Origin: a virus
Reading direction: 5' to 3' (one strand)
DNA length: 64,000 nucleotides
IMG/VR virus record: IMGVR_UViG_3300025128_006599
Coordinates: 1-64,000 of that record
The notes under the pieces were generated by a model. The model was not told the DNA's origin and ran no database searches. It saw only the letters and a program-made list of their open reading frames with translations. This document shows, piece by piece, positions 1-64,000 of this stretch. Every line of letters starts with the position of its first letter. The stretch's first letter is position 1. The position numbers and the translations under genes were made by a program.

Positions 1-7
1 TATTATT

Positions 8-343
8 ATGAAAACACGTTCCGCCAAGAATAAAGGTAAAAGGTTACAAAATAACGTACGAGATATTCTTCTCGAAGCATTTAAAGACACGTTAGAAGAA
101 GATGATGTTAAATCCACCACGATGGGTGAGAGTGGTGAAGACATTCAATTATCACCTGCCGCACGTAAACTTATACCATATGCATTCGAATGTAAAAATC
201 AAGAAAAACTAAATATATGGAGTGCATTAGAACAGGCAGAATCCAATAGTGAAAAGGGTAAACCTGTATTAGTGTTTAAACGAAATAGAAGTAAGACATA
301 TGCTGTATTACAATTAGAGGATTTTGTAGAGTTGATTAAATGA
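8..343 (+). CDS. PD-(D/E)XK-like nuclease
   Basis: A 111-residue protein with an apparent restriction-endonuclease-like core. Asp45 lies in a GEDIQLSP stretch, followed by Glu61-Cys-Lys63 (AFECKNQ), which gives the D...ExK spacing of PD-(D/E)XK enzymes. Small nucleases of this kind in T4-like phages are thought to act as Holliday-junction resolvase-like or DNA-processing enzymes in the cytoplasm. The ATG at 8 follows directly on the window edge, so an upstream start cannot be excluded. It overlaps the next gene by 4 bases (ATGA). Its neighbours (primase, SbcCD fusion) support a role in replication or recombination. The family is inferred from the motif only, and the substrate is unknown. Confidence 0.6.
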   Translation: MKTRSAKNKGKRLQNNVRDILLEAFKDTLEEDDVKSTTMGESGEDIQLSPAARKLIPYAFECKNQEKLNIWSALEQAESNSEKGKPVLVFKRNRSKTYAVLQLEDFVELIK

Positions 344-1125
344 AACAATATGATTACTTTGTACTTGGTGCATGTAGTTTTGGTGTGAAACCCTTTGATT
401 ATGATAATCCAAATAGAGTTACTTTTAAACAACTACCGGGTGAAGTCGAGAATGAGTATAGATTTTCTAAGTTATTGTCTGATAAGTTAGGTTGTGAAGA
501 AGTTAATTTATCTTTGGGTGGTGTATCTAATAATTACATACTGAGAGTATTGTATAATTGGATTTCAGAAAATAAACCAATTGATAAAAAAGTCCTAATG
601 ATGGTTGGTTTAACAGAATTGTCAAGATTTGAGGTATTCAGTACTTTGGCTCAACAATACGTAATGACAATTAATCCAAATAGTTTAAGTGCTAGAGTAC
701 CAAATATAATAAAACGTTTTTTAGAACTTACTAATTTAACAAAATGGGTTAGAGAAAGAGATATATCATCTTACTTTGAAATATTTTACAAATATTTTTA
801 TGATGAGGTAGAAGAAATAAAACAATTAAATAGAAAACTTGATATGTTTCAAAGTTATTGTGAAAAACATAATATTGATGTGTTTTTCTGTTCCACTATG
901 TTGAGTGATGTTAAGTTATATAACAGAAATGGTGAAGTTTATAAGAATCCTAATTTTAAAGATTTCAATACAAAAGATATTAATTATTTTAAATTCCCAA
1001 ATGATATTGTGAGTTGGAAAGAATACATACAAACCTATGATAGAAATTATCGTATGGAGCATCCAAACATATATGACCACGAAGTTATCACACCTTTATT
1101 GTTTGAATATATAGAGAAGTTATGA
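340..1125 (+). CDS. SGNH/GDSL-hydrolase-like protein
   Basis: A 261-residue protein. It begins with a beta-strand and GACSFG (Cys12-Ser13, block I nucleophile position). NLSLGGVSNN follows (Gly61, Asn64, resembling block II/III), then a hydrophobic strand ending in VGLTELSRFE. This is the pattern of phage SGNH-like proteins, of which three more occur in this window (34353, 42266, 46616). SGNH enzymes are esterases or acetyl-transfer enzymes on glycans and lipids. A clear C-terminal Asp-x-x-His pair is not visible here, so it may be inactive or divergent. Its position between a nuclease and a primase is odd for a glycan enzyme. It overlaps both neighbours by 4 bases. Confidence 0.45.
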   Translation: MKQYDYFVLGACSFGVKPFDYDNPNRVTFKQLPGEVENEYRFSKLLSDKLGCEEVNLSLGGVSNNYILRVLYNWISENKPIDKKVLMMVGLTELSRFEVFSTLAQQYVMTINPNSLSARVPNIIKRFLELTNLTKWVRERDISSYFEIFYKYFYDEVEEIKQLNRKLDMFQSYCEKHNIDVFFCSTMLSDVKLYNRNGEVYKNPNFKDFNTKDINYFKFPNDIVSWKEYIQTYDRNYRMEHPNIYDHEVITPLLFEYIEKL

Positions 1126-2042
1126 GTCATTTAGTAATACCAATATTAGACAAAGCATTGAACTCCAAAGGTCAAAGTCTTCGAAAACAAAATGAATATA
1201 TGTATTGGAGTCCATTCGTCACACACCACAAACCAAAACTACAAGTCAATATCCAAACGGGTAAATGGCATTGTTGGGTAAGTAATCAAGGTGGACATAG
1301 TTTATTTCAATTATTGAAACAAGTAGGTGCGGATAGGTCGGTATTTAAAGAATTGAATGAAGTAGTTGGCGGTACATTTTATTCCTCAGAGAAAAAGACC
1401 AATACTACTCAGGTATTATCATTACCAAAGGAAATAAAATATTTTGATGAAAGTGAATCAGTATTTCAGTTACATGCATTAAGATTCTTATTCAATAGAG
1501 GTTTAACAGAACAAGATATACTCAGATATAATATAGGATATTGTACTGAGGGATTATATCAAAATAGAATCATAGTACCAAGTTATGATTCAGATGGTAT
1601 ATTGAATTATTTTGTAGGTAGAGATTTTTATAGTGGTGGTATGAAATACAAAAATCCACCCATATCAAAAGATATAATTGGTTTTGACCTATATGTGAAT
1701 TGGAATGAACCGATAATTCTTTGTGAGGGTGTGTTTGATGCTATGGCAATTAAAAATAACTCAATTCCATTATTTGGAAAAACCATACTTCCTAAACTTT
1801 ATAAAAAAATAATAGAAAAAAAGGTAAGTCATATAATTATATCCTTAGACGAAGACGCGTTTAACGACTCTTTGAAAATGGCCAATGACTTTATGAATAT
1901 GGGTATTGATGTACGTTTCGTAAAACTTAAAGGTAAGGATCCGAGTGAACTCGGGTACGAAAAAATGGTTTCCGAACTATTTAATTCTCAGAGAGTTAAT
2001 TTTAAAGAACTTATGAGGATGAAGTTATATGGGAATACATAA
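1122..2042 (+). CDS. DNA primase, TOPRIM type
   Basis: A 306-residue DnaG-like primase that would make RNA primers for phage replication. The N-terminus resembles a reduced CHC2 zinc-finger region (WHCWVSNQGGHS, residues 49-60). The middle has NRIIVPSYDSDG (148-159) and YFVGRDF, as in the DnaG catalytic core. The TOPRIM core is ILCEGVFDA (Glu202, Asp206) followed by IISLDEDA (Asp243, Asp245), the metal-binding acidic residues. Only part of a Cys/His zinc ligand set is visible. It is shorter than cellular DnaG (about 600 residues), as is usual for phage primases. It overlaps the SGNH gene by 4 bases and the next small gene by 14. Confidence 0.8.
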   Translation: MSHLVIPILDKALNSKGQSLRKQNEYMYWSPFVTHHKPKLQVNIQTGKWHCWVSNQGGHSLFQLLKQVGADRSVFKELNEVVGGTFYSSEKKTNTTQVLSLPKEIKYFDESESVFQLHALRFLFNRGLTEQDILRYNIGYCTEGLYQNRIIVPSYDSDGILNYFVGRDFYSGGMKYKNPPISKDIIGFDLYVNWNEPIILCEGVFDAMAIKNNSIPLFGKTILPKLYKKIIEKKVSHIIISLDEDAFNDSLKMANDFMNMGIDVRFVKLKGKDPSELGYEKMVSELFNSQRVNFKELMRMKLYGNT

Positions 2043-2241
2043 AAGAGATATATGGGAGTTCGGTGAGGGATACTATAAAGTACATATTACCGACTCTGAG
2101 GCATATCAAAAAATAAAAGACTTTTTGGGAATTGTCCAAGATAGTTATTATAAGAAAAATGGAGAAATTTTTGCTTGGGACGTTACGGTTGCAGAGAAAA
2201 AGTTACCCAAAGTGAAAAAAATACTCAAGGAGTATTCTTGA
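2029..2241 (+). CDS. hypothetical 70-residue protein
   Basis: A small acidic/basic mixed protein that I do not recognise. It has no membrane segment and no obvious motif; a C-terminal Lys-rich helix (KKLPKVKKILKEY) is likely. The start ATG at 2029 is preceded by an AGGA at about 8 bases. It sits in the same transcriptional run as the primase and the SbcCD fusion, and its stop codon overlaps the TTG start of the latter (TTGA). That tight packing supports expression and a replication/recombination context, but no function can be given. Confidence 0.55.
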   Translation: MGIHKRDIWEFGEGYYKVHITDSEAYQKIKDFLGIVQDSYYKKNGEIFAWDVTVAEKKLPKVKKILKEYS

Positions 2242-5200
2242 TACAAGAAAAAATAAAGGTTCCGTTTAGGAAACTTAAACACATACACCACATATCAGAT
2301 ATACAAATTCGTAATCTGAAACGACATAGAGAATACGAAGAAGTATTCAATGGTTTATACGAAGAGGTAAAAAACAATCCAGATAATGCAGTTGCATATA
2401 TCGGTGGAGATATTGCACACAGTAAAACCGAAATGTCACCAGAGTTAATTGATCAATTGTCTCGATTATTCAAAAACTTATCTGATATTGTTCCTACAAT
2501 TATTATCGCTGGTAATCACGATTGTAATTTAAATAATCTAAACAGAATGGATTGTTTAACACCAATCGTAGAAAACCTAAATCACCCTAATCTACATTAT
2601 CTAAAACGAACAGGAATATATACTTGTGCTGATACAGATTTTATCGTATGGGATGTATGGGATAACGAAAAAGATTATATCAAAGCTAAAGATGTACCTG
2701 GTGATAGGAAGAAAGTTGTATTGTTTCATGGTACGGTAGATAGAAGTGAAACCGATTTAGGATTCAAGTTACCAAGTAAAGTAAAAATGAGTATGTTTAA
2801 GGGATATGATTTAGGATTACTTGGTGATATACATAAAAGACAACATTTAAATAAAGAAGAAACCATTTCTTATTGTGGTTCATTAGTTCAACAGAATCAT
2901 GGTGAGGATATCGGTAAGGGTTATTTACTATGGGATATGGAAACTCTTAAATCCGAATATAAAGAGATACATAATGATTTCGGATATTATACAATTGATA
3001 TTCAAGATGGAAAATTACCTGATTTAAGTGATTTACCAAATAAACCAAGAGTTCGTGTACGAGTAAGTAATACGAAACCTGCTCAATTGAAAAGGTTGAT
3101 GACTAAAGTTCAGAAAATGGCAAAAATTCAAGAATCAGTTATCACACGAGTAGATGGATTATCAAAAGAAAAGATTCGTGATAATAAAATAAACATTGGA
3201 GATGTTAACAATCCCGATTATCAGTATGATTTAATTAGTGAGTATTTGAAAAACAATTATATTGTTGATGATGATACTATGATTAAGATTAAAGATATTT
3301 TAACAGACCTAAATAGTGTTATACCAGAAGCAGATATTCAAAGAAATGTACATTGGAAGTTAAAGAGATTTGAATTTGATAATATGTTTAGTTATGGAGA
3401 AAACAATGTAGTTGATTTTACTAAACTAAATGGTATTATTGGATTATTTGCACCAAATGCTACAGGTAAATCAGCATTATTAGATGCTTTGAGTTTTTGT
3501 TTATTTGATACTTGTAGTCGGGCATATAAAGCAGATAACATTATTAATAATTCAAAATCTACTTTATATTGTAAAGTAAACTTTGAAATTGATGGAGTAA
3601 ATTATTTTATTGAGAGAAGAGGTAAAAAGAATCTTAGAACTGGTCACGTTAAGGTAGATGTAGACTTTTGGTTAATTGATGATAGTGGTGATAAAATATC
3701 ATTGAATGGAGACCAAAGAAGAACTACACAAGTTAATATAAGAAAAGTGATTGGTGGATATGACGATTTCATATTAACTTCAATGAGTAGTCAGAACAAT
3801 TCTACCGTGTTTATTGATAAAACACAAAAAGAACGTAAAGAATTATTATCTCAGTTTATGGGATTGAAGATATTTGATACACTATATACTCAGGCAGCTG
3901 ATGATATTAAAGAAGTAAATACACTTTTGAATGATTTTAAAAAATCTGATTACGATAGTGAGTTGGCACAAATAACTAATGATTTAATTTTACTTGAAGG
4001 TAAGAAAAAAGATTTTAAAAAGGACGAAAGAGGATTAAAAAAGGAAATAAAGTCTGTACAATCTGAGATAAAGGAACAGACTAAACGATTGAAACACGTA
4101 GACGATAGTTTACAATCAATTGAAACTCTTGAAACAGAACATAAGAAGTTACAACAATTATATGAACAAGTCAAGAATAAACTTTCAGAATATGAAATGG
4201 AACAATTTGATTTTGATAGAGCATCAAAGGAAATAGAAAGTAAGATTGAAGTTTATAAAAAGGATAATATAGAAGAAAAGTATTATGAATTAGAAAAGCT
4301 TGAAGAAGAACGAGATTTGTTTCAAGTAGAAATTGATAAGTTAAAGATAGAAGTTCGTAGTAAATTAGATAAGATTGAAAAACTTGGTAATTTAACTTAT
4401 GATGAGGATTGTAATGATTGTATGACAAATCCGTTTACTTTAGATGCAATTGAAACTCAAAAAAACCTTGATAAAGATAAATCACTTGCACAGAGATATG
4501 TTCAAAAGAAACAGAAGATGGAAGAACGAATACAAAAACAATTTAAAGTTCGTGCGTTCAAAAAAGATTTAGATGATTTGGAAAATAAATTAAATGACAA
4601 ACAACGTTATCAAGATAATATAACATCTAACATACAATTAAATAAAGAAAAACAAAAAAATATAACTACACAATTAAATTTAATTACGACTAACATAGAA
4701 AAATCAAAATCACAAGAACAAAATGTTATATTTAATCAACAAGTAGAAGTTGAGATTGATAAATTACAAAATAATAGTGATGATTTAGATTATCAATTAG
4801 ATGTTGTTAGTGATAAATTAACTACACTTCACGGCGACATTCAAGTATTAAAAACAAAAGAAAATCAAATCAATGACAATATTACTAAAGTAGAAGAACT
4901 TGAAGATTCACATCAGGCATATCAATACTTACTTGAGGCAATCAAACGAGATGGTGTACCATATGATTTAATCAGTAAATCATTACCGACTGTAGAGGGT
5001 GCTGTAAATGATATCTTGGCACAGATAGTTGATTTTAATGTATTGTTTAACATGGATGGTAAGGTAATTGATACTCATATCGTGTATGATGATGATAGAG
5101 TATGGCCTTTAGAATTAAGTAGTGGTATGGAGAGATTCATATCATCACTTGCTATTCGTGTAGGATTAATGAATGTAAGTAATCTACCGAGAAGTAACTT

Positions 5201-5399
5201 TCTTGCTATAGATGAGGGTTGGGGAACTATGGATAATGAGAACCTAAACTCGGTTGCACAATTATTTCAATATTTAAAAAGTCAGTTTCAATTTACTTTT
5301 GTGGTTTCTCATATAGAATCAATGAGAGATTTTGTAGATACGTTATTAGAGATTAAGAAAGTATCTGGTAGTAGTTCAGTCAAATTTAGTAGGGACTGA
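2238..5399 (+). CDS. fused SbcD-SbcC (gp47-gp46) nuclease
   Basis: A 1053-residue single-chain recombination nuclease combining what T4 encodes as gp47 (Mre11/SbcD) and gp46 (Rad50/SbcC). The metallophosphoesterase part has HISDIQI (Asp21, with Gln23 where the family has His), IGGDIAH, GNHD (about 92-95), LFHGT and GDIHKRQ. The ATPase part has Walker A PNATGKS (about 403-409), two long coiled coils around a CNDC zinc-hook-like motif (about 725-728), signature LSSGMERF and Walker B FLAIDEG (about 988). I chose the TTG at 2238 because AAGGAG at 2227-2232 is 5 bases upstream and the preceding stop overlaps it. The ATG at 2175 would add 21 unlikely residues. The role is processing DNA ends for recombination-dependent replication. 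Confidence 0.88.
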   Translation: MIQEKIKVPFRKLKHIHHISDIQIRNLKRHREYEEVFNGLYEEVKNNPDNAVAYIGGDIAHSKTEMSPELIDQLSRLFKNLSDIVPTIIIAGNHDCNLNNLNRMDCLTPIVENLNHPNLHYLKRTGIYTCADTDFIVWDVWDNEKDYIKAKDVPGDRKKVVLFHGTVDRSETDLGFKLPSKVKMSMFKGYDLGLLGDIHKRQHLNKEETISYCGSLVQQNHGEDIGKGYLLWDMETLKSEYKEIHNDFGYYTIDIQDGKLPDLSDLPNKPRVRVRVSNTKPAQLKRLMTKVQKMAKIQESVITRVDGLSKEKIRDNKINIGDVNNPDYQYDLISEYLKNNYIVDDDTMIKIKDILTDLNSVIPEADIQRNVHWKLKRFEFDNMFSYGENNVVDFTKLNGIIGLFAPNATGKSALLDALSFCLFDTCSRAYKADNIINNSKSTLYCKVNFEIDGVNYFIERRGKKNLRTGHVKVDVDFWLIDDSGDKISLNGDQRRTTQVNIRKVIGGYDDFILTSMSSQNNSTVFIDKTQKERKELLSQFMGLKIFDTLYTQAADDIKEVNTLLNDFKKSDYDSELAQITNDLILLEGKKKDFKKDERGLKKEIKSVQSEIKEQTKRLKHVDDSLQSIETLETEHKKLQQLYEQVKNKLSEYEMEQFDFDRASKEIESKIEVYKKDNIEEKYYELEKLEEERDLFQVEIDKLKIEVRSKLDKIEKLGNLTYDEDCNDCMTNPFTLDAIETQKNLDKDKSLAQRYVQKKQKMEERIQKQFKVRAFKKDLDDLENKLNDKQRYQDNITSNIQLNKEKQKNITTQLNLITTNIEKSKSQEQNVIFNQQVEVEIDKLQNNSDDLDYQLDVVSDKLTTLHGDIQVLKTKENQINDNITKVEELEDSHQAYQYLLEAIKRDGVPYDLISKSLPTVEGAVNDILAQIVDFNVLFNMDGKVIDTHIVYDDDRVWPLELSSGMERFISSLAIRVGLMNVSNLPRSNFLAIDEGWGTMDNENLNSVAQLFQYLKSQFQFTFVVSHIESMRDFVDTLLEIKKVSGSSSVKFSRD

Positions 5400-5555
5400 T
5401 GTAATTACATTTCTCGGTTTTTTATTATTTTCCGTAAATAATTTATATAAGTGTTGATTAAGAATAGCAGAACATTTTGTTCTGTTTTTCTTTGCATGCC
5501 CTTTGAACCAATCCATCAAATCCTCATCTAAAGTGAAATTATATCTTTTTTTCAT
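5376..5555 (-). CDS. ribbon-helix-helix regulator-like protein
   Basis: A 59-residue protein and the only convincing minus-strand gene in the window. An N-terminal strand (KKRYNFTLDEDL) is followed by two short helices separated by a turn (MDWFKGHAKKN, then KCSAILNQHLYKLF). This is the MetJ/Arc/CopG ribbon-helix-helix pattern, so a dimeric DNA-binding repressor is likely. I chose the ATG at 5555 (read leftward), which has AAAGGG upstream; an ATG 18 bases earlier also exists. The 3' end overlaps the end of the SbcCD fusion by 24 bases, convergently. It is divergent from the 5655 fibre gene across a gap containing a 9-bp inverted repeat, which is a natural operator candidate. Confidence 0.6.
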   Translation of the reverse strand: MKKRYNFTLDEDLMDWFKGHAKKNRTKCSAILNQHLYKLFTENNKKPRNVITSVPTKFD

Positions 5556-5592
5556 TTTACACCCTTTATACACATTTCATATACATAAATAA

Positions 5593-5631
5593 CTATTGAA
5601 TTTTTATATTTTCAATATTTATATTCAATAG
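5593..5631. promoter_or_regulatory. inverted repeat, possible operator
   Basis: CTATTGAAT at 5593-5601 pairs perfectly with ATTCAATAG at 5623-5631 across a 21-base AT-rich spacer that contains TATTTATA. It lies between the divergent ribbon-helix-helix gene and the fibre gene. It could be a repressor site or an RNA hairpin in the fibre leader. The sequence cannot decide between these. Confidence 0.35.
5616..5623 (+). promoter_or_regulatory. TATTTATA element, candidate late promoter
   Basis: An exact TATTTATA 39 bases upstream of the fibre-gene ATG. The same or nearly the same octamer recurs 31-45 bases before five other genes that begin after a gap. Read on the minus strand it is TATAAATA, the T4 late-promoter core, so its orientation is ambiguous here. 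Confidence 0.35.
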
Positions 5632-5654
5632 ATATATTTTATTTGGAGCAATAG

Positions 5655-8600
5655 ATGCCAATCACAAAAAGGTTTAATGAACTACAAGGTTTAGCCGATA
5701 TAGATGTATATTTTGAAGAAGAGGGTTTAAATTCTAATTTTTTCAATATCACAGAATTTCCTGATCCATTACAAGTAGGTAAAAATTCATTCCTTATCGC
5801 GGGTTCAGAAAAATTATTAAATTTTACAGAATTACAAATTGATATAGTTGATTCTGCTGGAAACTCTATATATCATGAACCCGTTCGAGAATATCTTGAA
5901 GGTAATATGAGAAGAATCTCAATTGAGGTATACGATACTAATGCACCTGGTAGTGGATTTTTACATATTGTTGGTGAGGCACATACAGAACGAGTTGATG
6001 TTCCAAATGAATGGCACGGTGTCTATAATGTAAGATACTCAAGACCGATTTCAATTAACACTACTCAAGTAAACACTCAACCAATATTTTTTTACAAACA
6101 GCCTAAAATTCGTGCCAGAGAAATAACTAAAGCATTTATAGACGAACTACCAGCATCTGCATCATATTTTATAACAGGTAGTGTAACCGTTACTGCAACC
6201 ACACCAGGTACTCCGATTAATCCAAAAGAATTTGATGATGACTTAGATGATAAAAATCCAGCTGTTACTTTTACAGGAGAGGACAGACCTGGTAAATTTT
6301 TAGATACGTTCAAAAACAAACGAGAAAACAAACGAATAAGTATTAACCAACCTACTGTTTTAGCTTTAGGTCGTGTATCAAGACGTGCTTCTCCAGAAAC
6401 ACCCACACATACAATTACAATACAAGGATTAGAATCTTCTCCAGAGAATGTACAAGATAAATTAACGAGTGCTTTTGTTGGTGGTAAATTAAAGATAGAG
6501 TCACCTCAAGTAGATGAGTCTACATACTTTATTGGTAGTAATTCACGAATAACAGTAGATTCCACCTACGTAACAAGAATTCAAGAAGTATTAAATTCTA
6601 CCACGATAATACCTGAAACACCTTTTGTTGCAGAGGTACACTCATCTCCACAAAGTGACAATAAAACTGGTTTTAAAGATCCAAACTTTACCGATTGGGA
6701 AGTATGGCCAAACCTTCAACCTACTGGTAAAACAATAGAGTCTTTGGAACCGAAAGATGTACAACCTCCACAACCAGATACACCACATATAGATGAAACA
6801 GGAGCGACTTGGTTATGGGGAGAGGTGACAGACCCATCGAGAATACCAAAAGAAGAAGAAGCGGGTGGAAACGCTAATATAAAATATTATGGTTGGAATG
6901 AATCAGGAAGTATAAGTCAGGAAGTAGCAAATTCTACGATTCGTAGAGAAACCGTTAGTATGTTACCAAATAATAATGTTACAATGTCAATTGTACCGAC
7001 ACCTGAGAAAAAATTAACCTCAACTTATCTTAGAAGTTATGCTGATTTCTCGATTATAAATATGAGAACATTTAGTGGTGATATTTTTAGAGTAAAGATA
7101 TATGGAAAGATAAGAGGTGGTTTAACTGATTTTGAATTGTTATATGATTCACCTATAGAATCACCAGAAATTTTAATTGATCCATTTAGTGTTGATGGAT
7201 TTACAAATGTTGGATATTTTTATACTGGTTCTGTTATATCTGATTATTGGGCATCTTCTTCAAATAGTGTCATAAATCAAAATGATGATTATTTAGTTGA
7301 TGGTGTATTGATGAGTGGTTCTAACTACGAAGTAGATGAAGAAGTTGAGTTTTTCACTACAGCATCTTACCAACTCGAACGAAACATTTCTTATGCAGTA
7401 GGGTTTGATTCCTATTATATAAAACAACCAAAGAAAGTTACGGTTACAACGGGTGGTTCCGAATCAACAAAAATAATAGATAGAGCAGAACTAAAGGTAT
7501 TTTTAAGTGGTTCTCGAGCAAAAGACGGAACAGGAGATATAGGTGAAGACATTTATCTTGGAAAGGTTAGTATTCCTGATGGCCCTGCAACAGATGAGGG
7601 TGAACAAAAGGGAGTTTATCAAATTTTCAAAAGTGCTCCTAAACACTTCCCAAGTGCTCAGTTAAAATTTGTTGCAACTGCAGGTCAATGGGTTATAAAA
7701 GATGTTAGTATAAAACCTACTGAGGAAACAAATTTTAGTCCTGATTATTTTAGAACTATAGTTCCACTACCCTTTATGCACAAACGTCCTGCAAAAATGG
7801 ACTTTTTGGTTGAGTTTTATGACGTGGATGGAAAGATTGCGGATTCATTTGGATTTTTAGAAAACTTTAGAATTGTAGGAGCACCACAAGTTATACAAGG
7901 TGATAATAACTTATTGAGTGGTTCTATGTATCTTGGAAACTTACAAGGTCAAGGTATCGAAATACACGGTGGTTCAGCCTATTTACGTTCTATTGGATAT
8001 GAAGGATTTGAAGCTACGATATCAAGTGGTAGTGGTGGATTTATGATATTTAGTGGTTCATTAAGTGGAAGTCGTGCCGATGGAACTCAACTTTTACATA
8101 CAACCGAAAGTTATGAGGGTGTTGGATTAGAGATGGTGGATGCACATGGTTCAGTTGATAGATATTTGAGATTTAGAACTAGTCCAAGTATTTTTGAAGT
8201 TGTAACTGATACATTCTTTTTAGGTAGTTCAACACAATTCCTTAGTGGTAGTAATCAACAGATAGAGATTAGTTCAAGTAATTTCCATTTACAACCCGAT
8301 GGTGATGTGGTGATGCAAGGTACTATTACAGCAGAAGCTGGTGGTACTATTGGTGGATTTACTATCAATTCTGATAATTTGGCTGCAACTGATTTTGTAT
8401 TGAATACAACTGATAAATCTCTTTCTATGGGTAGTGGTAATTCAATATTTCTTGCAGACGCTGATACAGGTATACAATTAGGACATGCAACATTTGCAAG
8501 TGCACCATTTAGTGTAACATCAGAAGGAGCTATTAAAGCAACATCTGGTGAAATAGGTGGATTCGGATTAGGTGGTTCTACTATTAGTAGTTCAAACAAT

Positions 8601-11600
8601 AATTTAATATTAAAAGATAGTGGACAAATCACAGGTTCAGATGTATTATTTACTGGTGGTAGAGTTGCAAATTGGGATATAACAGGTGATACACTTTCAA
8701 GTGTTAACGCTTCCAATAAAGGTATTATACTTGATGCGGATAATTCAACACCAATTATTGAAATTAGAGAAGATGATAATAATCGTGTACAAATATATCA
8801 CACCACTTCTACTAATTGGGGACTTAAAGGAATTTCAAATGGTGATACTATATTCCGATTAGGAGATACAAATCGGATTGCAGGATTTACTTTTACCAAT
8901 AATATTATGTCAAGTAGTAATTTACTTATAAACGCAGATGATGGAGAAATCAGAACTTCTAATTTTGTAACAGGTACAACAGGTTGGAGAATAAGTGCTG
9001 GAACGTTTAGTGGAGTAAATGCAAACGGAACTGCTGAATTTGAAAATGCTAGGATACGAGGTACACTAAGAACTGCTGTATTTGAAAAAGAAACTGTAAA
9101 TGCAGTCGGTGGTCAGTTATGGGTTGCGAACTCTACGGTTTTATCTGGTTCGGCATCTGCAACTGATACTGAATTATTTTGTGATAATGTTAGTGGATTT
9201 GTAAAAGATGAAATTATATTTGCGAAGAAAGTAGATGGTACTGGATTCACTAAAGAATTTATGAAAGTATTTTCACAAAGTCGTAGTGATGTTGATTCTG
9301 ATAATGACTTTTCTGGTATCTTACACGTTACTCGTAGTTTTGGTGGAACGGCTACAGGTTCTGCATTCTCAGTCGTAACCACAATCACAGAACCCATCAC
9401 AACAAAATCTGAAACTGAATTAACAGTTCAAGATGAAAGTCCATCGGGATTAGATTTAGTACACTCAACTATTCGTATCGATAGTGAAATAATGCAAGTT
9501 ACAGGTAGTGTAACAAATAAACTTCAAGTTGTTCGAGGAACGAATGGTACAGCTAAAGCGACACACTCAGATAATTCAAATATAGAGAAAGTGGATCCTG
9601 ATGTTGCATTTTTAATGGGATTGGTTTCACCAGCAGAAGCATATAAAGCAGGACAGGTATTGGTAAGTACTGGTAGATATCTTAGTGGAACGGGAGCTAC
9701 TTCTGCAGGAACTGGTTATATGTTGTTAAATGCAAATCCTGGTGATGCTACAACACCCTATATGGATTTCCATGAAAGAACTGGTAGTGGAATTTATGAT
9801 ACAAAATTAAAAACAAGAATAGGTGATTTGGGCGGCCTTGTTAATACTCGAATAGGTGATGAATTATTTAAAGGAAATAAAACTCCTGGTTTTGGAATGG
9901 TTAGTGAGAATATCTTCCTCAAAGGTGCGATAACTGCAACAAGTGGTTCTATCGGTGGATTAGAAATGACACCTGATAAAATATTTGTAGGTGGAATAGG
10001 AACTTATAATAACTCTGCTACCGCCTTCTTTGTTAGTTCAAGTGGACATTTCAGCTTAAAAGATAAAATCAGTTGGGATGGTAGTAGTACATTAACCATG
10101 AATCCTACTGAATTAAGTATAACCACTACAGGTACTAATAAAATTAAAATTGATTCTACGGGCACACCAAAGATAGCTATGGGTGCAACATTACCAACTG
10201 CATATAATAGTGGAACGGGTTTCTTCGTAGATGGTACAGGTAAATTTTTAGTAGGTAATTCAGGTGGTAATAAACTACAATGGGATGGTAGTTCAGTAAC
10301 GGTTACTGGTACTATCAATATAAGTAATCCAAGTGATATTGATATATCAGATATAAATAACGATAGTGGTTTTACAGATGATTCTACAGCTAATTCTGTA
10401 AATTCTAATTTGGCAGCTCATTCAGCATCTGTGAACGCAAGAACAGGTTCATTAGATACCTTAGAAACACGAGTTGTAATTGATTCTGATGGTATGTCAT
10501 TGAGAGATAGTGGTAATACTGTACTGGCTGATTACGGAACATCAATTCAATTAGGAAGAAATGGACAGGCAAGAACCGAAATTAGCGATACTGCTATTGA
10601 TATGTATGATGGAGCAGTTTCACCAGCAAAACGAGTAAACATTAATAGTAGCGGTGTTGTTACTCTTGGTGGTGATAATGGTGCTACCGATGATGCAATT
10701 GTATTGAGTCCAACTAATGGAGTAACAATTTATGACAGTAACACAAATAAAGCAACTATAACCTCTGATGGACTTAAAATATATGCTGGTCATGCAAGTA
10801 ACACCACTGCAGAGTTTGGTTCGGATGTTTACGTAGGATTACAGGCAAGTGAACACGTAAAAATAACAAATGCATCTATGGAATTTATAGATGGTGGTAC
10901 AACTCATGGTTCTATGACTGCTGGTGTTTGGACAATTGGACAAACTGCAAATAATTTAACAAGATTACAAATGGCAACTGGTTCACTTGATTTTATCCAT
11001 AGAGATGGTAGTGGACAAGATACACATACGTTATCAATGAAACCCGATGGAACGATTCAGGGTACTGATTATTTAATTGAAAAAACAAGATTATTTGGAA
11101 CTGGAGAATTTGGTAGTATATCTATAAGTGGAACAGGTACAGCAACTGCAACAACAGGCCCCAATGGAATAACAGGAGTTGTTAATAGTGGTGGTCTCAC
11201 TACCGATTTAAATGGTGGTCATATTTTTGATAGATTGGGTCTGACTGATATTGATGGTGCTGTTTACCGTGCAAGTAATGGTAGATTTTGGATGATAAAG
11301 GATTGTTATTTTAATGACTTAACACTAATAGGTAATTCAATTTTTTATACAAATGGATTTAGATTATTTGTCAGCGGAACACTAACACTCGGAGACGGAA
11401 CGGGATATGGAGTTATTTACAATCTTGGTGGCACTGGTACGAATGGTGGTGATGCTAGTGGTGGATCAGGTGGTTCTGCTGGTGCGAAAGGCACTGGTGG
11501 AATGGGAGCAGGTAGTGGATATGGTACTTTTGGAAATTATGTTTCAACACCATTTACCGAAGCAAATCATAAACCAACATTAAGAGGTGGTGGTGCTGGT

Positions 11601-11783
11601 GGTAATGGTGGTTTAGGTGGGGCTTCTTCCCTATCGGGTGGCGGCGGAGGCGGCGGAGGCGGTGCAGGTGGCATTAATTTTATCGCAGCTAGAAATATTG
11701 TAATTGGTCACGCTAGTAGTAGAATAGGTGCATGGGGTGGTAATGGTGGTGCTGGTGGTGACGGCGTAGACGGTGGAGGTTAA
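5655..11783 (+). CDS. giant tail-fibre/virion protein with Gly-rich tip
   Basis: A 2042-residue structural protein, probably a trimeric fibre. The first ~170 residues look like a globular attachment domain (strand-rich, ending IFFYKQPKIRAREITKAF). Ser/Gly/Thr-rich beta modules follow. From about residue 890 a recurring motif of the type TSGxIGGFxI appears (for example GGTIGGFTI, SGEIGGFGL, SGSIGGLEM), as in fibre shaft repeats. The last ~120 residues are Gly-rich, with runs such as SGGGGGGGGG near 1993-2003, resembling polyglycine tips of gp38-type adhesins. The start is fixed by TTTGGAG 8 bases before the ATG. No signal peptide or membrane segment is seen. The Gly-rich tail stops abruptly and a similar Gly-rich protein follows. 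Host recognition is the likely role, by inference. Confidence 0.75.
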   Translation: MPITKRFNELQGLADIDVYFEEEGLNSNFFNITEFPDPLQVGKNSFLIAGSEKLLNFTELQIDIVDSAGNSIYHEPVREYLEGNMRRISIEVYDTNAPGSGFLHIVGEAHTERVDVPNEWHGVYNVRYSRPISINTTQVNTQPIFFYKQPKIRAREITKAFIDELPASASYFITGSVTVTATTPGTPINPKEFDDDLDDKNPAVTFTGEDRPGKFLDTFKNKRENKRISINQPTVLALGRVSRRASPETPTHTITIQGLESSPENVQDKLTSAFVGGKLKIESPQVDESTYFIGSNSRITVDSTYVTRIQEVLNSTTIIPETPFVAEVHSSPQSDNKTGFKDPNFTDWEVWPNLQPTGKTIESLEPKDVQPPQPDTPHIDETGATWLWGEVTDPSRIPKEEEAGGNANIKYYGWNESGSISQEVANSTIRRETVSMLPNNNVTMSIVPTPEKKLTSTYLRSYADFSIINMRTFSGDIFRVKIYGKIRGGLTDFELLYDSPIESPEILIDPFSVDGFTNVGYFYTGSVISDYWASSSNSVINQNDDYLVDGVLMSGSNYEVDEEVEFFTTASYQLERNISYAVGFDSYYIKQPKKVTVTTGGSESTKIIDRAELKVFLSGSRAKDGTGDIGEDIYLGKVSIPDGPATDEGEQKGVYQIFKSAPKHFPSAQLKFVATAGQWVIKDVSIKPTEETNFSPDYFRTIVPLPFMHKRPAKMDFLVEFYDVDGKIADSFGFLENFRIVGAPQVIQGDNNLLSGSMYLGNLQGQGIEIHGGSAYLRSIGYEGFEATISSGSGGFMIFSGSLSGSRADGTQLLHTTESYEGVGLEMVDAHGSVDRYLRFRTSPSIFEVVTDTFFLGSSTQFLSGSNQQIEISSSNFHLQPDGDVVMQGTITAEAGGTIGGFTINSDNLAATDFVLNTTDKSLSMGSGNSIFLADADTGIQLGHATFASAPFSVTSEGAIKATSGEIGGFGLGGSTISSSNNNLILKDSGQITGSDVLFTGGRVANWDITGDTLSSVNASNKGIILDADNSTPIIEIREDDNNRVQIYHTTSTNWGLKGISNGDTIFRLGDTNRIAGFTFTNNIMSSSNLLINADDGEIRTSNFVTGTTGWRISAGTFSGVNANGTAEFENARIRGTLRTAVFEKETVNAVGGQLWVANSTVLSGSASATDTELFCDNVSGFVKDEIIFAKKVDGTGFTKEFMKVFSQSRSDVDSDNDFSGILHVTRSFGGTATGSAFSVVTTITEPITTKSETELTVQDESPSGLDLVHSTIRIDSEIMQVTGSVTNKLQVVRGTNGTAKATHSDNSNIEKVDPDVAFLMGLVSPAEAYKAGQVLVSTGRYLSGTGATSAGTGYMLLNANPGDATTPYMDFHERTGSGIYDTKLKTRIGDLGGLVNTRIGDELFKGNKTPGFGMVSENIFLKGAITATSGSIGGLEMTPDKIFVGGIGTYNNSATAFFVSSSGHFSLKDKISWDGSSTLTMNPTELSITTTGTNKIKIDSTGTPKIAMGATLPTAYNSGTGFFVDGTGKFLVGNSGGNKLQWDGSSVTVTGTINISNPSDIDISDINNDSGFTDDSTANSVNSNLAAHSASVNARTGSLDTLETRVVIDSDGMSLRDSGNTVLADYGTSIQLGRNGQARTEISDTAIDMYDGAVSPAKRVNINSSGVVTLGGDNGATDDAIVLSPTNGVTIYDSNTNKATITSDGLKIYAGHASNTTAEFGSDVYVGLQASEHVKITNASMEFIDGGTTHGSMTAGVWTIGQTANNLTRLQMATGSLDFIHRDGSGQDTHTLSMKPDGTIQGTDYLIEKTRLFGTGEFGSISISGTGTATATTGPNGITGVVNSGGLTTDLNGGHIFDRLGLTDIDGAVYRASNGRFWMIKDCYFNDLTLIGNSIFYTNGFRLFVSGTLTLGDGTGYGVIYNLGGTGTNGGDASGGSGGSAGAKGTGGMGAGSGYGTFGNYVSTPFTEANHKPTLRGGGAGGNGGLGGASSLSGGGGGGGGGAGGINFIAARNIVIGHASSRIGAWGGNGGAGGDGVDGGG
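11641..11658 (+). repeat. 9-bp GC-rich tandem repeat in Gly tract
   Basis: Two perfect copies of GCGGCGGAG, followed by a partial third (GCGGTGCAG), lie within the poly-Gly coding tract of the fibre gene. They are far GC-richer than the surroundings. The unit length is a multiple of three, so slippage would change the number of Gly residues without breaking the frame. Confidence 0.55.
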
Positions 11784-11819
11784 TACATTATGAAATTTAT
11801 AACAATTAGGAGAATTTAA

Positions 11820-12374
11820 ATGGCAGTAGGAACAGCAGGAACTAACTATGGAGGAACTGGTGGTACTGCGGTTGCATCAATCTCAACAACAAGATTAGAT
11901 GTTATTGATCCACACTTAGTACAAACGTTGAGGGATACAATGGCTGGAGAAGATTTTGCAGCTAGATTAGGTGGTGGTCAAGGTGCCGCTGGTGGAGCTG
12001 GTGGTGGAGCTGGTGGAGATATAACCTCTCCTGCAGGTGTAGCTGGTACTTCGGCAACTGCTCACGGAAGGGCAATACCAAGAGGAACTCAGGCAATAGG
12101 AGCTGCTGGCGGTTCAGGTGGTGCTGGTAGTTATGGTGCTACTGGTGGAAACTCCGACCACGGCGGTGGAGGTGGAGGCGGTGGTGCTGGAAATGGTGGT
12201 GTTGTGGTTTTAATAACCACTACGGCTAGTAATGCCACAACTAAACTTGATACCAGTGTTGATGTAACTGCTGGTACTAAGGGAACCAAAGGTAGTAAAG
12301 GTGGTGGTAATGCAGCTAACGGGGCTGATGGTGGAACTGGAAACGTTGGAACTTATATACATATTCAAGTTTAA
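11820..12374 (+). CDS. Gly-rich adhesin-like protein
   Basis: A 184-residue protein, more than a third Gly and rich in Ala, Ser and Thr. Residues about 55-130 hold long Gly runs (GGGQGAAGGAGGGAGG; HGGGGGGGGAGNGG). It then has a hydrophobic strand (VVVLITTT) and finishes with a Gly/Lys/Ala segment and YIHIQV. This tail matches the usual end of single-chain Gly-rich fibre tips, and it looks like the continuation of the domain that stops at the end of the preceding fibre. It has its own AGGAG at 11808-11812. A separate adhesin subunit analogous to T-even gp38 is the best guess, and a split gene is the alternative. A TibC-like glycosyltransferase follows at once. Confidence 0.6.
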   Translation: MAVGTAGTNYGGTGGTAVASISTTRLDVIDPHLVQTLRDTMAGEDFAARLGGGQGAAGGAGGGAGGDITSPAGVAGTSATAHGRAIPRGTQAIGAAGGSGGAGSYGATGGNSDHGGGGGGGGAGNGGVVVLITTTASNATTKLDTSVDVTAGTKGTKGSKGGGNAANGADGGTGNVGTYIHIQV

Positions 12375-12425
12375 AAAATACTATATTTTGGTATTGAAAA
12401 AATATACTTATATATAAGGTTTTAA

Positions 12426-13598
12426 ATGGAAATCATAACAAACATTATTTATATAAATGGGCCTGAAGTTCAAGTTTGGTTTAATGAAGAGGAAAAAGAA
12501 GAAAAAATCACAGTAGAATTTTGGGATAAAGATACTCCAAAGGTATTATACACACACGAAGATATATCAGAATCAGGTGGTTGGTGTTCACCGAATGCAA
12601 AGTATTTTGTGAATTGGAAAATAAAAATCTTTTATGGTGATGATTTAATTAAAGTTGAGGATTTTGATTTAAAAGATAAAAAGGTCATAATAGTTAATCA
12701 ATCAGAATGTCTTGGTGATTCATTGGCTTGGGTTCCATATATAGACGAATTTAGAAAAAAATACAAATGTGATGTTACATACTCAACGATACATAGACAA
12801 TTATTTTCTAATCAGTATAAAAAAATAAAATTTGTAACCTATACTGATAAAAATATTTCTGATGGAGATTTGGTTAAATTCGGATATGATGTGAAGTATG
12901 TTTTGGGTTGGTGGTTAGAGGAAGATGATTGTTTAAAACACATGAAAATAACTCGACCATTTGAATATCCTTTACAACAGGCACCGTGTCATATTTTAAA
13001 TTTACCATATAAGGAAATCAAACCTAAGATAAAACTTGGATACAAAAGACCAATTAAAGAAAAGTATGTTTGTATATCTACACAGGCAACAGGTAAATCA
13101 AAACTATGGAATAATCCTAATGGGTGGGAAGAGGTTGTGGATTATTTAACTCAACAAGGATATAAAGTTGTTGATATTGATAAAGAGAAAGAATATGGAG
13201 TACCTGATGATTTCAAACACATTGATAAAGATATAAATGTTATACCCAAAAACGCAATAGACGATACGGGTAATAAACCATTATCACGAAGAGTTAAATA
13301 TTTAGAACATTGTGAATTCTTTATTGGATTACCATCAGGATTGAGTTGGTTGGCTTGGGCATCTAATTGTAAGACAATTATGATTTCTGGTTTCTCAATG
13401 GATTATACCGAATTTAAACCTGATGTTAGAATACAAAATACTGATGTTTGTCACGGATGTTGGAACAAATACCCATTCGGTAGAGATGTTTGGGATTGGT
13501 GTCCTGAGTTTAAATTAACACCAAGAGAATTTGAATGTACTAAAAAAATTACATCAACTATGGTGATTGATGGAATTAAAAAATTATTAGAGAGTTAA
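12426..13598 (+). CDS. TibC-like (autotransporter-type) heptosyltransferase
   Basis: A 390-residue GT9/GT-B-like transferase resembling the bacterial autotransporter heptosyltransferase family (TibC, BAHT), which puts heptose on Ser of beta-helical adhesins. Visible features are the N-terminal strand-rich domain, NQSECLGDSLAWVPY (near 97, acceptor/donor-domain start), ISTQATGKSKLWNNP (donor-binding region) and GLPSGLSWLAWA (near 300). A C-terminal Cys cluster, CHGC (342, 345), C359 and C371, fits the four-Cys iron site known in TibC. It lies directly behind two adhesin-like genes, so the phage fibre itself is the most attractive substrate. This is inference; host LPS is an alternative. A 51-base gap precedes it. 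Confidence 0.75.
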   Translation: MEIITNIIYINGPEVQVWFNEEEKEEKITVEFWDKDTPKVLYTHEDISESGGWCSPNAKYFVNWKIKIFYGDDLIKVEDFDLKDKKVIIVNQSECLGDSLAWVPYIDEFRKKYKCDVTYSTIHRQLFSNQYKKIKFVTYTDKNISDGDLVKFGYDVKYVLGWWLEEDDCLKHMKITRPFEYPLQQAPCHILNLPYKEIKPKIKLGYKRPIKEKYVCISTQATGKSKLWNNPNGWEEVVDYLTQQGYKVVDIDKEKEYGVPDDFKHIDKDINVIPKNAIDDTGNKPLSRRVKYLEHCEFFIGLPSGLSWLAWASNCKTIMISGFSMDYTEFKPDVRIQNTDVCHGCWNKYPFGRDVWDWCPEFKLTPREFECTKKITSTMVIDGIKKLLES

Positions 13599-13600
13599 AT

Positions 13601-14473
13601 ATGAAATTTGATACTGAATTGACTATGAGTAAACCTTTTGGGCCGTGGATGTTAAAAGGAAAATTACCGAAAGAAATTTTGGATAAAATGATAAGAATCA
13701 CGGATAAGATAACTGATGATGTTAAAAAAATAAGTGCAGGCCCAGGACTTGTAGGAATCATAGATGATGAGCCATGGATTCCACCAGAGATATTGAAGGA
13801 TGAGGGAGTATTTGAATTTTTTACTGACTTGGGTAGTTACTTCATAAGAGAAAGTATGGATAGGATTAAACTTCAAGACGATAGAGCAGAGGTCATTTTT
13901 AGTGGTGGATATGGCACACCCTCAACTAAAAAAACACCTGTTCAAGGAGATGAATCTACTGAGGTACGTCCGAACTTAAAAATAGAACTTGACTCAATGT
14001 GGATTGTGAATCAAAAACAACACGAATATAATCCAGCCCATCTACATACTAATGCAACAGTTTCTTCGGTTATGTATTTAAAGATACCTGAAGTGATGAG
14101 AAAAAGAAACATAGTTGGTAAACAAGAAACGGATGGTCGGATAGAATTCATATATGGTGCAAGTGGTGAGGTGTGGAAAACTTTTGATCCGGGTACAATG
14201 TCTGTTTTACCTGAAGTTGGGGATATATTTATGTGGCCTTCTGATTTGTTACATACGGTTTATCCATTTATTGGTGAGGGTATACGGAGGTCAGTTTCAT
14301 ATAATTTAAGACATGAATTTTTACCACCAAATGGTACTCATCATATAAAACCTGGTGAGGAGACTATAACTCACCAGAAAGAGGAAAAAATAATTTCATT
14401 GGAACAGGCCAGATTACAAACCAAAGTTGAGTTGTTGGAGGATAAGTTAAACAAATTACAGGATAAAAAATAA
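13601..14473 (+). CDS. 2OG-Fe(II) oxygenase-like protein
   Basis: A 290-residue protein with a double-stranded beta-helix oxygenase signature. The iron-binding candidates are His147/His149 (PAHLHTN) and His218 (MWPSDLLHTVYPF), and an Arg pair at 229-230 (GIRRSVSYNL) is placed to bind 2-oxoglutarate. This layout is common in T4-like phage 2OG oxygenases of the TIGR02466 kind. The substrate is unknown; proteins or sugars are possible. The last ~35 residues form a predicted coiled coil (EEKIISLEQARLQTKVELL), an unusual addition suggesting oligomerisation or virion association. It overlaps the next gene by one base (TAATG). Two other such oxygenases lie at 16685 and 19930. Confidence 0.65.
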   Translation: MKFDTELTMSKPFGPWMLKGKLPKEILDKMIRITDKITDDVKKISAGPGLVGIIDDEPWIPPEILKDEGVFEFFTDLGSYFIRESMDRIKLQDDRAEVIFSGGYGTPSTKKTPVQGDESTEVRPNLKIELDSMWIVNQKQHEYNPAHLHTNATVSSVMYLKIPEVMRKRNIVGKQETDGRIEFIYGASGEVWKTFDPGTMSVLPEVGDIFMWPSDLLHTVYPFIGEGIRRSVSYNLRHEFLPPNGTHHIKPGEETITHQKEEKIISLEQARLQTKVELLEDKLNKLQDKK

Positions 14474-15537
14474 TGAGGGTAATCAACAATAGAATTGATG
14501 GTAAGATTTATGATGCGTATTATTCCACTGGTGGTGGAACATTAGTTGGTGGTGGAAGTGATGTTTGGGTGAATCATTGGATAAAAGAAATTTCACCACA
14601 TTTAGAAGTACAACCGGTATTATTGATTCATCGTGTCAGACCAACCGATACAACTATTGAAGAACAAGATAAATTATTTAAAGAACTTAATCCTAATTTA
14701 AAGGTTCTTTGGCAAGGTGATGATATACATTATTTTGGTAGTGTGTTGAAGAGTGCTCGTAGAATAAATATTCTACATGGATATTATGCACCACATAAAT
14801 ATATTACTGATAACAAGGATAAGATACATAGTACTGCTGTTCATTGTAATGTGAATAAAAATCTAAAAGCTAACGTAAAATTAGGACTTGAACATTCAAG
14901 ACATTTTTACATGGATCCTCGTTGGGAAGATGAAATTGTAAAATTATCAAAATATCCTTTTTGGATTGGTATTGATTCACCCGATTTAGAAAATCATCAT
15001 GACCATTTATTACACATTCCAAATTTTTATGAATTTAAACATAATTTAGATGTAACCGATAATAATAAAGTTGGATTTGCCTCAAGAATGGAGACACGAA
15101 AATGTCCACATTATTTACAACGAATACCAAGTGTTTTATGTACCGAATCTAAGGATGTACATTGGTGGGTAAAAAATTTAAATTGTGATATTAGAGGTTG
15201 GAAAATTTATAAATTTAATTACAAGATGTTGGATAAGTTTTATAGATTAGATTGGGGAATATCACATTCAGCTCATATCTACGAACCATTTGGTTATAGT
15301 ATATTTCAGGCATTAGATTATGGTAAAATGCCAATTTTATCAAGAGATTGGTATACAGATATTGATTATCCTTATAGAGCTTTTGGAATGCATGAATTTT
15401 ATCATGAGTGGAAAAGGGTATGTGAATTGTCTGTAGAGGCACGTAGAGAATGGGTTTTCTTATTAAGGGAATATTTTAAAAAGTATGATGATAAAAAAAG
15501 ATGGACAGAACAATTGTTAGAAATATACAATAAGTGA
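14473..15537 (+). CDS. GT-B (GT4-like) glycosyltransferase
   Basis: A 354-residue protein with a Rossmann-type two-domain layout. The N-terminus has GGGTLVGGGSDVWVNHW, which resembles the Gly-rich acceptor-side loop of GT4 enzymes. The C-terminal half has VGFASRMETRK and IYEPFGYSIFQALDYGKMPIL, which corresponds to the E-x7-E nucleotide-sugar binding motif with the second Glu replaced by Gln. It likely transfers a sugar from a nucleotide donor in the cytoplasm. The changed second Glu is seen in some active members, so loss of activity is not implied. It sits in the cluster between an oxygenase and a Hint-domain virion protein. The acceptor is unknown. Confidence 0.7.
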   Translation: MRVINNRIDGKIYDAYYSTGGGTLVGGGSDVWVNHWIKEISPHLEVQPVLLIHRVRPTDTTIEEQDKLFKELNPNLKVLWQGDDIHYFGSVLKSARRINILHGYYAPHKYITDNKDKIHSTAVHCNVNKNLKANVKLGLEHSRHFYMDPRWEDEIVKLSKYPFWIGIDSPDLENHHDHLLHIPNFYEFKHNLDVTDNNKVGFASRMETRKCPHYLQRIPSVLCTESKDVHWWVKNLNCDIRGWKIYKFNYKMLDKFYRLDWGISHSAHIYEPFGYSIFQALDYGKMPILSRDWYTDIDYPYRAFGMHEFYHEWKRVCELSVEARREWVFLLREYFKKYDDKKRWTEQLLEIYNK

Positions 15538-15545
15538 TATTTATT
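15538..15545 (+). promoter_or_regulatory. TATTTATT element, candidate late promoter
   Basis: A one-mismatch copy of the TATTTATA octamer, 31 bases upstream of the TTG start of the Hint-domain gene and immediately after the preceding stop. It is part of the recurring set described at 5616. Confidence 0.3.
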
Positions 15546-15568
15546 ATTGAAATATAACGGAGAAAAAA

Positions 15569-16633
15569 TTGGCAACAACAGCAAATCAAAATTTAAGTTT
15601 GGGAAAGTTACAAAGAGCAATTAGTTCATCTCATGGAGATTATACAAGTGAATATAAATTATCACTTGCTAATGCTGGTGCTGAAGTACAAATGAGTGAT
15701 TTTTCAATTAGTAGTTGTGGAAGTGCTTTGGGTGGATATGAATATCTGTGGGAACAAACTAAAGAGGGATACTTTATTGATATTCAAAATGCAGGAGACC
15801 TTTGGATTTCCGCGATTGGTTCCAATAATGACCATTTTACTTGGGACAATGGTTTAGCAGCAAACTCAGTATTATCTGCACCAGACCTACACGGATATTC
15901 TGCATCATTCTCATCATCTGCAATTTCAAATGCACGTACGGGTGATGGTAGTGAAAACCCATTTCCTGCTGGTTCAAATAATTTTTTAGCTGTGATTACT
16001 GGATCTTATGCTGATGATAAACAATCAGATGGATATAATGACCACGCAACAAACTATAATACTGATCTTTTCAAAAGTATTACGATTGTAGATAGTTATG
16101 GTGGTTCACCAACTTGTTTATTAGAGGGAACACCTATTGATATGGCAGATGGAACTACAAAAAATGTAGAGGATTTACAAATTGGTGATTGGATATTATC
16201 AATGAACATGCCAGGTCAGTTAGATGAAGATGAACGAAATTGGCAAAAATGTAGATTTCCTGACTCTGATGATTTCACACAACATTCAGCAAGTGTTCAA
16301 GATATTAACTTCGATTTTTCTTATAATTATTGGAATATAAATAACGGACAAGAGTTAATTACTGGTGAACATGAAATGTTATATAGACCACCACTAGCCT
16401 CAGGTGATTATGCATATGAACAACAATGGGGATGGTTGTACGTACCCAATATGTTGGTTGGTGGTAGTTTAATGGATAAAAATGGAAATGCTGTAGAAAT
16501 AACCTCGTTAGAAAATATAGTAGACCAAGATGAGGGATTTGAAGTAGTGCAAATTGATGTTGAACCATTGGATGTGTATTTTGGTAAAACATTCTTAGTA
16601 CATAACAAAGGAAGTGACGACGATCCATTCTAA
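15569..16633 (+). CDS. virion-type protein with C-terminal Hint domain
   Basis: A 354-residue protein. The N-terminal ~182 residues are Ser/Gly/Asn-rich and look like a structural or fibre segment. Residues 183-346 form a Hint (hedgehog/intein) domain. It has Cys183 with CLLEGTPIDMADG and VEDLQIGDWILS (block A), ITGEHEML (block B T-x-x-H), and terminal YFGKTFLVHN (His345-Asn346). Only eight residues follow, starting with Lys and ending DDDPF. Catalytic Cys, block-B His and terminal His-Asn are all present, and no homing endonuclease is inserted. Self-cleavage or a thioester-based linkage is therefore more likely than ordinary splicing. The start is TTG with GGAG at 15559-15562; no in-frame ATG lies nearby. 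Confidence 0.75.
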   Translation: MATTANQNLSLGKLQRAISSSHGDYTSEYKLSLANAGAEVQMSDFSISSCGSALGGYEYLWEQTKEGYFIDIQNAGDLWISAIGSNNDHFTWDNGLAANSVLSAPDLHGYSASFSSSAISNARTGDGSENPFPAGSNNFLAVITGSYADDKQSDGYNDHATNYNTDLFKSITIVDSYGGSPTCLLEGTPIDMADGTTKNVEDLQIGDWILSMNMPGQLDEDERNWQKCRFPDSDDFTQHSASVQDINFDFSYNYWNINNGQELITGEHEMLYRPPLASGDYAYEQQWGWLYVPNMLVGGSLMDKNGNAVEITSLENIVDQDEGFEVVQIDVEPLDVYFGKTFLVHNKGSDDDPF

Positions 16634-16684
16634 TAAAAATAATTTTAAAGGTTTTAAATATCTTTTACTTAAAGGACAAACAGT

Positions 16685-17404
16685 ATGATTTGGTTATCAC
16701 GTGTTCATAAACATACAGAATTAAAAGAATATATATTAGATTATATAGAAACTACTGAAAATAAAGATATAGATTTTGAAAAAGTTTCCGTATCTGATTA
16801 TCATTCACAAAATCCTTATGATCAAGAACAAAAAGCATTAGAAAAGAAGGCTTGGTTAAGTCAAAAAAACGAACCTTCTTGTGAAAATGATCCTGATAAG
16901 TGGGAACCAGATTGGGGTAGATTATCTCAAAGATATGCAAATATAAATGATGAGGAAAATAATCTACATCTTGGGCCAATCCCATTTAAAAATCCACCAC
17001 CATATCAAGATAAAGTTGTTAAAGCTATACACGAAAATCTTTATATTGCATTAGAGGGTATGAAATGTTTTGAATATAAGATTAGTAATATGTGGTTTCA
17101 TCAATATAATAAAGAAAGTTTTTTTGATTGGCACACACATCCACAATCAAATTATTCTGCAGTTTATTTTGTTGAATTACCATCAGATGAACTTGCTACT
17201 GAGATATATGGTGTAAAAAAATTAAAACCACGTGAGGGTGATTTATTAGTTTTTCCTGGTTTTTTACCTCATAGGTCACCAGTCAATAATACTGATTCTC
17301 GTAAAACCATAATATCTATGAATTTTGATGTTAATTGTTCTCCTACTGATTTTCCTGATTGGAAAGAGAGAAAAAATAAAATGATAGAAGAACGTTTAAA
17401 ATAA
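16685..17404 (+). CDS. 2OG-Fe(II) oxygenase
   Basis: A 239-residue dioxygenase with a clear TIGR02466-type core: FDWHTHPQSNYSAVYFV (His150, His152), EGDLLVFPGFLPHRSPV (distal His196) and SRKTIISMNFD (Arg206 for 2-oxoglutarate). These enzymes hydroxylate unknown substrates and are frequent in marine T4-like phages. The first ~100 residues are a less conserved helical region. It is separated from the Hint gene by 51 bases with no strong promoter or terminator visible. A methyltransferase follows 3 bases later. The context suggests tailoring of a sugar or protein. Confidence 0.75.
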   Translation: MIWLSRVHKHTELKEYILDYIETTENKDIDFEKVSVSDYHSQNPYDQEQKALEKKAWLSQKNEPSCENDPDKWEPDWGRLSQRYANINDEENNLHLGPIPFKNPPPYQDKVVKAIHENLYIALEGMKCFEYKISNMWFHQYNKESFFDWHTHPQSNYSAVYFVELPSDELATEIYGVKKLKPREGDLLVFPGFLPHRSPVNNTDSRKTIISMNFDVNCSPTDFPDWKERKNKMIEERLK

Positions 17405-17407
17405 AAA

Positions 17408-18124
17408 ATGAGTATTTTAAATTATGATTATATAAAAACTCACATAACTACGAATAATGGAGAAGAAGTTCCTTATCGATGGTCTCATGGTGCAAGTGAT
17501 ATGCATCTTGGTGATGGATTAATAATCTACACACTAATAAATTTCTTTAGATTCAAATCATTAGTATGTTTAGGAAGTGGTGGTGGATTCATACCAAGAA
17601 TAATGACACAAGCTCGATATGATTTATCTGAACAAGGATTTTATAGTGATGTATGTATGGAGTGGGGAGATAATGGAAGTACTTATCTTGTAGATGCTGT
17701 AAATGGTTTTAATGGTGAGGTAGATTGGGAAGATAAAGAAAGTTTACTTCGTAGACATTTTCATCCAAAGTTTATAAAAGATACTACAGAAAATGCTTAC
17801 TACAATTTTTTTGTTAAACAAGATATAAAAATAGATTTACTACATATAGATGCAGACCATACTTTTGAGGGTGTAAAAAAAGACTTTGATTTGTATTCAA
17901 AGATTATGAACAAAGGTGGTATTATCACTATACACGATACAGATAAAAATTATGTGGATAATTTTGTAGAAATAGACGGACACGAGGGAGATGATTTAAC
18001 TGGCCCGAGTGAATTTATTAAAACAATAGATAAAAGAAAGTTTGAAGTTTTGAACTTCTTTAATCATGGGATTAGAAAAGATAAACCAAGTTCAACAGGC
18101 TTAACAATTATAAGAAAAAAATGA
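17408..18124 (+). CDS. class I SAM methyltransferase (type 24-like)
   Basis: A 238-residue Rossmann-fold methyltransferase. VCLGSGGGFIPRIM (residues 53-66) is the SAM-binding Gly loop. DLLHIDADHTFEGVKKDFDLY (near 142-162) with GGIITIHDTD matches the Methyltransf_24/CmcI-like group, which usually methylates small molecules or sugars. MHLGDG near 32 may belong to the active-site lid. It overlaps the following glycosyltransferase by 4 bases, so the two are probably co-translated and may act on the same product. The acceptor is unknown. Confidence 0.7.
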   Translation: MSILNYDYIKTHITTNNGEEVPYRWSHGASDMHLGDGLIIYTLINFFRFKSLVCLGSGGGFIPRIMTQARYDLSEQGFYSDVCMEWGDNGSTYLVDAVNGFNGEVDWEDKESLLRRHFHPKFIKDTTENAYYNFFVKQDIKIDLLHIDADHTFEGVKKDFDLYSKIMNKGGIITIHDTDKNYVDNFVEIDGHEGDDLTGPSEFIKTIDKRKFEVLNFFNHGIRKDKPSSTGLTIIRKK

Positions 18125-18960
18125 ATTTAGTTACGGTATGTGGTCACAATACCACAATGTTATACCATATGTTACGACATTATTATCCATATGTCAAGGA
18201 TTTTTTTGTAATAATTTATGCACACCATAAAAATGATCCTGTTATAGAGGAGGCAACTTCTATATTGGATAAACTTAATTTAAAACCACATAAGATTGCA
18301 ATAGAAGAACCATTTAATTGGAATCGTGTAACAGAACTTTACAATGAAACTAAAAGATTAAAACCAGATGAATGGTGGATAGTGGCGGATGATGATGAAT
18401 TACAATTATATTTAAAACCAATTCAAGATATAGTTTATGAGTGTGAGGATAGTGGTTGGGAATTTGTAACAGGAGGTTTTATAGATAGAATAGGTGAAAA
18501 TGGAACATTTCCCAAGATAAATGATGATAGTGATATTTGGAAAGAGATGCCAAATGCTGGGTTTTTTCGATATCCATTAAGTTTAGCAAATCCAAATAAA
18601 GTTACTTTAATGAAAGGTAGTGTAGATGTTGTATCTGGTCAACATTATGTAGATTTTGGTGATGGAAAAAACTCTTGGGGAACATCCCATCCAAAAAGAT
18701 ATCCGATTGAAAAGAACTTTACACAAGTTCATCACTTTAAATGGGACTATTCGGTATTACAAAGACTTAAAGAGGTTAGTAAGTCTAACTTGATAGAGTC
18801 ATTTTCAGAAGAATATAAAAAAATGTTGTCTGCAATTGAATACTTGGACTATAAAATGGATTTGGGTGAAAGGGAATATATGTTTCAAAGAGTAGATAAA
18901 CCAAACTATAATTCTTATAGGTATTGGGATAGATTAAGAAAGATAATAACGGAAATTTGA
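18121..18960 (+). CDS. GT-A family 2-like glycosyltransferase
   Basis: A 279-residue protein of the divergent GT2 type. It opens with VTVCGHNTTMLYHMLRHYYPYV, and residues 84-97 read DEWWIVADDDELQL, in which DDDE is the metal/nucleotide-sugar-binding DxD-like motif. An HHFKWDYSVLQRL segment near 210 resembles the C-terminal part of Glyco_tranf_2_4 proteins, where His helps bind the metal. It would transfer a sugar to an unknown acceptor. It overlaps the preceding methyltransferase by 4 bases and is followed 1 base later by a sulfotransferase-like gene, so methylation, glycosyl transfer and sulfation could act on one product. Confidence 0.65.
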   Translation: MNLVTVCGHNTTMLYHMLRHYYPYVKDFFVIIYAHHKNDPVIEEATSILDKLNLKPHKIAIEEPFNWNRVTELYNETKRLKPDEWWIVADDDELQLYLKPIQDIVYECEDSGWEFVTGGFIDRIGENGTFPKINDDSDIWKEMPNAGFFRYPLSLANPNKVTLMKGSVDVVSGQHYVDFGDGKNSWGTSHPKRYPIEKNFTQVHHFKWDYSVLQRLKEVSKSNLIESFSEEYKKMLSAIEYLDYKMDLGEREYMFQRVDKPNYNSYRYWDRLRKIITEI

Positions 18961-18961
18961 T

Positions 18962-19933
18962 ATGAGATTTGAAAGTGTGGGTACAGAATCAGTTCGTATT
19001 GGTATGAACAATAAAATGGGTTCAACATCTATTAAGTCATTAGATGGTTTAAAAACTTTTGAAACTTTTGACAAGGATAAAATTACGATAGTTTTATTGA
19101 GAAACACATACGACAAGTTTAAAAGTGGTTATTTACAAGAATTAAATGGATTCTTTACCTTTGAACCACCACCATTAACTAATTATTTATTAAATTCAGA
19201 ATCAATAGATGATAAAATATCTACTTCGGATAAATCTGTTGAAGAGATACTAAAAAATTTATATGGTGGTAATGCATCATACGAAAATTTACAAATGTTT
19301 GGATTTACAACAAACCCTAATATGACAAAATTTTGGAATAAATTTTCTAAAGGATATTATAAAACATTTATACATGATGATGATGTTACTCGTGATGGTA
19401 TAGATATTATTGCTAACCTACATGATATTAATAAAAACATCGGTTGGATGTATTATAATCATGGGATATTTTGGAAGTGGAATAACTTTAATGATATTTC
19501 GTTGTTTGAATTAGGACAGCTTCCAAACGTGTATTTTTTAGAATTAAAAGATTTAAGTAATCCAAAGTTTTTAGAGTGGTTAAAAAGTAAAGACGGTGAT
19601 TGGGAAATAGTACAGGAAATTCCACATAAAAATGTAAAGTCAAATACTATTTTAGAAAAACAATTAAATGTATTTTGGAAAGAATATTATAGTGATGATA
19701 TCTTACCAGGTAGAAAATTATTTAACCCATTGAGTGAATCCAACTTTTCTTTTAATACATTTACAAATCCTAAACGAGTTTTAGGTGGTGATATTGATGC
19801 ACATTCATTTCTTTTACATACCATACCAGTAAAAAACTTTACACCAATCAATATGTTAAAGTTTATATTGAACTCACAACAAAAAGAAGTGGATTACATA
19901 CGAAAATTTAATAAAAGATATATAACATTATGA
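18962..19933 (+). CDS. sulfotransferase-like protein, divergent
   Basis: A 323-residue protein with two PAPS-binding-like elements. NNKMGSTSIKS (16-26) stands in the place of the 5'-phosphosulfate loop, and IVLLRNTYDKFKSGYLQEL (43-61) in the place of the 3'-phosphate motif, with Arg47 and Ser55. A later block, VYFLELKDLSNPKFLEWL, is shared with the protein at 40727, which marks the two as paralogues. It would transfer sulfate from PAPS to a glycan or protein. The first loop lacks the usual Pro and the Lys is shifted, so activity is uncertain. It overlaps the next gene by 4 bases. Confidence 0.55.
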   Translation: MRFESVGTESVRIGMNNKMGSTSIKSLDGLKTFETFDKDKITIVLLRNTYDKFKSGYLQELNGFFTFEPPPLTNYLLNSESIDDKISTSDKSVEEILKNLYGGNASYENLQMFGFTTNPNMTKFWNKFSKGYYKTFIHDDDVTRDGIDIIANLHDINKNIGWMYYNHGIFWKWNNFNDISLFELGQLPNVYFLELKDLSNPKFLEWLKSKDGDWEIVQEIPHKNVKSNTILEKQLNVFWKEYYSDDILPGRKLFNPLSESNFSFNTFTNPKRVLGGDIDAHSFLLHTIPVKNFTPINMLKFILNSQQKEVDYIRKFNKRYITL

Positions 19934-20739
19934 TTAAAGAACAATTTGAAGAACAAAAATATTTACAACTTAAAGATTTTCTTAATGAAGACGAAAAAAA
20001 TAAACTAACACAAGTAATTGAAGAATTAGAGAATCATAAATTTTGTAACAAAACAACTTCAGCAAACAATCACTATGTTGAAAATACAGGAAGAAGACAG
20101 GCCATATTATTTTCTGAAAATTTTAATACACAAGATGTTAATCTTGTAGAGGAGATTCGTGATTGGTTCAAAATTTCGGTTGATAAATTGTTTCCAATAG
20201 TTTTACCTAAAGTGGATTCAGTTTTCAGAGAGTTGGGATATGATAATTTAAGATTATTGAGAACAACTATACATTATATTCCACCTGAAGAACAGGCTCA
20301 AAATATTCATCATGATGGTGATGCATTAGAAAAAACATTTTTTGTAAGTATTCCATTACACGATACTAATCCTGAACAAGGCACTACTGAATTATATAAT
20401 GATAAATATGTTGGACATATAAGAGATAATTATGGAATTTATTCTTGGAGTAAATTAAAAATAATGTGGTCGGATGCTAAAACTAAAGAATTATTAAAAA
20501 AGGCAAAAAACAATAATGTTTACAATTATGGTGATGCCATTCTCTATAGGGATATAACATTTCACAGAGGGGGTACGAATAACAGTAATATAGTTAGAAA
20601 ATTTTTACATTTATTTCTAACTTATTCTGATACAAAGTGGGTTGATTATTATGATTTTACGAATACCGGTGGACTTAAAATGATACGGTCAGACAGTTAT
20701 TTTGGAGATAGGTCTAAGATATCAAGTGGATATAATTAA
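19930..20739 (+). CDS. PhyH-like 2OG-Fe(II) dioxygenase
   Basis: A 269-residue dioxygenase. Iron ligands are likely His127-x-Asp129 (QNIHHDGD) and His212 (ITFHRGG), with Arg223 in VRKFLHLFL for 2-oxoglutarate. IPLHDTNPEQGTTEL between them matches the phytanoyl-CoA-dioxygenase pattern, in which a Gly-Thr-Glu strand follows the HxD motif. Phage members of this family act on unknown substrates; sugars and amino-acid side chains are both possible. It is placed between two sulfotransferase-like genes, overlapping the first by 4 bases and the second by 1. It is the third oxygenase in the cluster and the one most unlike the others. Confidence 0.7.
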   Translation: MIKEQFEEQKYLQLKDFLNEDEKNKLTQVIEELENHKFCNKTTSANNHYVENTGRRQAILFSENFNTQDVNLVEEIRDWFKISVDKLFPIVLPKVDSVFRELGYDNLRLLRTTIHYIPPEEQAQNIHHDGDALEKTFFVSIPLHDTNPEQGTTELYNDKYVGHIRDNYGIYSWSKLKIMWSDAKTKELLKKAKNNNVYNYGDAILYRDITFHRGGTNNSNIVRKFLHLFLTYSDTKWVDYYDFTNTGGLKMIRSDSYFGDRSKISSGYN

Positions 20740-21281
20740 TGTATATTGACCATGATAATAAACGAGTTTTCATTCACATACCTCGTACTGGTGGTACAAG
20801 TATAAAGTCTGTACTAAATCTACATGATAAAATTTATAAAAAAGACGTTTATCATATGTCTGCAAATGAAATACCTAAAGAGTGTAAAGATTATTTTAAA
20901 TTTGCATTTGTAAGAAATCCATTTGATAGGTTTGTTTCTTTGTATTTTTATAATAAATCTGATTATTATAAGGAGTTATTTCCAAAAAATGAAACAACTT
21001 TGGTTGCAAAGAAGTATAATTTTAAAGAATGGTTAGATAATTTCCCATACAGACATATTCAACAAGTTGATTTTGGTTTAGAAAAATTAGATTATATTGG
21101 AAGATATGAAAATTTAGATTATGAGTTGGATGTAGTTTTCAACACTAAAGTAAATAAAGAAAATACTACTAAACACAACCATTATAGTTTTTACTATGAT
21201 GATGAAAGTATTGAAAAAGTACGAGAATTATCATCAAAAGATATAGAAGTATATAATTATAGTTATAATGAAGATAAATGA
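20739..21281 (+). CDS. sulfotransferase family 2-like
   Basis: A 180-residue short sulfotransferase. The 5'-PSB loop is VFIHIPRTGGTSIKS (10-24), close to the HIPKTGGTS of carbohydrate sulfotransferases. The 3'-PB motif is KFAFVRNPFDRFVSLY (54-69). A C-terminal HNHYSFYYDD segment resembles the end of the family. It probably sulfates a cell-surface or virion glycan using PAPS. It is shorter than bacterial members (about 220-280) but contains both cofactor motifs. It overlaps the dioxygenase by one base. A ~55-base gap with a palindrome and a TATTTAT element follows, so it likely ends a transcription unit. Confidence 0.75.
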   Translation: MYIDHDNKRVFIHIPRTGGTSIKSVLNLHDKIYKKDVYHMSANEIPKECKDYFKFAFVRNPFDRFVSLYFYNKSDYYKELFPKNETTLVAKKYNFKEWLDNFPYRHIQQVDFGLEKLDYIGRYENLDYELDVVFNTKVNKENTTKHNHYSFYYDDESIEKVRELSSKDIEVYNYSYNEDK

Positions 21282-21285
21282 TGGT

Positions 21286-21303
21286 TATTGATATTTATCA
21301 ATA
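21286..21303. promoter_or_regulatory. perfect 8-bp palindrome around TATTTATC
   Basis: TATTGATA-TT-TATCAATA at 21286-21303 is a perfect inverted repeat with a two-base centre, and TATTTATC (21292-21299) lies within it, 45 bases before the next ATG. It could be a promoter overlapped by an operator, or a weak hairpin ending the previous unit. No run of T follows directly, which argues against an intrinsic terminator. Confidence 0.35.
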
Positions 21304-21336
21304 TATAATGTTTTCGAAAATTAAGGCGCAAAATTT

Positions 21337-23484
21337 ATGAATAAATACACTATGTTTGATTCGTTACTTAACGAAATAACCTCAAGTAATTCCAAATGGC
21401 CATCACAAAATGTCGGTGTTATGGTTAGTTTTGATTATGTACCGATGACTATGGGTTCTTATGGATATGCAGATCCTATTGCAGGAACTATATTTGAGAG
21501 TGGTAGTGGAGAATCTCAAACAGTAAAGACACCTGCAGTTAGAGGTTGGGATGAACACGAGTATAAGATTTACGAAATGAATACAAATCCATATCATTGG
21601 ATTAATTCATCTTCTCTTTATGGTCTTTATGATAGAATTACAACTTATGTTAGTGAGAGTAATTATGATAATGTTGTGTTATTAAAACACGTACAACCTA
21701 AAGGTCAAAATCCAAAAGAAGAAACCGTAACATTGTTTAGTCAAAGTCTTGCAACAAAAGATATTAGTTTAGAAGAGGTAGATTATTTATATTTTTCAGA
21801 TACTCATTTACAGGCAAGTAACTCATCAAGTTTTTATCTATTTCAAGAATCACCTTACCAAACTAATACTGGATTAAAACATATAGTTAGTGGTAGTTTT
21901 GAAAAAACAGAATTCCGTAGGATTTTAGGGAACTCTTCAGTTTCTTCATCATTAATACCACTTTGGGATTCAGATAATCCCACGACAAGTGTTTGGGGTC
22001 CTGATTATGTTATTAAAAATAATTCCGTTGATAATTCATTGGCAATTGGTGGTCAGATAATTAAAAGCTATAGACATACTGGTAGTAACGCAGTCGTAGA
22101 TACTTACGCTAGTTATACAGGAAGTCAGTATGTTGTAGAACAATTTATTCTACCTGAGTTCGTATCAGCAAGTTTAGCTTCTGCATCTTCTGATGCATTT
22201 GTGGATAAAATTGATTACCCATATGGAACAACAACATATTTAACAACACCACAAAAAAACATTTTACTACGAGATGATTGGGCTAGTGGACTTGGAAATA
22301 AAAGAACAAATAGAGTTAAAATGACTTCTGATGGTAGTACTTGGAAACAAATCTCAACACACCATTCAAAAGTAGTTCCTTCAGGTTCATTAGTTAAAAC
22401 ACCAACTGGAGCAACTGCGATATCTGAATTGAACATTGGTGATACTGTTTCCTCTTATTTACCAGTTTCAATGTCTACAGAGGATTATGGTTATTTGGAT
22501 TATAGTACAAATACCTTAGTTGGTTCTACTTCAGATACTTCGGAAGTTGTGAATATCACATATGGTAAAGAATTTACCTATACACATATCTACTATGAAG
22601 TAGGTGGAGAGGAAGTTCGAATTAGTGTATCTACTGAACATGCAAATCTTTTCATAAAAGATGTCGATACTAATATATGGGGATGGAAAACACCACCATT
22701 TTTAAAGGCTGGTGATAAGATGTTAAATACAAATGAACAAGAAATTGAAATCACCAGAATGATGGAGAACGTTACGGTAAATGAAGACTATTATGCGTTA
22801 GATGTTGAGGATACGGACACGTATTTTGTTGATGGTATATTGATTCACAATGGTAATAAAAAAGGTACACCATCGGATGGAGCATATCAATTAGATTATT
22901 ATGGAACTGGATGGTCTGGTACACTTCAACATAGAGTTTACGCTCGTGATGCAAGTTGGGGAGCAAGACAAGTATACTCTGATGCTGGTGGTAGTTGGTG
23001 GAACGTTCCGTCAAGTACTTGGAGGTCTTGGAAAACAACATATACTGCAACACAAGATGGAAGTGGTTTTGCATCTACAGTCGATGGTGGTAGTTATGAT
23101 AATATTGCGATGTATAATTATCACGGAAATGGATACTCATTTAGTTCGTTTACTTGGACAGGTGTGGTAAGTGCTCAGAACAATTGGGGCCCTTCAAGTT
23201 ACACTGCATTCTTTGCACATTATACAGGTCAAGGTACTTCAACTTTAGTGGTGGCACTAAGTGATTACAGAACAAAAACGAATGTGGATTGGATTGGAAA
23301 ATCCGAATCTGGTCTTAATATTTATGAGTTCTCATATAATTGGGATAAAGATACTCGTTATCAAGGAGTTGTTGCACAAGAACTTTTAAATACTAAATAT
23401 GAAGATAGTGTAGTTCAAATTAATAGTGGATATTTAGGTGTAGATTATAGTAAATTGGATGTAGATTTCAAACAGGTTAATTAA
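21337..23484 (+). CDS. tail-fibre protein: Hint-like insert and S74 chaperone
   Basis: A 715-residue structural protein. Residues 1-345 are strand-rich, with Ser/Gly segments. About 346-505 form an internal Hint-like domain: PSGSLVKTPTGA and ISELNIGDTVSS (block A), VSTEHANLF (block B T-x-H) and YFVDGILIHN (His504-Asn505). The first position, normally Cys, is Val346, and Gly506 follows the terminal Asn. Splicing by the standard route should therefore be impaired. A Trp/Tyr/Ser-rich fibre module comes next. Residues 642-715 are a peptidase S74 intramolecular chaperone: LSDYRTKTN (Ser642, Lys647), IYEFSYNW and YQGVVAQEL. The S74 domain trimerises fibres and cuts itself off. Confidence 0.8.
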   Translation: MNKYTMFDSLLNEITSSNSKWPSQNVGVMVSFDYVPMTMGSYGYADPIAGTIFESGSGESQTVKTPAVRGWDEHEYKIYEMNTNPYHWINSSSLYGLYDRITTYVSESNYDNVVLLKHVQPKGQNPKEETVTLFSQSLATKDISLEEVDYLYFSDTHLQASNSSSFYLFQESPYQTNTGLKHIVSGSFEKTEFRRILGNSSVSSSLIPLWDSDNPTTSVWGPDYVIKNNSVDNSLAIGGQIIKSYRHTGSNAVVDTYASYTGSQYVVEQFILPEFVSASLASASSDAFVDKIDYPYGTTTYLTTPQKNILLRDDWASGLGNKRTNRVKMTSDGSTWKQISTHHSKVVPSGSLVKTPTGATAISELNIGDTVSSYLPVSMSTEDYGYLDYSTNTLVGSTSDTSEVVNITYGKEFTYTHIYYEVGGEEVRISVSTEHANLFIKDVDTNIWGWKTPPFLKAGDKMLNTNEQEIEITRMMENVTVNEDYYALDVEDTDTYFVDGILIHNGNKKGTPSDGAYQLDYYGTGWSGTLQHRVYARDASWGARQVYSDAGGSWWNVPSSTWRSWKTTYTATQDGSGFASTVDGGSYDNIAMYNYHGNGYSFSSFTWTGVVSAQNNWGPSSYTAFFAHYTGQGTSTLVVALSDYRTKTNVDWIGKSESGLNIYEFSYNWDKDTRYQGVVAQELLNTKYEDSVVQINSGYLGVDYSKLDVDFKQVN

Positions 23485-23954
23485 TGGAAACAAAATGGTG
23501 TAAAATGCATTGTGATATGCAATTATACAAAAAACAATCAGTTATAACCAACAATGTATATTGTGTAAGTGATATTAATAACCTTCCAAAAGAACAAATA
23601 CAAATTGCATTAGATAATTTTGAAAAAAAATACAATTGGACACAATGGACGATTGAAGATGCAAAAAAGAGATTTAGAGAGAAATGGAATTTATATTTAA
23701 TTGAAACTAACGATTCATCTATTATTGGATGGGTTTGGGTTTCTTTTGAGGGAGAAGTTTTAAATGCATATTCCAATCATGATTTCAAAGAGTATTTTAG
23801 CGACAAAGAAGATATTACAGATATTATGGGTGCTTTTATGATGAATTACTCGAAGGACTTAGGTTATAAAAAATTATTTGCAAAAATAGAAGAGTGGAAT
23901 AGACCAAGTTTAGAATGGGCAATTAGACATACTTGGGTTTATGATGAGGAATAA
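23484..23954 (+). CDS. GNAT-like N-acetyltransferase, divergent
   Basis: A 156-residue protein. The second half reads like a GNAT fold: IIGWVWVSFEGEVLNAY (strand pair), MGAFMMNYSKDLGYKKLFAKI (helix and strand), then EEWNRPSLEWAIRHTW, corresponding to the WNxPSI...A motif near the end of many GNATs. The acetyl-CoA loop (Q/RxxGxG/A) is not clear, so cofactor use is uncertain. The N-terminus has two Cys and two His (WCKMHCDM) that could bind metal. It starts one base into the stop of the fibre gene (TTAATGG), so it is translationally linked to that gene. Fibre maturation or sugar N-acylation are possible roles. Confidence 0.5.
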   Translation: METKWCKMHCDMQLYKKQSVITNNVYCVSDINNLPKEQIQIALDNFEKKYNWTQWTIEDAKKRFREKWNLYLIETNDSSIIGWVWVSFEGEVLNAYSNHDFKEYFSDKEDITDIMGAFMMNYSKDLGYKKLFAKIEEWNRPSLEWAIRHTWVYDEE

Positions 23955-23983
23955 ATAAAGTTTAATTTGGAAATCTTAACGTC

Positions 23984-23991
23984 TATTTATA
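23984..23991 (+). promoter_or_regulatory. TATTTATA element inside short hairpin
   Basis: An exact TATTTATA 40 bases before the ATG at 24024. It is flanked by GTCTA (23981-23985) and TAGAC (23993-23997), which could form a five-base-pair stem. It belongs to the recurring octamer set. Confidence 0.35.
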
Positions 23992-24023
23992 TTAGACAAG
24001 TTATATAAAATATAAGGGTTATT

Positions 24024-24203
24024 ATGAATGATAATACAGAACAATTAATAATGTTAGAAGAACGAAAAGTAAAAGCATTAGAAAAAATTGCTAATGTTTT
24101 GGATGCATTAACACTTTGGTTTGAAGATGTTGATAAAGATGAGTGGAGTGATAGATTACAATTTTATTTATCTGCTTTTTATGAAAAAGAGTCTGGGAAA
24201 TAA
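24024..24203 (+). CDS. hypothetical 59-residue protein
   Basis: A small acidic protein starting with ATG at 24024, behind an AAGGG about 5 bases upstream. Its stop overlaps the next ATG (TAATG). Residues 10-50 are probably two helices (LEERKVKALEKIANVLDALT, then DKDEWSDRLQFYLSAFY). There are no Cys, membrane segment or catalytic motif. Small helical proteins like this occur in marine T4-like phages without known function. Coding is supported by the RBS, the tight junction with the glycosyltransferase and codon use like its neighbours. Confidence 0.6.
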   Translation: MNDNTEQLIMLEERKVKALEKIANVLDALTLWFEDVDKDEWSDRLQFYLSAFYEKESGK

Positions 24204-25690
24204 TGAAGTTAGGACTTATCGTTCCTTATAGAAATCGTCCTACTCACTTACAAAAATTTCGTGATTCAATTCACAAGTATTTTAAAAATCAAGACTATGA
24301 ATTGATAGTAGTGGAACAGGCAGATGATTTACCATTCAACCGTGGTAAGTTATTAAATATAGGTTTTAAAACCGCACTGAGAAAACAATGTGATTATGTT
24401 GTGTTTCATGATATTGATATGCTGCCAATTGATGTGGATTATTCTTATTCGGAAGTTCCAATACATCTATCTACTAATTTTATAAATTCTAAAGAAGAGA
24501 TATTCAAAACTTATTTTGGTGGAGTAACTATGTTTCCCATTTCTTTGTTTGAAAGAGTAAATGGATATTCAAATGATTATTGGGGTTGGGGATTTGAAGA
24601 TGATGATTTGTTAATGCGATTAACTGAGGCAAATGTCTTTACTGATTTTGAATATTATGAAGTACCAAAACATTTGACATCTGGCATTTATCTACACGGA
24701 GATAGAAGTTATGTTGAATGTCCAAATATTATAAATGTAAGAAAAGATTTTACCATACAAATCACATTTAAACCAGATGAGATAATTTGTGATTATGAAA
24801 AACCTTATGACGATTATTCTGTATTTTCTATACCAGGATACAATACTTCAATAAGTTTTAATTCTTTTAATCGTTACAAATTTGAATGTTGGAATGAAAA
24901 GGGTAATTTATATCATATTGATTCTCAGTACGATTACTCACGATTAACACAAATCACAATAACTTATGAAAAAGAGGCTGGTCTTATCATAATGTACCAA
25001 GATGGAAAAGAAATCGGTAGTAAAGTTGTAAAAGAATTGTTAGATACGAGTCCACCTAATTTTTTCATCGGTACGGGAATAGATGAAATGGAAGGTGTTG
25101 ATATCCGTAGTTTTCGTGGATTTGTAAAAGATTTTTGTTATTGGGATACTTCTCTTGCTGCAAACGAAATTGAGGAATTTTCTAAAAATCCAGGTATGGG
25201 ATATATGTGTGATAGTGGACAATATAGTTCTTCACGTAAACTAAAAATATATTTTGATTTTAAACATTTAAAGTTGAATAATCAATTTCAATATGAAAAA
25301 GGTAAAGTGATGAATTTAGTAAATCCAAGATATCAGGCAGTAACATATAATTGTATTCCTAAATCTCAACTTGAACTTGATAGGAAAAAAATTGCAATAC
25401 CTGCAAGAAGAAAATCCACTTTTAAGTTGTTAAAACATAAACCACAAGGATATACAGATGGTAGTTGGAAATCAAGAGTTACAAGATTAAATCAAATTCG
25501 ATTTTATGATGTAGTGTTGAATAATAAAACAAATTATAAAAAAGAAGGATTGAGTAGTATACGATTTAAAAAAATATCTGAAACTTCAGTTGATAATTAC
25601 ACAATGTTGTCAGTAGACTTGACAGGTGGCCCACGTGATGTTGGGATAATAAAAAACTATATGGATGAGATAAGTAAGGAAGACAAATGA
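24203..25690 (+). CDS. GT7-like glycosyltransferase fused to LamG-like lectin
   Basis: A 495-residue two-part protein. Residues 1-~150 resemble beta-1,4-galactosyltransferase family 7: IVPYRNRPTHL, FNRGKLLNIGF (45-55), the DxD motif in FHDIDMLP (Asp70, Asp72), and YWGWGFEDDDLLMRL (126-140), the conserved acceptor/catalytic loop. Residues ~150-330 form a concanavalin-like (LamG) sandwich, ending with a FCYWDTSLAANEIEEF-type strand. A further ~150 residues are unassigned. It probably transfers a hexose or HexNAc, with the lectin part holding the glycan acceptor. It overlaps the next gene, which has the same architecture, by 4 bases, so the pair looks like a tandem duplication that diverged. Confidence 0.72.
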   Translation: MKLGLIVPYRNRPTHLQKFRDSIHKYFKNQDYELIVVEQADDLPFNRGKLLNIGFKTALRKQCDYVVFHDIDMLPIDVDYSYSEVPIHLSTNFINSKEEIFKTYFGGVTMFPISLFERVNGYSNDYWGWGFEDDDLLMRLTEANVFTDFEYYEVPKHLTSGIYLHGDRSYVECPNIINVRKDFTIQITFKPDEIICDYEKPYDDYSVFSIPGYNTSISFNSFNRYKFECWNEKGNLYHIDSQYDYSRLTQITITYEKEAGLIIMYQDGKEIGSKVVKELLDTSPPNFFIGTGIDEMEGVDIRSFRGFVKDFCYWDTSLAANEIEEFSKNPGMGYMCDSGQYSSSRKLKIYFDFKHLKLNNQFQYEKGKVMNLVNPRYQAVTYNCIPKSQLELDRKKIAIPARRKSTFKLLKHKPQGYTDGSWKSRVTRLNQIRFYDVVLNNKTNYKKEGLSSIRFKKISETSVDNYTMLSVDLTGGPRDVGIIKNYMDEISKEDK

Positions 25691-27105
25691 AGTTAGGAGT
25701 TTGTATACCATACAGAGATAATGGTGATGGTGTTAGAAAGAAACATTTGGATACATTGGTTCCACATTTAGAAAAGTTTTTTGGTGAACGAGATATAGAA
25801 TTTAGATGTTATGTTGGACACCAAGTAGATGATAAAAAGTTTAATCGTAGTGGAACTAAAAATGTAGCCTTTCTTGCTGCCAAAGAAGATGGTTGTGATT
25901 ATGTGGCGTTTCATGATGTGGATATGTTACCACAAGATGATTGTGATTACTCACATCCAGGTGATACACCAAAACATATAGCAACTTATCTTTCACAATG
26001 GAATTACACTTTACGAGATATCCATTACTTTGGTGGTGTGGTGATATTCACGATAGAACAATTTGAAGAAGTGAATGGATACCATACCAACTATTGGGGT
26101 TGGGGTATGGAAGATGACGACTTATTTTGGAGATGTATTCAGAAAGGATATTTTAAACCAAGTTATATTGAAGGCCCTGGTATATCAAAGGTATTAGAAT
26201 TTGATGGAAAGTCCACTTATATAAAAATACCACCAAGTAATACACTACTTCACATTCCGAATAAATCTTTTGAAATAGAGATGATTGTTTATGGTGAGAT
26301 AGGAGACGAAAGTAAAGAGTATATGATTGGTCAAGAAATTCCATACATAAAATATCCGATTGTCTCTAAAAAGGGTTGGGACTTTGACATATGTTATAAT
26401 AATTCTAAGGCATATTCCTATACACTTTGGAATTTTAGAAATGAATTACATTATGGTTGGATGATGAGATATCCTAATCAATGGAGTAAAGTAAATGTAA
26501 AGGTTGATACTGACAAGAAACTCAGAACCATTACTGTAAATGATGTGGTTTATGATGAAAAGTTTGGTGAACAAGAATCAAATCTATCAATTGACCAGAC
26601 ACTTAAACGTTACGGAAATATACCATTTTGGATTGGTCGGAATTCACCAGGTTCACATCAAACCAATATCTTCAAAGGAAAACTTCAATCTTTGAAAATG
26701 TATAATTTTAAAGGTGAAAATGTACTACATTATGATATGAATAAATCATATAGAATGGAAAAGATATTAGATTTAAGTGGTAATGAAAATCATGGTGAAT
26801 TAGTAATTGGTAAGGGAAGAGTCACTAAAGATGATGTTTCTAAAATTCCACATACGATTGTACCTGATAGAAGATATGGAACTATGGAGTGTATGTATCA
26901 CGATGATGAGGGAATAGTCGATAAAAAGTTTGCTGGTGATCCTGAGGCTACTGCAAAAAATGAAGTAATATATAAAAAGAAAATGCAAAAAAATCAAATA
27001 GATATAGATGGTGATGAATATGGGTTGAGAGAAATGAAATATCAAATAGATAGCACTGATACTATTTATAACGGACACAAAATAATAAATGTGAGGTTTT
27101 TGTGA
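25687..27105 (+). CDS. GT7-like glycosyltransferase fused to LamG-like lectin, second copy
   Basis: A 472-residue paralogue of the preceding protein. The GT7-like part has CIPYRDNGDG, FNRSGTKNVAFL (52-63), the DxD motif FHDVDMLPQ (Asp77, Asp79) and YWGWGMEDDDLFWRC (136-150). The lectin part runs from KVLEFDGKSTYIKIP (near 167) through FEIEMIVYG and IPFWIGRNS to a strand containing LKMYNFKGE and LDLSGNENHGE, the latter typical of LamG domains in which Asp-Leu-Ser-Gly-Asn precedes the domain end. It likely adds the same or the next sugar to a common acceptor. Its stop overlaps the GTG of the next gene. Confidence 0.72.
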   Translation: MKLGVCIPYRDNGDGVRKKHLDTLVPHLEKFFGERDIEFRCYVGHQVDDKKFNRSGTKNVAFLAAKEDGCDYVAFHDVDMLPQDDCDYSHPGDTPKHIATYLSQWNYTLRDIHYFGGVVIFTIEQFEEVNGYHTNYWGWGMEDDDLFWRCIQKGYFKPSYIEGPGISKVLEFDGKSTYIKIPPSNTLLHIPNKSFEIEMIVYGEIGDESKEYMIGQEIPYIKYPIVSKKGWDFDICYNNSKAYSYTLWNFRNELHYGWMMRYPNQWSKVNVKVDTDKKLRTITVNDVVYDEKFGEQESNLSIDQTLKRYGNIPFWIGRNSPGSHQTNIFKGKLQSLKMYNFKGENVLHYDMNKSYRMEKILDLSGNENHGELVIGKGRVTKDDVSKIPHTIVPDRRYGTMECMYHDDEGIVDKKFAGDPEATAKNEVIYKKKMQKNQIDIDGDEYGLREMKYQIDSTDTIYNGHKIINVRFL

Positions 27106-28382
27106 AAATAAAACACGTTAATTTAGTTGAGAACATATTTGAGCAAAATGATATAGAATTACTACAAAATATTCATATACCGACAAAAAATAATTCACTT
27201 TTTTTAAGTGATCATTTTGTACATCAGAATCCACAATTTACAAAACTTGTTAGATATTTAAATGATATTGAGTTATGGTCAAAAAGAATACCTGAGGTTA
27301 TAAACTTAGAATCTTTTCACTCTTTAAGAATGGAATTAATTGAAGATTTTGAAAAATACAAAACTACAAATAAGAAGAAGGATATTCAACATAAATTTCT
27401 TATTGATATTGATAATAATGTTGGATATTATAAAAACTTCAAGGTGGAAATCTCATCAAGAGTGTTATTGGTTGAGGGTATAACACAAAAACATATCAAT
27501 AAATGGAGGTTGAAATCCTCTTTTTGGTATGAAATTTATGCGAACTACAGAAATCGACCTGAATTATTTGAACCCGAAAAATGGAATAAATTAGATTGGA
27601 TGGAGAGAGATGAAGCGTATGATAACTATATTGATTGGTGTGGGGGTTTATATGAGATAAGACATAGAAAAGGTAATTATATAATTCAATTTGATAATGT
27701 TGATATTCTTAATGTAAGTGATGAAGATAATCTGTATAAAAAAATAAAGGCATATATATTGATAAGTAGGAGATGGACTTCCAGAGGAAATCCGAAAATG
27801 GGAACCGTATTTGGTTTTAGTATATATGATTCCACTTGGACTGAAAAACGACTTAGAAAAGAAATGAATGATTTTAAGGAGTTAATTTTAGATAATATTG
27901 AGGAGTTAATTTCAAATTTAAGTGGTAGATGGTTGTTTGCAGGTATTTTATTATGTTTTATCGATAATGGTACTGATGAAGAAAAATTTATTGCTTTAAG
28001 TTTACTTATACTAATGTTAATCAATAGAGTAAACTTTAAGGCTAGTAGTAGTCTTGCTCCAAGAGGTATAAGGGATATATGGTCTCAACAAAATTATATG
28101 ATGGAAGAAGAAAAAGAATTTTTAATTAATAAAGTTTTACCATTAACAAAGAAAAAAGATTTTGAATCTTTTGTAAAAGAATTTATAGATGTTATTGTAG
28201 TAGGTGGTGTTCAAGATGAGAATGAAGTTATTATAACACCTCACACAAAGCCAATACCAATCGGGCAAGAAGATTTAGAACGACATCAATTATTTCCAAC
28301 TTTAGCTCTTCTATGGAATAAAGAAGAAACTTCTAAATTTAAAAACTTATTTTTAAAAACACTAAATGAGAAACTTTCATGA
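27102..28382 (+). CDS. hypothetical 426-residue protein
   Basis: Unrecognised. The GTG start at 27102 overlaps the stop of the preceding gene and follows GAGG at about 7 bases. The N-terminal third is charged and helical. The middle is rich in Trp, Tyr and Arg (RWTSRGNPKMGTVFGFS). Around residues 276-310 are two hydrophobic helices (WLFAGILLCFI, FIALSLLILMLIN) separated by an acidic turn, which could be HEAT-like helices or membrane-contacting segments. It lies between the GT7-lectin pair and a radical SAM gene and overlaps both neighbours by 4 bases, so it is probably part of the same pathway. Confidence 0.55.
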   Translation: MKIKHVNLVENIFEQNDIELLQNIHIPTKNNSLFLSDHFVHQNPQFTKLVRYLNDIELWSKRIPEVINLESFHSLRMELIEDFEKYKTTNKKKDIQHKFLIDIDNNVGYYKNFKVEISSRVLLVEGITQKHINKWRLKSSFWYEIYANYRNRPELFEPEKWNKLDWMERDEAYDNYIDWCGGLYEIRHRKGNYIIQFDNVDILNVSDEDNLYKKIKAYILISRRWTSRGNPKMGTVFGFSIYDSTWTEKRLRKEMNDFKELILDNIEELISNLSGRWLFAGILLCFIDNGTDEEKFIALSLLILMLINRVNFKASSSLAPRGIRDIWSQQNYMMEEEKEFLINKVLPLTKKKDFESFVKEFIDVIVVGGVQDENEVIITPHTKPIPIGQEDLERHQLFPTLALLWNKEETSKFKNLFLKTLNEKLS

Positions 28383-29794
28383 CAGATGTAACCAAAGATA
28401 ATCCTTTTTATATAAAGAATAAAGAAAAACTCGATGAAGTAGGTTCAGGTATGTGTTTGGCAAAATGGACACAAGTAACACTTCAATTGCAATCTGGACA
28501 TAATCATAGTTGTCACCATCCAAGAACACATAAAATCAATTTAAAAGAAATTGAAAGAAATCCAAGTGCTCTACACAATACACGATACAAAAAAACACGA
28601 AGACATGAAATGTTAACGGGTAAACGACCAGTCGAGTGTGATTATTGTTGGAATGTAGAAGATAATTCAGATAGATTTTCAGATAGAGTTTTTAAGTCTT
28701 CTGAGAGTTGGTCATTACCACATTTTGATGAAATAACTCAATCAAATTGGAGAGAGGATTTCAATCCAAGATATGTGGAGGTGGCATTCTCAAATGCCTG
28801 TAACTTTAAATGTAGTTATTGTGGGCCTGCATATTCTTCTACTTGGATGGAAGAAATTAATAAACATGGTGGCTATCCCACTACAGATAAATTCAATGAT
28901 AATGATTGGTTAAAACGAGAGGATAAAATGCCCATACCACATAGAGATTATAATCCATATGTTGAGGCATTTTGGAAGTGGTGGCCAAAACTATATCGAG
29001 ATTTACATACTTTTAGAATCACAGGTGGTGAACCATTACTATCAAAGGATACTTGGGGTGTGATGGACTATATTATTGATGAACCTAATCCAAATAAAGA
29101 TTTACAATTGGCAATTAATAGTAATTTGGGAGTACCTGATGGGTTAATTAATAGATTTATAGAAAAGATACAAAAAATTGAGGACAAAGAAAAGGTAAAA
29201 GAATTTATTGTTTTTACTTCAGCTGATACTTGGGGAGAACAATCAGAATATATAAGAAATGGATTGGAATTTAATCGTTTTTGGGACAATATGAACAAAA
29301 TATTAGAAAAGTGTCCACGAGTAAATCTAACCATTATGTCAACATATAATGCACTTTCCGTTCCTAATTATCATAAGTTAATAAATGGTGTTTATGATTT
29401 AAAACAAAAATATGGTTCTCAAGATAGATATTGGAAGTCTGCAGTATTTTTGGATTCAAGTTATTTACGACATCCAGAACATCAAACCGTACAAGTTTTG
29501 CCAGATAAATGGACAACCAATATTTTTAAACAAGCACAATTAACAGATTATCTTGCAGTTCCTTCGTTTGAACATAAGTATGTTGGATATTCAGATATTG
29601 AGGTACAAAAAATTAAAAGAATATGGGATTGGAGAGTTGCAACTTGGCCAGAAAAGGATAGTCAAGTAATGAATCATAGATATAACTTTGGTAAATATTT
29701 CCAAGAACATGATAAAAGAAGAGGTACAGATTTTTGTAAAACATTTCCTGAATTAGAGGAATTTTATCAAGATTGTTTGGAGATTAAACTATGA
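28379..29794 (+). CDS. radical SAM enzyme with N-terminal Cys motif
   Basis: A 471-residue radical SAM protein. The cluster motif is CNFKCSYC (Cys141, 145, 148), followed by TFRITGGEPLL (the GGEP SAM-binding strand). Before it lies a conserved CxxxW region (MCLAKW, 25-30), SCHHP and a CDYCW motif (87-91), which together look like an N-terminal auxiliary Fe-S or twitch-type element. Proteins of this design occur in marine phages and bacteria next to glycan genes. The reaction is not known; C-H activation of a sugar or a peptide is possible. It overlaps the previous gene by 4 bases and the next by 4. Confidence 0.78.
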   Translation: MTDVTKDNPFYIKNKEKLDEVGSGMCLAKWTQVTLQLQSGHNHSCHHPRTHKINLKEIERNPSALHNTRYKKTRRHEMLTGKRPVECDYCWNVEDNSDRFSDRVFKSSESWSLPHFDEITQSNWREDFNPRYVEVAFSNACNFKCSYCGPAYSSTWMEEINKHGGYPTTDKFNDNDWLKREDKMPIPHRDYNPYVEAFWKWWPKLYRDLHTFRITGGEPLLSKDTWGVMDYIIDEPNPNKDLQLAINSNLGVPDGLINRFIEKIQKIEDKEKVKEFIVFTSADTWGEQSEYIRNGLEFNRFWDNMNKILEKCPRVNLTIMSTYNALSVPNYHKLINGVYDLKQKYGSQDRYWKSAVFLDSSYLRHPEHQTVQVLPDKWTTNIFKQAQLTDYLAVPSFEHKYVGYSDIEVQKIKRIWDWRVATWPEKDSQVMNHRYNFGKYFQEHDKRRGTDFCKTFPELEEFYQDCLEIKL

Positions 29795-30384
29795 GATTAG
29801 ACAAAAATAATATTTATTTCTTACCACCAGATAACAAGAACGGATTAAGTACCTTACCACCAAATAATTTGTATTTATCTGATACGTTTGAATTTAGAGT
29901 TAGATTCACTATAGATATAAAAGAATGTAAAGACAAGGATTGTGGAGTAATTATGATGAACGGAAAACATTTGGGTATTCGTGTTTATAATGATTATTTA
30001 TCTGCGTCGGTTTGGACACAAAATGGAATATATGAAAAACAATTTCCTTTAGATATTGAAAATATTTGGTGTCGTTTTATATGTGATAATAAAAACAAAC
30101 AAATTAGTTTAATTACAGATACTCAATCATCAACAATTGATTTTGATGGAGATTTAGTAGATGATTATAAATACTCTTATTTGTGGGTTGGGTGTGGTAA
30201 TGGTTTTAATGAACCAGACGATGAGTTTAGAAATAATTTTTTTGGTGATATTTCTTATTTAGAAATAAAAAAAGATGATAAAACACTATTTAAATCTAAT
30301 TTTGAAAAGAAAACAAATTTTAAAGTATTTGATGAAAGTGGTAATGGTAATCATTTGTTAAAATATAAAAAAGAGTGGTATTAG
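29791..30384 (+). CDS. stand-alone LamG-like lectin domain protein
   Basis: A 197-residue protein resembling only the lectin part of the GT7 fusions. It has FEFRVRFTIDIK and GVIMMNGKHLGIRVYN (beta-sandwich strands), IENIWCRFICDNKNKQISL, YSYLWVGCGNG, then FFGDISYLEIKK and FDESGNGNHLL, the terminal LamG signature also seen in the 25687 protein. There is no signal peptide and no catalytic motif. It could act as a carbohydrate-binding partner of the nearby transferases, or as a virion decoration. It overlaps the radical SAM gene by 4 bases, and its stop overlaps the GTG start of the next gene (TAGTG). Confidence 0.6.
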   Translation: MRLDKNNIYFLPPDNKNGLSTLPPNNLYLSDTFEFRVRFTIDIKECKDKDCGVIMMNGKHLGIRVYNDYLSASVWTQNGIYEKQFPLDIENIWCRFICDNKNKQISLITDTQSSTIDFDGDLVDDYKYSYLWVGCGNGFNEPDDEFRNNFFGDISYLEIKKDDKTLFKSNFEKKTNFKVFDESGNGNHLLKYKKEWY

Positions 30385-31424
30385 TGAAATACGTTATAGA
30401 TATAGATGGTACTATCTGTAAAGAAATTGGTGATGTAATTGATAGGAAACCATACACAAATAGAATAGATAAGATAAACTCATTATATGATAAAGGACAT
30501 ACGATTGTTTATATGACAGCTCGTGGATTAAAGAGTGGTAGAGGAGAAGAGTATTATCGTCCAATTACAGAACAACAATTAAAAAAATGGGGTTGTAAAT
30601 ATCATGAGTTACAATTTAAACTACATGATGCAGATTTATTTATAGATGACAAGTCAGTAAATTCAAATGATTTTTTTGAATCTAATATTGAGGATAAAAC
30701 CGTATCGGTTGTGATTCCAGCAAGATATAAATCAACACGATTTCCAGGTAAACCAATAGTTGAAATTGATGGGATACCAATGGTAATTAGAGTTGCACAA
30801 CAAGCAACAAAGGCTGTTGGGAAAGAAAATGTTTATATAGCAACAGAAAGTGGAATAGTCTCTGACTTGATTTATAATTATGATTATAACGTTATATTAA
30901 CTTCAAGTAGTTGTCTTACTGGAACAGATAGAGTGGCGGAAGCATCTTTACAATTGGATAGTGATATAATTGTAAACGTTCAAGGTGATGAACCTATGGT
31001 AAATCCTGATACTATTTTAAAAGTTATAGAGGAGAAGAAAAAGTTTCCAAATTCTATGATTACCGCTGTTAGTAGAGTTGATTCAAGAGAAGTGTTTGAT
31101 GATAAAAATATTGTTAAATTTGTTTTTGATGAAAAAAACAATTTATTATACACTTCACGGAGTGGAATTCCTGGTAACAAAAATGATGAATTTATGTATG
31201 GGTATAGTCATGTAGCAGTTTATGCATTCAACAAAGAAGATTTGACCAAATTTTATCACTATGGGATAAAAAATGGAAAGAGTAAATTAGAGTGGATAGA
31301 GGATGTTGAGATTTTAAGATTTTTAGAAATTGGTCATAATGTTAAAATAGTAGAAGTATCCGATGTTGGGTGGTCTGTAGATATACCAAGTGATGTTAAA
31401 AAAGTAGAAAGATTATTGAAATGA
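30384..31424 (+). CDS. HAD phosphatase-KdsB (CMP-Kdo synthetase) fusion
   Basis: A 346-residue fusion. Residues 1-~105 are a HAD-like hydrolase: YVIDIDGTI (Asp6, Asp8), VYMTARG and LFIDDKS. Residues ~107-346 match 3-deoxy-manno-octulosonate cytidylyltransferase: VVIPARYKSTRFPGKP (112-124 loop), TGTDRVAEA, VNVQGDEPMV, LEWIEDVEILRFLE and SVDIPSD. The enzyme would activate Kdo or a related acid sugar with CTP, and the HAD part may remove the phosphate of the precursor, as KdsC does as a separate protein. I chose the GTG at 30384, which overlaps the previous stop, rather than the GTG at 30375. The HAD part is not an obvious KdsC, so the sugar may not be Kdo itself. Confidence 0.8.
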   Translation: MKYVIDIDGTICKEIGDVIDRKPYTNRIDKINSLYDKGHTIVYMTARGLKSGRGEEYYRPITEQQLKKWGCKYHELQFKLHDADLFIDDKSVNSNDFFESNIEDKTVSVVIPARYKSTRFPGKPIVEIDGIPMVIRVAQQATKAVGKENVYIATESGIVSDLIYNYDYNVILTSSSCLTGTDRVAEASLQLDSDIIVNVQGDEPMVNPDTILKVIEEKKKFPNSMITAVSRVDSREVFDDKNIVKFVFDEKNNLLYTSRSGIPGNKNDEFMYGYSHVAVYAFNKEDLTKFYHYGIKNGKSKLEWIEDVEILRFLEIGHNVKIVEVSDVGWSVDIPSDVKKVERLLK

Positions 31425-31816
31425 GTACGGTTGAAGAATGGTCAAAACAGGCAAAAAAAGATGAAGTTGGAGTAATAGCAATGGATTTTGACAATGTAAT
31501 CCATAATAATTCTTTGGGTTTTCACGATGGAACTTGTTATGGAGAACCTATTGAGGGTGTTATTGAATCTATAAAAAAAATATCGAAGAGATTTAGAGTT
31601 GTTATTTATAGTTATAAAGGACACCCTAATAGACCACTAATTAATGGTAAGAGTGGTATTGAATTGGTTTGGGATTGGTTAAAGAAATACGAAATTGATT
31701 CTTATATAGAAGATATAGTGTGGGGAAAACCCAATGCATTACTTTATATTGATGATAAGGGATATAGATTTGAAAATTGGAAAGATACTATGAAATTTTT
31801 AGAGAACTTGGAGTAA
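31421..31816 (+). CDS. HAD-like hydrolase, small
   Basis: A 131-residue protein with HAD motif I IAMDFDNVIHN (Asp22, Asp24), motif II-like VVIYSYKG and an acidic motif ALLYIDDKGY near the end (motif IV DD). Small HADs of this kind in phage and bacterial surface-polysaccharide loci are taken as phosphatases of sugar phosphates or nucleotides. Motif II has Ser in SYKG, and the motif III Lys is placed in VWGKPNA. It overlaps the KdsB fusion by 4 bases, which suggests it serves the same sugar. Confidence 0.6.
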   Translation: MSTVEEWSKQAKKDEVGVIAMDFDNVIHNNSLGFHDGTCYGEPIEGVIESIKKISKRFRVVIYSYKGHPNRPLINGKSGIELVWDWLKKYEIDSYIEDIVWGKPNALLYIDDKGYRFENWKDTMKFLENLE

Positions 31817-31818
31817 AA

Positions 31819-33213
31819 ATGAGAATATTATTAGTAACAATAGACCATTTGGCACATTTGAACATTTTTCCTATGGGAGTTGCATATATAGCTGCCGTTG
31901 CAAGACAAGATGGACATGAAGTTGAAATTTGGAATCAAGAATTATATCATTTTGAAGATTCTGAAATTGAAACATTTTTAAATGAAAATGAACCATATGA
32001 TGTAATAGGTGTGGGTATTTATGGATATCAAATGTTTAAAAAATCAATCGAAGTTTGTAAATATATACAGAAATCTAAAAATAAACCAACTGTAGTTTTA
32101 GGTTCAAATGGCCCAAGTGCATGTCCTGAATATTTTTTAGAACAAACTAATGCGGATTATATTGTTCATGGTGAAGGAGAATCCTCTTGGAGAGAGTTAT
32201 TAAGAAGATTAGAAAACAATTTAGATACTACAGATTCGCCCGGAATATCATTTATGAAACACGATGGGACACTATATAAAAATCCTGATTCACCATTGAT
32301 TCGACCTGTAGATGATTTACCATTTCCTGCTTGGGATTTATTTCCAATGGATGCATATATTCTTTATAAACACGAATCGGCAAAACACACAGCAAGATGT
32401 TTTCCAGTTTTATATTCAAGAGGTTGTCCACAAAATTGTAATTTTTGTTTTAGACTTTATGACAGTTACAGATTACGGAGTTTTGAAAATGTTTTTGAAG
32501 AAATTACGATATTGAGAGATAAGTATAAAGTAGACCATATTGATTTTGTTGATGAAAATATTGGAATCAATGAAAAGGCATTAATTAGATTTTCAAAGGC
32601 AATGAAAAAGGCAGATTTAGGAGTAACTTGGAATTGTCATGGTACTACACCAGCCTGTACCGTAGAGGCATTAACTACAGCAATAGATGCTGGAATGACT
32701 GCCATAAATCTTGGAATAGAAGCTTTAGACCAAACTGTTATTGATAATATTACAAAAAAACAAACGGTGCAAGATGCATATGATGCAGTTGATGCGTGTA
32801 AAGAAGTTGGTATATTTCCTGGTTTAAATATTATTTGGGGTAATATAGGTGATACATTAGAATCACTTGAAAAGGGTGTAGAGTTTCTTATGAAGTATAA
32901 TAGTACTCATCATTTACGGTCAATTAAACCAGTAACACCTTATCCAGGTACACCACTATACCATCACGCGGTTGAAAAGGGATTATTAAAAGGCCCAGCA
33001 GACTTTTATGAAAAATATCAAAATTCCGATAGAATGACTTGTAATTTTACAGAGTTATCGGATGAAGAATTTTATAAAGCACTTTATGATGCCAACAAAA
33101 GAATAGTAGAGGATTGGCACAAAAGAGTTGCAAAGGCAACAACTGATGGGTATAAAGAGGCATATTTTAATTATGATCCTGAAGTTGGTTTTAGAGGCCC
33201 ACGACACGTGTAG
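31819..33213 (+). CDS. B12-binding-type radical SAM protein
   Basis: A 464-residue protein of the B12-binding radical SAM class. Residues 1-~135 form a Rossmann-like cobalamin-binding domain (RILLVTIDHLAH, GVAYIAAVARQ, VIGVGIYGY, VVLGSNGPS, IVHGEGE) without an obvious DxHxxG loop. The cluster motif CPQNCNFC is at Cys203, 207 and 210, followed by FVDENIG and the usual PGLNIIWG. Members methylate unactivated carbons or rearrange sugars and lipids. I chose the ATG at 31819, 7 bases after TTGGAG; an earlier in-frame ATG at 31777 lies well inside the HAD gene. It follows that gene by 2 bases. Confidence 0.8.
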   Translation: MRILLVTIDHLAHLNIFPMGVAYIAAVARQDGHEVEIWNQELYHFEDSEIETFLNENEPYDVIGVGIYGYQMFKKSIEVCKYIQKSKNKPTVVLGSNGPSACPEYFLEQTNADYIVHGEGESSWRELLRRLENNLDTTDSPGISFMKHDGTLYKNPDSPLIRPVDDLPFPAWDLFPMDAYILYKHESAKHTARCFPVLYSRGCPQNCNFCFRLYDSYRLRSFENVFEEITILRDKYKVDHIDFVDENIGINEKALIRFSKAMKKADLGVTWNCHGTTPACTVEALTTAIDAGMTAINLGIEALDQTVIDNITKKQTVQDAYDAVDACKEVGIFPGLNIIWGNIGDTLESLEKGVEFLMKYNSTHHLRSIKPVTPYPGTPLYHHAVEKGLLKGPADFYEKYQNSDRMTCNFTELSDEEFYKALYDANKRIVEDWHKRVAKATTDGYKEAYFNYDPEVGFRGPRHV

Positions 33214-33218
33214 GAGTT

Positions 33219-33653
33219 ATGATATTAATATCACATAGAGGAAATTTAAATGGCACATCTCCTTTTGAAAATCATCCCGAATACATTCAAAAGGCATTAC
33301 TAAAGGGATTTGATGTAGAGATTGATGTTTGGTGTTTTGGAGATGGTGGTTATTGGTTAGGACATGATAAACCACAATATCATGTTGAGGAAGATTACTT
33401 AGAAAATCCAAAGCTTTGGTGTCATGCAAAAAATATACATGCACTCGATAATATGATTCACAATAAAAACATACATTGTTTTTGGCACCAAGAGGATGAC
33501 GTTACACTAACATCTAAGGGTTATTTATGGACATATCCAGGTAAAGAATTAACTAAGAACTCTATATCTGTTTTACCAGATAAAAAACCTGATGTGGAAG
33601 TTGCGGGGATTTGTACTGATGAGGTTATAAAATATAAAAATATTTATGATTGA
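33219..33653 (+). CDS. GDPD/PI-PLC-like phosphodiesterase
   Basis: A 144-residue protein with the first half of a glycerophosphodiester phosphodiesterase barrel: ILISHRGNLNG (catalytic His), FENHPEYIQKAL (Glu-Asn), GFDVEIDVW (metal Glu/Asp) and YWLGHDKPQY (second His-Asp). It is much shorter than typical GDPD enzymes (about 240-300), but a compact form of this size exists in phages and other genomes. The later motifs may be VAGICTDEVIKY. A phosphodiester in a glycan or lipid is the likely substrate, which fits a surface-modification cluster. It starts 5 bases after the radical SAM stop and overlaps the next gene by 8 bases. Confidence 0.65.
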   Translation: MILISHRGNLNGTSPFENHPEYIQKALLKGFDVEIDVWCFGDGGYWLGHDKPQYHVEEDYLENPKLWCHAKNIHALDNMIHNKNIHCFWHQEDDVTLTSKGYLWTYPGKELTKNSISVLPDKKPDVEVAGICTDEVIKYKNIYD

Positions 33654-34356
33654 TACAGAATTATTTAAAAAAAGTTTACTACAAGGCCCAATACCAAGTC
33701 TTGTAGAAGAAGACAATTATGTTACAAGACGATTTGATAAGTTTTATATTCACGACTATGAAAATATAATACAAAATCCAACTGAAGATTTGGAAAATCT
33801 GTTACATGCATATCCTATTGATTGGAAAGTGTTTGAGTCTGAACAACCAAAAAATATATCTGGTAGGTGTAATTTTATGTGGTTGACAGATGATGGAAGA
33901 GCGGTTGCAACTAATTCTGATAATGTTTCTCACTTTACAATTTTAAATTGGTCTATTTATAATATGATTAATACTTATAATCAGAGGGTAGACTCCATGT
34001 ATTGGAATCCACTTGAACTAAAAAAAAGTAATATACATTTACCAGTTATATTAAATAAATCTACTCAAACTCAAAAAAAGACTTTAGATGGTTATATGAA
34101 AAAACTAATGATTAATACCTCAACAGTTAGATTATCAGGCCCGTATCGTGGAAAGGCATTTGGTGGTTCACAATATGGACATGCAAATAAATTATTAGAG
34201 ACACCTGATTTTACCATAGAATCATTTACTAATTTAACAAAACAACAAATTGAATTTATAAAAATTGTTATCAAGAAATATAATTTAACTCGTAGTGAAA
34301 TTTTTATTAATGATTTTTCAAAAGGTCAAAACATAAAAGAGGATATATTTAAATGA
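33646..34356 (+). CDS. hypothetical 236-residue protein
   Basis: I do not recognise this protein. It has a mixed alpha/beta make-up with Asn, Tyr and Asp in abundance and an STVRLSGPYRGKAFGGSQYGH segment in the middle that looks ligand-binding or loop-forming. The C-terminal part is helical (LTKQQIEFIKIVIKKYNLTRSEIF). There is no membrane segment or signal peptide. It overlaps the phosphodiesterase by 8 bases and the next SGNH gene by 4, so it is almost surely translated in the same run. Confidence 0.5.
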   Translation: MIDTELFKKSLLQGPIPSLVEEDNYVTRRFDKFYIHDYENIIQNPTEDLENLLHAYPIDWKVFESEQPKNISGRCNFMWLTDDGRAVATNSDNVSHFTILNWSIYNMINTYNQRVDSMYWNPLELKKSNIHLPVILNKSTQTQKKTLDGYMKKLMINTSTVRLSGPYRGKAFGGSQYGHANKLLETPDFTIESFTNLTKQQIEFIKIVIKKYNLTRSEIFINDFSKGQNIKEDIFK

Positions 34357-35294
34357 CAAAATTAATTTTATGTGATGGGGATAGTTGGACTGCTGGTGAT
34401 TTGATGGATCCTAAACTTGAAAGGCTTGGTATTACTAATATTCAAGAAAAAGATAATGATTCATATAGGTTACCAAAAGTTTGGCCATATAAACTTGGTA
34501 AAGAGTTAGGTGTAGACGTAATTAATTCAGCACACGCTGGTAGTTCTAATGATTCAATTGTGAAACGTGTTTGTGAAAATGTCTTAAAATTACTAAAAAC
34601 CCACAAACCAAGTGAAGTTTTTGTAATTGTAGGATGGTCTTCACCAGAGAGAAAAGACTTTTATGTAGGAGATGGTGATCCTGAAAAACTACGTGGGGGT
34701 TTTGGTACATGGGAAACATTCGCTCCAGCTCAAGGAGAACAGTATTTTGATGACATTGCTCCAAAACACGCTGCAAAATTACTTGAACAGTTTTATAAAA
34801 CTTATGTATTATATTTTTGGAATGATATTGAATATATTACGAGATATATACACCATAATTTATACTTACATAGCTTTCTAAAGAATTTAAAAGTCAATCA
34901 TTTATTTTTTGATGCATTTTATCATCAAACACCAAAAGAACATCAACTAAAACAAAACACCTTTGGAGATTATTTTAGTAAGGACTTATACAAAAAATTA
35001 GAAAAACAAAATAAATATTTACATTACGATTTAGATACAAATATGAAAGAAACAACTAAAAAATATTTTGAGATAAGAGATACAAATTTTTACAATATTT
35101 CTTTTAAAAACTTTTTATTTGGTAGAATCTCTCCTGTTGAAAATATTGGAACAAATATATCTTCTGATTACGATGAACTATCAGGAACTAAAAAAAATTT
35201 ATTTCAAGATAGAGGTGGACATCCAAGTGAATTAGGACACGAACTTTGGGCCAAAGAAATGAGTAAGGTGTTGGAGAATAGATTAAATGGCTAG
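34353..35294 (+). CDS. SGNH hydrolase
   Basis: A 313-residue SGNH-family protein. Block I is LILCDGDSWTAGDL (Ser11 in GDSW), the Gly block is NSAHAGSSNDS (Gly, Asn), then VFVIVGWSSPERKDF, and the C-terminal catalytic pair is in RGGHPSELGHELWA (Asp just before, His). All four blocks are visible, unlike in the protein at 340. SGNH enzymes in sugar clusters remove or transfer O-acetyl groups. It could edit acetylation of host surface polysaccharide or of a phage glycan. The long insert (residues 95-240) is unassigned. It overlaps both neighbours by 4-8 bases. Confidence 0.75.
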   Translation: MTKLILCDGDSWTAGDLMDPKLERLGITNIQEKDNDSYRLPKVWPYKLGKELGVDVINSAHAGSSNDSIVKRVCENVLKLLKTHKPSEVFVIVGWSSPERKDFYVGDGDPEKLRGGFGTWETFAPAQGEQYFDDIAPKHAAKLLEQFYKTYVLYFWNDIEYITRYIHHNLYLHSFLKNLKVNHLFFDAFYHQTPKEHQLKQNTFGDYFSKDLYKKLEKQNKYLHYDLDTNMKETTKKYFEIRDTNFYNISFKNFLFGRISPVENIGTNISSDYDELSGTKKNLFQDRGGHPSELGHELWAKEMSKVLENRLNG

Positions 35295-36717
35295 AATTTT
35301 TTACGATAGGATGATAGACAATAACTTTGTTTGTAATGGAATATCTGAAGATTGGATAGAATATTTTTATCCAGAATTTAATCCAACTGGATTTAGAAGT
35401 CGGTTTGGGTTTGAACCTCCAGTTTATCCAAGTGATATTAATACACCTGTTGATAATGTTGAACGATATAGTATTGATGAAATACCAATCAAGTTTAAAG
35501 ATACTAAAGGTTGTTTGGGAATATTTCCAATAGAAGGATTTGGTAATCCAGATAGGTCACTCGGTACAGATGTAGTGTGGAATAAATCTTATGGTAGTTC
35601 AATGTCTTATTTTAGTGATACTGCAGTCAAGTACATACGTGAGGGAAGATTAAAACTTTTTTATGGTTTAATACAAGAGGCATTTTTAACTGATGACGAA
35701 ATGATTGGACTACATAAAGAGATGGTTCGTTTTGATTTTTATAACGGACTTGTTGCTGTTAATGATTTTTTACTGAAACAACGATATGAACAATGGTGTA
35801 TAGATAATGACGAAGTTTCTCGTTATGATGTCATAGTGTATAATCATTCTTTATTTGAAAAGGCACATGAAGTTTTTTGTATATTAAATGGAATGGATAG
35901 TGGTGTGTTTGGTATTGGTGCACAATATAGTGAACATAAAAATTCTGCTATGACACTATCAGATTTTAAAGATTCAAAACGTAAAGAAAGAAAAAGTAAT
36001 TTTTTGAGTTTGAATAGAAGAATGAGGTCTTATCGACAGGCTGTATTATGTGTATTACAATATAATAATTTAATAGAAAATAATTTAGTCAGTTTCACTT
36101 TTAAGTTAGATCCATCATTTTATGAGTTAAATAAATTGGTTTCTAAAGAAAAATACAAAATGTATAGGCCTTCATTTCAAGAATTAAAAGATATGAAAAC
36201 TAAAATTGTAGATTATCCACTTGCAATGGATAGTAGAGACGGGTTAAATCATGGATATGGTTTTGAAAATTGTAAACCTTATATGGATAGTTATTGTAGT
36301 ATTGTTACGGAAACAAGGTTTGAGGCACCTACTGGTTATGTTTCAGAAAAATCTTGGAAACCAATTGCATATTTTCAACCATTTATTTTAGTTGGGAGTG
36401 CAAATTCTTTACAATATATGAGAGAATTTGGATTTAAAACATTTCATCCCTTTATAGATGAAAGTTATGATAATCACAAAAATCCAAAAAAACGATTTAG
36501 TTTAATTGAAAATGAAATTATTAGAATTGGTAAAATGACGAAGAAAGAAATACATGAGTGGTATTGGTCTATGGAGGACATATTAGTTCACAATCATAAA
36601 TTATTTTTAGAATATGCAAAGGAACATAATAATAGAAGTTTTATTACTGAATTATTTGATTCAGTTGATTCAAATGAATTAGGAACATTAATTCCAAATT
36701 TTAGGAAAGAAAAATGA
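35287..36717 (+). CDS. putative glycosyltransferase (exostosin/fucosyl-like)
   Basis: A 476-residue protein of a family that appears twice in the window (see 39250). The C-terminal third reads VTETRFEAPTGYVSEKSWKP, then IAYFQPFILVGS and FGFKTFHPFIDESYD. This is reminiscent of the donor-binding half of fucosyltransferase or exostosin GT-B enzymes, where a SEKxxxP motif binds the nucleotide. The N-terminal half is unassigned, with LSLNRRMRSYRQAVL near 240. It is probably a transferase of unknown sugar specificity. It overlaps the SGNH gene by 8 bases and the SDR gene by 4. Confidence 0.5.
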   Translation: MARIFYDRMIDNNFVCNGISEDWIEYFYPEFNPTGFRSRFGFEPPVYPSDINTPVDNVERYSIDEIPIKFKDTKGCLGIFPIEGFGNPDRSLGTDVVWNKSYGSSMSYFSDTAVKYIREGRLKLFYGLIQEAFLTDDEMIGLHKEMVRFDFYNGLVAVNDFLLKQRYEQWCIDNDEVSRYDVIVYNHSLFEKAHEVFCILNGMDSGVFGIGAQYSEHKNSAMTLSDFKDSKRKERKSNFLSLNRRMRSYRQAVLCVLQYNNLIENNLVSFTFKLDPSFYELNKLVSKEKYKMYRPSFQELKDMKTKIVDYPLAMDSRDGLNHGYGFENCKPYMDSYCSIVTETRFEAPTGYVSEKSWKPIAYFQPFILVGSANSLQYMREFGFKTFHPFIDESYDNHKNPKKRFSLIENEIIRIGKMTKKEIHEWYWSMEDILVHNHKLFLEYAKEHNNRSFITELFDSVDSNELGTLIPNFRKEK

Positions 36718-37676
36718 ATATTTTAATTACAGGTGGTGCAGGATATTTGGGTTCTGTCATTGTCAGAAGATTATTAAAAAATCACAATGTAACGGTTGTG
36801 GATAATTTAATGTATAATCAAACCTCGTTACTTGACGTGTGTGGAGATAAAAGATTTAATTTTATATATGGAGATGTACGAGATTACAAACTATTAGTTC
36901 AACAAGTTAGTAGACACGATGTGATTATACCATTGGCCGCATTAGTTGGGTTCCCTAGCTGTGAAAATGATAAAAAGTTGGCAACAGATGTAAATTATCA
37001 TCAAATTAAGGATGTGGTGGATAATATTTCTAATAACCAAATGATACTATTTCCAAATACGAATAGTGGTTATGGAAGTAGAGTAGATGGTATGGTAGAT
37101 GAAACAAATTCATTAACACCAATTACACATTATGGAGTAACTAAATGTGATGCAGAGGATTATATTAAACGTCATACGAATGGAATTATATTTAGACTGG
37201 CTACGGTGTTTGGAGTATCAAGTCGTATGAGATTAGACTTATTGGTAAATGAATTTGTATATAAATTATTAACCGATAGATACATTACATTATTTGAACA
37301 TGAATTTGTTAGAAATTTTATTCACATTCAAGATGTTAGTTCTGTATTTGAATTTATGATTGAAAATTATGATAAACATCAAGGTGAGATATTTAATGTT
37401 GGTTTATCAGATACGAATATAAATAAACAAGAATTAGTTGAAAGAATACAAAAACATATACCAAATATATCTATAACTCATTCAGATTATTTTGTTGATC
37501 CAGATAAAAGAAATTATGTTGTAAGTAATAAAAAAGTAGAGTCAACTGGTTGGAAACCAAATTATAGTTTGGATTATGGTGTAAGAGAATTAATACAGGC
37601 ATATAAAATGATTGTACCACAAGAAAGTTCAAGGTATAGAAATGCATTTCCATTAAGTTACGGAATAGATACATAA
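36714..37676 (+). CDS. NAD-dependent sugar epimerase/dehydratase (extended SDR)
   Basis: A 320-residue SDR. The NAD-binding motif is ILITGGAGYLGS (residues 3-14), with PLAALVG in the middle, active-site THYGVTKCDAED (Tyr140, Lys144), and the FRLATVFG and FIHIQDVSS motifs. The protein acts on a nucleotide-activated sugar (epimerisation at C4, or 4,6-dehydration). Specificity cannot be told. It is first of a run with an RmlC-like epimerase, a FdtA-like cupin and a second SDR (36714-39253), a set that together could make a deoxy-keto-sugar. It overlaps neighbours by 4 and 1 bases. Confidence 0.8.
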   Translation: MNILITGGAGYLGSVIVRRLLKNHNVTVVDNLMYNQTSLLDVCGDKRFNFIYGDVRDYKLLVQQVSRHDVIIPLAALVGFPSCENDKKLATDVNYHQIKDVVDNISNNQMILFPNTNSGYGSRVDGMVDETNSLTPITHYGVTKCDAEDYIKRHTNGIIFRLATVFGVSSRMRLDLLVNEFVYKLLTDRYITLFEHEFVRNFIHIQDVSSVFEFMIENYDKHQGEIFNVGLSDTNINKQELVERIQKHIPNISITHSDYFVDPDKRNYVVSNKKVESTGWKPNYSLDYGVRELIQAYKMIVPQESSRYRNAFPLSYGIDT

Positions 37677-38206
37677 TGAAGTTTGATTTAGATAAAATAC
37701 AATCTGAAAAGTTTAATGAAATAAAAATATTTCAATCAAAACCATTTACTGATTATCGTGGTGATATTTGGACTATTTGGGAAAAGGAAAATGTTTTACC
37801 AAAAGATATGGAGTTTAGATTATCTAAGTTTGCCAAATCAACAAAGAATGTTTTAAGGGGATTACATGGTGATACAAAAACTTGGAAGTATCTTAGTTGT
37901 CCTTATGGTGAAGTTTATTTTGTTATTGCAGATGTAAGAGAAGATTCTAAAACATATTTACAGACTGAAACTTATTTATTAAATGATAAAAATCATTTCG
38001 GTGTTTTAGTACCACCTGGTTTTGTCAATGGTCATTTGTGTTTAACTGATGAATGTTTATTTCATTACATGATGGCCTATGATGGTAAGTATGTAGAACC
38101 ACATGAACAAATTGTTTTACATTGGGATGATGATAGATTAAATATTGATTGGCCAGTAAAAAATCCAATCTTAGCAAAAAGGGATACAAATGAAACACGC
38201 AGTTGA
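37676..38206 (+). CDS. RmlC-like sugar 3,5-epimerase
   Basis: A 176-residue cupin of the dTDP-4-dehydrorhamnose 3,5-epimerase family. KNVLRGLHGDTKTWK (with the active-site His), CPYGEVYFVIADVRE, VLVPPGFVNGHLCL and WDDDRLNIDWPVKNPIL match family blocks in order, and the length is close to the usual 180. It would epimerise a 4-keto-6-deoxy nucleotide sugar. The usual Tyr/His pair is only partly recognisable. It sits between an SDR and a second cupin, so the three probably form one pathway. Confidence 0.75.
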   Translation: MKFDLDKIQSEKFNEIKIFQSKPFTDYRGDIWTIWEKENVLPKDMEFRLSKFAKSTKNVLRGLHGDTKTWKYLSCPYGEVYFVIADVREDSKTYLQTETYLLNDKNHFGVLVPPGFVNGHLCLTDECLFHYMMAYDGKYVEPHEQIVLHWDDDRLNIDWPVKNPILAKRDTNETRS

Positions 38207-38570
38207 ATTAGAACCAAGAATTTATGAAGATACTTTAAAAGATGGGCGTGGTGGTATTTTTAATTGGGTGCCTGAACATACATTAAAGGAATTTAATTTT
38301 ATGTTTTATAATAAAGGTATTAAAAGAGGAAATCACTATCATCCTCATTTTCATGAGTATATGTTATTGACATCTGGAGAGGGAGTATCAGTATCAGGTA
38401 CTCAAGATGATAAAAAGAGTATTTATATGGCCAAAGGAACGTGTATTTATGTACCACAAGGAGTTTCGCATGTATTTCATGCAATAACAGATTGTACAGG
38501 AGTAAGTTTTTTAAGTGAATTGTGGGATGAAAGTGTTCCACCAATTATACATGAGGAATTATTAAAGTGA
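38190..38570 (+). CDS. cupin, FdtA/WxcM-like sugar isomerase
   Basis: A 126-residue single-domain cupin. GNHYHPHFHEYMLLTSGEG (metal or substrate His cluster) and YVPQGVSHVFHAI are the two cupin blocks, as in the dTDP-sugar 3,4-ketoisomerases FdtA/WxcM. The length is near the typical 130-140. It overlaps the RmlC-like gene by 17 bases, and the SDR that follows by 4. Isomerisation of a 4-keto sugar to a 3-keto sugar, ready for amination, would fit the aminotransferase found at 43839. A simple sugar-binding cupin is the alternative. Confidence 0.6.
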   Translation: MKHAVELEPRIYEDTLKDGRGGIFNWVPEHTLKEFNFMFYNKGIKRGNHYHPHFHEYMLLTSGEGVSVSGTQDDKKSIYMAKGTCIYVPQGVSHVFHAITDCTGVSFLSELWDESVPPIIHEELLK

Positions 38571-39253
38571 AAATTGCTATAATTGGTTCAAACGGTTTTG
38601 TTGGAAAGGCACTTTGTAGAAATTTTAAAAATTATGACTATGAAGTGTTTGAGGTTACAAGAGAAAATTATGATAAATACAAATCATTAGAATATGATGT
38701 TTTGATAAATACTGCAATGCCATCTAAAAGGTTTTGGGCTTTTAATAATCCTGTCGATGATGTAAAAGAAACAATTACCAAAACTGCGAAATTATTATAT
38801 GAATGGAATTATAAAAAATTTATTCATATTAGTTCTTTGTCTGCAAAAATTCAATTGGATATTCCATATGGTGTACATAAAAGAGCTTCTGAAGTTTTAG
38901 TTGAAAATAAAGATAATACTTTGATAGTGAGGTTGGGTGCTTTATATGGTGATGGATTAGATAAAAGTGCTTTATTTGATTTAATTAATCATAATAAAAT
39001 ATATGTAGATATTAATAGTGAATATAATTATATAGATATTGATGTGGCTACAGAATGGATTGTAAATAATATGAATGAAGTAGGTACAAAAGAAATAGGG
39101 GCATGTGATACTATTTCACTTTTAGATATTTCAAAAAATACTTGGGATAACCCTATTTATACGGGAAAAAAAGAAATTGTATATTCTGAAGATATTGAAA
39201 AGGGAATGCCGAGTTCACGTGAAGTTTTAAAATACGTAAGGAGATTTTTATGA
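38567..39253 (+). CDS. short NAD-dependent epimerase/reductase (SDR)
   Basis: A 228-residue SDR starting with GTG at 38567. IAIIGSNGFVGKAL (residues 3-16) binds NAD(P), and YGVHKRASE (Tyr101, Lys105) is the catalytic pair. It is shorter than the usual 300 residues, lacking most of the C-terminal substrate domain. It resembles RmlD-like or 4-reductase members that act late in deoxy-sugar synthesis. As fourth member of the SDR-RmlC-cupin-SDR run it could finish the nucleotide sugar. It overlaps the next gene by 4 bases. Confidence 0.7.
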   Translation: MKIAIIGSNGFVGKALCRNFKNYDYEVFEVTRENYDKYKSLEYDVLINTAMPSKRFWAFNNPVDDVKETITKTAKLLYEWNYKKFIHISSLSAKIQLDIPYGVHKRASEVLVENKDNTLIVRLGALYGDGLDKSALFDLINHNKIYVDINSEYNYIDIDVATEWIVNNMNEVGTKEIGACDTISLLDISKNTWDNPIYTGKKEIVYSEDIEKGMPSSREVLKYVRRFL

Positions 39254-40734
39254 ATTATATTGATATGACAAAAAAAATAATTGATGAGTGTTGTTTTACA
39301 ACCTACACAAGAGATTTTTCTAACGAGGGTGGAGAACGACATGATGGTGGTAAATTATCAGGTGATCCTGCACACGTTTGTCATAGAGGTAATTTCTTTT
39401 CTTCACAATTGTTAAATTCTCAATTTTATAAAATACAAGGTGTACGGAGTAGGAGAAATTATTTTCATGATTTAGAGTTTATTAAATTTTTGAGGAATTA
39501 TAAAGAAGTCATACAAGTTCCATTTGAAGATGCAATGAAGAGTGATAAAAAGGTCATCCTTGAAATGGAGATGCATGCATGTACAGAGAGTCCTCGTCCA
39601 TTAGAGAGTATAAAAGAAAAGTTTTTTGATGATTTATTTCAAGATAAAAACATTTTAGAAAAAATGAGAAATGGTACTTTTTTTATATTTTTGTACTATG
39701 GATATGAAGCTGATGATTTTTCAAAAAGACTTTTCGAACACGATAAATTTAATTCTCATTATGAGATGTTTGAAACGGTTTTAACAGAATATGACTTACC
39801 AAGTAATTCTTTAATAATTTTAAGTAGTAATTTAAATGGATATTCATATTTAGAAAATTATTCTTTTAAAAATAAATTTGTAAATGTAATTTATGATAAT
39901 GCTACAGAATTTCAGGCATTTAAACACATACCTCGTGGTGGATTTCAAGATTATACTTTTGATGAATATATTGAAAATATAAAAAAGGCTGACAAAAAAT
40001 TATTACGTATAAGTAGAACAACACATCCATACAGAGATTGTATGTTGTATTTTTTGGCACAAAATAATTATATTGATGATTCGTTAATAGACCATACTTT
40101 TTTTCAAAGTGATTATATAAATGAATTTTATAGAGGTAAAACTGAATGGATTAAAAGTCAGGCCAGAATTAATAATAATGAGATTACAAATGGTTCTGAT
40201 ATATTGGAAATTGAAGGACTTAAAGATGATGAAATTATAGAAAATATTCAGAAACAAGTACCTTTTATTGCAAGTGAGTATGAAAGAAAGTATGGTGTAA
40301 GAGAGGGAGCACATCCACCAAATGAGGCTATTCCATTTGATGTATATAAGAAAACATTTTTCTCTTGGGTTTCTACATCAGCATCAGATCAAATAACCAA
40401 AACTTTTATAAATATGTCTACATTTAATCCTGTTTTACATTTTCATCCTCTTGTATGGTTTGGTGAACCAAAAACTATTCAGAGATTTAAAGAATATGGT
40501 TATAAATCGTATGATTGGTTAGTTGATGAGAGTTATGATGCAGAAACTCATATGCTAAAAAAATGGAATATGAATATTCAGCAAATTCATAAGATAATGA
40601 AAACACCAACGGAAACTTTAATAAATTTAATAATTGAAAATAGAGATGTATTAGAACATAATCAAAATCTTTTATACAAATGTGAGAGTATTAACAGGAT
40701 GTTAACTAAATTTTATGGAATTATCAATGAGTAA
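39250..40734 (+). CDS. putative glycosyltransferase, paralogue of 35287
   Basis: A 494-residue protein related to the product at 35287. NPVLHFHPLVWFGEPKTIQR and YGYKSYDWLVDESYD correspond to the FQPFILVGS and FIDESYD blocks there, near the C-terminus. The N-terminal half has LRISRTTHPYRDCMLYF, matching the SLNRRMRSYRQAV block in the other protein. The SEK nucleotide-binding motif is not obvious here (it reads WVSTSASDQITKTF), so one of the pair may be divergent or inactive. Family and role are inferred from this pairing and from context. Confidence 0.45.
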   Translation: MNYIDMTKKIIDECCFTTYTRDFSNEGGERHDGGKLSGDPAHVCHRGNFFSSQLLNSQFYKIQGVRSRRNYFHDLEFIKFLRNYKEVIQVPFEDAMKSDKKVILEMEMHACTESPRPLESIKEKFFDDLFQDKNILEKMRNGTFFIFLYYGYEADDFSKRLFEHDKFNSHYEMFETVLTEYDLPSNSLIILSSNLNGYSYLENYSFKNKFVNVIYDNATEFQAFKHIPRGGFQDYTFDEYIENIKKADKKLLRISRTTHPYRDCMLYFLAQNNYIDDSLIDHTFFQSDYINEFYRGKTEWIKSQARINNNEITNGSDILEIEGLKDDEIIENIQKQVPFIASEYERKYGVREGAHPPNEAIPFDVYKKTFFSWVSTSASDQITKTFINMSTFNPVLHFHPLVWFGEPKTIQRFKEYGYKSYDWLVDESYDAETHMLKKWNMNIQQIHKIMKTPTETLINLIIENRDVLEHNQNLLYKCESINRMLTKFYGIINE

Positions 40735-41539
40735 GAATAATAAATACGAAAAGTTAGATTTTAATATATCTACAAAAGTTCTTAGAAGTAAGGATTCTAA
40801 TATAGGAATAGTCTATGCAATGAAACAAGGAAGTTGTTCATTAAATACTATTATAGACAACCATCCTGAAACATTTGAAGTGGTTACACAAAATATTCTA
40901 AATACTGATTTTACATTTATCATCCCACTTAGGTCTCCTTATGAAAAGTGGGTGTCTGGAAATTTACAAGATTTAGAATCTTTGAAGTTAGATTCTAATA
41001 TATATGAACAAATGCACTATGAATCACCAGATAAGGTGATACATAAATATTTTGAAAGCTTTGATTTAAAACACATCAGCCGGCATGCACGTTTAAGTAG
41101 GTGGACATCTAATTTTACTTTTAATTTAGTTAAATTATATGAATTGGAAAATGTTTATTTTATAAATGTAAAAGATTTATCTAAACCTTCTCTCATTGAG
41201 TGGATGAGTAAAAGGGATAAAAATTGGTCTGTAGTGAAAGAGATTTATAAAACTAATGTTTCAAGTGAAAGTAATGAAAAGATAATGTATTCGGATTATA
41301 TCAAACAAATAAGTAGCAGAAGATTTGATGAAGTTGAAGGGGATGTTCGTTTGAATGCAAATGACGATGAAATCTTTAATATATTTTATGGAAAGTTCCA
41401 AAAATATCCTAATAATCCAAAACAATTTCATAGCAAAAAAGACTTTCAAGCAATTGAAAGTTTATTAGAATCATTTTTTGATTTAGAAACATCCGTAATA
41501 GAGATGATTAGAAAAAGTGATAAGTTTATAAAGTTATAA
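40727..41539 (+). CDS. divergent sulfotransferase-like protein, paralogue of 18962
   Basis: A 270-residue protein. The loop MKQGSCSLNTI (32-42) stands where the PAPS 5'-loop should be, and FIIPLRSPYEKWVSGNLQDL (64-83) matches the 3'-phosphate motif (Arg69, Ser77). VYFINVKDLSKPSLIEWM and NWSVVKEIYKTNV are shared with the 18962 protein in the same order, so the two are homologous. The first loop has Ser-Cys in place of the usual Thr. An ATG at 40727 gives 8 bases of overlap with the previous gene; an earlier ATG at 40715 is possible. Sulfation of a cluster product is the best guess. Confidence 0.5.
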   Translation: MSKNNKYEKLDFNISTKVLRSKDSNIGIVYAMKQGSCSLNTIIDNHPETFEVVTQNILNTDFTFIIPLRSPYEKWVSGNLQDLESLKLDSNIYEQMHYESPDKVIHKYFESFDLKHISRHARLSRWTSNFTFNLVKLYELENVYFINVKDLSKPSLIEWMSKRDKNWSVVKEIYKTNVSSESNEKIMYSDYIKQISSRRFDEVEGDVRLNANDDEIFNIFYGKFQKYPNNPKQFHSKKDFQAIESLLESFFDLETSVIEMIRKSDKFIKL

Positions 41540-42273
41540 TGAAAAAGACAAGACAACAATTTAATATAGTGATTCCAATGGCAGGTCGTGGTTCACGATT
41601 TGAAGAACAAGGATATATAGACAAAAAACCATTTATTGATGTGAATGGAAAACCAATGGTACATAGAGTGATTGAGAACTTAGGTATAGAGTTTAATACA
41701 GATTATTTGTTTGTTTTGATTTGTTTACAAGAAGATTTTGATAAGTATGATTTTACAGAATTTGAAAACGTCATTGGTCATAGTGCATATGATGTTGTGA
41801 TATTAGATGATGTTACTGAGGGAGCAGCACAAACAATACTGACAGCAAAAGACTTAATCAATAACGATACACCAATGTTAAGTTTAAACACCGACCAAAT
41901 GATAGACTATAATTCAGAAAAAATGTGGGGATTGGCAAAACATTGTGATGGATTTATTCCTTGTTTTTATGGGGATAGTACAGATTGGAGTTACGCTAGA
42001 TGTGGTCAAGATGGCTATGTAGAAGAAGTTGCAGAAAAGAAAGTCATTTCAAACAACGCAACAGCAGGATATTACTATTGGAGTAAAGGTAGTGATTTCG
42101 TAAAATATGCAGAACAAATGATTGAACAGAATAGTAGAACTAACGGAGAGTTTTATGTGGCACCAGTTTACAATTGGGCAATCAAAGATGGAAAGAAAAT
42201 AGGTATCGGTATGGTTGATGAAATATATGAATTAGGAACACCAGAATATTTAGAGGAATATCTTAATGTATAG
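41539..42273 (+). CDS. sugar-phosphate nucleotidyltransferase
   Basis: A 244-residue GT-A-type nucleotidyltransferase. IVIPMAGRGSRFEEQG (11-24) is the G-x-G-x-R nucleotide loop with a Lys at KKPFIDV (29-35), and LSLNTDQMID carries the metal-binding Asp. YELGTPEYLEEYL at the end is typical of capsule/LPS pyrophosphorylase-like proteins that activate a sugar phosphate, or a similar phosphorylated small molecule, with CTP, UTP or dTTP. It starts one base before the preceding stop ends (TAATG) and overlaps the next SGNH gene by 8. It likely provides the donor for the transferases in the cluster. Confidence 0.78.
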   Translation: MKKTRQQFNIVIPMAGRGSRFEEQGYIDKKPFIDVNGKPMVHRVIENLGIEFNTDYLFVLICLQEDFDKYDFTEFENVIGHSAYDVVILDDVTEGAAQTILTAKDLINNDTPMLSLNTDQMIDYNSEKMWGLAKHCDGFIPCFYGDSTDWSYARCGQDGYVEEVAEKKVISNNATAGYYYWSKGSDFVKYAEQMIEQNSRTNGEFYVAPVYNWAIKDGKKIGIGMVDEIYELGTPEYLEEYLNV

Positions 42274-42919
42274 TAAAGTTGTTAGCATTGGTTGTAGTTT
42301 TTCAAATGAAATGGAAGAATATAGTGGAGTTAAATTAACCTATGGTGATTTTATTGCAAAACATTATAATGTAGAACATATTAATCTTGCAGAAAATGGG
42401 TTTTCAAATTATGGGATTTATAGAAAATCAATACAATGGTGTTTAGATAACATTGAGAACAGAAAAGATGCTTTATTTATTGTTGGGTTAACCTCTCATC
42501 TTAGATTTGAAATGTGGACAAATAGATATGGGTTACTTACAAAGTTTAATTGGGGTCACTTAACCGAACATCCACACTTAAAAGAATTAGGGTGGAAGAA
42601 AAAAGAAATTGAAAAATTTCAATTTGATTTTTTTGATACTATAGGAGATCATCGGCAAGATCAATCCAAACTGTTGATAATAGGATTGAGTTCTTTTTTT
42701 AAAAGTATGAATATTGATTATTTGATGTTTCCGGCTTTGTATGCGCCAAGTGTAAAAAACATTGGTACTTTTCAAGAATGTAATATTCATTATTACAATG
42801 AACAATTTGAATCATTTATAATAGATAACAAATTAGCTTGTGATAAAGATAATTGGCACCCCAATCAAAAAGCACATAAACTATGGAGTAAAAAACTACT
42901 ACAATGTTTAAACCAATAA
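42266..42919 (+). CDS. SGNH hydrolase, small
   Basis: A 217-residue SGNH-like protein. VVSIGCSFSNEME carries the block I Ser (Ser11), NLAENGFSNYGI has the Gly/Asn of block II/III, LFIVGLTSHLRFE the next strand, and CDKDNWHPNQKAHKLW the Asp-x-x-His-Pro pair at the C-terminus. The motifs are complete. It resembles the proteins at 340 and 46616 more than the one at 34353, as all three have GxCS. A deacetylase or acyl-transfer role on glycans is likely. It overlaps the NTP transferase by 8 bases and the radical SAM gene by 16. Confidence 0.7.
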   Translation: MYSKVVSIGCSFSNEMEEYSGVKLTYGDFIAKHYNVEHINLAENGFSNYGIYRKSIQWCLDNIENRKDALFIVGLTSHLRFEMWTNRYGLLTKFNWGHLTEHPHLKELGWKKKEIEKFQFDFFDTIGDHRQDQSKLLIIGLSSFFKSMNIDYLMFPALYAPSVKNIGTFQECNIHYYNEQFESFIIDNKLACDKDNWHPNQKAHKLWSKKLLQCLNQ

Positions 42920-43839
42920 CATACGCATATTTAGAAACCACTAACTATTGTAATTTAGATTGTAGTTTTTGCAACCGAATGGATGTAATCGGCCCACTTA
43001 AACACATGAGTTTAGAAGATTGGGGTAAGTTACTTGATGGTATAAAACATCATCCAATAGAAGAAGCAAAACTTATGGGGATGGGAGAACCAATGTTACA
43101 TCCACAATTCGATGAAGTGTGTAGAATATTTAAAGAAGTATTTCCAAATTGTAAATTAATTGTTGCAACAAATTGTCAATATAATATTAAAGAGGGGTTA
43201 GAGTTTAGAAGGAAGTTTCAAGAATGTTTGAAGTATATTGATGTGTTGTATTTCAGTATTGATGGTTGGGGTGAAAGTTATGAGAGAGACAGAGCACCAG
43301 CAAAATGGAAAAAACTAATTAAGTTTTTAAAAGATTTTGAAACAATAAATCGTTATGATTGTGATTGTGTTGTAAATTATGTTGTAAATGCTTATAATGT
43401 TGATGATATAGAAAAGGTAGATAACCTCAGAAAAGAAAATAATTTAGGAATGTTAAGATTAAACATTGCTCAGATTTGGGATGAAGATATAAAGATGAGC
43501 GATGATTTAGCAACATCAGGTTATACGACAGAACAATTAGATTATTTGAAAATTAATTGGAGTGATAACATTATGGGTAAATCCAAATGGGACTTTAAAG
43601 ATTGTTTTTGGGTAAATAATGGTATTTATACTACCGTAGAGGGTGATGTAAAAATGTGTTGTATGAATACAGGTGCTAAACCATTTGGTAATTTATTTGA
43701 AAACTCTATTGATGAAATAAGACTTATGGAAGATTATCAGAATGTTAAGAAAGGTTGTAACACAAACAATCCTACATTACATTGTAAAAATTGTTCATAT
43801 AAAGAATTAGTTCCAATATTGGATTACGTAGGAGTGTGA
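42904..43839 (+). CDS. radical SAM-SPASM protein
   Basis: A 311-residue radical SAM enzyme. The cluster motif CNLDCSFC is at Cys16, 20 and 23, followed by AKLMGMGEPMLHP (GGEP equivalent) and IDVLYFSIDGW. The C-terminal ~75 residues hold a SPASM-like Cys set: DCFW, MCCMNTG, KKGCN and CKNC, which could bind auxiliary Fe-S clusters. Such enzymes modify peptides or sugars. It lies between the NTP transferase/SGNH pair and a PLP aminotransferase. The stop overlaps the aminotransferase ATG (TGATG). No precursor peptide of the RiPP type is visible nearby, so a sugar or small-molecule substrate seems more likely. Confidence 0.8.
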   Translation: MFKPITYAYLETTNYCNLDCSFCNRMDVIGPLKHMSLEDWGKLLDGIKHHPIEEAKLMGMGEPMLHPQFDEVCRIFKEVFPNCKLIVATNCQYNIKEGLEFRRKFQECLKYIDVLYFSIDGWGESYERDRAPAKWKKLIKFLKDFETINRYDCDCVVNYVVNAYNVDDIEKVDNLRKENNLGMLRLNIAQIWDEDIKMSDDLATSGYTTEQLDYLKINWSDNIMGKSKWDFKDCFWVNNGIYTTVEGDVKMCCMNTGAKPFGNLFENSIDEIRLMEDYQNVKKGCNTNNPTLHCKNCSYKELVPILDYVGV

Positions 43840-44855
43840 TGAAGCACTATTTAAAAAATATAAAAAGAAAATTTGATACAGATGATAAATCTAAGTATGA
43901 TTTTGTATTGAATCAAAGTGAAAGAACACAACCGATACCCGATTTTGCAAAGTTTTTACAGACTATTACTCAAGAAGATTTTTTTTATTATCCAAATACT
44001 GAAGAATTTAAATTTAAACTGGGAATGTGGTATGGTGTACAAACTAATCAGATTTTTTTAAGTGCTGGTTCTGATATAGGAATAAAGTCTGTTTTTGAAA
44101 CGTTTACAGATGGTGGTAGAGTTGTAACTTCAAATCCATCATTTCCAATGTACAAAGTGTATAGTGAATTGTATCAATGTGAATACTTTGGAATACCACA
44201 CGAAAAGGATTACACGATATCTATGGAAAAGATATTGTCCAATATTACACACGATACAGATTTAGTTATTTTGGCAAATCCAAATAGTCCAATGGGAGAG
44301 TATAAATCTTTCGATGAAATACGAATATTATTAGAACAAGATGTACCTGTATTAATTGATGAGGCATACATAGAATTTACCGATAAAGATAGTGTGTTAA
44401 AATACATTCACGAATATCCTAATTTAATTGTTACAAGAACTTTCTCAAAAGGATTTGGAGCAGCAGGATGTAGAGTTGGTTGTGTGATTTCACATGAAAA
44501 TAATATTGAGTTGATAAGTAAATTTAGGCATATGTATGAGATTACAGGAGTGTCTATGAAGTATTGTGAATTTTTATTGAATAACCACAATTTGGTTGAT
44601 ATTTATATAGAGAGTGTAAAGAAAGAAAAGAAAAAATTAGTTTCAATGTTAAATGGTTATGATGTCATAGATTCTAATTGTAATTGGATACATTTTAATA
44701 CAAAAGATGATAATTTAAAAACTAAACAAATATTTGATAAACATAAAGTTTTGGTTAAGTATTGTAAACTTCCACACGATGATAGAAAAAATTGGTGCAG
44801 ATTAACAATACAACCAAATTTAACAAAAGAAAAATTTATAAAGGAATTGTTATGA
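43839..44855 (+). CDS. PLP aminotransferase (HisC-like, class I/II)
   Basis: A 338-residue fold-type I aminotransferase. ILANPNSPMGEY (Asn147, Asn149), LIDEAYIEF (Asp174, Tyr177), TFSKGFGAAGCRVG (the PLP Lys204) and Arg212 match the histidinol-phosphate aminotransferase group, as does the length. In glycan clusters these enzymes transaminate keto sugars or small phosphorylated carbonyls. The C-terminal RLTIQP has the usual carboxylate Arg. I chose the ATG at 43839, after TAGGAG; a GTG 3 bases earlier is too close to that RBS. It overlaps the transketolase gene by 4 bases. Confidence 0.8.
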   Translation: MKHYLKNIKRKFDTDDKSKYDFVLNQSERTQPIPDFAKFLQTITQEDFFYYPNTEEFKFKLGMWYGVQTNQIFLSAGSDIGIKSVFETFTDGGRVVTSNPSFPMYKVYSELYQCEYFGIPHEKDYTISMEKILSNITHDTDLVILANPNSPMGEYKSFDEIRILLEQDVPVLIDEAYIEFTDKDSVLKYIHEYPNLIVTRTFSKGFGAAGCRVGCVISHENNIELISKFRHMYEITGVSMKYCEFLLNNHNLVDIYIESVKKEKKKLVSMLNGYDVIDSNCNWIHFNTKDDNLKTKQIFDKHKVLVKYCKLPHDDRKNWCRLTIQPNLTKEKFIKELL

Positions 44856-45685
44856 ATAAGAAATTTCTAAAGAAAAAACGAAATCAAATCATAGAAGATA
44901 TGTTTGAAATGTGTATTAAGGCAGGTGATGGTCACGTTACTTCGTGTCTTTCTTGTGCAGATATAATGACCTTATTGTTTTATGGTGGATATGTTAATCA
45001 TAATCCTAAAAATCCACAATGGAATAAAAGGGACAGATTTATATTGAGTAAGGCTCAGGCAAGTCCTATTTTTTATACTATTTTAGCAGACAGAGGTTAT
45101 TTTGATAAAAAAGAAATGGATAAGTTTGCACAACAAGATGGAATATTTGGAGTTCATTTACAAAGTGATGTACCAGGTGCAGAAATATCTGCAGGTTCAC
45201 TTGGACACGGATTTGGATTGGCCTCTGGTATTGCGTTAAGTGCAAAACTTAATACAGAATTGTATTTGACTTATTGTTTGTTGGGTGATGGGGAACTATA
45301 TGAGGGTTCTGTATGGGAAACTGCAATGTTTGCATCACATCATAGATTAAATAATTTAGTTGCTATTGTAGATAGGAACTCACAATGTACTCTTGACTTT
45401 ACAGAAAATATTGTTAAGTTGGAACCAATTGAAGATAAATGGAAATCATTTGGTTGGGAAGTTAAACGAGTTGATGGACACAATTTGAAAGAATTACAAC
45501 GTGTATTCAAGTATGTAAGGGCTAGAAGAAGTGATAAACCTTTAGTGATTATAGCAGATACTGTAAAAGGAAAAGGTATTGATTATTTATCATATAAACC
45601 ATTATGGCATGGTGGAACACCAATTAAAGATGAAGATGTGAACGCATCAAGAAAAGATTTACAAAGGAGTGTTCAAAATGGGTAA
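44852..45685 (+). CDS. transketolase, N-terminal (TPP-binding) subunit
   Basis: A 277-residue protein matching the first half of transketolase: GDGHVTSCLSCADIMTLLF, HLQSDVPGAEISAGSLGHG, and the TPP/Mg motif LLGDGELYEGSVWE (GDG at 145-147, with Asn176 in DRNSQ). It pairs with the next gene, which supplies the second half, as in archaeal and some bacterial two-gene transketolases. The pair would move two-carbon units between sugar phosphates, for instance to make a longer-chain or branched sugar. I chose the ATG at 44852, which overlaps the previous stop; the earlier ATG at 44792 runs through the aminotransferase gene. Confidence 0.85.
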   Translation: MNKKFLKKKRNQIIEDMFEMCIKAGDGHVTSCLSCADIMTLLFYGGYVNHNPKNPQWNKRDRFILSKAQASPIFYTILADRGYFDKKEMDKFAQQDGIFGVHLQSDVPGAEISAGSLGHGFGLASGIALSAKLNTELYLTYCLLGDGELYEGSVWETAMFASHHRLNNLVAIVDRNSQCTLDFTENIVKLEPIEDKWKSFGWEVKRVDGHNLKELQRVFKYVRARRSDKPLVIIADTVKGKGIDYLSYKPLWHGGTPIKDEDVNASRKDLQRSVQNG

Positions 45686-46619
45686 AAATACCAAAAGTAC
45701 TATTTTAAATCAAAAATATAGTCAAAGAGATGCATTTTTTACAAAAGTGTATGAAATGATGAAAGACGATAGTGATATTGTTATAGTTGTAGCAGATCAA
45801 GGAGCACCAATATTTGATAAGGTAAGACGAGATTTTCCTCATAGATTTTTTAATGTAGGAATTGCAGAACAACAAGCCGTTCTACTTGCATCTGGATTGG
45901 CCAAAGAAGGTAAAAAAGTTTTTGTTTATGCAATTTCAACATTTATGATAATGAGATGTTATGAACAAATAAGAGTTTCTCAAGGTGTGATGAAATTACC
46001 AATCACGATAGTTGGAGTTGGTAGTGGATATAGTTATGATGATTCAGGCCCAACACATCATATGTTAGAGGATATTTCTATTATGAGAGTTTTACCACAT
46101 ATGACAATTAATAGTATTACAGATAATGTAATGGCAAAAATGATAGCAGAAGAATCTGTAAATATGAATACACCAAATTATGTTAGATTGGATAGACATA
46201 TAAGACCAGATATTTATAAAGATGATGACGATCTTTCATTTGGTTATAATGTTTTAGAAGAAGGTACAGATGGTTATTTTATTTCAACGGGCATAATGAC
46301 TGATGTGGCAATACAACATTATGATGGAAAATTAGGTATAATTGATTTACATACCATTCCTTGTCACGAAAGTTCCCTTTCAGAAATTATACAGGATAAA
46401 AAAGTAATTACACTTGAAGAACACTTTTTGCCTGGTGGTTTAGGAAGTTATGTTTTAGAGATTATTTCAGATAACGATTTAAATACAAGAGTAAGACGAA
46501 TAGGATTAAAACAGGCATACATTTATCGTTATGGTGGTAGACAAGATAATTGGGATTATCATGGATTAAAATCCTCAAATATTATTAAAATAAAGGATGA
46601 GTTTCTTGAGAGAATATGA
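45678..46619 (+). CDS. transketolase, C-terminal subunit
   Basis: A 313-residue protein matching the pyrimidine-binding and C-terminal domains of transketolase: VVADQGAPIFDKV, FFNVGIAEQQAVLLASGLA (with the catalytic Glu), YDDSGPTHHMLEDI, then RLDRH and a final domain with IDLHTIPCHE and LEEHFLPGGLGSYV. It completes the enzyme begun by the preceding gene, which it overlaps by 8 bases. I chose the ATG at 45678 because AGGAG lies 8 bases upstream. The next gene overlaps by 4. The two-subunit layout in a phage is unusual. Confidence 0.85.
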   Translation: MGKNTKSTILNQKYSQRDAFFTKVYEMMKDDSDIVIVVADQGAPIFDKVRRDFPHRFFNVGIAEQQAVLLASGLAKEGKKVFVYAISTFMIMRCYEQIRVSQGVMKLPITIVGVGSGYSYDDSGPTHHMLEDISIMRVLPHMTINSITDNVMAKMIAEESVNMNTPNYVRLDRHIRPDIYKDDDDLSFGYNVLEEGTDGYFISTGIMTDVAIQHYDGKLGIIDLHTIPCHESSLSEIIQDKKVITLEEHFLPGGLGSYVLEIISDNDLNTRVRRIGLKQAYIYRYGGRQDNWDYHGLKSSNIIKIKDEFLERI

Positions 46620-47554
46620 ATAAGCAAAAAACGTTAATTGGGGTTGGTTGCTCACATACACAAGGAAGTGCGTTTATAGTTGGGCCAGAAACTCCAGATG
46701 AAAATGGTATGTATGAATTGGCCTCATCACAATTAAAGGAAAAATATAAAACAGATAAGGTTGATGAAAAGTTTATAACTAATCTGTCTTGGGTTGGTAA
46801 GTTAAATAAATATTTAAAGTATGACAGAGTTCTAAACTTTGGACTTGGTGGTAGAGGATTAGAGCCAAATATCAGAAGTCTAAGAAGTTATGCATATAAA
46901 GTTAAAGATTTATCAAATCATTTAATTGTAATTATGCCGGCACCCGCGACAAGAAAAGAAGTTTTACATTTAAATCCTAAAAAAGAATATACAGGTGACT
47001 TTTTTAATGATACAAGTGACCATGAAACTATACAAAGACAGAGTAATTATGTATTAGATGGACATTTAACAAATGGGATTGAAGATATACATCCAAACGC
47101 TAATTTAAAGAAAAGTTATTTTGAAAACTATTATCATGAAGAATATTTTGAGTATATATCTATAATGGACTTGTATTATTTACAAGACTATTTAGAATTA
47201 AAGGGTGCAAAAGTTTTCATTTGTGTGACTCTTGCTGGATATGGGGCTCCAGAAATATCCGTTGAATATTATTATGAGAAATTAATTAGTAATTCAAATA
47301 AATGGTATGAGTTTTTTACACCAGAACATTCATTTCATACAGAATTACAAACTCCACCTAATATTAAAGAGGTTATAAAAAAGATTAATTGGTTATTTTC
47401 AATCAGTACAGATGAATCTCTTTATTTATCAGCAAAAAAAGAGGGATTTAATTTACATGAAGCTGGATTAGTTCATGATGATAGACATTTAACAGAACTT
47501 GGTAATGAAATATTGGCTCAAGGGTTGTATAGTGAGTTGAAAAAATATGAATAA
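46616..47554 (+). CDS. SGNH hydrolase
   Basis: A 312-residue SGNH-like protein. Block I is LIGVGCSHTQGSAF (Ser12), the Gly/Asn blocks are in NFGLGGRGLEPN, LIVIMPAPATRKE is the next strand, and the catalytic pair lies in LVHDDRHLTELGNEIL (Asp-x-x-His). It is the fourth SGNH member of the window and the largest of the GCS subgroup. It follows the transketolase pair and precedes a FkbM methyltransferase. An esterase or acetyl-transfer role on a glycan is inferred. Confidence 0.7.
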   Translation: MNKQKTLIGVGCSHTQGSAFIVGPETPDENGMYELASSQLKEKYKTDKVDEKFITNLSWVGKLNKYLKYDRVLNFGLGGRGLEPNIRSLRSYAYKVKDLSNHLIVIMPAPATRKEVLHLNPKKEYTGDFFNDTSDHETIQRQSNYVLDGHLTNGIEDIHPNANLKKSYFENYYHEEYFEYISIMDLYYLQDYLELKGAKVFICVTLAGYGAPEISVEYYYEKLISNSNKWYEFFTPEHSFHTELQTPPNIKEVIKKINWLFSISTDESLYLSAKKEGFNLHEAGLVHDDRHLTELGNEILAQGLYSELKKYE

Positions 47555-48302
47555 ATTACACTTTTCTGATGAAGATACAAATTTATTAAGAACCGAAAAA
47601 TATTTAAAAAAGTTTGATAGAAAAAAGACGTTACGATATTTAATTGATATTGATAATCCAACAATATTTGATTTAGGTGCAAATAACGGTAAAAGTACAG
47701 TTGATTTTAAAAATATTTGGTCTAATTCAGTAATTCATAGTTTTGAACCACAACAAGAATGTTGGAATGAATTTAATAAAAATTTGAAACATTGCAATGA
47801 TGATAGTGTTATTTTAAATAAGGTTGCGGTAGGTAATGTTTCTGACAATAGTAAAAGATTTTATACACACGATATAAGCACTGGTTTGGCTGGATTCAAT
47901 AAAATAAATACTAAAAGTGGTGATTCCATTGATATAAATAAATTGAAACAGGGTGGTGTCAATCACGAAAGAAATGTACAGGTTATCAGACTTGATAATT
48001 ATATGAATGATAATAATATTGAAATGGTAAATTTAGTTAAAATAGATTGTCAAGGATTTGAACCAGAAATACTTGAAGGATTTGGAAATAGATTATCAGA
48101 CGTTGAGGTGGTGGTTACCGAACTTATGTTATATGATTTATACGAACGTAGTTTATCCTTTAGTGAGATTGAAAAATTTTTAATACCAAATGGGTTTCAA
48201 CTATATGATATTACTCATATAGCTAAAAATCCAATGAATGGTAGAACTGATTGGGTTGATGTGTTATATTTAAATACTACAAGGAGAAAATATCATGATT
48301 AA
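47547..48302 (+). CDS. FkbM-family methyltransferase
   Basis: A 251-residue SAM methyltransferase. TIFDLGANNGKSTVDF (SAM loop near 41-53), HSFEPQQECWNEF (the FEP motif), VGNVSDNSKRFY, NLVKIDCQGFEPEILEG and VVVTELMLYDLYER match the FkbM family, which O-methylates sugars and polyketides. It starts 8 bases inside the previous gene and ends 8 bases inside a small downstream ORF. It probably caps or decorates a sugar of the cluster. Confidence 0.8.
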   Translation: MNKLHFSDEDTNLLRTEKYLKKFDRKKTLRYLIDIDNPTIFDLGANNGKSTVDFKNIWSNSVIHSFEPQQECWNEFNKNLKHCNDDSVILNKVAVGNVSDNSKRFYTHDISTGLAGFNKINTKSGDSIDINKLKQGGVNHERNVQVIRLDNYMNDNNIEMVNLVKIDCQGFEPEILEGFGNRLSDVEVVVTELMLYDLYERSLSFSEIEKFLIPNGFQLYDITHIAKNPMNGRTDWVDVLYLNTTRRKYHD

Positions 48303-48399
48303 ATGGATTAAAAATTTTTATTTAAAAATAAAATTAAATTATCGGTATAAAAAGAAATTAAAAGAACTTAGAAAACGAGATCCGTTTATTTATAAATAG
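48295..48399 (+). CDS. hypothetical 34-residue basic protein
   Basis: A short ORF with ATG at 48295 and a strong AAGGAG 8 bases upstream. It overlaps the FkbM gene by 8 bases and ends 8 bases before the next ATG. The product is Lys/Arg-rich with an amphipathic N-terminal stretch (MIKWIKNFYLKIKLNY), followed by a basic helix and DPFIYK. It could bind membranes or nucleic acid. The good RBS and the fit between neighbours support translation. No homologue is known to me. Confidence 0.5.
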   Translation: MIKWIKNFYLKIKLNYRYKKKLKELRKRDPFIYK

Positions 48400-48407
48400 G
48401 AGATATT

Positions 48408-48815
48408 ATGAAACGAAAATGGTTACCAACATTAGGTGAACTAATAGATAGACTTAGTATACATCAGTTAAAAGAAGTTTTCATACCAGAGAACAAGAAG
48501 AATTATGCTAAAGAGATGGGTGATATGGTTCATGATATTGATTTAATTATCAAAGAAAACGATGGAAAGATAGATGGTGAATTTATCAGAGCAGTCATTG
48601 TTCTTGCACAAATGAACGCACACATTTGGTATAATGAATCACAAGTTCGTAAAGGTGAAAAGGGTAGTGATAATCTTATGTTAACTCATGGATTAAATGG
48701 AATTAGAAATACTGCTATCAATAAAATTATGGAAGTGGTTGGTGGTAGAAAAGACTACAAAATAGATTGTATTGCAGCAGATTTTAAAGATTGGGAAGTC
48801 AGTTGGGAAGACTAA
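48408..48815 (+). CDS. hypothetical 135-residue protein
   Basis: A mostly helical protein starting with WLPTLGELIDRLSIHQLKE, with ATG at 48408 behind AGGAG. I do not know a function. Similar short proteins with a WLPTxGELIDRL opening seem to occur in glycan loci of marine phages and bacteria, but I recall this only loosely. It has conserved-looking acidic and His residues (HDIDLIIKEND, HIWYNESQ) that could bind metal. There are no membrane segments. It overlaps the next gene by about 13-25 bases, depending on the start. Confidence 0.55.
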   Translation: MKRKWLPTLGELIDRLSIHQLKEVFIPENKKNYAKEMGDMVHDIDLIIKENDGKIDGEFIRAVIVLAQMNAHIWYNESQVRKGEKGSDNLMLTHGLNGIRNTAINKIMEVVGGRKDYKIDCIAADFKDWEVSWED

Positions 48816-49378
48816 ACCTAATTAAAAACAACAAACTTACAAAATTATCTGGTAAATCATTAGAGGTTTTAAATCACGAAAAAAATAAACTTGAATTAAA
48901 AAACAATGAATTGTTTGATGTTTGTTACTTTAGTATTGATGATTATGATTTACAATTACCGACTACCTTTCAAAAAATTCCATCGAAAACTATTAAAGTA
49001 TTCAAGAAAAAAATAATCAAAGTTAGAAATGATGATGAACAATGGAATGATGTTCAAGGTATAAAAGATACGGGTGGTAATAAAGATAAAGATATGAGTA
49101 CAATTGTCTCAAGTTATGATGCACAAAAAACTAAGAAAATTATCAATAACAATTTGACATTTCAAACACTTACTATATTTACACCTAATTATTGGTATTG
49201 TAATTCAGTTGAATTTACTGCCATCTCACAATATTACAAAAGTGGATATGATACTTTTGCAAAAAAATATTGGGAACTTTGGTATGAATTACAAGGACAA
49301 TATTTGATTACACAAAAAGAAAAAAAATATTTACCATTTGTAAATTATATAAAAAGATTAGGATTTAATTATGAGTAA
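48791..49378 (+). CDS. hypothetical 195-residue protein
   Basis: Unrecognised. Only TTG starts are available (48791 or 48803), neither with a good ribosome site, and both lie inside the previous gene. The product is Lys/Asn/Tyr-rich. Its C-terminal part (WELWYELQGQYLITQKEKKYLPFV) looks like a helical tail. Residues 60-110 contain a basic strand-rich part and a DTGGNKDKD loop. It overlaps the next gene by 8 bases. Coding looks sound because of its length and composition, but the start is doubtful. Confidence 0.5.
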   Translation: MGSQLGRLNLIKNNKLTKLSGKSLEVLNHEKNKLELKNNELFDVCYFSIDDYDLQLPTTFQKIPSKTIKVFKKKIIKVRNDDEQWNDVQGIKDTGGNKDKDMSTIVSSYDAQKTKKIINNNLTFQTLTIFTPNYWYCNSVEFTAISQYYKSGYDTFAKKYWELWYELQGQYLITQKEKKYLPFVNYIKRLGFNYE

Positions 49379-50054
49379 AGTGGCGGTTTGTTTGGCAGGT
49401 GAAATGAGATATTGGGAAGTTATGAATCCCATTTACAAATCTTGGGATGTTGATTTTTTTGTATCTACTTGGGACACTACTAATCGTAAAGAAGACAATT
49501 ATCCATACAAGTTTCACGGAAATACAGATATAAATGATGATATATTAAAAACTTTGAGTCCAAAAGGATATGAATTTTTATCAAAAGAGGTAGAGAATAA
49601 ATTTGAATTTAATATGCCAAAATATTATTATTTAGTTTACAGAAGTAATTTATTAAAAACACAATATGAATTAGATAATAATTTTAAATACGATTGTGTA
49701 TTAATGACAAGGCCCGATGTTTATTATAGTAAAAATTTAATCAGACAACTCCAATCAAAAAAACTTGATGAATTAGTTTTATATTCTGGACCAGTAAATT
49801 ACCAAGAGGAATTTTTTGGAATAGGGATGAATGATCTTGCAGCATATGGAACATCGGCCACAATGGATATATTTTCATCACTCTACAAACATCAGTATTT
49901 AAGTGGTAATCACAATATGTTACCAATTGGACACTCAATAATTCCACACTATTTAAAATATGTTGGTTTGGATTTAGGTAGAAGAGAAGTATATCAAAAT
50001 GTCATCAATAAAATTAGAAGACCAGACGAGTATGAACGACTTAAACGAAATTGA
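49371..50054 (+). CDS. putative glycosyltransferase-like protein
   Basis: A 227-residue protein opening with VAVCLAGEMRYWEVM and VDFFVSTWDTTN, then a central CVLMTRPDVYYSKNLI block. This combination (LSGExR, STWD, xxRPD) is found in a family of small GT-A-like proteins in polysaccharide loci of bacteria and giant viruses, in which RPD/RxD stands for the DxD site. Activity is not shown by motif alone. It lies at the end of the sugar region, after two unknown proteins, and overlaps the next gene. Confidence 0.5.
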   Translation: MSKVAVCLAGEMRYWEVMNPIYKSWDVDFFVSTWDTTNRKEDNYPYKFHGNTDINDDILKTLSPKGYEFLSKEVENKFEFNMPKYYYLVYRSNLLKTQYELDNNFKYDCVLMTRPDVYYSKNLIRQLQSKKLDELVLYSGPVNYQEEFFGIGMNDLAAYGTSATMDIFSSLYKHQYLSGNHNMLPIGHSIIPHYLKYVGLDLGRREVYQNVINKIRRPDEYERLKRN

Positions 50055-50448
50055 ATTTTTTCTAAAATTATTTCCACAAGACTATGATTTAATTAAAAAA
50101 GAAGATTTGGTAGATTTTGTCGGAAACCCATTTACTTTTATTAAGAGTTTAGAGGAACTAAATACACCAAGAACAGAAGATGAAGGACCAGTTTGTGAGT
50201 GTGTGGGTGAGAATACAAATAAATCATTAGTATTGTATTTTCAATCAATTATTACTCAAGGTATTGAAATACCTGTATATATAAACAATAAAAATCAAAT
50301 TATGGATGGTTACCATAGAGTTCAGGCATATCATTTACTTGGTAGAGAGAAAATACCATATTATCGTAATAAATTATGGAGAAATCATGGTTTTTGTTGG
50401 AAAAAAGGTATAGAAGGTAGAAGAAGATTACGTTTAAAATCTTGGTAA
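50032..50448 (+). CDS. ParB/sulfiredoxin-like domain protein
   Basis: A 138-residue protein. IEIPVYINNKNQIMDGYHRVQAYHLLG matches the ParB N-terminal fold, in which GxHR is the conserved nucleotide/phosphate-binding loop. It ends with a basic tail (GIEGRRRLRLKSW). Phage ParB-like proteins have been linked to nuclease, CTPase and kinase-type functions; which one applies here is unknown. I chose the ATG at 50032 (23 bases of overlap with the previous gene); the ATG at 49999 would add 11 residues. It is the last gene before a 49-base gap with a TATTTATA element. Confidence 0.55.
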   Translation: MNDLNEIEFFLKLFPQDYDLIKKEDLVDFVGNPFTFIKSLEELNTPRTEDEGPVCECVGENTNKSLVLYFQSIITQGIEIPVYINNKNQIMDGYHRVQAYHLLGREKIPYYRNKLWRNHGFCWKKGIEGRRRLRLKSW

Positions 50449-50462
50449 ATTTTATTATTATA

Positions 50463-50470
50463 TATTTATA
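50463..50470 (+). promoter_or_regulatory. TATTTATA element, candidate late promoter
   Basis: An exact TATTTATA 35 bases upstream of the kinase ATG, in the first gap after the sugar region. It is a member of the recurring octamer set described at 5616. Confidence 0.35.
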
Positions 50471-50497
50471 ATTGTAACAATCTACTCGGAAAGTATT

Positions 50498-51355
50498 ATG
50501 ATTAAACTAAAAGATTTACTTGAAGCCAGTAAAACTGGTACAACATCCTCATCTGAATCACTTGGTGGGTATAAAGGATTTATAAAACCCGAAGATTTTG
50601 ACGCTTATAAAAAAGATTTAGCAAAAAAACTAAAACTAATATTAGCAGAGGGTGTTAATGATCCTGGTATATTCAAGGCCGTATTTCTTGCAGGTGGGCC
50701 TGGTAGTGGAAAAACCTATGTAGTGAAACAAATCTTTGGAATACCTGATAGATTTAATATCAGTATGAGTGGTATGAAGATGGTTAACTCAGATAAAGAG
50801 TTAAAATATTTGTTAAGAAAATACGGATTCGGTACAGATTTAGATAAGATGCCAGATGAGGTATTTGATGATTTGACTACACCTGGTAAGAGTGGATTAA
50901 GAAAGTTTTCAAAAGAACTTACTAAACAAAGAATGAAACTATATCAACAAGGTAAGTTGGGAATGATTATAGATGGTACAGGCCATGACTTTCGTAAGAT
51001 ACAAACCATGAAAAAAATGTTAGAAGATGATGGATACGACACTTACATGGTATTTGTAAATACATCATTAGAGGTGGCACAAAAAAGAAATCAAGAAAGA
51101 GATAGAATATTACCACCAAACTTATTAGAAAAGAGTTGGAAAGATGTTCAGAAGAATCTTGGAAGTTTCCAAGCATTATTTAATAATAATTTCGTGATAG
51201 TTGATAATTCAAAACATTTATCCGAAGAAGAAGCGGAGGCAAAATTTGTTCCATTGGTTACTAAAGTTATTAGAAAATTTGTGGCAAAACCCATCAAGAA
51301 CAAACTTGGAAAAATGTGGGTTACAAAACAAAAACGTCTTAATAGGAGAAAATAA
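50498..51355 (+). CDS. zeta-toxin-like P-loop kinase with leader-like N-terminus
   Basis: A 285-residue P-loop protein. Walker A is FLAGGPGSGKT (Gly66-Thr73). GMIIDGTGHDFRKI (near 155-168) and VFVNTSLEVAQKRNQERDR match the zeta-toxin/AAA_33 kinase layout, in which Arg residues of the lid bind ATP. Zeta kinases phosphorylate UDP-GlcNAc; this phage form may target a nucleotide or polynucleotide instead. The first residues are MIKLKDLLEAS. LLE|A at 7-10 fits the T4 prohead-protease site, as in T4 internal proteins whose leaders (e.g. IPIII) end IAE|A. The protein may therefore be packaged and injected. The C-terminus is very basic (KNKLGKMWVTKQKRLNRRK), compatible with DNA association. Confidence 0.65.
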   Translation: MIKLKDLLEASKTGTTSSSESLGGYKGFIKPEDFDAYKKDLAKKLKLILAEGVNDPGIFKAVFLAGGPGSGKTYVVKQIFGIPDRFNISMSGMKMVNSDKELKYLLRKYGFGTDLDKMPDEVFDDLTTPGKSGLRKFSKELTKQRMKLYQQGKLGMIIDGTGHDFRKIQTMKKMLEDDGYDTYMVFVNTSLEVAQKRNQERDRILPPNLLEKSWKDVQKNLGSFQALFNNNFVIVDNSKHLSEEEAEAKFVPLVTKVIRKFVAKPIKNKLGKMWVTKQKRLNRRK

Positions 51356-51356
51356 A

Positions 51357-51839
51357 ATGCTTACAACATTTGATGAAATAATAGAAGTTACTCTACACCA
51401 CGAAGGTGGATATGTTCACGATCCAAAAGATTTAGGTGGTGAAACTAATTTTGGTATAGCTAAAAGATTCTATCCTGATGTAGATATCAAGAATCTCACA
51501 AAAGAGGGTGCAAAAGAAATTTATAAAAAAGATTATTGGGATAGAAATAAAGTGGATGATTTATCTGAAGATTTAAAACACATCTTTTTTGATATGTGTG
51601 TGAATCAAGGTAGAGGTACAGCAGTAAAAATTTTACAACGAGCATGTAACGCAAAAGGTGCTGATTTAGCAGTTGATGGTGGATTCGGGCCAGGTACAAG
51701 AGCAGCAGTAGAAACTTACAAACCATCATTGGAAAGAGTTCGTTGTTATAGAATGAAACATTATTATGATTTAGTGAACAAGAAACCTGAACAAGAAAGA
51801 TTTTTGTTTGGGTGGTATCGTAGAGCTTTATCAGTTTAA
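51357..51839 (+). CDS. GH108 endolysin (zliS-like)
   Basis: A 160-residue lysozyme. The GH108 domain starts at once: VTLHHEGGYVHDPKDLGG (catalytic Glu16), then ETNFGIAKRFYP, as in the zliS family of N-acetylmuramidases that cut peptidoglycan. The second half, DMCVNQGRGTAVKILQRACN and VDGGFGPGTRAAVE, is the PG_binding_3 domain usually paired with it. I chose the ATG at 51357, behind TAGGAG; an ORF extension upstream to 51201 lies inside the kinase gene. There is no signal peptide or membrane segment, so a holin is required. I found no certain holin near it. Confidence 0.88.
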   Translation: MLTTFDEIIEVTLHHEGGYVHDPKDLGGETNFGIAKRFYPDVDIKNLTKEGAKEIYKKDYWDRNKVDDLSEDLKHIFFDMCVNQGRGTAVKILQRACNAKGADLAVDGGFGPGTRAAVETYKPSLERVRCYRMKHYYDLVNKKPEQERFLFGWYRRALSV

Positions 51840-51856
51840 TAAAATAGGAGAAAATA

Positions 51857-52135
51857 ATGGCAACAGCAACAGACGGTTCATTCGTTGGAAGAACACGAGC
51901 TACAGTAAGTAATGATGCTAAATTCACTAAAATAAAAACAACTACGGCAGAAGATTTTTATGCAACAAGTTCATTTATGGGTTCAAGTGGATTTATCATA
52001 CAATCTGCTGGTAATTCTGTAATTACACCTACGGAGGGTGATTCAGTTTCAGCTTCAAATTTGACCGCAAAAACACTATATGAAATAGGTGTACGAAGAG
52101 TAAGTGGTAGCGGTGTAGTTCACGTGGTATTCTAA
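51857..52135 (+). CDS. small Ser/Thr-rich putative structural protein
   Basis: A 92-residue strand-rich protein (TDGSFVGRTRATVSN, GFIIQSAGNSVITPT, GVRRVSGSGVVHVVF) behind AGGAG, 17 bases after the endolysin. The composition (Ser, Thr, Gly and Ala; no Cys) and beta-pattern resemble small virion decoration, head-fibre or tail proteins of marine phages. I do not recognise the family. It may form a beta-sandwich that binds a capsid or baseplate. Confidence 0.45.
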   Translation: MATATDGSFVGRTRATVSNDAKFTKIKTTTAEDFYATSSFMGSSGFIIQSAGNSVITPTEGDSVSASNLTAKTLYEIGVRRVSGSGVVHVVF

Positions 52136-52139
52136 ACGA

Positions 52140-55100
52140 ATGAATAAATTAACAGAATGGTTAATTAAAGATTTAATTGATGAGGGAGTTGAATTACCAA
52201 TTAAAGTGGGTGATACCGTTTTGATGGGTAGATTCAAAAATAAACGAGTCAAAATAAAATCAATTAATTTTAATGAAAAGGGTGATTTGTTAATCAACAA
52301 TCGTCCTGCCTTAAAATTCAGAGTGGTTAGTTCCCAAACTACAGAGGCTGCTAGAATACCTCGTAAAAAAGGACAACATAGAGGTTCTTCATCTCATTCA
52401 GATTTATACACCGATGAGAATCCAAAGGGTACAATCAAAGGATTAAAGTTTGCAACCGTAAAGGATGCACAGGCCTCTGTATCTAAAATAAAAGGTAGTG
52501 GTAAGAAACACGCTCATAAAATACAGGCGGCGGTTGCTATGGAACAACGAGCAAAAGAAATGGGTAAAAAATCCGCTGCAGCTGTTTATAGAAAATTCAT
52601 CAACCAAATGAAAAAGAAAACCAAAGCAAAGAATGAAGTAGGGTTAGGTTCAACTAAAAAAGTTGTAGGTAGTAATGTTTATACCTTTGGGCCAGATTGG
52701 ATACCAACAAGTTTAGCTCAAAGAAAGAAAATGAAAAGACTACACAATAAATTAAATAAGTCTATACGAGAAGATGTTAATTATTTGGTAAATGAATTTG
52801 ATTGTGGTTGTCAAGAACTCTACGAGATAGAAAAAATTAATGAAAAGTGGAGTGCAAAATACAAAAAAAGTATTAATTGTAACAACCCTAAAGGATTCAG
52901 TCAACGAGCACATTGTCAAGGTAGAAAGAAAAATGAAGAGTTTGGTGCACCAGCAGGTGTAATTCCATCACCAAGTCGTAAGATGGTTAAAAAAATGAAG
53001 AAAAAGGGAAATACTTCAGTTCCTTATGGTAGTGGATATGAAAAGATTGAAGAACGATTTGCAGTCAGAGGTAATAAAGTAGAAAAGTTTATCACTGGTA
53101 AAAATCTTACACATAAAGGTAAGAAATATAAAGAGATAGATTTTGAATTAGTAAAAGTAGATAATCCTAAAAAATTAGTTACACTTAGAATCTTAGCACC
53201 AAAAAAATTATTTGGTCAAGAAGTACCTGTGAGATTCCAAACACTTAGAAGAGGCCCTTTTCTCAAAACCGATACAAGTAAAGTTCGTGAGGGACTACCA
53301 ACTAAAACAACTGATAAATTTAAAAAATTAAAAAATAAACCAGAAACAGATGCTGGAAAGGATTTTTCTGTACATCATGGTTATTCTATGAGTGCTCCTA
53401 TGGGTAGTCTTTCTGAACCAGACACTTATGATTGGGATGATGATGACAGAGAAATCGGTGGAACTCAAAAAGAAAAAGATAAAAGGAAAAAAGGTTACGA
53501 ACCAGTAAAAGAAGACAGAACAAAAATCAAAAAAGTAGTTGGTATTTATGGTGGTAGATTTCAACCATTTGGCCCACATCACAAAAAAACATATGATTGG
53601 TTAAAATCAAGAGTTGATGATGCATATATCACAACATCTGATATCAAGAAACCACCAAGACACCCAATGAACTTCAATGAAAAAGTTCGTCATATGGTCA
53701 AGATGGGTATTCCTAAAAATCGAATTGTGAAAGAAAAATCACCATATATCGCTAAAAACGTATTAAAAAAGTATGATGAGAAAACAACTGCTGTTATTTA
53801 TATTTTTGGTAAAAAAGACGCTGGTAGATTATCAGGTGGAAAGTATTTTAAAGATTATGACAAGAACAGAGGTAACATTTTAGGATATGGTGAACATGGT
53901 TATATTCTCACAGCACCTCACGTATCAATCAAAGTCGGTGGTAAAGAAGTAAGTGGAACTGTAATGAGAGATTTACTCGGTTCACCAGAAAATGAAAAGG
54001 GTAGAGAAAAATTATTCAAGCAGGCATTTGGATACTTTGATAAGGGTATCTATAATATGATGACAAATAAATTTAAAAAATTATACGAATTTTATCAACA
54101 AGATTCTGTAAAAGAAATAATCAAAGAAGTTAGTGCTTTAGGGGCTACGATAACTGCAGGTGATTTAGATGATGAGGGATTGTATGATTTCTTTAATTCA
54201 TTCGCTGATTACAAAAGAGTATCACCAAAACATGCACAAATTTTAGGTTGGGACGTAATAGATGATATTATTGATTTTGAGAATGCAACAGATCCTGGTC
54301 TTGATTATTCAACCTCAACCGTAGATAGAATATCAACCGTAACATATGGTAGAACTATAAATCAAAACACAAAGAATACAGATAGTGTGGATAATCCATT
54401 TCCTAAATATAAACAACATATGAATCAAATGATTGATAAACTTGGTTGGGAAATCGTAAAATTCTTTGGTGAAAAGGAAATAAAGGCAAAGAAAATTAAA
54501 GATTCTGATACACACGATATGGGAACTGCAACTGCAGGTAGTGGTAATACAAATAAACCAGCAACTCCAGATAAACTTAAAAAGATACAAGAGAATTTTC
54601 AAAGAGATGTGGGGTTACTGATTGAGGGTGGTGCTTATGGACATATGTCACATCCATTTGATGATAATAATCTGACGTTTTCAGATTTGAAACAGATAAT
54701 TATTAATGGTATAGGTGGAAAGTTAGACAGAGAAGATGGGGTTACAGAGAAACTCGATGGACAAAATCTAATGGTAAGTTGGGTTGATGGTAAATTAAAG
54801 GCAGCTAGAAACAAAGGTCATCTCAAAAATCGTGGTAAAACAGCTCCAACCACAAGTGGAGTAAAGAGTATGTTTAGTGGTAGAGGTGATATACAAAAGG
54901 CCTTTGTAGGTGCGATGAAAGATTTAGAAAAGGCAATTGGTAAATTATCAGATAAACAAAAAGAAAAAGTATTTGGTAATGGAACCAAGTGGATGAATTT
55001 AGAGGTTATGTATCCAGCAACAGCAAATGTAGTAGATTATGATGTGGCAGAAATAGTGTTTCACGGCACGATAGAATATGATGATAGTGGAAGGGCAGTA

Positions 55101-55853
55101 GGTCAACCTAAAGATAGTGCTCGTATGTTAGCTGGTATGATAAAACAAGTAAACCAAAGCGTTCAAAAAATGTTTAGGATTGGAAAACCAAACTTTTTAC
55201 AAGTTCCCAAATCTCAAAACTTTGGTAAATTAAAAGGTAAATTTTTACAACAAATAAATAAATTACAATCTACATATTCATTAAAAGATACAGATAAGTT
55301 GGGTGAATATCATCAGGCATATTGGAGAGAGTATGTATTTAATGCATCTAAACAATTTAAAGTTAGTTTGAAACCAAATCAATTTGTTAGTTTGGTTAAT
55401 CGTTGGGCATATTTTGATAAGTCATATAAGATAGCGGATATTAAAAAAGATTATAAAGATAGTCCAAAATTTTTAGATTGGATATTATCTACAGATAAGA
55501 ATGATGTTCAAAAGATTTTTAAAGATAATATAAAACCATTTGAAGTTTTATTCTTTTCAGTTGGTGCTGAAATATTGAAAAATATAAGTGGGTATATGGC
55601 AGCCTCACCAAATAAAACGGTACAAAAAATGAGAAAAGAAGTCATTCAGGCATTAAGGGATTTGAAAAGTGGTGGTAAGGTTGATAAATTAAAAAAGTTA
55701 AAAATACAAATTGAAAAATTAGAAGCAATTGGTGGATTAGATGCAATTGTTCCAAGTGAGGGAGTGGTGTTTAAGTATAAGGGTAAGACTTATAAGTTTA
55801 CAGGAGCATTTGCACCAATCAATCAGATACTTGGTAGTTTGAAATTTGGATAG
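52140..55853 (+). CDS. NMNAT-like plus ligase-like nucleotidyltransferase protein
   Basis: A 1237-residue multidomain protein. Residues 1-16 end in LIDE|G (Ile13-Glu15), a fit to the T4-type prohead-protease site. Residues ~240-262 hold a Cys pair (NCNNPKGFSQRAHCQGRKK). At ~295-305 is PYGSGYEKIEE, also found in the 63081 core protein. Residues ~465-640 form an HxGH-type nucleotidyltransferase resembling NMNAT (GGRFQPFGPHHK, SGTVMRDLL). Residues ~868-1225 resemble a covalent ligase: VTEKLDGQNL (Lys871), WMNLEVMYP, and a C-terminal EGVVFKYKGKTYKFTG. No OB fold is evident. It could repair or modify RNA/DNA or handle NAD. The leader suggests that it is packaged. Confidence 0.65.
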   Translation: MNKLTEWLIKDLIDEGVELPIKVGDTVLMGRFKNKRVKIKSINFNEKGDLLINNRPALKFRVVSSQTTEAARIPRKKGQHRGSSSHSDLYTDENPKGTIKGLKFATVKDAQASVSKIKGSGKKHAHKIQAAVAMEQRAKEMGKKSAAAVYRKFINQMKKKTKAKNEVGLGSTKKVVGSNVYTFGPDWIPTSLAQRKKMKRLHNKLNKSIREDVNYLVNEFDCGCQELYEIEKINEKWSAKYKKSINCNNPKGFSQRAHCQGRKKNEEFGAPAGVIPSPSRKMVKKMKKKGNTSVPYGSGYEKIEERFAVRGNKVEKFITGKNLTHKGKKYKEIDFELVKVDNPKKLVTLRILAPKKLFGQEVPVRFQTLRRGPFLKTDTSKVREGLPTKTTDKFKKLKNKPETDAGKDFSVHHGYSMSAPMGSLSEPDTYDWDDDDREIGGTQKEKDKRKKGYEPVKEDRTKIKKVVGIYGGRFQPFGPHHKKTYDWLKSRVDDAYITTSDIKKPPRHPMNFNEKVRHMVKMGIPKNRIVKEKSPYIAKNVLKKYDEKTTAVIYIFGKKDAGRLSGGKYFKDYDKNRGNILGYGEHGYILTAPHVSIKVGGKEVSGTVMRDLLGSPENEKGREKLFKQAFGYFDKGIYNMMTNKFKKLYEFYQQDSVKEIIKEVSALGATITAGDLDDEGLYDFFNSFADYKRVSPKHAQILGWDVIDDIIDFENATDPGLDYSTSTVDRISTVTYGRTINQNTKNTDSVDNPFPKYKQHMNQMIDKLGWEIVKFFGEKEIKAKKIKDSDTHDMGTATAGSGNTNKPATPDKLKKIQENFQRDVGLLIEGGAYGHMSHPFDDNNLTFSDLKQIIINGIGGKLDREDGVTEKLDGQNLMVSWVDGKLKAARNKGHLKNRGKTAPTTSGVKSMFSGRGDIQKAFVGAMKDLEKAIGKLSDKQKEKVFGNGTKWMNLEVMYPATANVVDYDVAEIVFHGTIEYDDSGRAVGQPKDSARMLAGMIKQVNQSVQKMFRIGKPNFLQVPKSQNFGKLKGKFLQQINKLQSTYSLKDTDKLGEYHQAYWREYVFNASKQFKVSLKPNQFVSLVNRWAYFDKSYKIADIKKDYKDSPKFLDWILSTDKNDVQKIFKDNIKPFEVLFFSVGAEILKNISGYMAASPNKTVQKMRKEVIQALRDLKSGGKVDKLKKLKIQIEKLEAIGGLDAIVPSEGVVFKYKGKTYKFTGAFAPINQILGSLKFG

Positions 55854-55863
55854 GAATAAATAG

Positions 55864-57195
55864 ATGCCCTCTATAGAAGAAATAAAATTAGCATTAGGTA
55901 CAATGGATAAATCATCCAATGCATCGAGTATTAATGAAAATGTAAATCCAACTTCATTTTCTCAAGAATTATTTGCTCCTATTGAAAAATTAGAAGATCA
56001 CATTCACGATAGAGATGGTATTATTGAAAATTTAGAGGAAGAAATATTTGAATTAAAAAATCAAATTTCTATATTAGAAAAAGAGAAATCTAATATTTTA
56101 GAAGAATTAAAGAAATCGGGTTGGTTAGAAAATAAAGTTACATTTTCATCAAAATATAAAGGTAACATGAAAACAATTCTTGGTGAAGTAAAGGTTGTAG
56201 ATACAAAGATAATATCTCTGTTAACAACCGTTGGAAGAAAAAAACAAGGTAATGAAAAATTAACTTGGAAAGGTTGGTTAACCATACCAGAGAATAGATA
56301 TCTATATGAAATAAATGAAAGTATAGCTAAAGATGTTTACAACGCCACTACTGAATATATACGAAAAAATTGGGAAGATAGAAAAATATCACGAGGTGGT
56401 GGAAAAAAAGAACAAGAATCTGTAAATTACTCATTAACATTTAGTGGGAATGCTGGTGCTGGTAGTCTAAATAATCATGTAACAACTGATTTTAACCCCG
56501 ATACTTATAACCTTAATTTAGGATTTACTGTTTCTTATTGGGTTAGACCAGATGAAGTAGGAAATACTATGTTTGCATTCGGTAGAAAGCATGCCAATAA
56601 CCAACGATTTACATTTGGTATTAATAGAAAACGTCAATCATTCTTCGGCATTGGAGCAAATACAGGAATAAAAGCATGGGTTAACATGGATACACCAGTA
56701 GAAGAATCATTGTTAGTTCAGGATGGTAGTTACTTTAATCTAAAAACAGATGGTACTTGGTATCATTTTGCAGTAACGTATGATGACCGCTCAGATACAT
56801 CTTCTGGTACTGACCGTAAGGTATATGTAAACGGAGTACTTCGTCAGACAGATAGTTTCAATTGGAGTAACACAGGCGGTGATACTGGTGGTATGATTTT
56901 TGGGGGGCGCAGAACATCAGGCAACCAATATGACAACGGATGGGCTTGTGGTCTTGACGAAGTGGCTATATATGACACAGCAAAAGATTCTGATTGGGTT
57001 GCAAGTGTATATAATAATAAAACTGATTACAATCATAAAGAGTCAGGTGGAAGTAGTCTTGTAGGATATTGGAGATTTAATGAAGGTGGTGGAACACGTG
57101 TAGAAGATTTATCAGGAAATGGTAATCACGGAACTTTGACCGCTGCATCTGGAGATATTACAGATTATCCAACTTGGTCAACAGATAAACCATAA
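55864..57195 (+). CDS. structural protein with coiled coil and LamG domain
   Basis: A 443-residue protein. Residues ~35-85 form a coiled coil (REL/LEKEK heptads), and ~90-175 form a strand-rich part. From ~180 to the end is a concanavalin-like LamG domain: LGFTVSYWVRPDE, GTWYHFAVTYDD, KVYVNGVLRQ, GLDEVAIYDTA, GYWRFNEGGG and DLSGNGNHG. This looks like a trimeric virion fibre or baseplate-associated carbohydrate binder. The last ~600 bases use GC-richer codons (GGGGGGCGCAGA, CGC, GGC) than the rest of the window, which suggests the lectin module was acquired. Its ATG is 10 bases after the stop of the previous gene. Confidence 0.65.
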   Translation: MPSIEEIKLALGTMDKSSNASSINENVNPTSFSQELFAPIEKLEDHIHDRDGIIENLEEEIFELKNQISILEKEKSNILEELKKSGWLENKVTFSSKYKGNMKTILGEVKVVDTKIISLLTTVGRKKQGNEKLTWKGWLTIPENRYLYEINESIAKDVYNATTEYIRKNWEDRKISRGGGKKEQESVNYSLTFSGNAGAGSLNNHVTTDFNPDTYNLNLGFTVSYWVRPDEVGNTMFAFGRKHANNQRFTFGINRKRQSFFGIGANTGIKAWVNMDTPVEESLLVQDGSYFNLKTDGTWYHFAVTYDDRSDTSSGTDRKVYVNGVLRQTDSFNWSNTGGDTGGMIFGGRRTSGNQYDNGWACGLDEVAIYDTAKDSDWVASVYNNKTDYNHKESGGSSLVGYWRFNEGGGTRVEDLSGNGNHGTLTAASGDITDYPTWSTDKP

Positions 57196-57213
57196 TATAA
57201 TATAGGAGTAATT

Positions 57214-57762
57214 ATGGCAAGTTATAGTAAAGAAGCAGAACGACAAAATAAAGTTTTAGGTGACCTTTTAGCGGGCAGAGAACCTGAAAAACGAATAATG
57301 GTCGGATACGATAGTGGAAACGAACCACAAAAACATGGTGATAAAATAGATAGACTCTCAGATATAATGAAAGAAGTAAGGATGCCTTACTTTTGTCCAT
57401 CTTGTGAAAAGGTAATGAAGAAAAGACTTGATGATAAGTTTTGGAGAATAATGGGACATTGTTTTGATTGTCAAATTAAAATAGAAAATAAACTTCGTAT
57501 TGAGGGTAAGTGGGAAGAATATGAAAAGAAAAAAATATTAGAAAATAAAAGAGCGTATTTAAAAGATTTAAAACAAAGTATTGATGAGTTCGAAGCTTCA
57601 GGAGGTAAGACTACGTTTTTTAATGAAGTTGGAGTTGATGAGAAAAGTGTGGAAAAAGAGGAATGGTCAATGGGACAAGAGAATTTTGATAAACTTGTCA
57701 CGGAGGCTAGAGAATATATTGAAAAACTTGAGTTGGAGTTAGAAAATGAAATCATCGAATAA
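57214..57762 (+). CDS. zinc-ribbon protein
   Basis: A 182-residue protein with a Cys4 metal site: YFCPSCEKVMKKR and GHCFDCQIKIE (two CxxC pairs 19 residues apart, near residues 60-90). A helical, charged C-terminal half follows. The N-terminus has an AERQNKVLGDLLAG helix and a basic linker. It may bind nucleic acid or act in head assembly; similar small zinc-ribbon proteins occur near the terminase in T4-like marine phages. It starts behind TAGGAG and overlaps the next gene by 17 bases. Confidence 0.55.
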   Translation: MASYSKEAERQNKVLGDLLAGREPEKRIMVGYDSGNEPQKHGDKIDRLSDIMKEVRMPYFCPSCEKVMKKRLDDKFWRIMGHCFDCQIKIENKLRIEGKWEEYEKKKILENKRAYLKDLKQSIDEFEASGGKTTFFNEVGVDEKSVEKEEWSMGQENFDKLVTEAREYIEKLELELENEIIE

Positions 57763-58021
57763 AAGAAAACTAATACTACCTGAGGATATTATATTTGAAT
57801 TAATGGATATGACTGCAACTCTTGGAGAAGTTGCAGAAGAGTATCATCGTAAGATTGGACACGATGAGGAAATTGAAAACATTTTAGAAGTTTATCATAG
57901 AATCATAGATAAGTTAATGAATTTAAACAAATATGAATCAATTGATGAAAATGGTAGTAAAACAGTTAATCTTGAAGAACTTGTTCATGGAGCAGGGCTT
58001 TCATTTTTAGGAGAAAATTAA
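57746..58021 (+). CDS. hypothetical 91-residue helical protein
   Basis: Acidic and mostly helical (IIFELMDMTATLGEVAEEYHR, then EIENILEVYHRIIDKLMNL), ending in LEELVHGAGLSFLGEN. I do not recognise it. Being two genes upstream of the terminase large subunit, it could be a small terminase-like or head-assembly factor, but no helix-turn-helix is visible. It overlaps the zinc-ribbon gene by 17 bases; AGGAG near its end serves the next gene. Confidence 0.5.
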   Translation: MKSSNKRKLILPEDIIFELMDMTATLGEVAEEYHRKIGHDEEIENILEVYHRIIDKLMNLNKYESIDENGSKTVNLEELVHGAGLSFLGEN

Positions 58022-58342
58022 ATGAAAAAGGTGTGGAAAGTATTATTAGGTATTATTGGTGGTCTTTTAGCCATTTTAGGACTTGGTGCAAAAGCTTCTG
58101 GTAAGAAGAAAGAAGAAATCAAAAAACTTGATAACGCAATCAAACAAAAGGACAAAGAAGTTAAACAAACCGAGAAAAAGGTTAAAGAACTTGAGTCAAA
58201 AAAACGAGTAAACAAAAAACAAGTTGAAAAACTGAAAAAAGAAGTTAAATCTACAAAGGCAGAGATAAAAAAGGCTCAAAAGGCAGTTGAAATTGATGAT
58301 GTAGATGAAGCAGTAAACTTTTTGAAGAAGTTTTCCAAATAA
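58022..58342 (+). CDS. membrane-anchored coiled-coil protein, spanin-like
   Basis: A 106-residue protein. One membrane helix (VLLGIIGGLLAILGLGA, ~7-23) is followed by a long, highly charged Lys/Glu coiled coil (~28-95). This is the layout of an i-spanin (Rz-like) protein, which anchors in the inner membrane and reaches across the periplasm during lysis. A membrane-tethered head-assembly factor is the alternative. AGGAG precedes the ATG by 8 bases. The next gene, 18 bases on, encodes another exported coiled-coil protein. Confidence 0.5.
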   Translation: MKKVWKVLLGIIGGLLAILGLGAKASGKKKEEIKKLDNAIKQKDKEVKQTEKKVKELESKKRVNKKQVEKLKKEVKSTKAEIKKAQKAVEIDDVDEAVNFLKKFSK

Positions 58343-58360
58343 ACTGATATATATGTATAT

Positions 58361-58738
58361 ATGAAGAATTTAATTAAAATATTATTATTCACGGGAATAG
58401 TTTTTTCACAAGAAAAGACGTATACTTTTACTGAATCTGAAATTTTGGGTTTTACCAAACAGATTACTGATTTACAGGTAAAAGATAGTTTAAACACTAA
58501 AACTATTAAAGACTTGGAATCGATTATCAAATTGTTGGAACAAAATGCACAAACAGATTCACTAATAATTACGAATAAAGACCTTTCGATTGAAGTATTG
58601 AAAGAACGTTCAGAAATATTAGAAAAAAAGGTAAAACTTGTGAAACCGAGTTGGTATGAGAATAAATGGTTATATTTCACTTATGGAGTGATTATGACCG
58701 CGACTTCTGTAAAGCTTGCTGGTGAGATAGTACAATAA
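58361..58738 (+). CDS. secreted coiled-coil membrane protein
   Basis: A 125-residue protein with an N-terminal signal-like segment (MKNLIKILLFTGIVFSQEK, cleavage likely after Ser16 or Gln17), a coiled coil (~30-92), and a C-terminal hydrophobic segment (WLYFTYGVIMTATSVKLA, ~103-120). There is no lipobox Cys, so it is not a classical o-spanin. Together with 58022 it could bridge membranes at lysis. It overlaps the terminase gene by one base (TAATG). Confidence 0.45.
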   Translation: MKNLIKILLFTGIVFSQEKTYTFTESEILGFTKQITDLQVKDSLNTKTIKDLESIIKLLEQNAQTDSLIITNKDLSIEVLKERSEILEKKVKLVKPSWYENKWLYFTYGVIMTATSVKLAGEIVQ

Positions 58739-60315
58739 TGTCTACTAATCCAACACCACTAAAAGAAGTAATCAAAACTGAATATGTGAAGTGTGCAAAA
58801 GATCCTGCATATTTTATGAAAAAGTATTGTATGATTCAACATCCAATTAAAGGTAAAATACCATTTAGTCTATATGATTTCCAAGAATCTACTGTAAATG
58901 AATTTCAAGATAATCGTTTTAATATAATATTAAAGGCAAGACAACTTGGTATATCGACTGTTACTGCTGGATATAGTTTGTGGATGATGACATTCTATCA
59001 AGATAAAAATGTTCTTGTGATTGCCACAAAACAAGATGTTGCAAAGAATTTAGTAACAAAAATTCGTGTGATGCATGCAAACTTACCGAGTTGGTTGAAA
59101 CAAAAATGTGTTGAGGATAATAAGTTGAATCTTCGGTATGTTAATGGTTCTCAAGTTAAGGCAGTATCATCAGGACCAGAAGCAGCTCGTTCAGAAGCTC
59201 TATCATTGTTGATATTGGATGAGGCAGCATTTATTGATAAGATTGATGATATATGGACTGCAGCTCAACAAACATTAACGACTGGTGGTAGTTGTATTGC
59301 ACTTTCTACACCAAATGGTGTTGGTAATTGGTTTCACAAAACTTGGGTAGAGGCCGAAGAAGGACGAGGATTATTTAACTTTATCAAACTTCATTGGACG
59401 GTTCATCCTGAAAGAGACCAAACTTGGAGAGACGAACAAGATAACTTATTGGGTATGCAGAGTGCAGCACAAGAATGTGATTGTGACTTTATCACTTCTG
59501 GTACTTCAGTTATTGATGCACAAATTTTAGAAGAATGTAAAACCAAAACGGTTAAGGATCCTGTAGAAAAACGAGGAGTGGATAGTAACTTGTGGATTTG
59601 GAAACCACCAAACTATACTAAAAATTATGTGGTATGTGCTGATGTTGGACGTGGTGACTCAGCAGACTATTCTGCATTCCATGTAATTGATGTAGAGAAT
59701 GTAGAACAAGTTGCAGAATATAAAGGTAGAATACCTACAAAAGATTTTGGTAATATGTTAGTGAGTATTTCAACAGAATATAATGATGCCTTACTAATTA
59801 TAGAAAACAATAATATTGGTTGGGCAACGATACAACAAGTAATAGATAGGGAATATCCTAATCTATTTTATACAAGTAAAGATTTACAATATGTCGATAT
59901 TGCTCATCAGATGACAAATCGATATAGAAGTAGTGATAAAAGTATGGTGGCTGGATTCAGTACAACGATGAAAACCAGGCCATTAATTATTGCTAAACTT
60001 GAAGAATATTTTAGAGATGAATCTGTAGTGGTTCGTTCAAATAGATTGGTGGACGAATTATTCACATTCATTTATTTAAATAATAGAGCAGAAGCGATGA
60101 GGGGATACAATGATGACCTCGTGATGTCTTTTGCAATTGGACTTTGGGTTCGTGATACTGCATTAAGATTACGAACTGAGGGAATTGAATTAACAAAAAA
60201 GACTCTTGATAGGATGATGGATGTTGATGGTGTTTATAAACCTGAAGAAAATAAATCTGATTATTGGGATATGGAAGTTAACAAAGAAAGAGAGTCCTTA
60301 GAGTGGCTCTTATAA
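58738..60315 (+). CDS. terminase large subunit (gp17-like)
   Basis: A 525-residue packaging motor. The ATPase domain has Walker A KARQLGIST (66-74), Walker B LLILDEAAFID (Asp161, Glu162) and the coupling motif STPNGVG (190-196). The RNase-H-like nuclease domain has CADVGRGDSADYSAF (Asp302), IENNNIGW (Glu356) and YNDDLVM (Asp459/460), the acidic triad of T4 gp17. It moves DNA into the prohead and cuts concatemers. Its length is slightly shorter than T4 gp17 (610). The portal gene follows after 12 bases, with no tail sheath or tube gene between them, unlike in T4. Confidence 0.95.
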   Translation: MSTNPTPLKEVIKTEYVKCAKDPAYFMKKYCMIQHPIKGKIPFSLYDFQESTVNEFQDNRFNIILKARQLGISTVTAGYSLWMMTFYQDKNVLVIATKQDVAKNLVTKIRVMHANLPSWLKQKCVEDNKLNLRYVNGSQVKAVSSGPEAARSEALSLLILDEAAFIDKIDDIWTAAQQTLTTGGSCIALSTPNGVGNWFHKTWVEAEEGRGLFNFIKLHWTVHPERDQTWRDEQDNLLGMQSAAQECDCDFITSGTSVIDAQILEECKTKTVKDPVEKRGVDSNLWIWKPPNYTKNYVVCADVGRGDSADYSAFHVIDVENVEQVAEYKGRIPTKDFGNMLVSISTEYNDALLIIENNNIGWATIQQVIDREYPNLFYTSKDLQYVDIAHQMTNRYRSSDKSMVAGFSTTMKTRPLIIAKLEEYFRDESVVVRSNRLVDELFTFIYLNNRAEAMRGYNDDLVMSFAIGLWVRDTALRLRTEGIELTKKTLDRMMDVDGVYKPEENKSDYWDMEVNKERESLEWLL

Positions 60316-60327
60316 GTGAGGTAAAAA

Positions 60328-62145
60328 ATGGCTGATAAAACATTATTTGGTCGGTTAAGTCGATTGTTTAGTACTAACGTTATAGTTAGAAACGTTGGTG
60401 GTAAAAAATTAAAAATTGCTGATACAGATAAATTACAACATGGTGTGAGAAGTCACCTTGTGGATAGATATTCAAAAATGCATAGTGGATTGGACTTAAT
60501 AAGTTCAGGATATTCTACTGTACATCAAGTTATGGCTGCAAGACTTGGGTTATTTAAGGATTACGAAACAATGGATTCTGATTCTATTATATCAAGTGCT
60601 CTTGACATTTATTCAGATGAATCTACTATGAAAAATCCATACGGACAAGTTTTGGAAATTCAAAGTGATAATGATAACATCAAATCAATATTACATAATT
60701 TATTTTATGATATTATGAATATTGAATTCAATCTCTGGCCTTGGGTAAGGAATTTAACTAAGTATGGTGATTTCTTTTTACATTTAGATATAAGTGATAA
60801 GTATGGAGTTACAAACGTCATACCTCTTTCTCCATACGAAGTCATTCGAGCTGAGGGAGAAGATCCTGAAAATCCATACTATACTAAATTTTATTTAGAA
60901 ACGATGGAATCAACACATCCATATTTACATAAGGCTCAATCTGGTGTAGGTAAAGTTGAGTTTGAAAACTTTCAAATTGCACATTTTAGATTATCGAGTG
61001 ACAGTAATCTTTTACCTTATGGTAAATCAATGTTAGAGGGAGCTAGAAAAGTTTGGAAACAAGTTACATTGATGGAAGACGCTATGTTAATACATCGTGT
61101 AATGAGAGCACCAGAAAAGAGAGTGTTTAAAGTTGATATTGGAAACATACCACCAAACGAAGTTGATAATTACATGCAAAGAATCATCAACAAGATGAAG
61201 AAGACACCATTCATTGATGATAAAACAGGTGACTATAACTTGAAGTTCAACATACAGAACTTAACAGAAGATTTCTTTATGCCAGTTCGAGGTGGAGATA
61301 GTGGAACGTCAGTTGAGTCATTACCAGGAATGCAATATGAAACTACAGATGACTTAGAGTATTTGAAAAATAGATTGTTGGCAGCACTTCGTGTCCCAAA
61401 GGCATTTCTTGGATATGAAGAAAGTCTTGGTAGTAAAGCAACATTGGCAGCTGAAGATGTTAGATTCGCTCGTACCATTGAAAGAATACAGAGAATTATA
61501 ACAAGTGAATTAACAAAGATTGCAGTTGTTCATTTATATTCACAAGGATTTACTGATGAAGAGTTGGTCAATTTTGAATTAAATCTAACTAACCCATCTA
61601 CAATCTATGAACAAGAGAAGATTGAATTGTGGAGTAATAAGGTTAATTTAGCTCGTGATGTAAAAGATAATACTTTAATGTCTGCAGATTGGATTTATAA
61701 AAATGTTTTTAATTTTACAAACGACCAAGTTAAAGATATTGAAGATGGAATTATAAAAGACCAAAAACAAAAGTTTAGATATTCTCAGATTGAACAAGAG
61801 GGTAATGATCCTGTTAAGAGTGGGGATGTAGTTGGTACACCAAGTGATTTGGCAGCAATTGGTACTTCTGGTGACGAGGGGGCTCCTGATTCACCAGATG
61901 CAGTTGGTTCTGTATTCGACCAAGAGAATATGGGAAGACCTGAAGAAGTACCAAGTTATTCCAAAGATGGAAGTGCTAGAGGTAGAGATCCTTTAGGTAA
62001 GGTTAAACCACAACTAGCATTGTCTCACTATGATTCTTTGAAACAATCAGGATTAAAGTCTAATTCTGTCAAAGAGATACTTAAAGAAACAAATGAATCA
62101 GAAGAAATATCAAATGAATATGATGAATTTGTTAAAAAAGATTAA
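60328..62145 (+). CDS. portal vertex protein (gp20-like)
   Basis: A 605-residue portal protein of the T4 gp20 family. Features are YSTVHQVMAARLGLFKDYE and DSIISSALDIYSDE near the N-terminus, then HFRLSSDSNLLPYGKSMLEGARKVWKQ, KTPFIDDKTGDYN, VRGGDSGTSVESLPG, LRVPKAFLGYEES and KATLAAEDVRFARTIERIQ. These are the typical order of conserved blocks for the dodecameric ring through which DNA passes. The C-terminal ~110 residues are acidic and less conserved. The start ATG is preceded by GAGGT. It is followed by a 76-base gap containing a TATTTATA element. Confidence 0.93.
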   Translation: MADKTLFGRLSRLFSTNVIVRNVGGKKLKIADTDKLQHGVRSHLVDRYSKMHSGLDLISSGYSTVHQVMAARLGLFKDYETMDSDSIISSALDIYSDESTMKNPYGQVLEIQSDNDNIKSILHNLFYDIMNIEFNLWPWVRNLTKYGDFFLHLDISDKYGVTNVIPLSPYEVIRAEGEDPENPYYTKFYLETMESTHPYLHKAQSGVGKVEFENFQIAHFRLSSDSNLLPYGKSMLEGARKVWKQVTLMEDAMLIHRVMRAPEKRVFKVDIGNIPPNEVDNYMQRIINKMKKTPFIDDKTGDYNLKFNIQNLTEDFFMPVRGGDSGTSVESLPGMQYETTDDLEYLKNRLLAALRVPKAFLGYEESLGSKATLAAEDVRFARTIERIQRIITSELTKIAVVHLYSQGFTDEELVNFELNLTNPSTIYEQEKIELWSNKVNLARDVKDNTLMSADWIYKNVFNFTNDQVKDIEDGIIKDQKQKFRYSQIEQEGNDPVKSGDVVGTPSDLAAIGTSGDEGAPDSPDAVGSVFDQENMGRPEEVPSYSKDGSARGRDPLGKVKPQLALSHYDSLKQSGLKSNSVKEILKETNESEEISNEYDEFVKKD

Positions 62146-62177
62146 CATAATAAATGTATAATTATTTGAAGTTTTTA

Positions 62178-62185
62178 TATTTATA
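62178..62185 (+). promoter_or_regulatory. TATTTATA element, candidate late promoter
   Basis: An exact TATTTATA 44 bases before the ATG at 62222, in the gap between portal and core genes. A strong transcription start here would suit the highly expressed head-core genes. Confidence 0.35.
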
Positions 62186-62221
62186 TATGTACGAAAAATA
62201 TACAGATTAATGGAGCGATTG

Positions 62222-63100
62222 ATGTCCTATAATAAAAAGCATAACAAAATAAAGAATACGGGTATTCTTTTTGAATTACTTACTCGACAAATCACCGTAG
62301 ATGTGTTGAACAACGAAAAAGATAGTTCTTCTATAAAAATTTTAAAAGAATTTTTCAATGCAAATACAGAATTGGGTAAGGAAAATGAACTTTATAAGAT
62401 TTTAACAGAAAAGAAATATAAAAGTGCTAAACACTCAGAGATATTGATTGAAGCTGTCATTAAAAATCGTAGAAAATTATCAAATCGTAGACTAAGAAAC
62501 GAAAAATATAATTTAATCAAAGAAATTAAACGTAGTTACGATACAAAAGATTTTTTCAATACTAAATTACCAAACTATAAAGTCTTGGCATCAATTTATA
62601 ATATATTTGAAGGTGAATCTGCACGTGAAAGTTACGGGCCAGTAATTGAGACCGATAGTAAAGTAGTTGTAATGGAAAATATCACAAATCAATCGTCAAA
62701 CAAGTCAAAAAATCTATCAGAAAAGTCTTACAAATCGTACGAAACACAAGAGGAAGACATTAGACTTTTGACATATCAACTATTAGTTGATAAATTCAAT
62801 AAAAAATATAGTAATCTAAGTGAATCACAAAGAAATTTGTTAAGAGAATACATTAACAATTTATCAAACACTAATTCTTTGAGAGAATTCATAGATGCTG
62901 AAGTTATTAAAATTAGAAAAGTTTTATCACAACACTTAAATAGAGTGGATGATAAAATAACGAAAATTAAACTGACCGAAGCAATTGCTCATACAGATAA
63001 TGCTACGAGTGGGAAACGTGTAAAAGATTCTCACGTTGTATCTTTAATGAGATATTATGAATTAGTGAAGGAATTAGAAAATGTCCACGAAAATAAGTAA
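62222..63100 (+). CDS. putative head/core structural protein
   Basis: A 292-residue basic, helical protein opening SYNKKHNKIKNTGILFELLTRQ. I do not recognise the family; its place between portal and prohead protease, where T4 has the core proteins gp67 and gp68, suggests a head role. It has several (L/I)-x-E|A stretches (ILIE|AV, KLTE|AI) that a prohead protease could cut. I chose the ATG at 62222 because GGAG ends 6 bases upstream; the ATG at 62210 lies over that RBS. It overlaps the next gene by 20 bases. Confidence 0.5.
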   Translation: MSYNKKHNKIKNTGILFELLTRQITVDVLNNEKDSSSIKILKEFFNANTELGKENELYKILTEKKYKSAKHSEILIEAVIKNRRKLSNRRLRNEKYNLIKEIKRSYDTKDFFNTKLPNYKVLASIYNIFEGESARESYGPVIETDSKVVVMENITNQSSNKSKNLSEKSYKSYETQEEDIRLLTYQLLVDKFNKKYSNLSESQRNLLREYINNLSNTNSLREFIDAEVIKIRKVLSQHLNRVDDKITKIKLTEAIAHTDNATSGKRVKDSHVVSLMRYYELVKELENVHENK

Positions 63101-63734
63101 AAAAACATTTAAAGAGTTATTACGAAAACTCATCCAGCGTGAAATAGAGGAAGCATCAACCACTGCTAATGTACCTGGATACGATACACCGAGGGCATTT
63201 GCAGGTAAGGGTACTAAGATGGGTGTACCATTGGATAGAAGAGATTCTATTGCAAGTGGTAGTGGATATGAAAAGATAGATGAGGCAGATGATCACGAAG
63301 GAAAGATGGCAAAGGCTCAGTTAGAAAGAAGTATGGAATATGCTGGGATGATTTACAAAATGATTGGTAATGTTGACACCGATGGTGATGGTGAAGTTAA
63401 TTTTCCATCATGGGTACAATCATATTTGACAAAATCTCAAGATTATTTACAAAGTGTATATAATTACTTAGATGGTAAAGATGGATTAGATGATAAATTT
63501 CAAAAAGAAGAATCAGTAAATGAAGATGCTAAAGACGTAACTAAAGCAAAAAAAATTACACGTGATTTAGAAAAAATTGAAGGTAAATATCGTAAATCTA
63601 TGTATGATTTATCCGATAGATTACAGGCAGATCCTAAAAATCACAAGTTACAAGATGAATTAGTAAGATCATATACAAAGAATGTAACATCTTTCATGAG
63701 AGATATGATTAAAATAACTAAAAGGATGAAATAA
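63081..63734 (+). CDS. putative prohead core/scaffold protein
   Basis: A 217-residue charged, helical protein. The N-terminus is a basic amphipathic helix ending in EIEE|AST (Ile22-Glu24), and GSGYEKIDE|ADD follows (Ile66-Glu68). Both fit the (L/I)-x-E|A sites cut by the T4 gp21 protease. The second resembles GSGYEKIEE in the 52140 protein. Residues ~130-217 form coiled coils. The gene sits directly before the protease gene, which it overlaps by one base (TAATG), as scaffold or core genes do in T4-like phages. Confidence 0.55.
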   Translation: MSTKISKKTFKELLRKLIQREIEEASTTANVPGYDTPRAFAGKGTKMGVPLDRRDSIASGSGYEKIDEADDHEGKMAKAQLERSMEYAGMIYKMIGNVDTDGDGEVNFPSWVQSYLTKSQDYLQSVYNYLDGKDGLDDKFQKEESVNEDAKDVTKAKKITRDLEKIEGKYRKSMYDLSDRLQADPKNHKLQDELVRSYTKNVTSFMRDMIKITKRMK

Positions 63735-64000
63735 TGAAAGAGCTTATAGTCGATTATATTCCATTTGAAGTATCACCACAACAAATAACCGAGGCCATGA
63801 AAGAAAACAATGGTAAGTTAGTTGTTAAGGGTGTATTACAAAGAGCAGATGCGAAGAATCAAAATGGAAGAGTATATCCAATGGAGATTCTACAAAGAGA
63901 AGCAAAGAATTATGATGAGGGATTCATCAAACAATCCCGTGCTATGGGTGAACTTGACCATCCAGATTCATCAGTTGTGAATTTACAAAATGTATCACAT
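63734..64000 (+). CDS. prohead protease (gp21-like), 5' part
   Basis: The first 89 codons of a T4 gp21-type capsid maturation protease; the gene continues past the window. NNGKLVVKGVLQRADAKNQNGRVYP is spread over residues 25-49. The catalytic-His block MGELDHPDSS is at 71-80, as in gp21 and related herpes-type assemblins. It would cut scaffold, core and packaged proteins after (L/I)-x-E. The start ATG overlaps the preceding stop (TAATG) and follows AAGGA. Confidence 0.88.
   Translation, partial: MKELIVDYIPFEVSPQQITEAMKENNGKLVVKGVLQRADAKNQNGRVYPMEILQREAKNYDEGFIKQSRAMGELDHPDSSVVNLQNVSH

Follow-up and report, generated by a model that had tools for sequence, protein, structure and literature searches.

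The window, the whole 64,000-nucleotide stretch of viral DNA analysed here, encodes a 1237-residue polyprotein that on balance is probably a precursor, processed by a gp21-type protease and packaged in the phage head, for delivering enzymes of RNA-end repair or nucleotidyl transfer. The observations behind this reading are the folds of its NMNAT-like and ligase-like domains (the latter with a modest score), the conservation of their motifs, the mosaicism of the chain at gp21-type sites, the occurrence of separate leader-bearing genes, and the head-gene context.

Results

An initial annotation had placed the reading frame, its strand and length, its motifs and Lys871, and all of these positions were verified. 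The motifs begin at residues 472 (GRFQPFGPHH), 605 (SGTVMR), 870 (EKLDG), 953 (NLEVMY) and 1206 (SEGVVFK). The features of the locus are listed below, with a slash for a predicted cut.

50498–51355, + strand: separate P-loop kinase gene with leader MIKLKDLLE/A and inner junction ILAE/GVNDPG; the same module is fused into the polyprotein in relatives
51357–51839, + strand: GH108 endolysin gene, upstream of the polyprotein, as in 30 sampled loci
52140–55853, + strand: polyprotein ORF, 1237 aa, ATG start; homologues of up to 2415 aa occupy the same position upstream of terL
52140–52184, + strand: predicted head-targeting leader MNKLTEWLIKDLIDE, aa 1–15, cut E15/G16, with the T4 gp21 (L/I)-x-E motif
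52185–52343, + strand: small module, aa 16–68, no function assigned; present in 35 of 39 complete relatives
52347–52634, + strand: HSDLYTDENPKGTIKGL module, aa 70–165, preceded by TTE/A; common to cyanophage proteins, e.g. S-SM2 SSM2_109 (T4-GC119)
52653–52772, + strand: linker module ending SIRE211/; a similar segment in one relative (L070) ends SIRE/, with the kinase module directly next
52845–52931, + strand: KWSAKYKKSI...HCQGRKK module, aa 236–264, preceded by KINE235/
53055–53273, + strand: FAVRGNK module, aa 306–378, preceded by KIEE305/; 18 of 39 relatives
53292–53417, + strand: GLPTKTTD module, aa 385–426; 6 of 39 relatives
53529–54089, + strand: NMNAT-like HIGH nucleotidyltransferase domain, aa 464–650, with GRFQPFGPHH and SGTVMR; 39 of 39 complete relatives
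54129–54626, + strand: middle region, aa 664–829, poorly predicted (low pLDDT), ending at the site LLIE829/G830
54627–55850, + strand: ligase-like covalent nucleotidyltransferase domain, aa 830–1237, with a helical insertion of ~220 residues between motifs IIIa and IV
54750–54752, + strand: codon of Lys871, the predicted nucleotidylation lysine (motif I, EKLDG), invariant in the family alignment
58738–60315, + strand: gp17 terminase large subunit, downstream of the polyprotein, as in 95 of 100 sampled loci
63734–64000, + strand: start of a gp21-type prohead protease gene (Peptidase_S77, PF03420, E 8e-26), which runs past the window to record position 64354

A Pfam scan gave no match to the small module (aa 16–68), and a PHROGs scan of the polyprotein returned no family. 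Single-sequence scans of Pfam and PHROGs yielded a sub-cutoff CTP_transf_like match only, with none in the ligase-like part. The T4 late-promoter consensus (TATAAATA) matched 25 times against 16 expected, never just upstream of the polyprotein gene.

The leader of the polyprotein reads MNKLTEWLIKDLIDE15/G16 and belongs to a MxxLTEWL leader family found across relatives. T4 gp21 cuts after L/I-X-E, in a capsid-targeting-sequence mechanism (PMC9026906). The initial annotation had taken the leader to end at such a site, a claim strengthened by the matching site LIDE64/A65 in gp23 of the same phage, by the S77 protease, by the junction statistics given next, and by separate genes for the same modules in other phages, which bear such leaders.

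In an unbiased junction test, [LI]xE stood at 499 of 2047 homology starts against 146 ± 12 at random, and the control motifs LxD, LxK, LxQ and LxN were not enriched there. Hydrophobic-x-E stands before the kinase module in each of its 11 distinct contexts. Before the HSDLYTDENP module, x-E/A is found in 14 of 14, and in 12 of these the residue two positions ahead of the Glu is hydrophobic. Within enzymes, (L/I)-x-E sites occur at 0.71 times expectation, and outside them at 1.69 times. The motif is short, so its occurrences might be incidental to an ordinary cytoplasmic multidomain enzyme that is never packaged. The enrichment at junctions with negative control motifs, the depletion within enzymes, the T4-like leaders on separate genes and the detection in virions of the analogous T4-GC190 make this reading very unlikely.

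Purified virions of cyanophage S-SM1 were found to contain T4-GC190, a putative 'citidylyltransferase' (PMC3037559, Sullivan 2010). Like the polyprotein, its S-SM2 orthologue joins a T4-like leader (MKSFFQFLSE/A) to a HIGH nucleotidyltransferase; unlike the polyprotein, it has the motif GRFNPPTVGH and no ligase-like domain and lies at a different locus, and hhalign of T4-GC190 against the NMNAT profile of the polyprotein gave a weak match (probability 23%). Head packaging of the polyprotein itself has good inferential support.

A further cut, between the two enzymes of the chain, is very probable at the predicted site LLIE829/G830. This predicted cut would make the polyprotein a precursor rather than the double nucleotidyltransferase originally proposed: both folds do lie in one chain, but they would not act as one enzyme. 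In at least 22 of 94 relatives, LLLM/GGAYGH takes the place of LxE ahead of the ligase-like domain, and a cut at this point is therefore not universal.

Entry into the head could also have a purely structural purpose, the polyprotein being a scaffold-like component of the prohead core whose enzyme-like domains are relics, cut and largely expelled at maturation as are T4 gp22 and gp67. Spacers rich in LxE and lysine and the location in a head-gene cluster would fit such a role, as would cyanophage T4-GC119, a similar mosaic without recognised enzymes that lies at an analogous locus just upstream of terL and has the HSDLYTDENP module in common. The ligase motif residues, however, are invariant down to 37% identity, the NMNAT-like and ligase-like domains are under purifying selection (dN/dS 0.11–0.22), and other phages keep complete enzymes as separate genes. 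We therefore consider a structural role quite unlikely.

Mosaic polyproteins of this kind, with kinase and CCA-adding modules, are widespread. The C-terminal, ligase-like domain, encoded by at least 591 uncultured viral contigs, defines a new and highly conserved ligase-like family. Among 50,697 public phage records only three matched, the cultured phage Mel-JY01 and a pair of metagenomic assemblies. A query derived from LR756508 found no relatives among the viral contigs. Thirty domain orders occur in the 39 complete relatives, always with both the NMNAT and the ligase-like domain; the same enzymes are separate genes with T4-like leaders in other phages (L089/L090 and L086). The variable modules are P-loop kinase, CCA-adding-type nucleotidyltransferase (NTase), HD, Pol-beta NTase and ParB, and the Pfam scans also showed Zn_protease and ROS_MUCR. 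Modules of RNA-repair type, as assigned by Pfam, are PolyA_pol/CCA-NTase with HD, a Zeta/AAA_33 kinase, and 2H/LigT. The pairing of NMNAT and ligase had been thought to match no described system. Our literature search likewise found no description of it, but the pairing is already in databases, annotated as 'cytidylyltransferase like protein' of Microcystis phage Mel-JY01 with no function described (WWT39297.1).

Foldseek supported nucleotidyltransferase folds for both domains, the NMNAT-like one more strongly: its AlphaFold model matched NadM (2r5w, E 3.3e-6, probability 1.00), against a best E of 0.009 for the ligase-like model. In a PDB search, a profile of the NMNAT region also picked out archaeal NMNATs (1f9a, E 9e-5), the two motifs being collinear; phmmer of either domain against the same database gave nothing useful. 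The domain shares its fold and its GRFQPF and SGTxxR motifs with NadM, NadR and archaeal NMN adenylyltransferases, and it keeps the SxTxxR signature as SGTVMR, whose S and R are invariant in the domain alignment. The HxGH signature of those enzymes, in contrast, is replaced in the polyprotein by GPHH, with the first His and Gly exchanged. The GxHH form occurs in 58 of 59 motif-bearing relatives and G[P/L/I]HH in nearly all relatives (G[P/L]HH characterises the marine T4-like clade); HxGH or TxGH is found only in L002, L086, L088, L089, L090, L141 and similar outgroups. Judging from this exchange, NMNAT chemistry may be altered or lost.

The genomic company of the domain also differs from that of NadM, NadR and archaeal NMNATs, as no Nudix or NR kinase was detected and NadV is usually absent. 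Of 12 records tested, 10 lacked NadV, among them the Mel-JY01 record, whose genome is deposited as complete, and LR756508 of 484 kb; most of the others are fragments. NadV was present only in two near-identical jumbo-phage records. Because GPHH replaces HxGH and NadV is missing from most relatives' records, the label NMNAT/NadM-type given in the initial annotation is too specific. Classical NadV–NadM salvage was lowered in rank because NadV is mostly missing. A NadR-type pairing of NMNAT with NR kinase, by way of the adjacent kinase gene, was not favoured: that kinase matches AAA_33/Zeta_toxin, with no NadR-kinase model among its matches.

NAD+ could still be the point of the package. The NMNAT-like domain might make NAD+ on entry and so offset NAD-depleting defences, with the ligase-like domain as an unrelated passenger or an NAD+-consuming partner. 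Its fold is nearest NadM/NMNAT, outgroup copies retain the canonical HxGH/TxGH, and phages are known to counter defences by NAD salvage (PMC9503650). Yet all NadM phages surveyed in that study also have NadV, which the Mel-JY01 and LR756508 records lack; GxHH prevails among the relatives; and the partner that never varies is the ligase-like domain rather than any NAD enzyme. We judge head-packaged NAD+ reconstitution unlikely.

On its motifs and predicted structure, the C-terminal domain appears ligase-like at the level of fold and motif and forms a divergent family without Pfam-level membership. The AlphaFold model (pLDDT 86) has polynucleotide ligases, mostly RNA ligases, as its top 19 Foldseek matches in the PDB, although with low TM-scores of 0.2–0.35. 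Structural comparison with BFVD gave a gradient towards RNA ligases, and DNA ligases are also among the weaker fold matches. The model thus points weakly but consistently to RNA ligases. Motif I, EKLDGQN, fits KxDGxN with the position of the nucleophilic Lys. The later motifs NLEVMY, EIVFHG and SEGVVFK are present, motif V is reduced to a single Lys (KFTG), and a large helical insertion interrupts the domain. Invariant down to 37% identity are E870, K871, D873, G874, R890, N891, E955, E1207, G1208 and K1219 with the next T and G. A profile of the domain against the PDB gave chance matches only, no ligase family matched above threshold, and Pfam RNA_ligase (PF09414) appeared below threshold, with a best E of 0.0012 among the 43 family members (of 48) that gave it, and below cutoff in the polyprotein itself. 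Against three phage RNA ligases, hhalign aligned the motif I region at most, or nothing, and for this reason we do not claim membership of an RNA ligase family.

A target other than RNA, such as nicked phage DNA entering the cell or, by AMPylation, a small molecule or host protein, would sit well with the missing sequence-level RNA ligase assignment, the unusual helical insertion, the truncated motif V region and the DNA ligases seen lower down the list of fold matches. After motif V, however, DNA ligases and capping enzymes carry an OB-fold domain; the polyprotein ends ~18 residues past this motif and therefore has no space for one. RNA ligases give the best fold matches, and the kinase, CCA-NTase and 2H modules that accompany the domain belong to RNA-end enzyme types. 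A non-RNA target is accordingly improbable. Several large relatives encode an ordinary RNA ligase elsewhere in the genome, so the packaged ligase-like enzyme may act differently.

Discussion

We infer packaging, cleavage, ejection, substrates and biological role as follows. The 15-residue leader would steer the precursor into the prohead core, where the gp21-type protease would cut after (L/I)-x-E, removing the leader and separating modules at their joints, LLIE829/G830 among them. These cuts would free the NMNAT-like nucleotidyltransferase and the RNA-ligase-like enzyme, and both would be ejected into the host along with the DNA. Most likely, the ligase-like enzyme would take AMP onto Lys871 and then seal or adenylate RNA ends, mending tRNA or other RNA that defence nucleases of the host have cleaved. 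The NMNAT-like domain would most likely contribute adenylyl transfer coupled to this RNA-end work, for example by supplying NAD+. In sister phages the ligase-like enzyme would have as partners a packaged kinase for 5' ends, a CCA-adding NTase for 3' ends and a 2H phosphoesterase for cyclic phosphates.

A broader proposal, possible but rather doubtful, is that an entire class of marine T4-like phages carries a pre-packaged, protease-released kit for RNA repair and nucleotidyl transfer. In a single precursor chain, an obligatory adenylyltransferase and a new-family ligase would be combined with interchangeable kinase, CCA-adding and other modules; entering along with the DNA, they would repair damaged host RNA before phage gene expression. 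The two constant enzymes might even close an NAD+/NMN cycle, the ligase using NAD+ with release of NMN and the NMNAT remaking NAD+.

A close precedent is the T4 internal head proteins (IPI–III, Alt), which likewise have a short N-terminal leader ending (L/I)-x-E/A or G, an S77 prohead protease with a matching gp23 site in the same phage, and a head-gene context. Those of T4 are each a single small protein, or one ART, whereas the present polyprotein would be a precursor of many modules, predicted to be cut between its enzymes. If the reading is true, it extends the T4 mechanism from single small proteins to mosaic precursors in abundant ocean phages, RNA-end enzymes could be delivered at time zero of infection, ahead of phage gene expression, and (L/I)-x-E joints would offer a general route to packaged effectors in uncultured phages.

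Reviewed phage RNA-repair kits comprise an ATP-grasp ligase, polynucleotide kinase, 2H, RlaP and CCA enzyme (PMC7824862). The same enzyme types as in T4 (Pnkp/Rnl1) and the jumbo-phage kits are spread over these polyproteins, and an RNA-repair role of the putatively packaged enzymes is plausible. To our knowledge, known kits are made after infection; the polyprotein enzymes, in contrast, appear to be pre-packaged, and their ligase family is divergent.

Polyvalent proteins, phage polypeptides of 2–15 mixed enzymatic domains predicted to be injected early, offer a second parallel, and the 2H domains of that survey were never seen associating with RNA ligases (Iyer et al. 2017, PMC5512222). Pol-beta NTase, 2H and peptidase domains recur here, and unrelated domains again stand in variable order. 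Pfam scans did not find the typical polyvalent repertoire of ART, MuF and DNA-modifying domains; the invariant core here is NMNAT plus the ligase-like domain, and the joints are gp21-type sites.

A probable mosaic precursor upstream of the head genes

The source record of the window comprises 76,488 bases of an uncultured virus. This virus is a T4-like myovirus, with terminase gp17, portal gp20, prohead protease gp21, scaffold gp22 and capsid gp23 genes following in order downstream of the ORF for the polyprotein P0001. Two features concern us here:

52140-55853, + strand: P0001 ORF, encoding 1237 aa, flanked by GH108 endolysin and gp17
50498-51355: separate P-loop kinase gene; the same kinase lies inside the polyprotein in other phages

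A homologous ORF sits upstream of the gp17 gene in 95 of 100 non-redundant loci. The initial annotation had described a single chain with two nucleotidyltransferase-type domains, and both the ORF and the motifs are confirmed. Its interpretation, a bifunctional and perhaps packaged enzyme, is supported in part and enlarged: P0001 is probably a mosaic precursor, a variant of two known kinds, T4 internal proteins and polyvalent proteins.

The C-terminal domain is encoded by at least 591 contigs (IMG/VR scan) and by three public phage records, one of them cultured (Microcystis phage Mel-JY01, homologue annotated 'cytidylyltransferase like protein'). A set of 39 complete homologous chains, collected via the ligase-like domain with filtering by length, shows 30 domain orders. 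The NMNAT is present in 39/39, though the set was not selected on it, while P-loop kinase (18), CCA-adding-type NTase (8), HD, Pol-beta-type NTase, ParB-like and Zn-protease-like modules vary. In other phages (L089/L090, L086), two separate genes next to each other encode the NMNAT-like and the ligase-like enzyme; in L089/L090 a third neighbouring gene encodes the kinase. Most of these genes carry a short leader (e.g. MALLSYTQFLNE, MKYLKSLTEFIRE, MKYVNTFAEFIFE, MKFLKSYEEFLNE). Zn_protease-like and ROS_MUCR zinc-finger/HNH-like modules also occur between the NMNAT and ligase parts of two relatives (L154 residues 424-546, L088 residues 519-562).

Two nucleotidyltransferase-type domains

The first domain, residues ~464-650, is a nucleotidyltransferase of the HIGH type. 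A profile built from its family finds archaeal NMN adenylyltransferases in the PDB (1f9a, E 9e-5), and its predicted model, well predicted in this part, matches NadM 2r5w (E 3.3e-6) and many NMNATs. The proposed NMNAT/NadM assignment thus stands for the fold and the SGTVMR motif, but not for the catalytic HxGH, which is replaced by GPHH in P0001. Where the motif was found, 58 of 59 relatives have GxHH and the remaining one HSGH; distant relatives have GRFQPFHxGH or TxGH. Because of this replacement, we call the domain NMNAT-like.

Residues 830-1237 carry covalent-nucleotidyltransferase motifs (EKLDGQN with Lys871, ARNKG, NLEVMY, EIVFHG, SEGVVFK, YKFTG), whose key residues are invariant among relatives to as low as 37% identity. 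The AlphaFold model (pLDDT 86) has a long helical insertion separating motifs IIIa and IV. Its best 19 matches in the PDB are without exception polynucleotide ligases, with Rnl3-type RNA ligases at the top, though the scores are modest (E 0.009); in a viral model library, close homologues rank first, followed by a gradient to annotated RNA ligases. Pfam RNA_ligase matches 43 of 48 family members (best E 0.0012) and falls below cutoff in P0001, and when the domain's profile was set against three phage RNA ligases, the motif I region at most could be aligned. The motifs and modest fold matches point to a ligase-like domain, but the family is divergent and its membership of the RNA ligases is not established. 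Both enzyme domains are under purifying selection (dN/dS 0.11-0.22).

Module joints resemble prohead-protease sites

T4 gp21 cleaves after L/I-X-E, and a leader of ten residues is enough to direct a protein into the head (PMC9026906). The leader site noted earlier, LIDE15↓G (arrows mark predicted gp21-type cuts), is strengthened as a candidate site of this kind: the same phage encodes a gp21-type protease (Peptidase_S77, E 8e-26), and its gp23 has the identical motif, LIDE64↓A. Hydrophobic-x-E↓GVNDPG precedes the kinase module in 11/11 distinct upstream contexts, and x-E↓A precedes the HSDLYTDENP module in 14/14, with a hydrophobic residue two before Glu in 12.

In an unbiased test, [LI]xE was found at the junction in 499 of 2047 homology-start positions versus 146±12 at random positions. 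Since the starts are mutually dependent, this is to be read as an effect size and not as a P value. LxD, LxK, LxQ and LxN controls showed no enrichment at these starts. The [KR]xE control rose twofold, so Glu richness accounts for part of the effect. [LI]xE sites are rarer than expected inside enzymes (0.71x) and commoner than expected outside (1.69x). In at least 22 of 94 relatives, LLLM rather than LxE precedes the ligase domain. Judged by sequence, the joints look like prohead-protease sites, with predicted P0001 cuts including 15, 235, 305, 426, 663 and 829.

Packaging precedent and a possible role in RNA repair

Mass spectrometry of purified S-SM1 virions detected T4-GC190, a core protein of cyanophages described as a 'putative citidylyltransferase' (PMC3037559). 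Its S-SM2 orthologue begins MKSFFQFLSE↓A and continues to GRFNPPTVGH, thus joining a T4-like leader to a HIGH nucleotidyltransferase. Directly upstream of gp17 in S-SM2 lie a gene with the leader MKTLKQFLKE↓T and, besides it, the gene for T4-GC119, a mosaic protein with one module common to P0001.

By eye, T4-GC119 and a 217-aa protein of the window (63081-63734) have a module in common; the latter shows an EF-hand-like loop and contains the sites KIDE↓A and IEE↓A. Past the window end, adjoining gp21/gp22 (L085:3508-5780; record 65507-67779), a cluster of small genes bears the leaders MIKLKHILTE, MIKLKSLIKE, MIKLNEILKE and MAKLKDIIKE; their products are candidate packaged internal proteins.

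We infer the packaging, cutting, substrates and role of P0001 as follows. Most likely, the leader would draw the chain into the prohead, gp21 would cut it at the joints, and the freed enzymes would be ejected with the DNA. Across phages, the combined module set comprises ligase-like, kinase, CCA-adding NTase and 2H phosphoesterase, the last adjoining the L166 copy. Because these are the enzyme types that make up the phage RNA-repair systems reviewed in PMC7824862, the putative role with the best support is the repair of RNA ends. Its NMNAT-like partner might provide NAD+, act coupled to the ligase or work on a different nucleotide. NadV goes with NadM in surveyed phages (PMC9503650); the Mel-JY01 record, which was deposited as a complete genome, lacks it, as do most of the others tested, which include many fragments.

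The L166 phosphoesterase (1273-1875), near an NMNAT-ligase fusion on a contig binned as Bacillus, is of 2H/LigT type with a leader-like N-terminus, and weakly matches the Acb1 anti-CBASS family.

Elsewhere in the window, a putative 715-aa tail/fibre protein (21337-23484) has an S74-like C-terminal end and an internal stretch (SKVVPSGSLVKTPTG...TYFVDGILIHN) that by eye resembles a Hint/intein-type insert; there was no Pfam match at 0.001. Within the phage late region, ~18000-50000 holds a large glycan/small-molecule gene island encoding an NAD-dependent epimerase, NTP-transferase-like and radical SAM proteins (one B12-binding), and, judged by eye, an FkbM-like methyltransferase. The island also has a transketolase whose N- and C-terminal parts are encoded by two adjacent genes (44852-46619).
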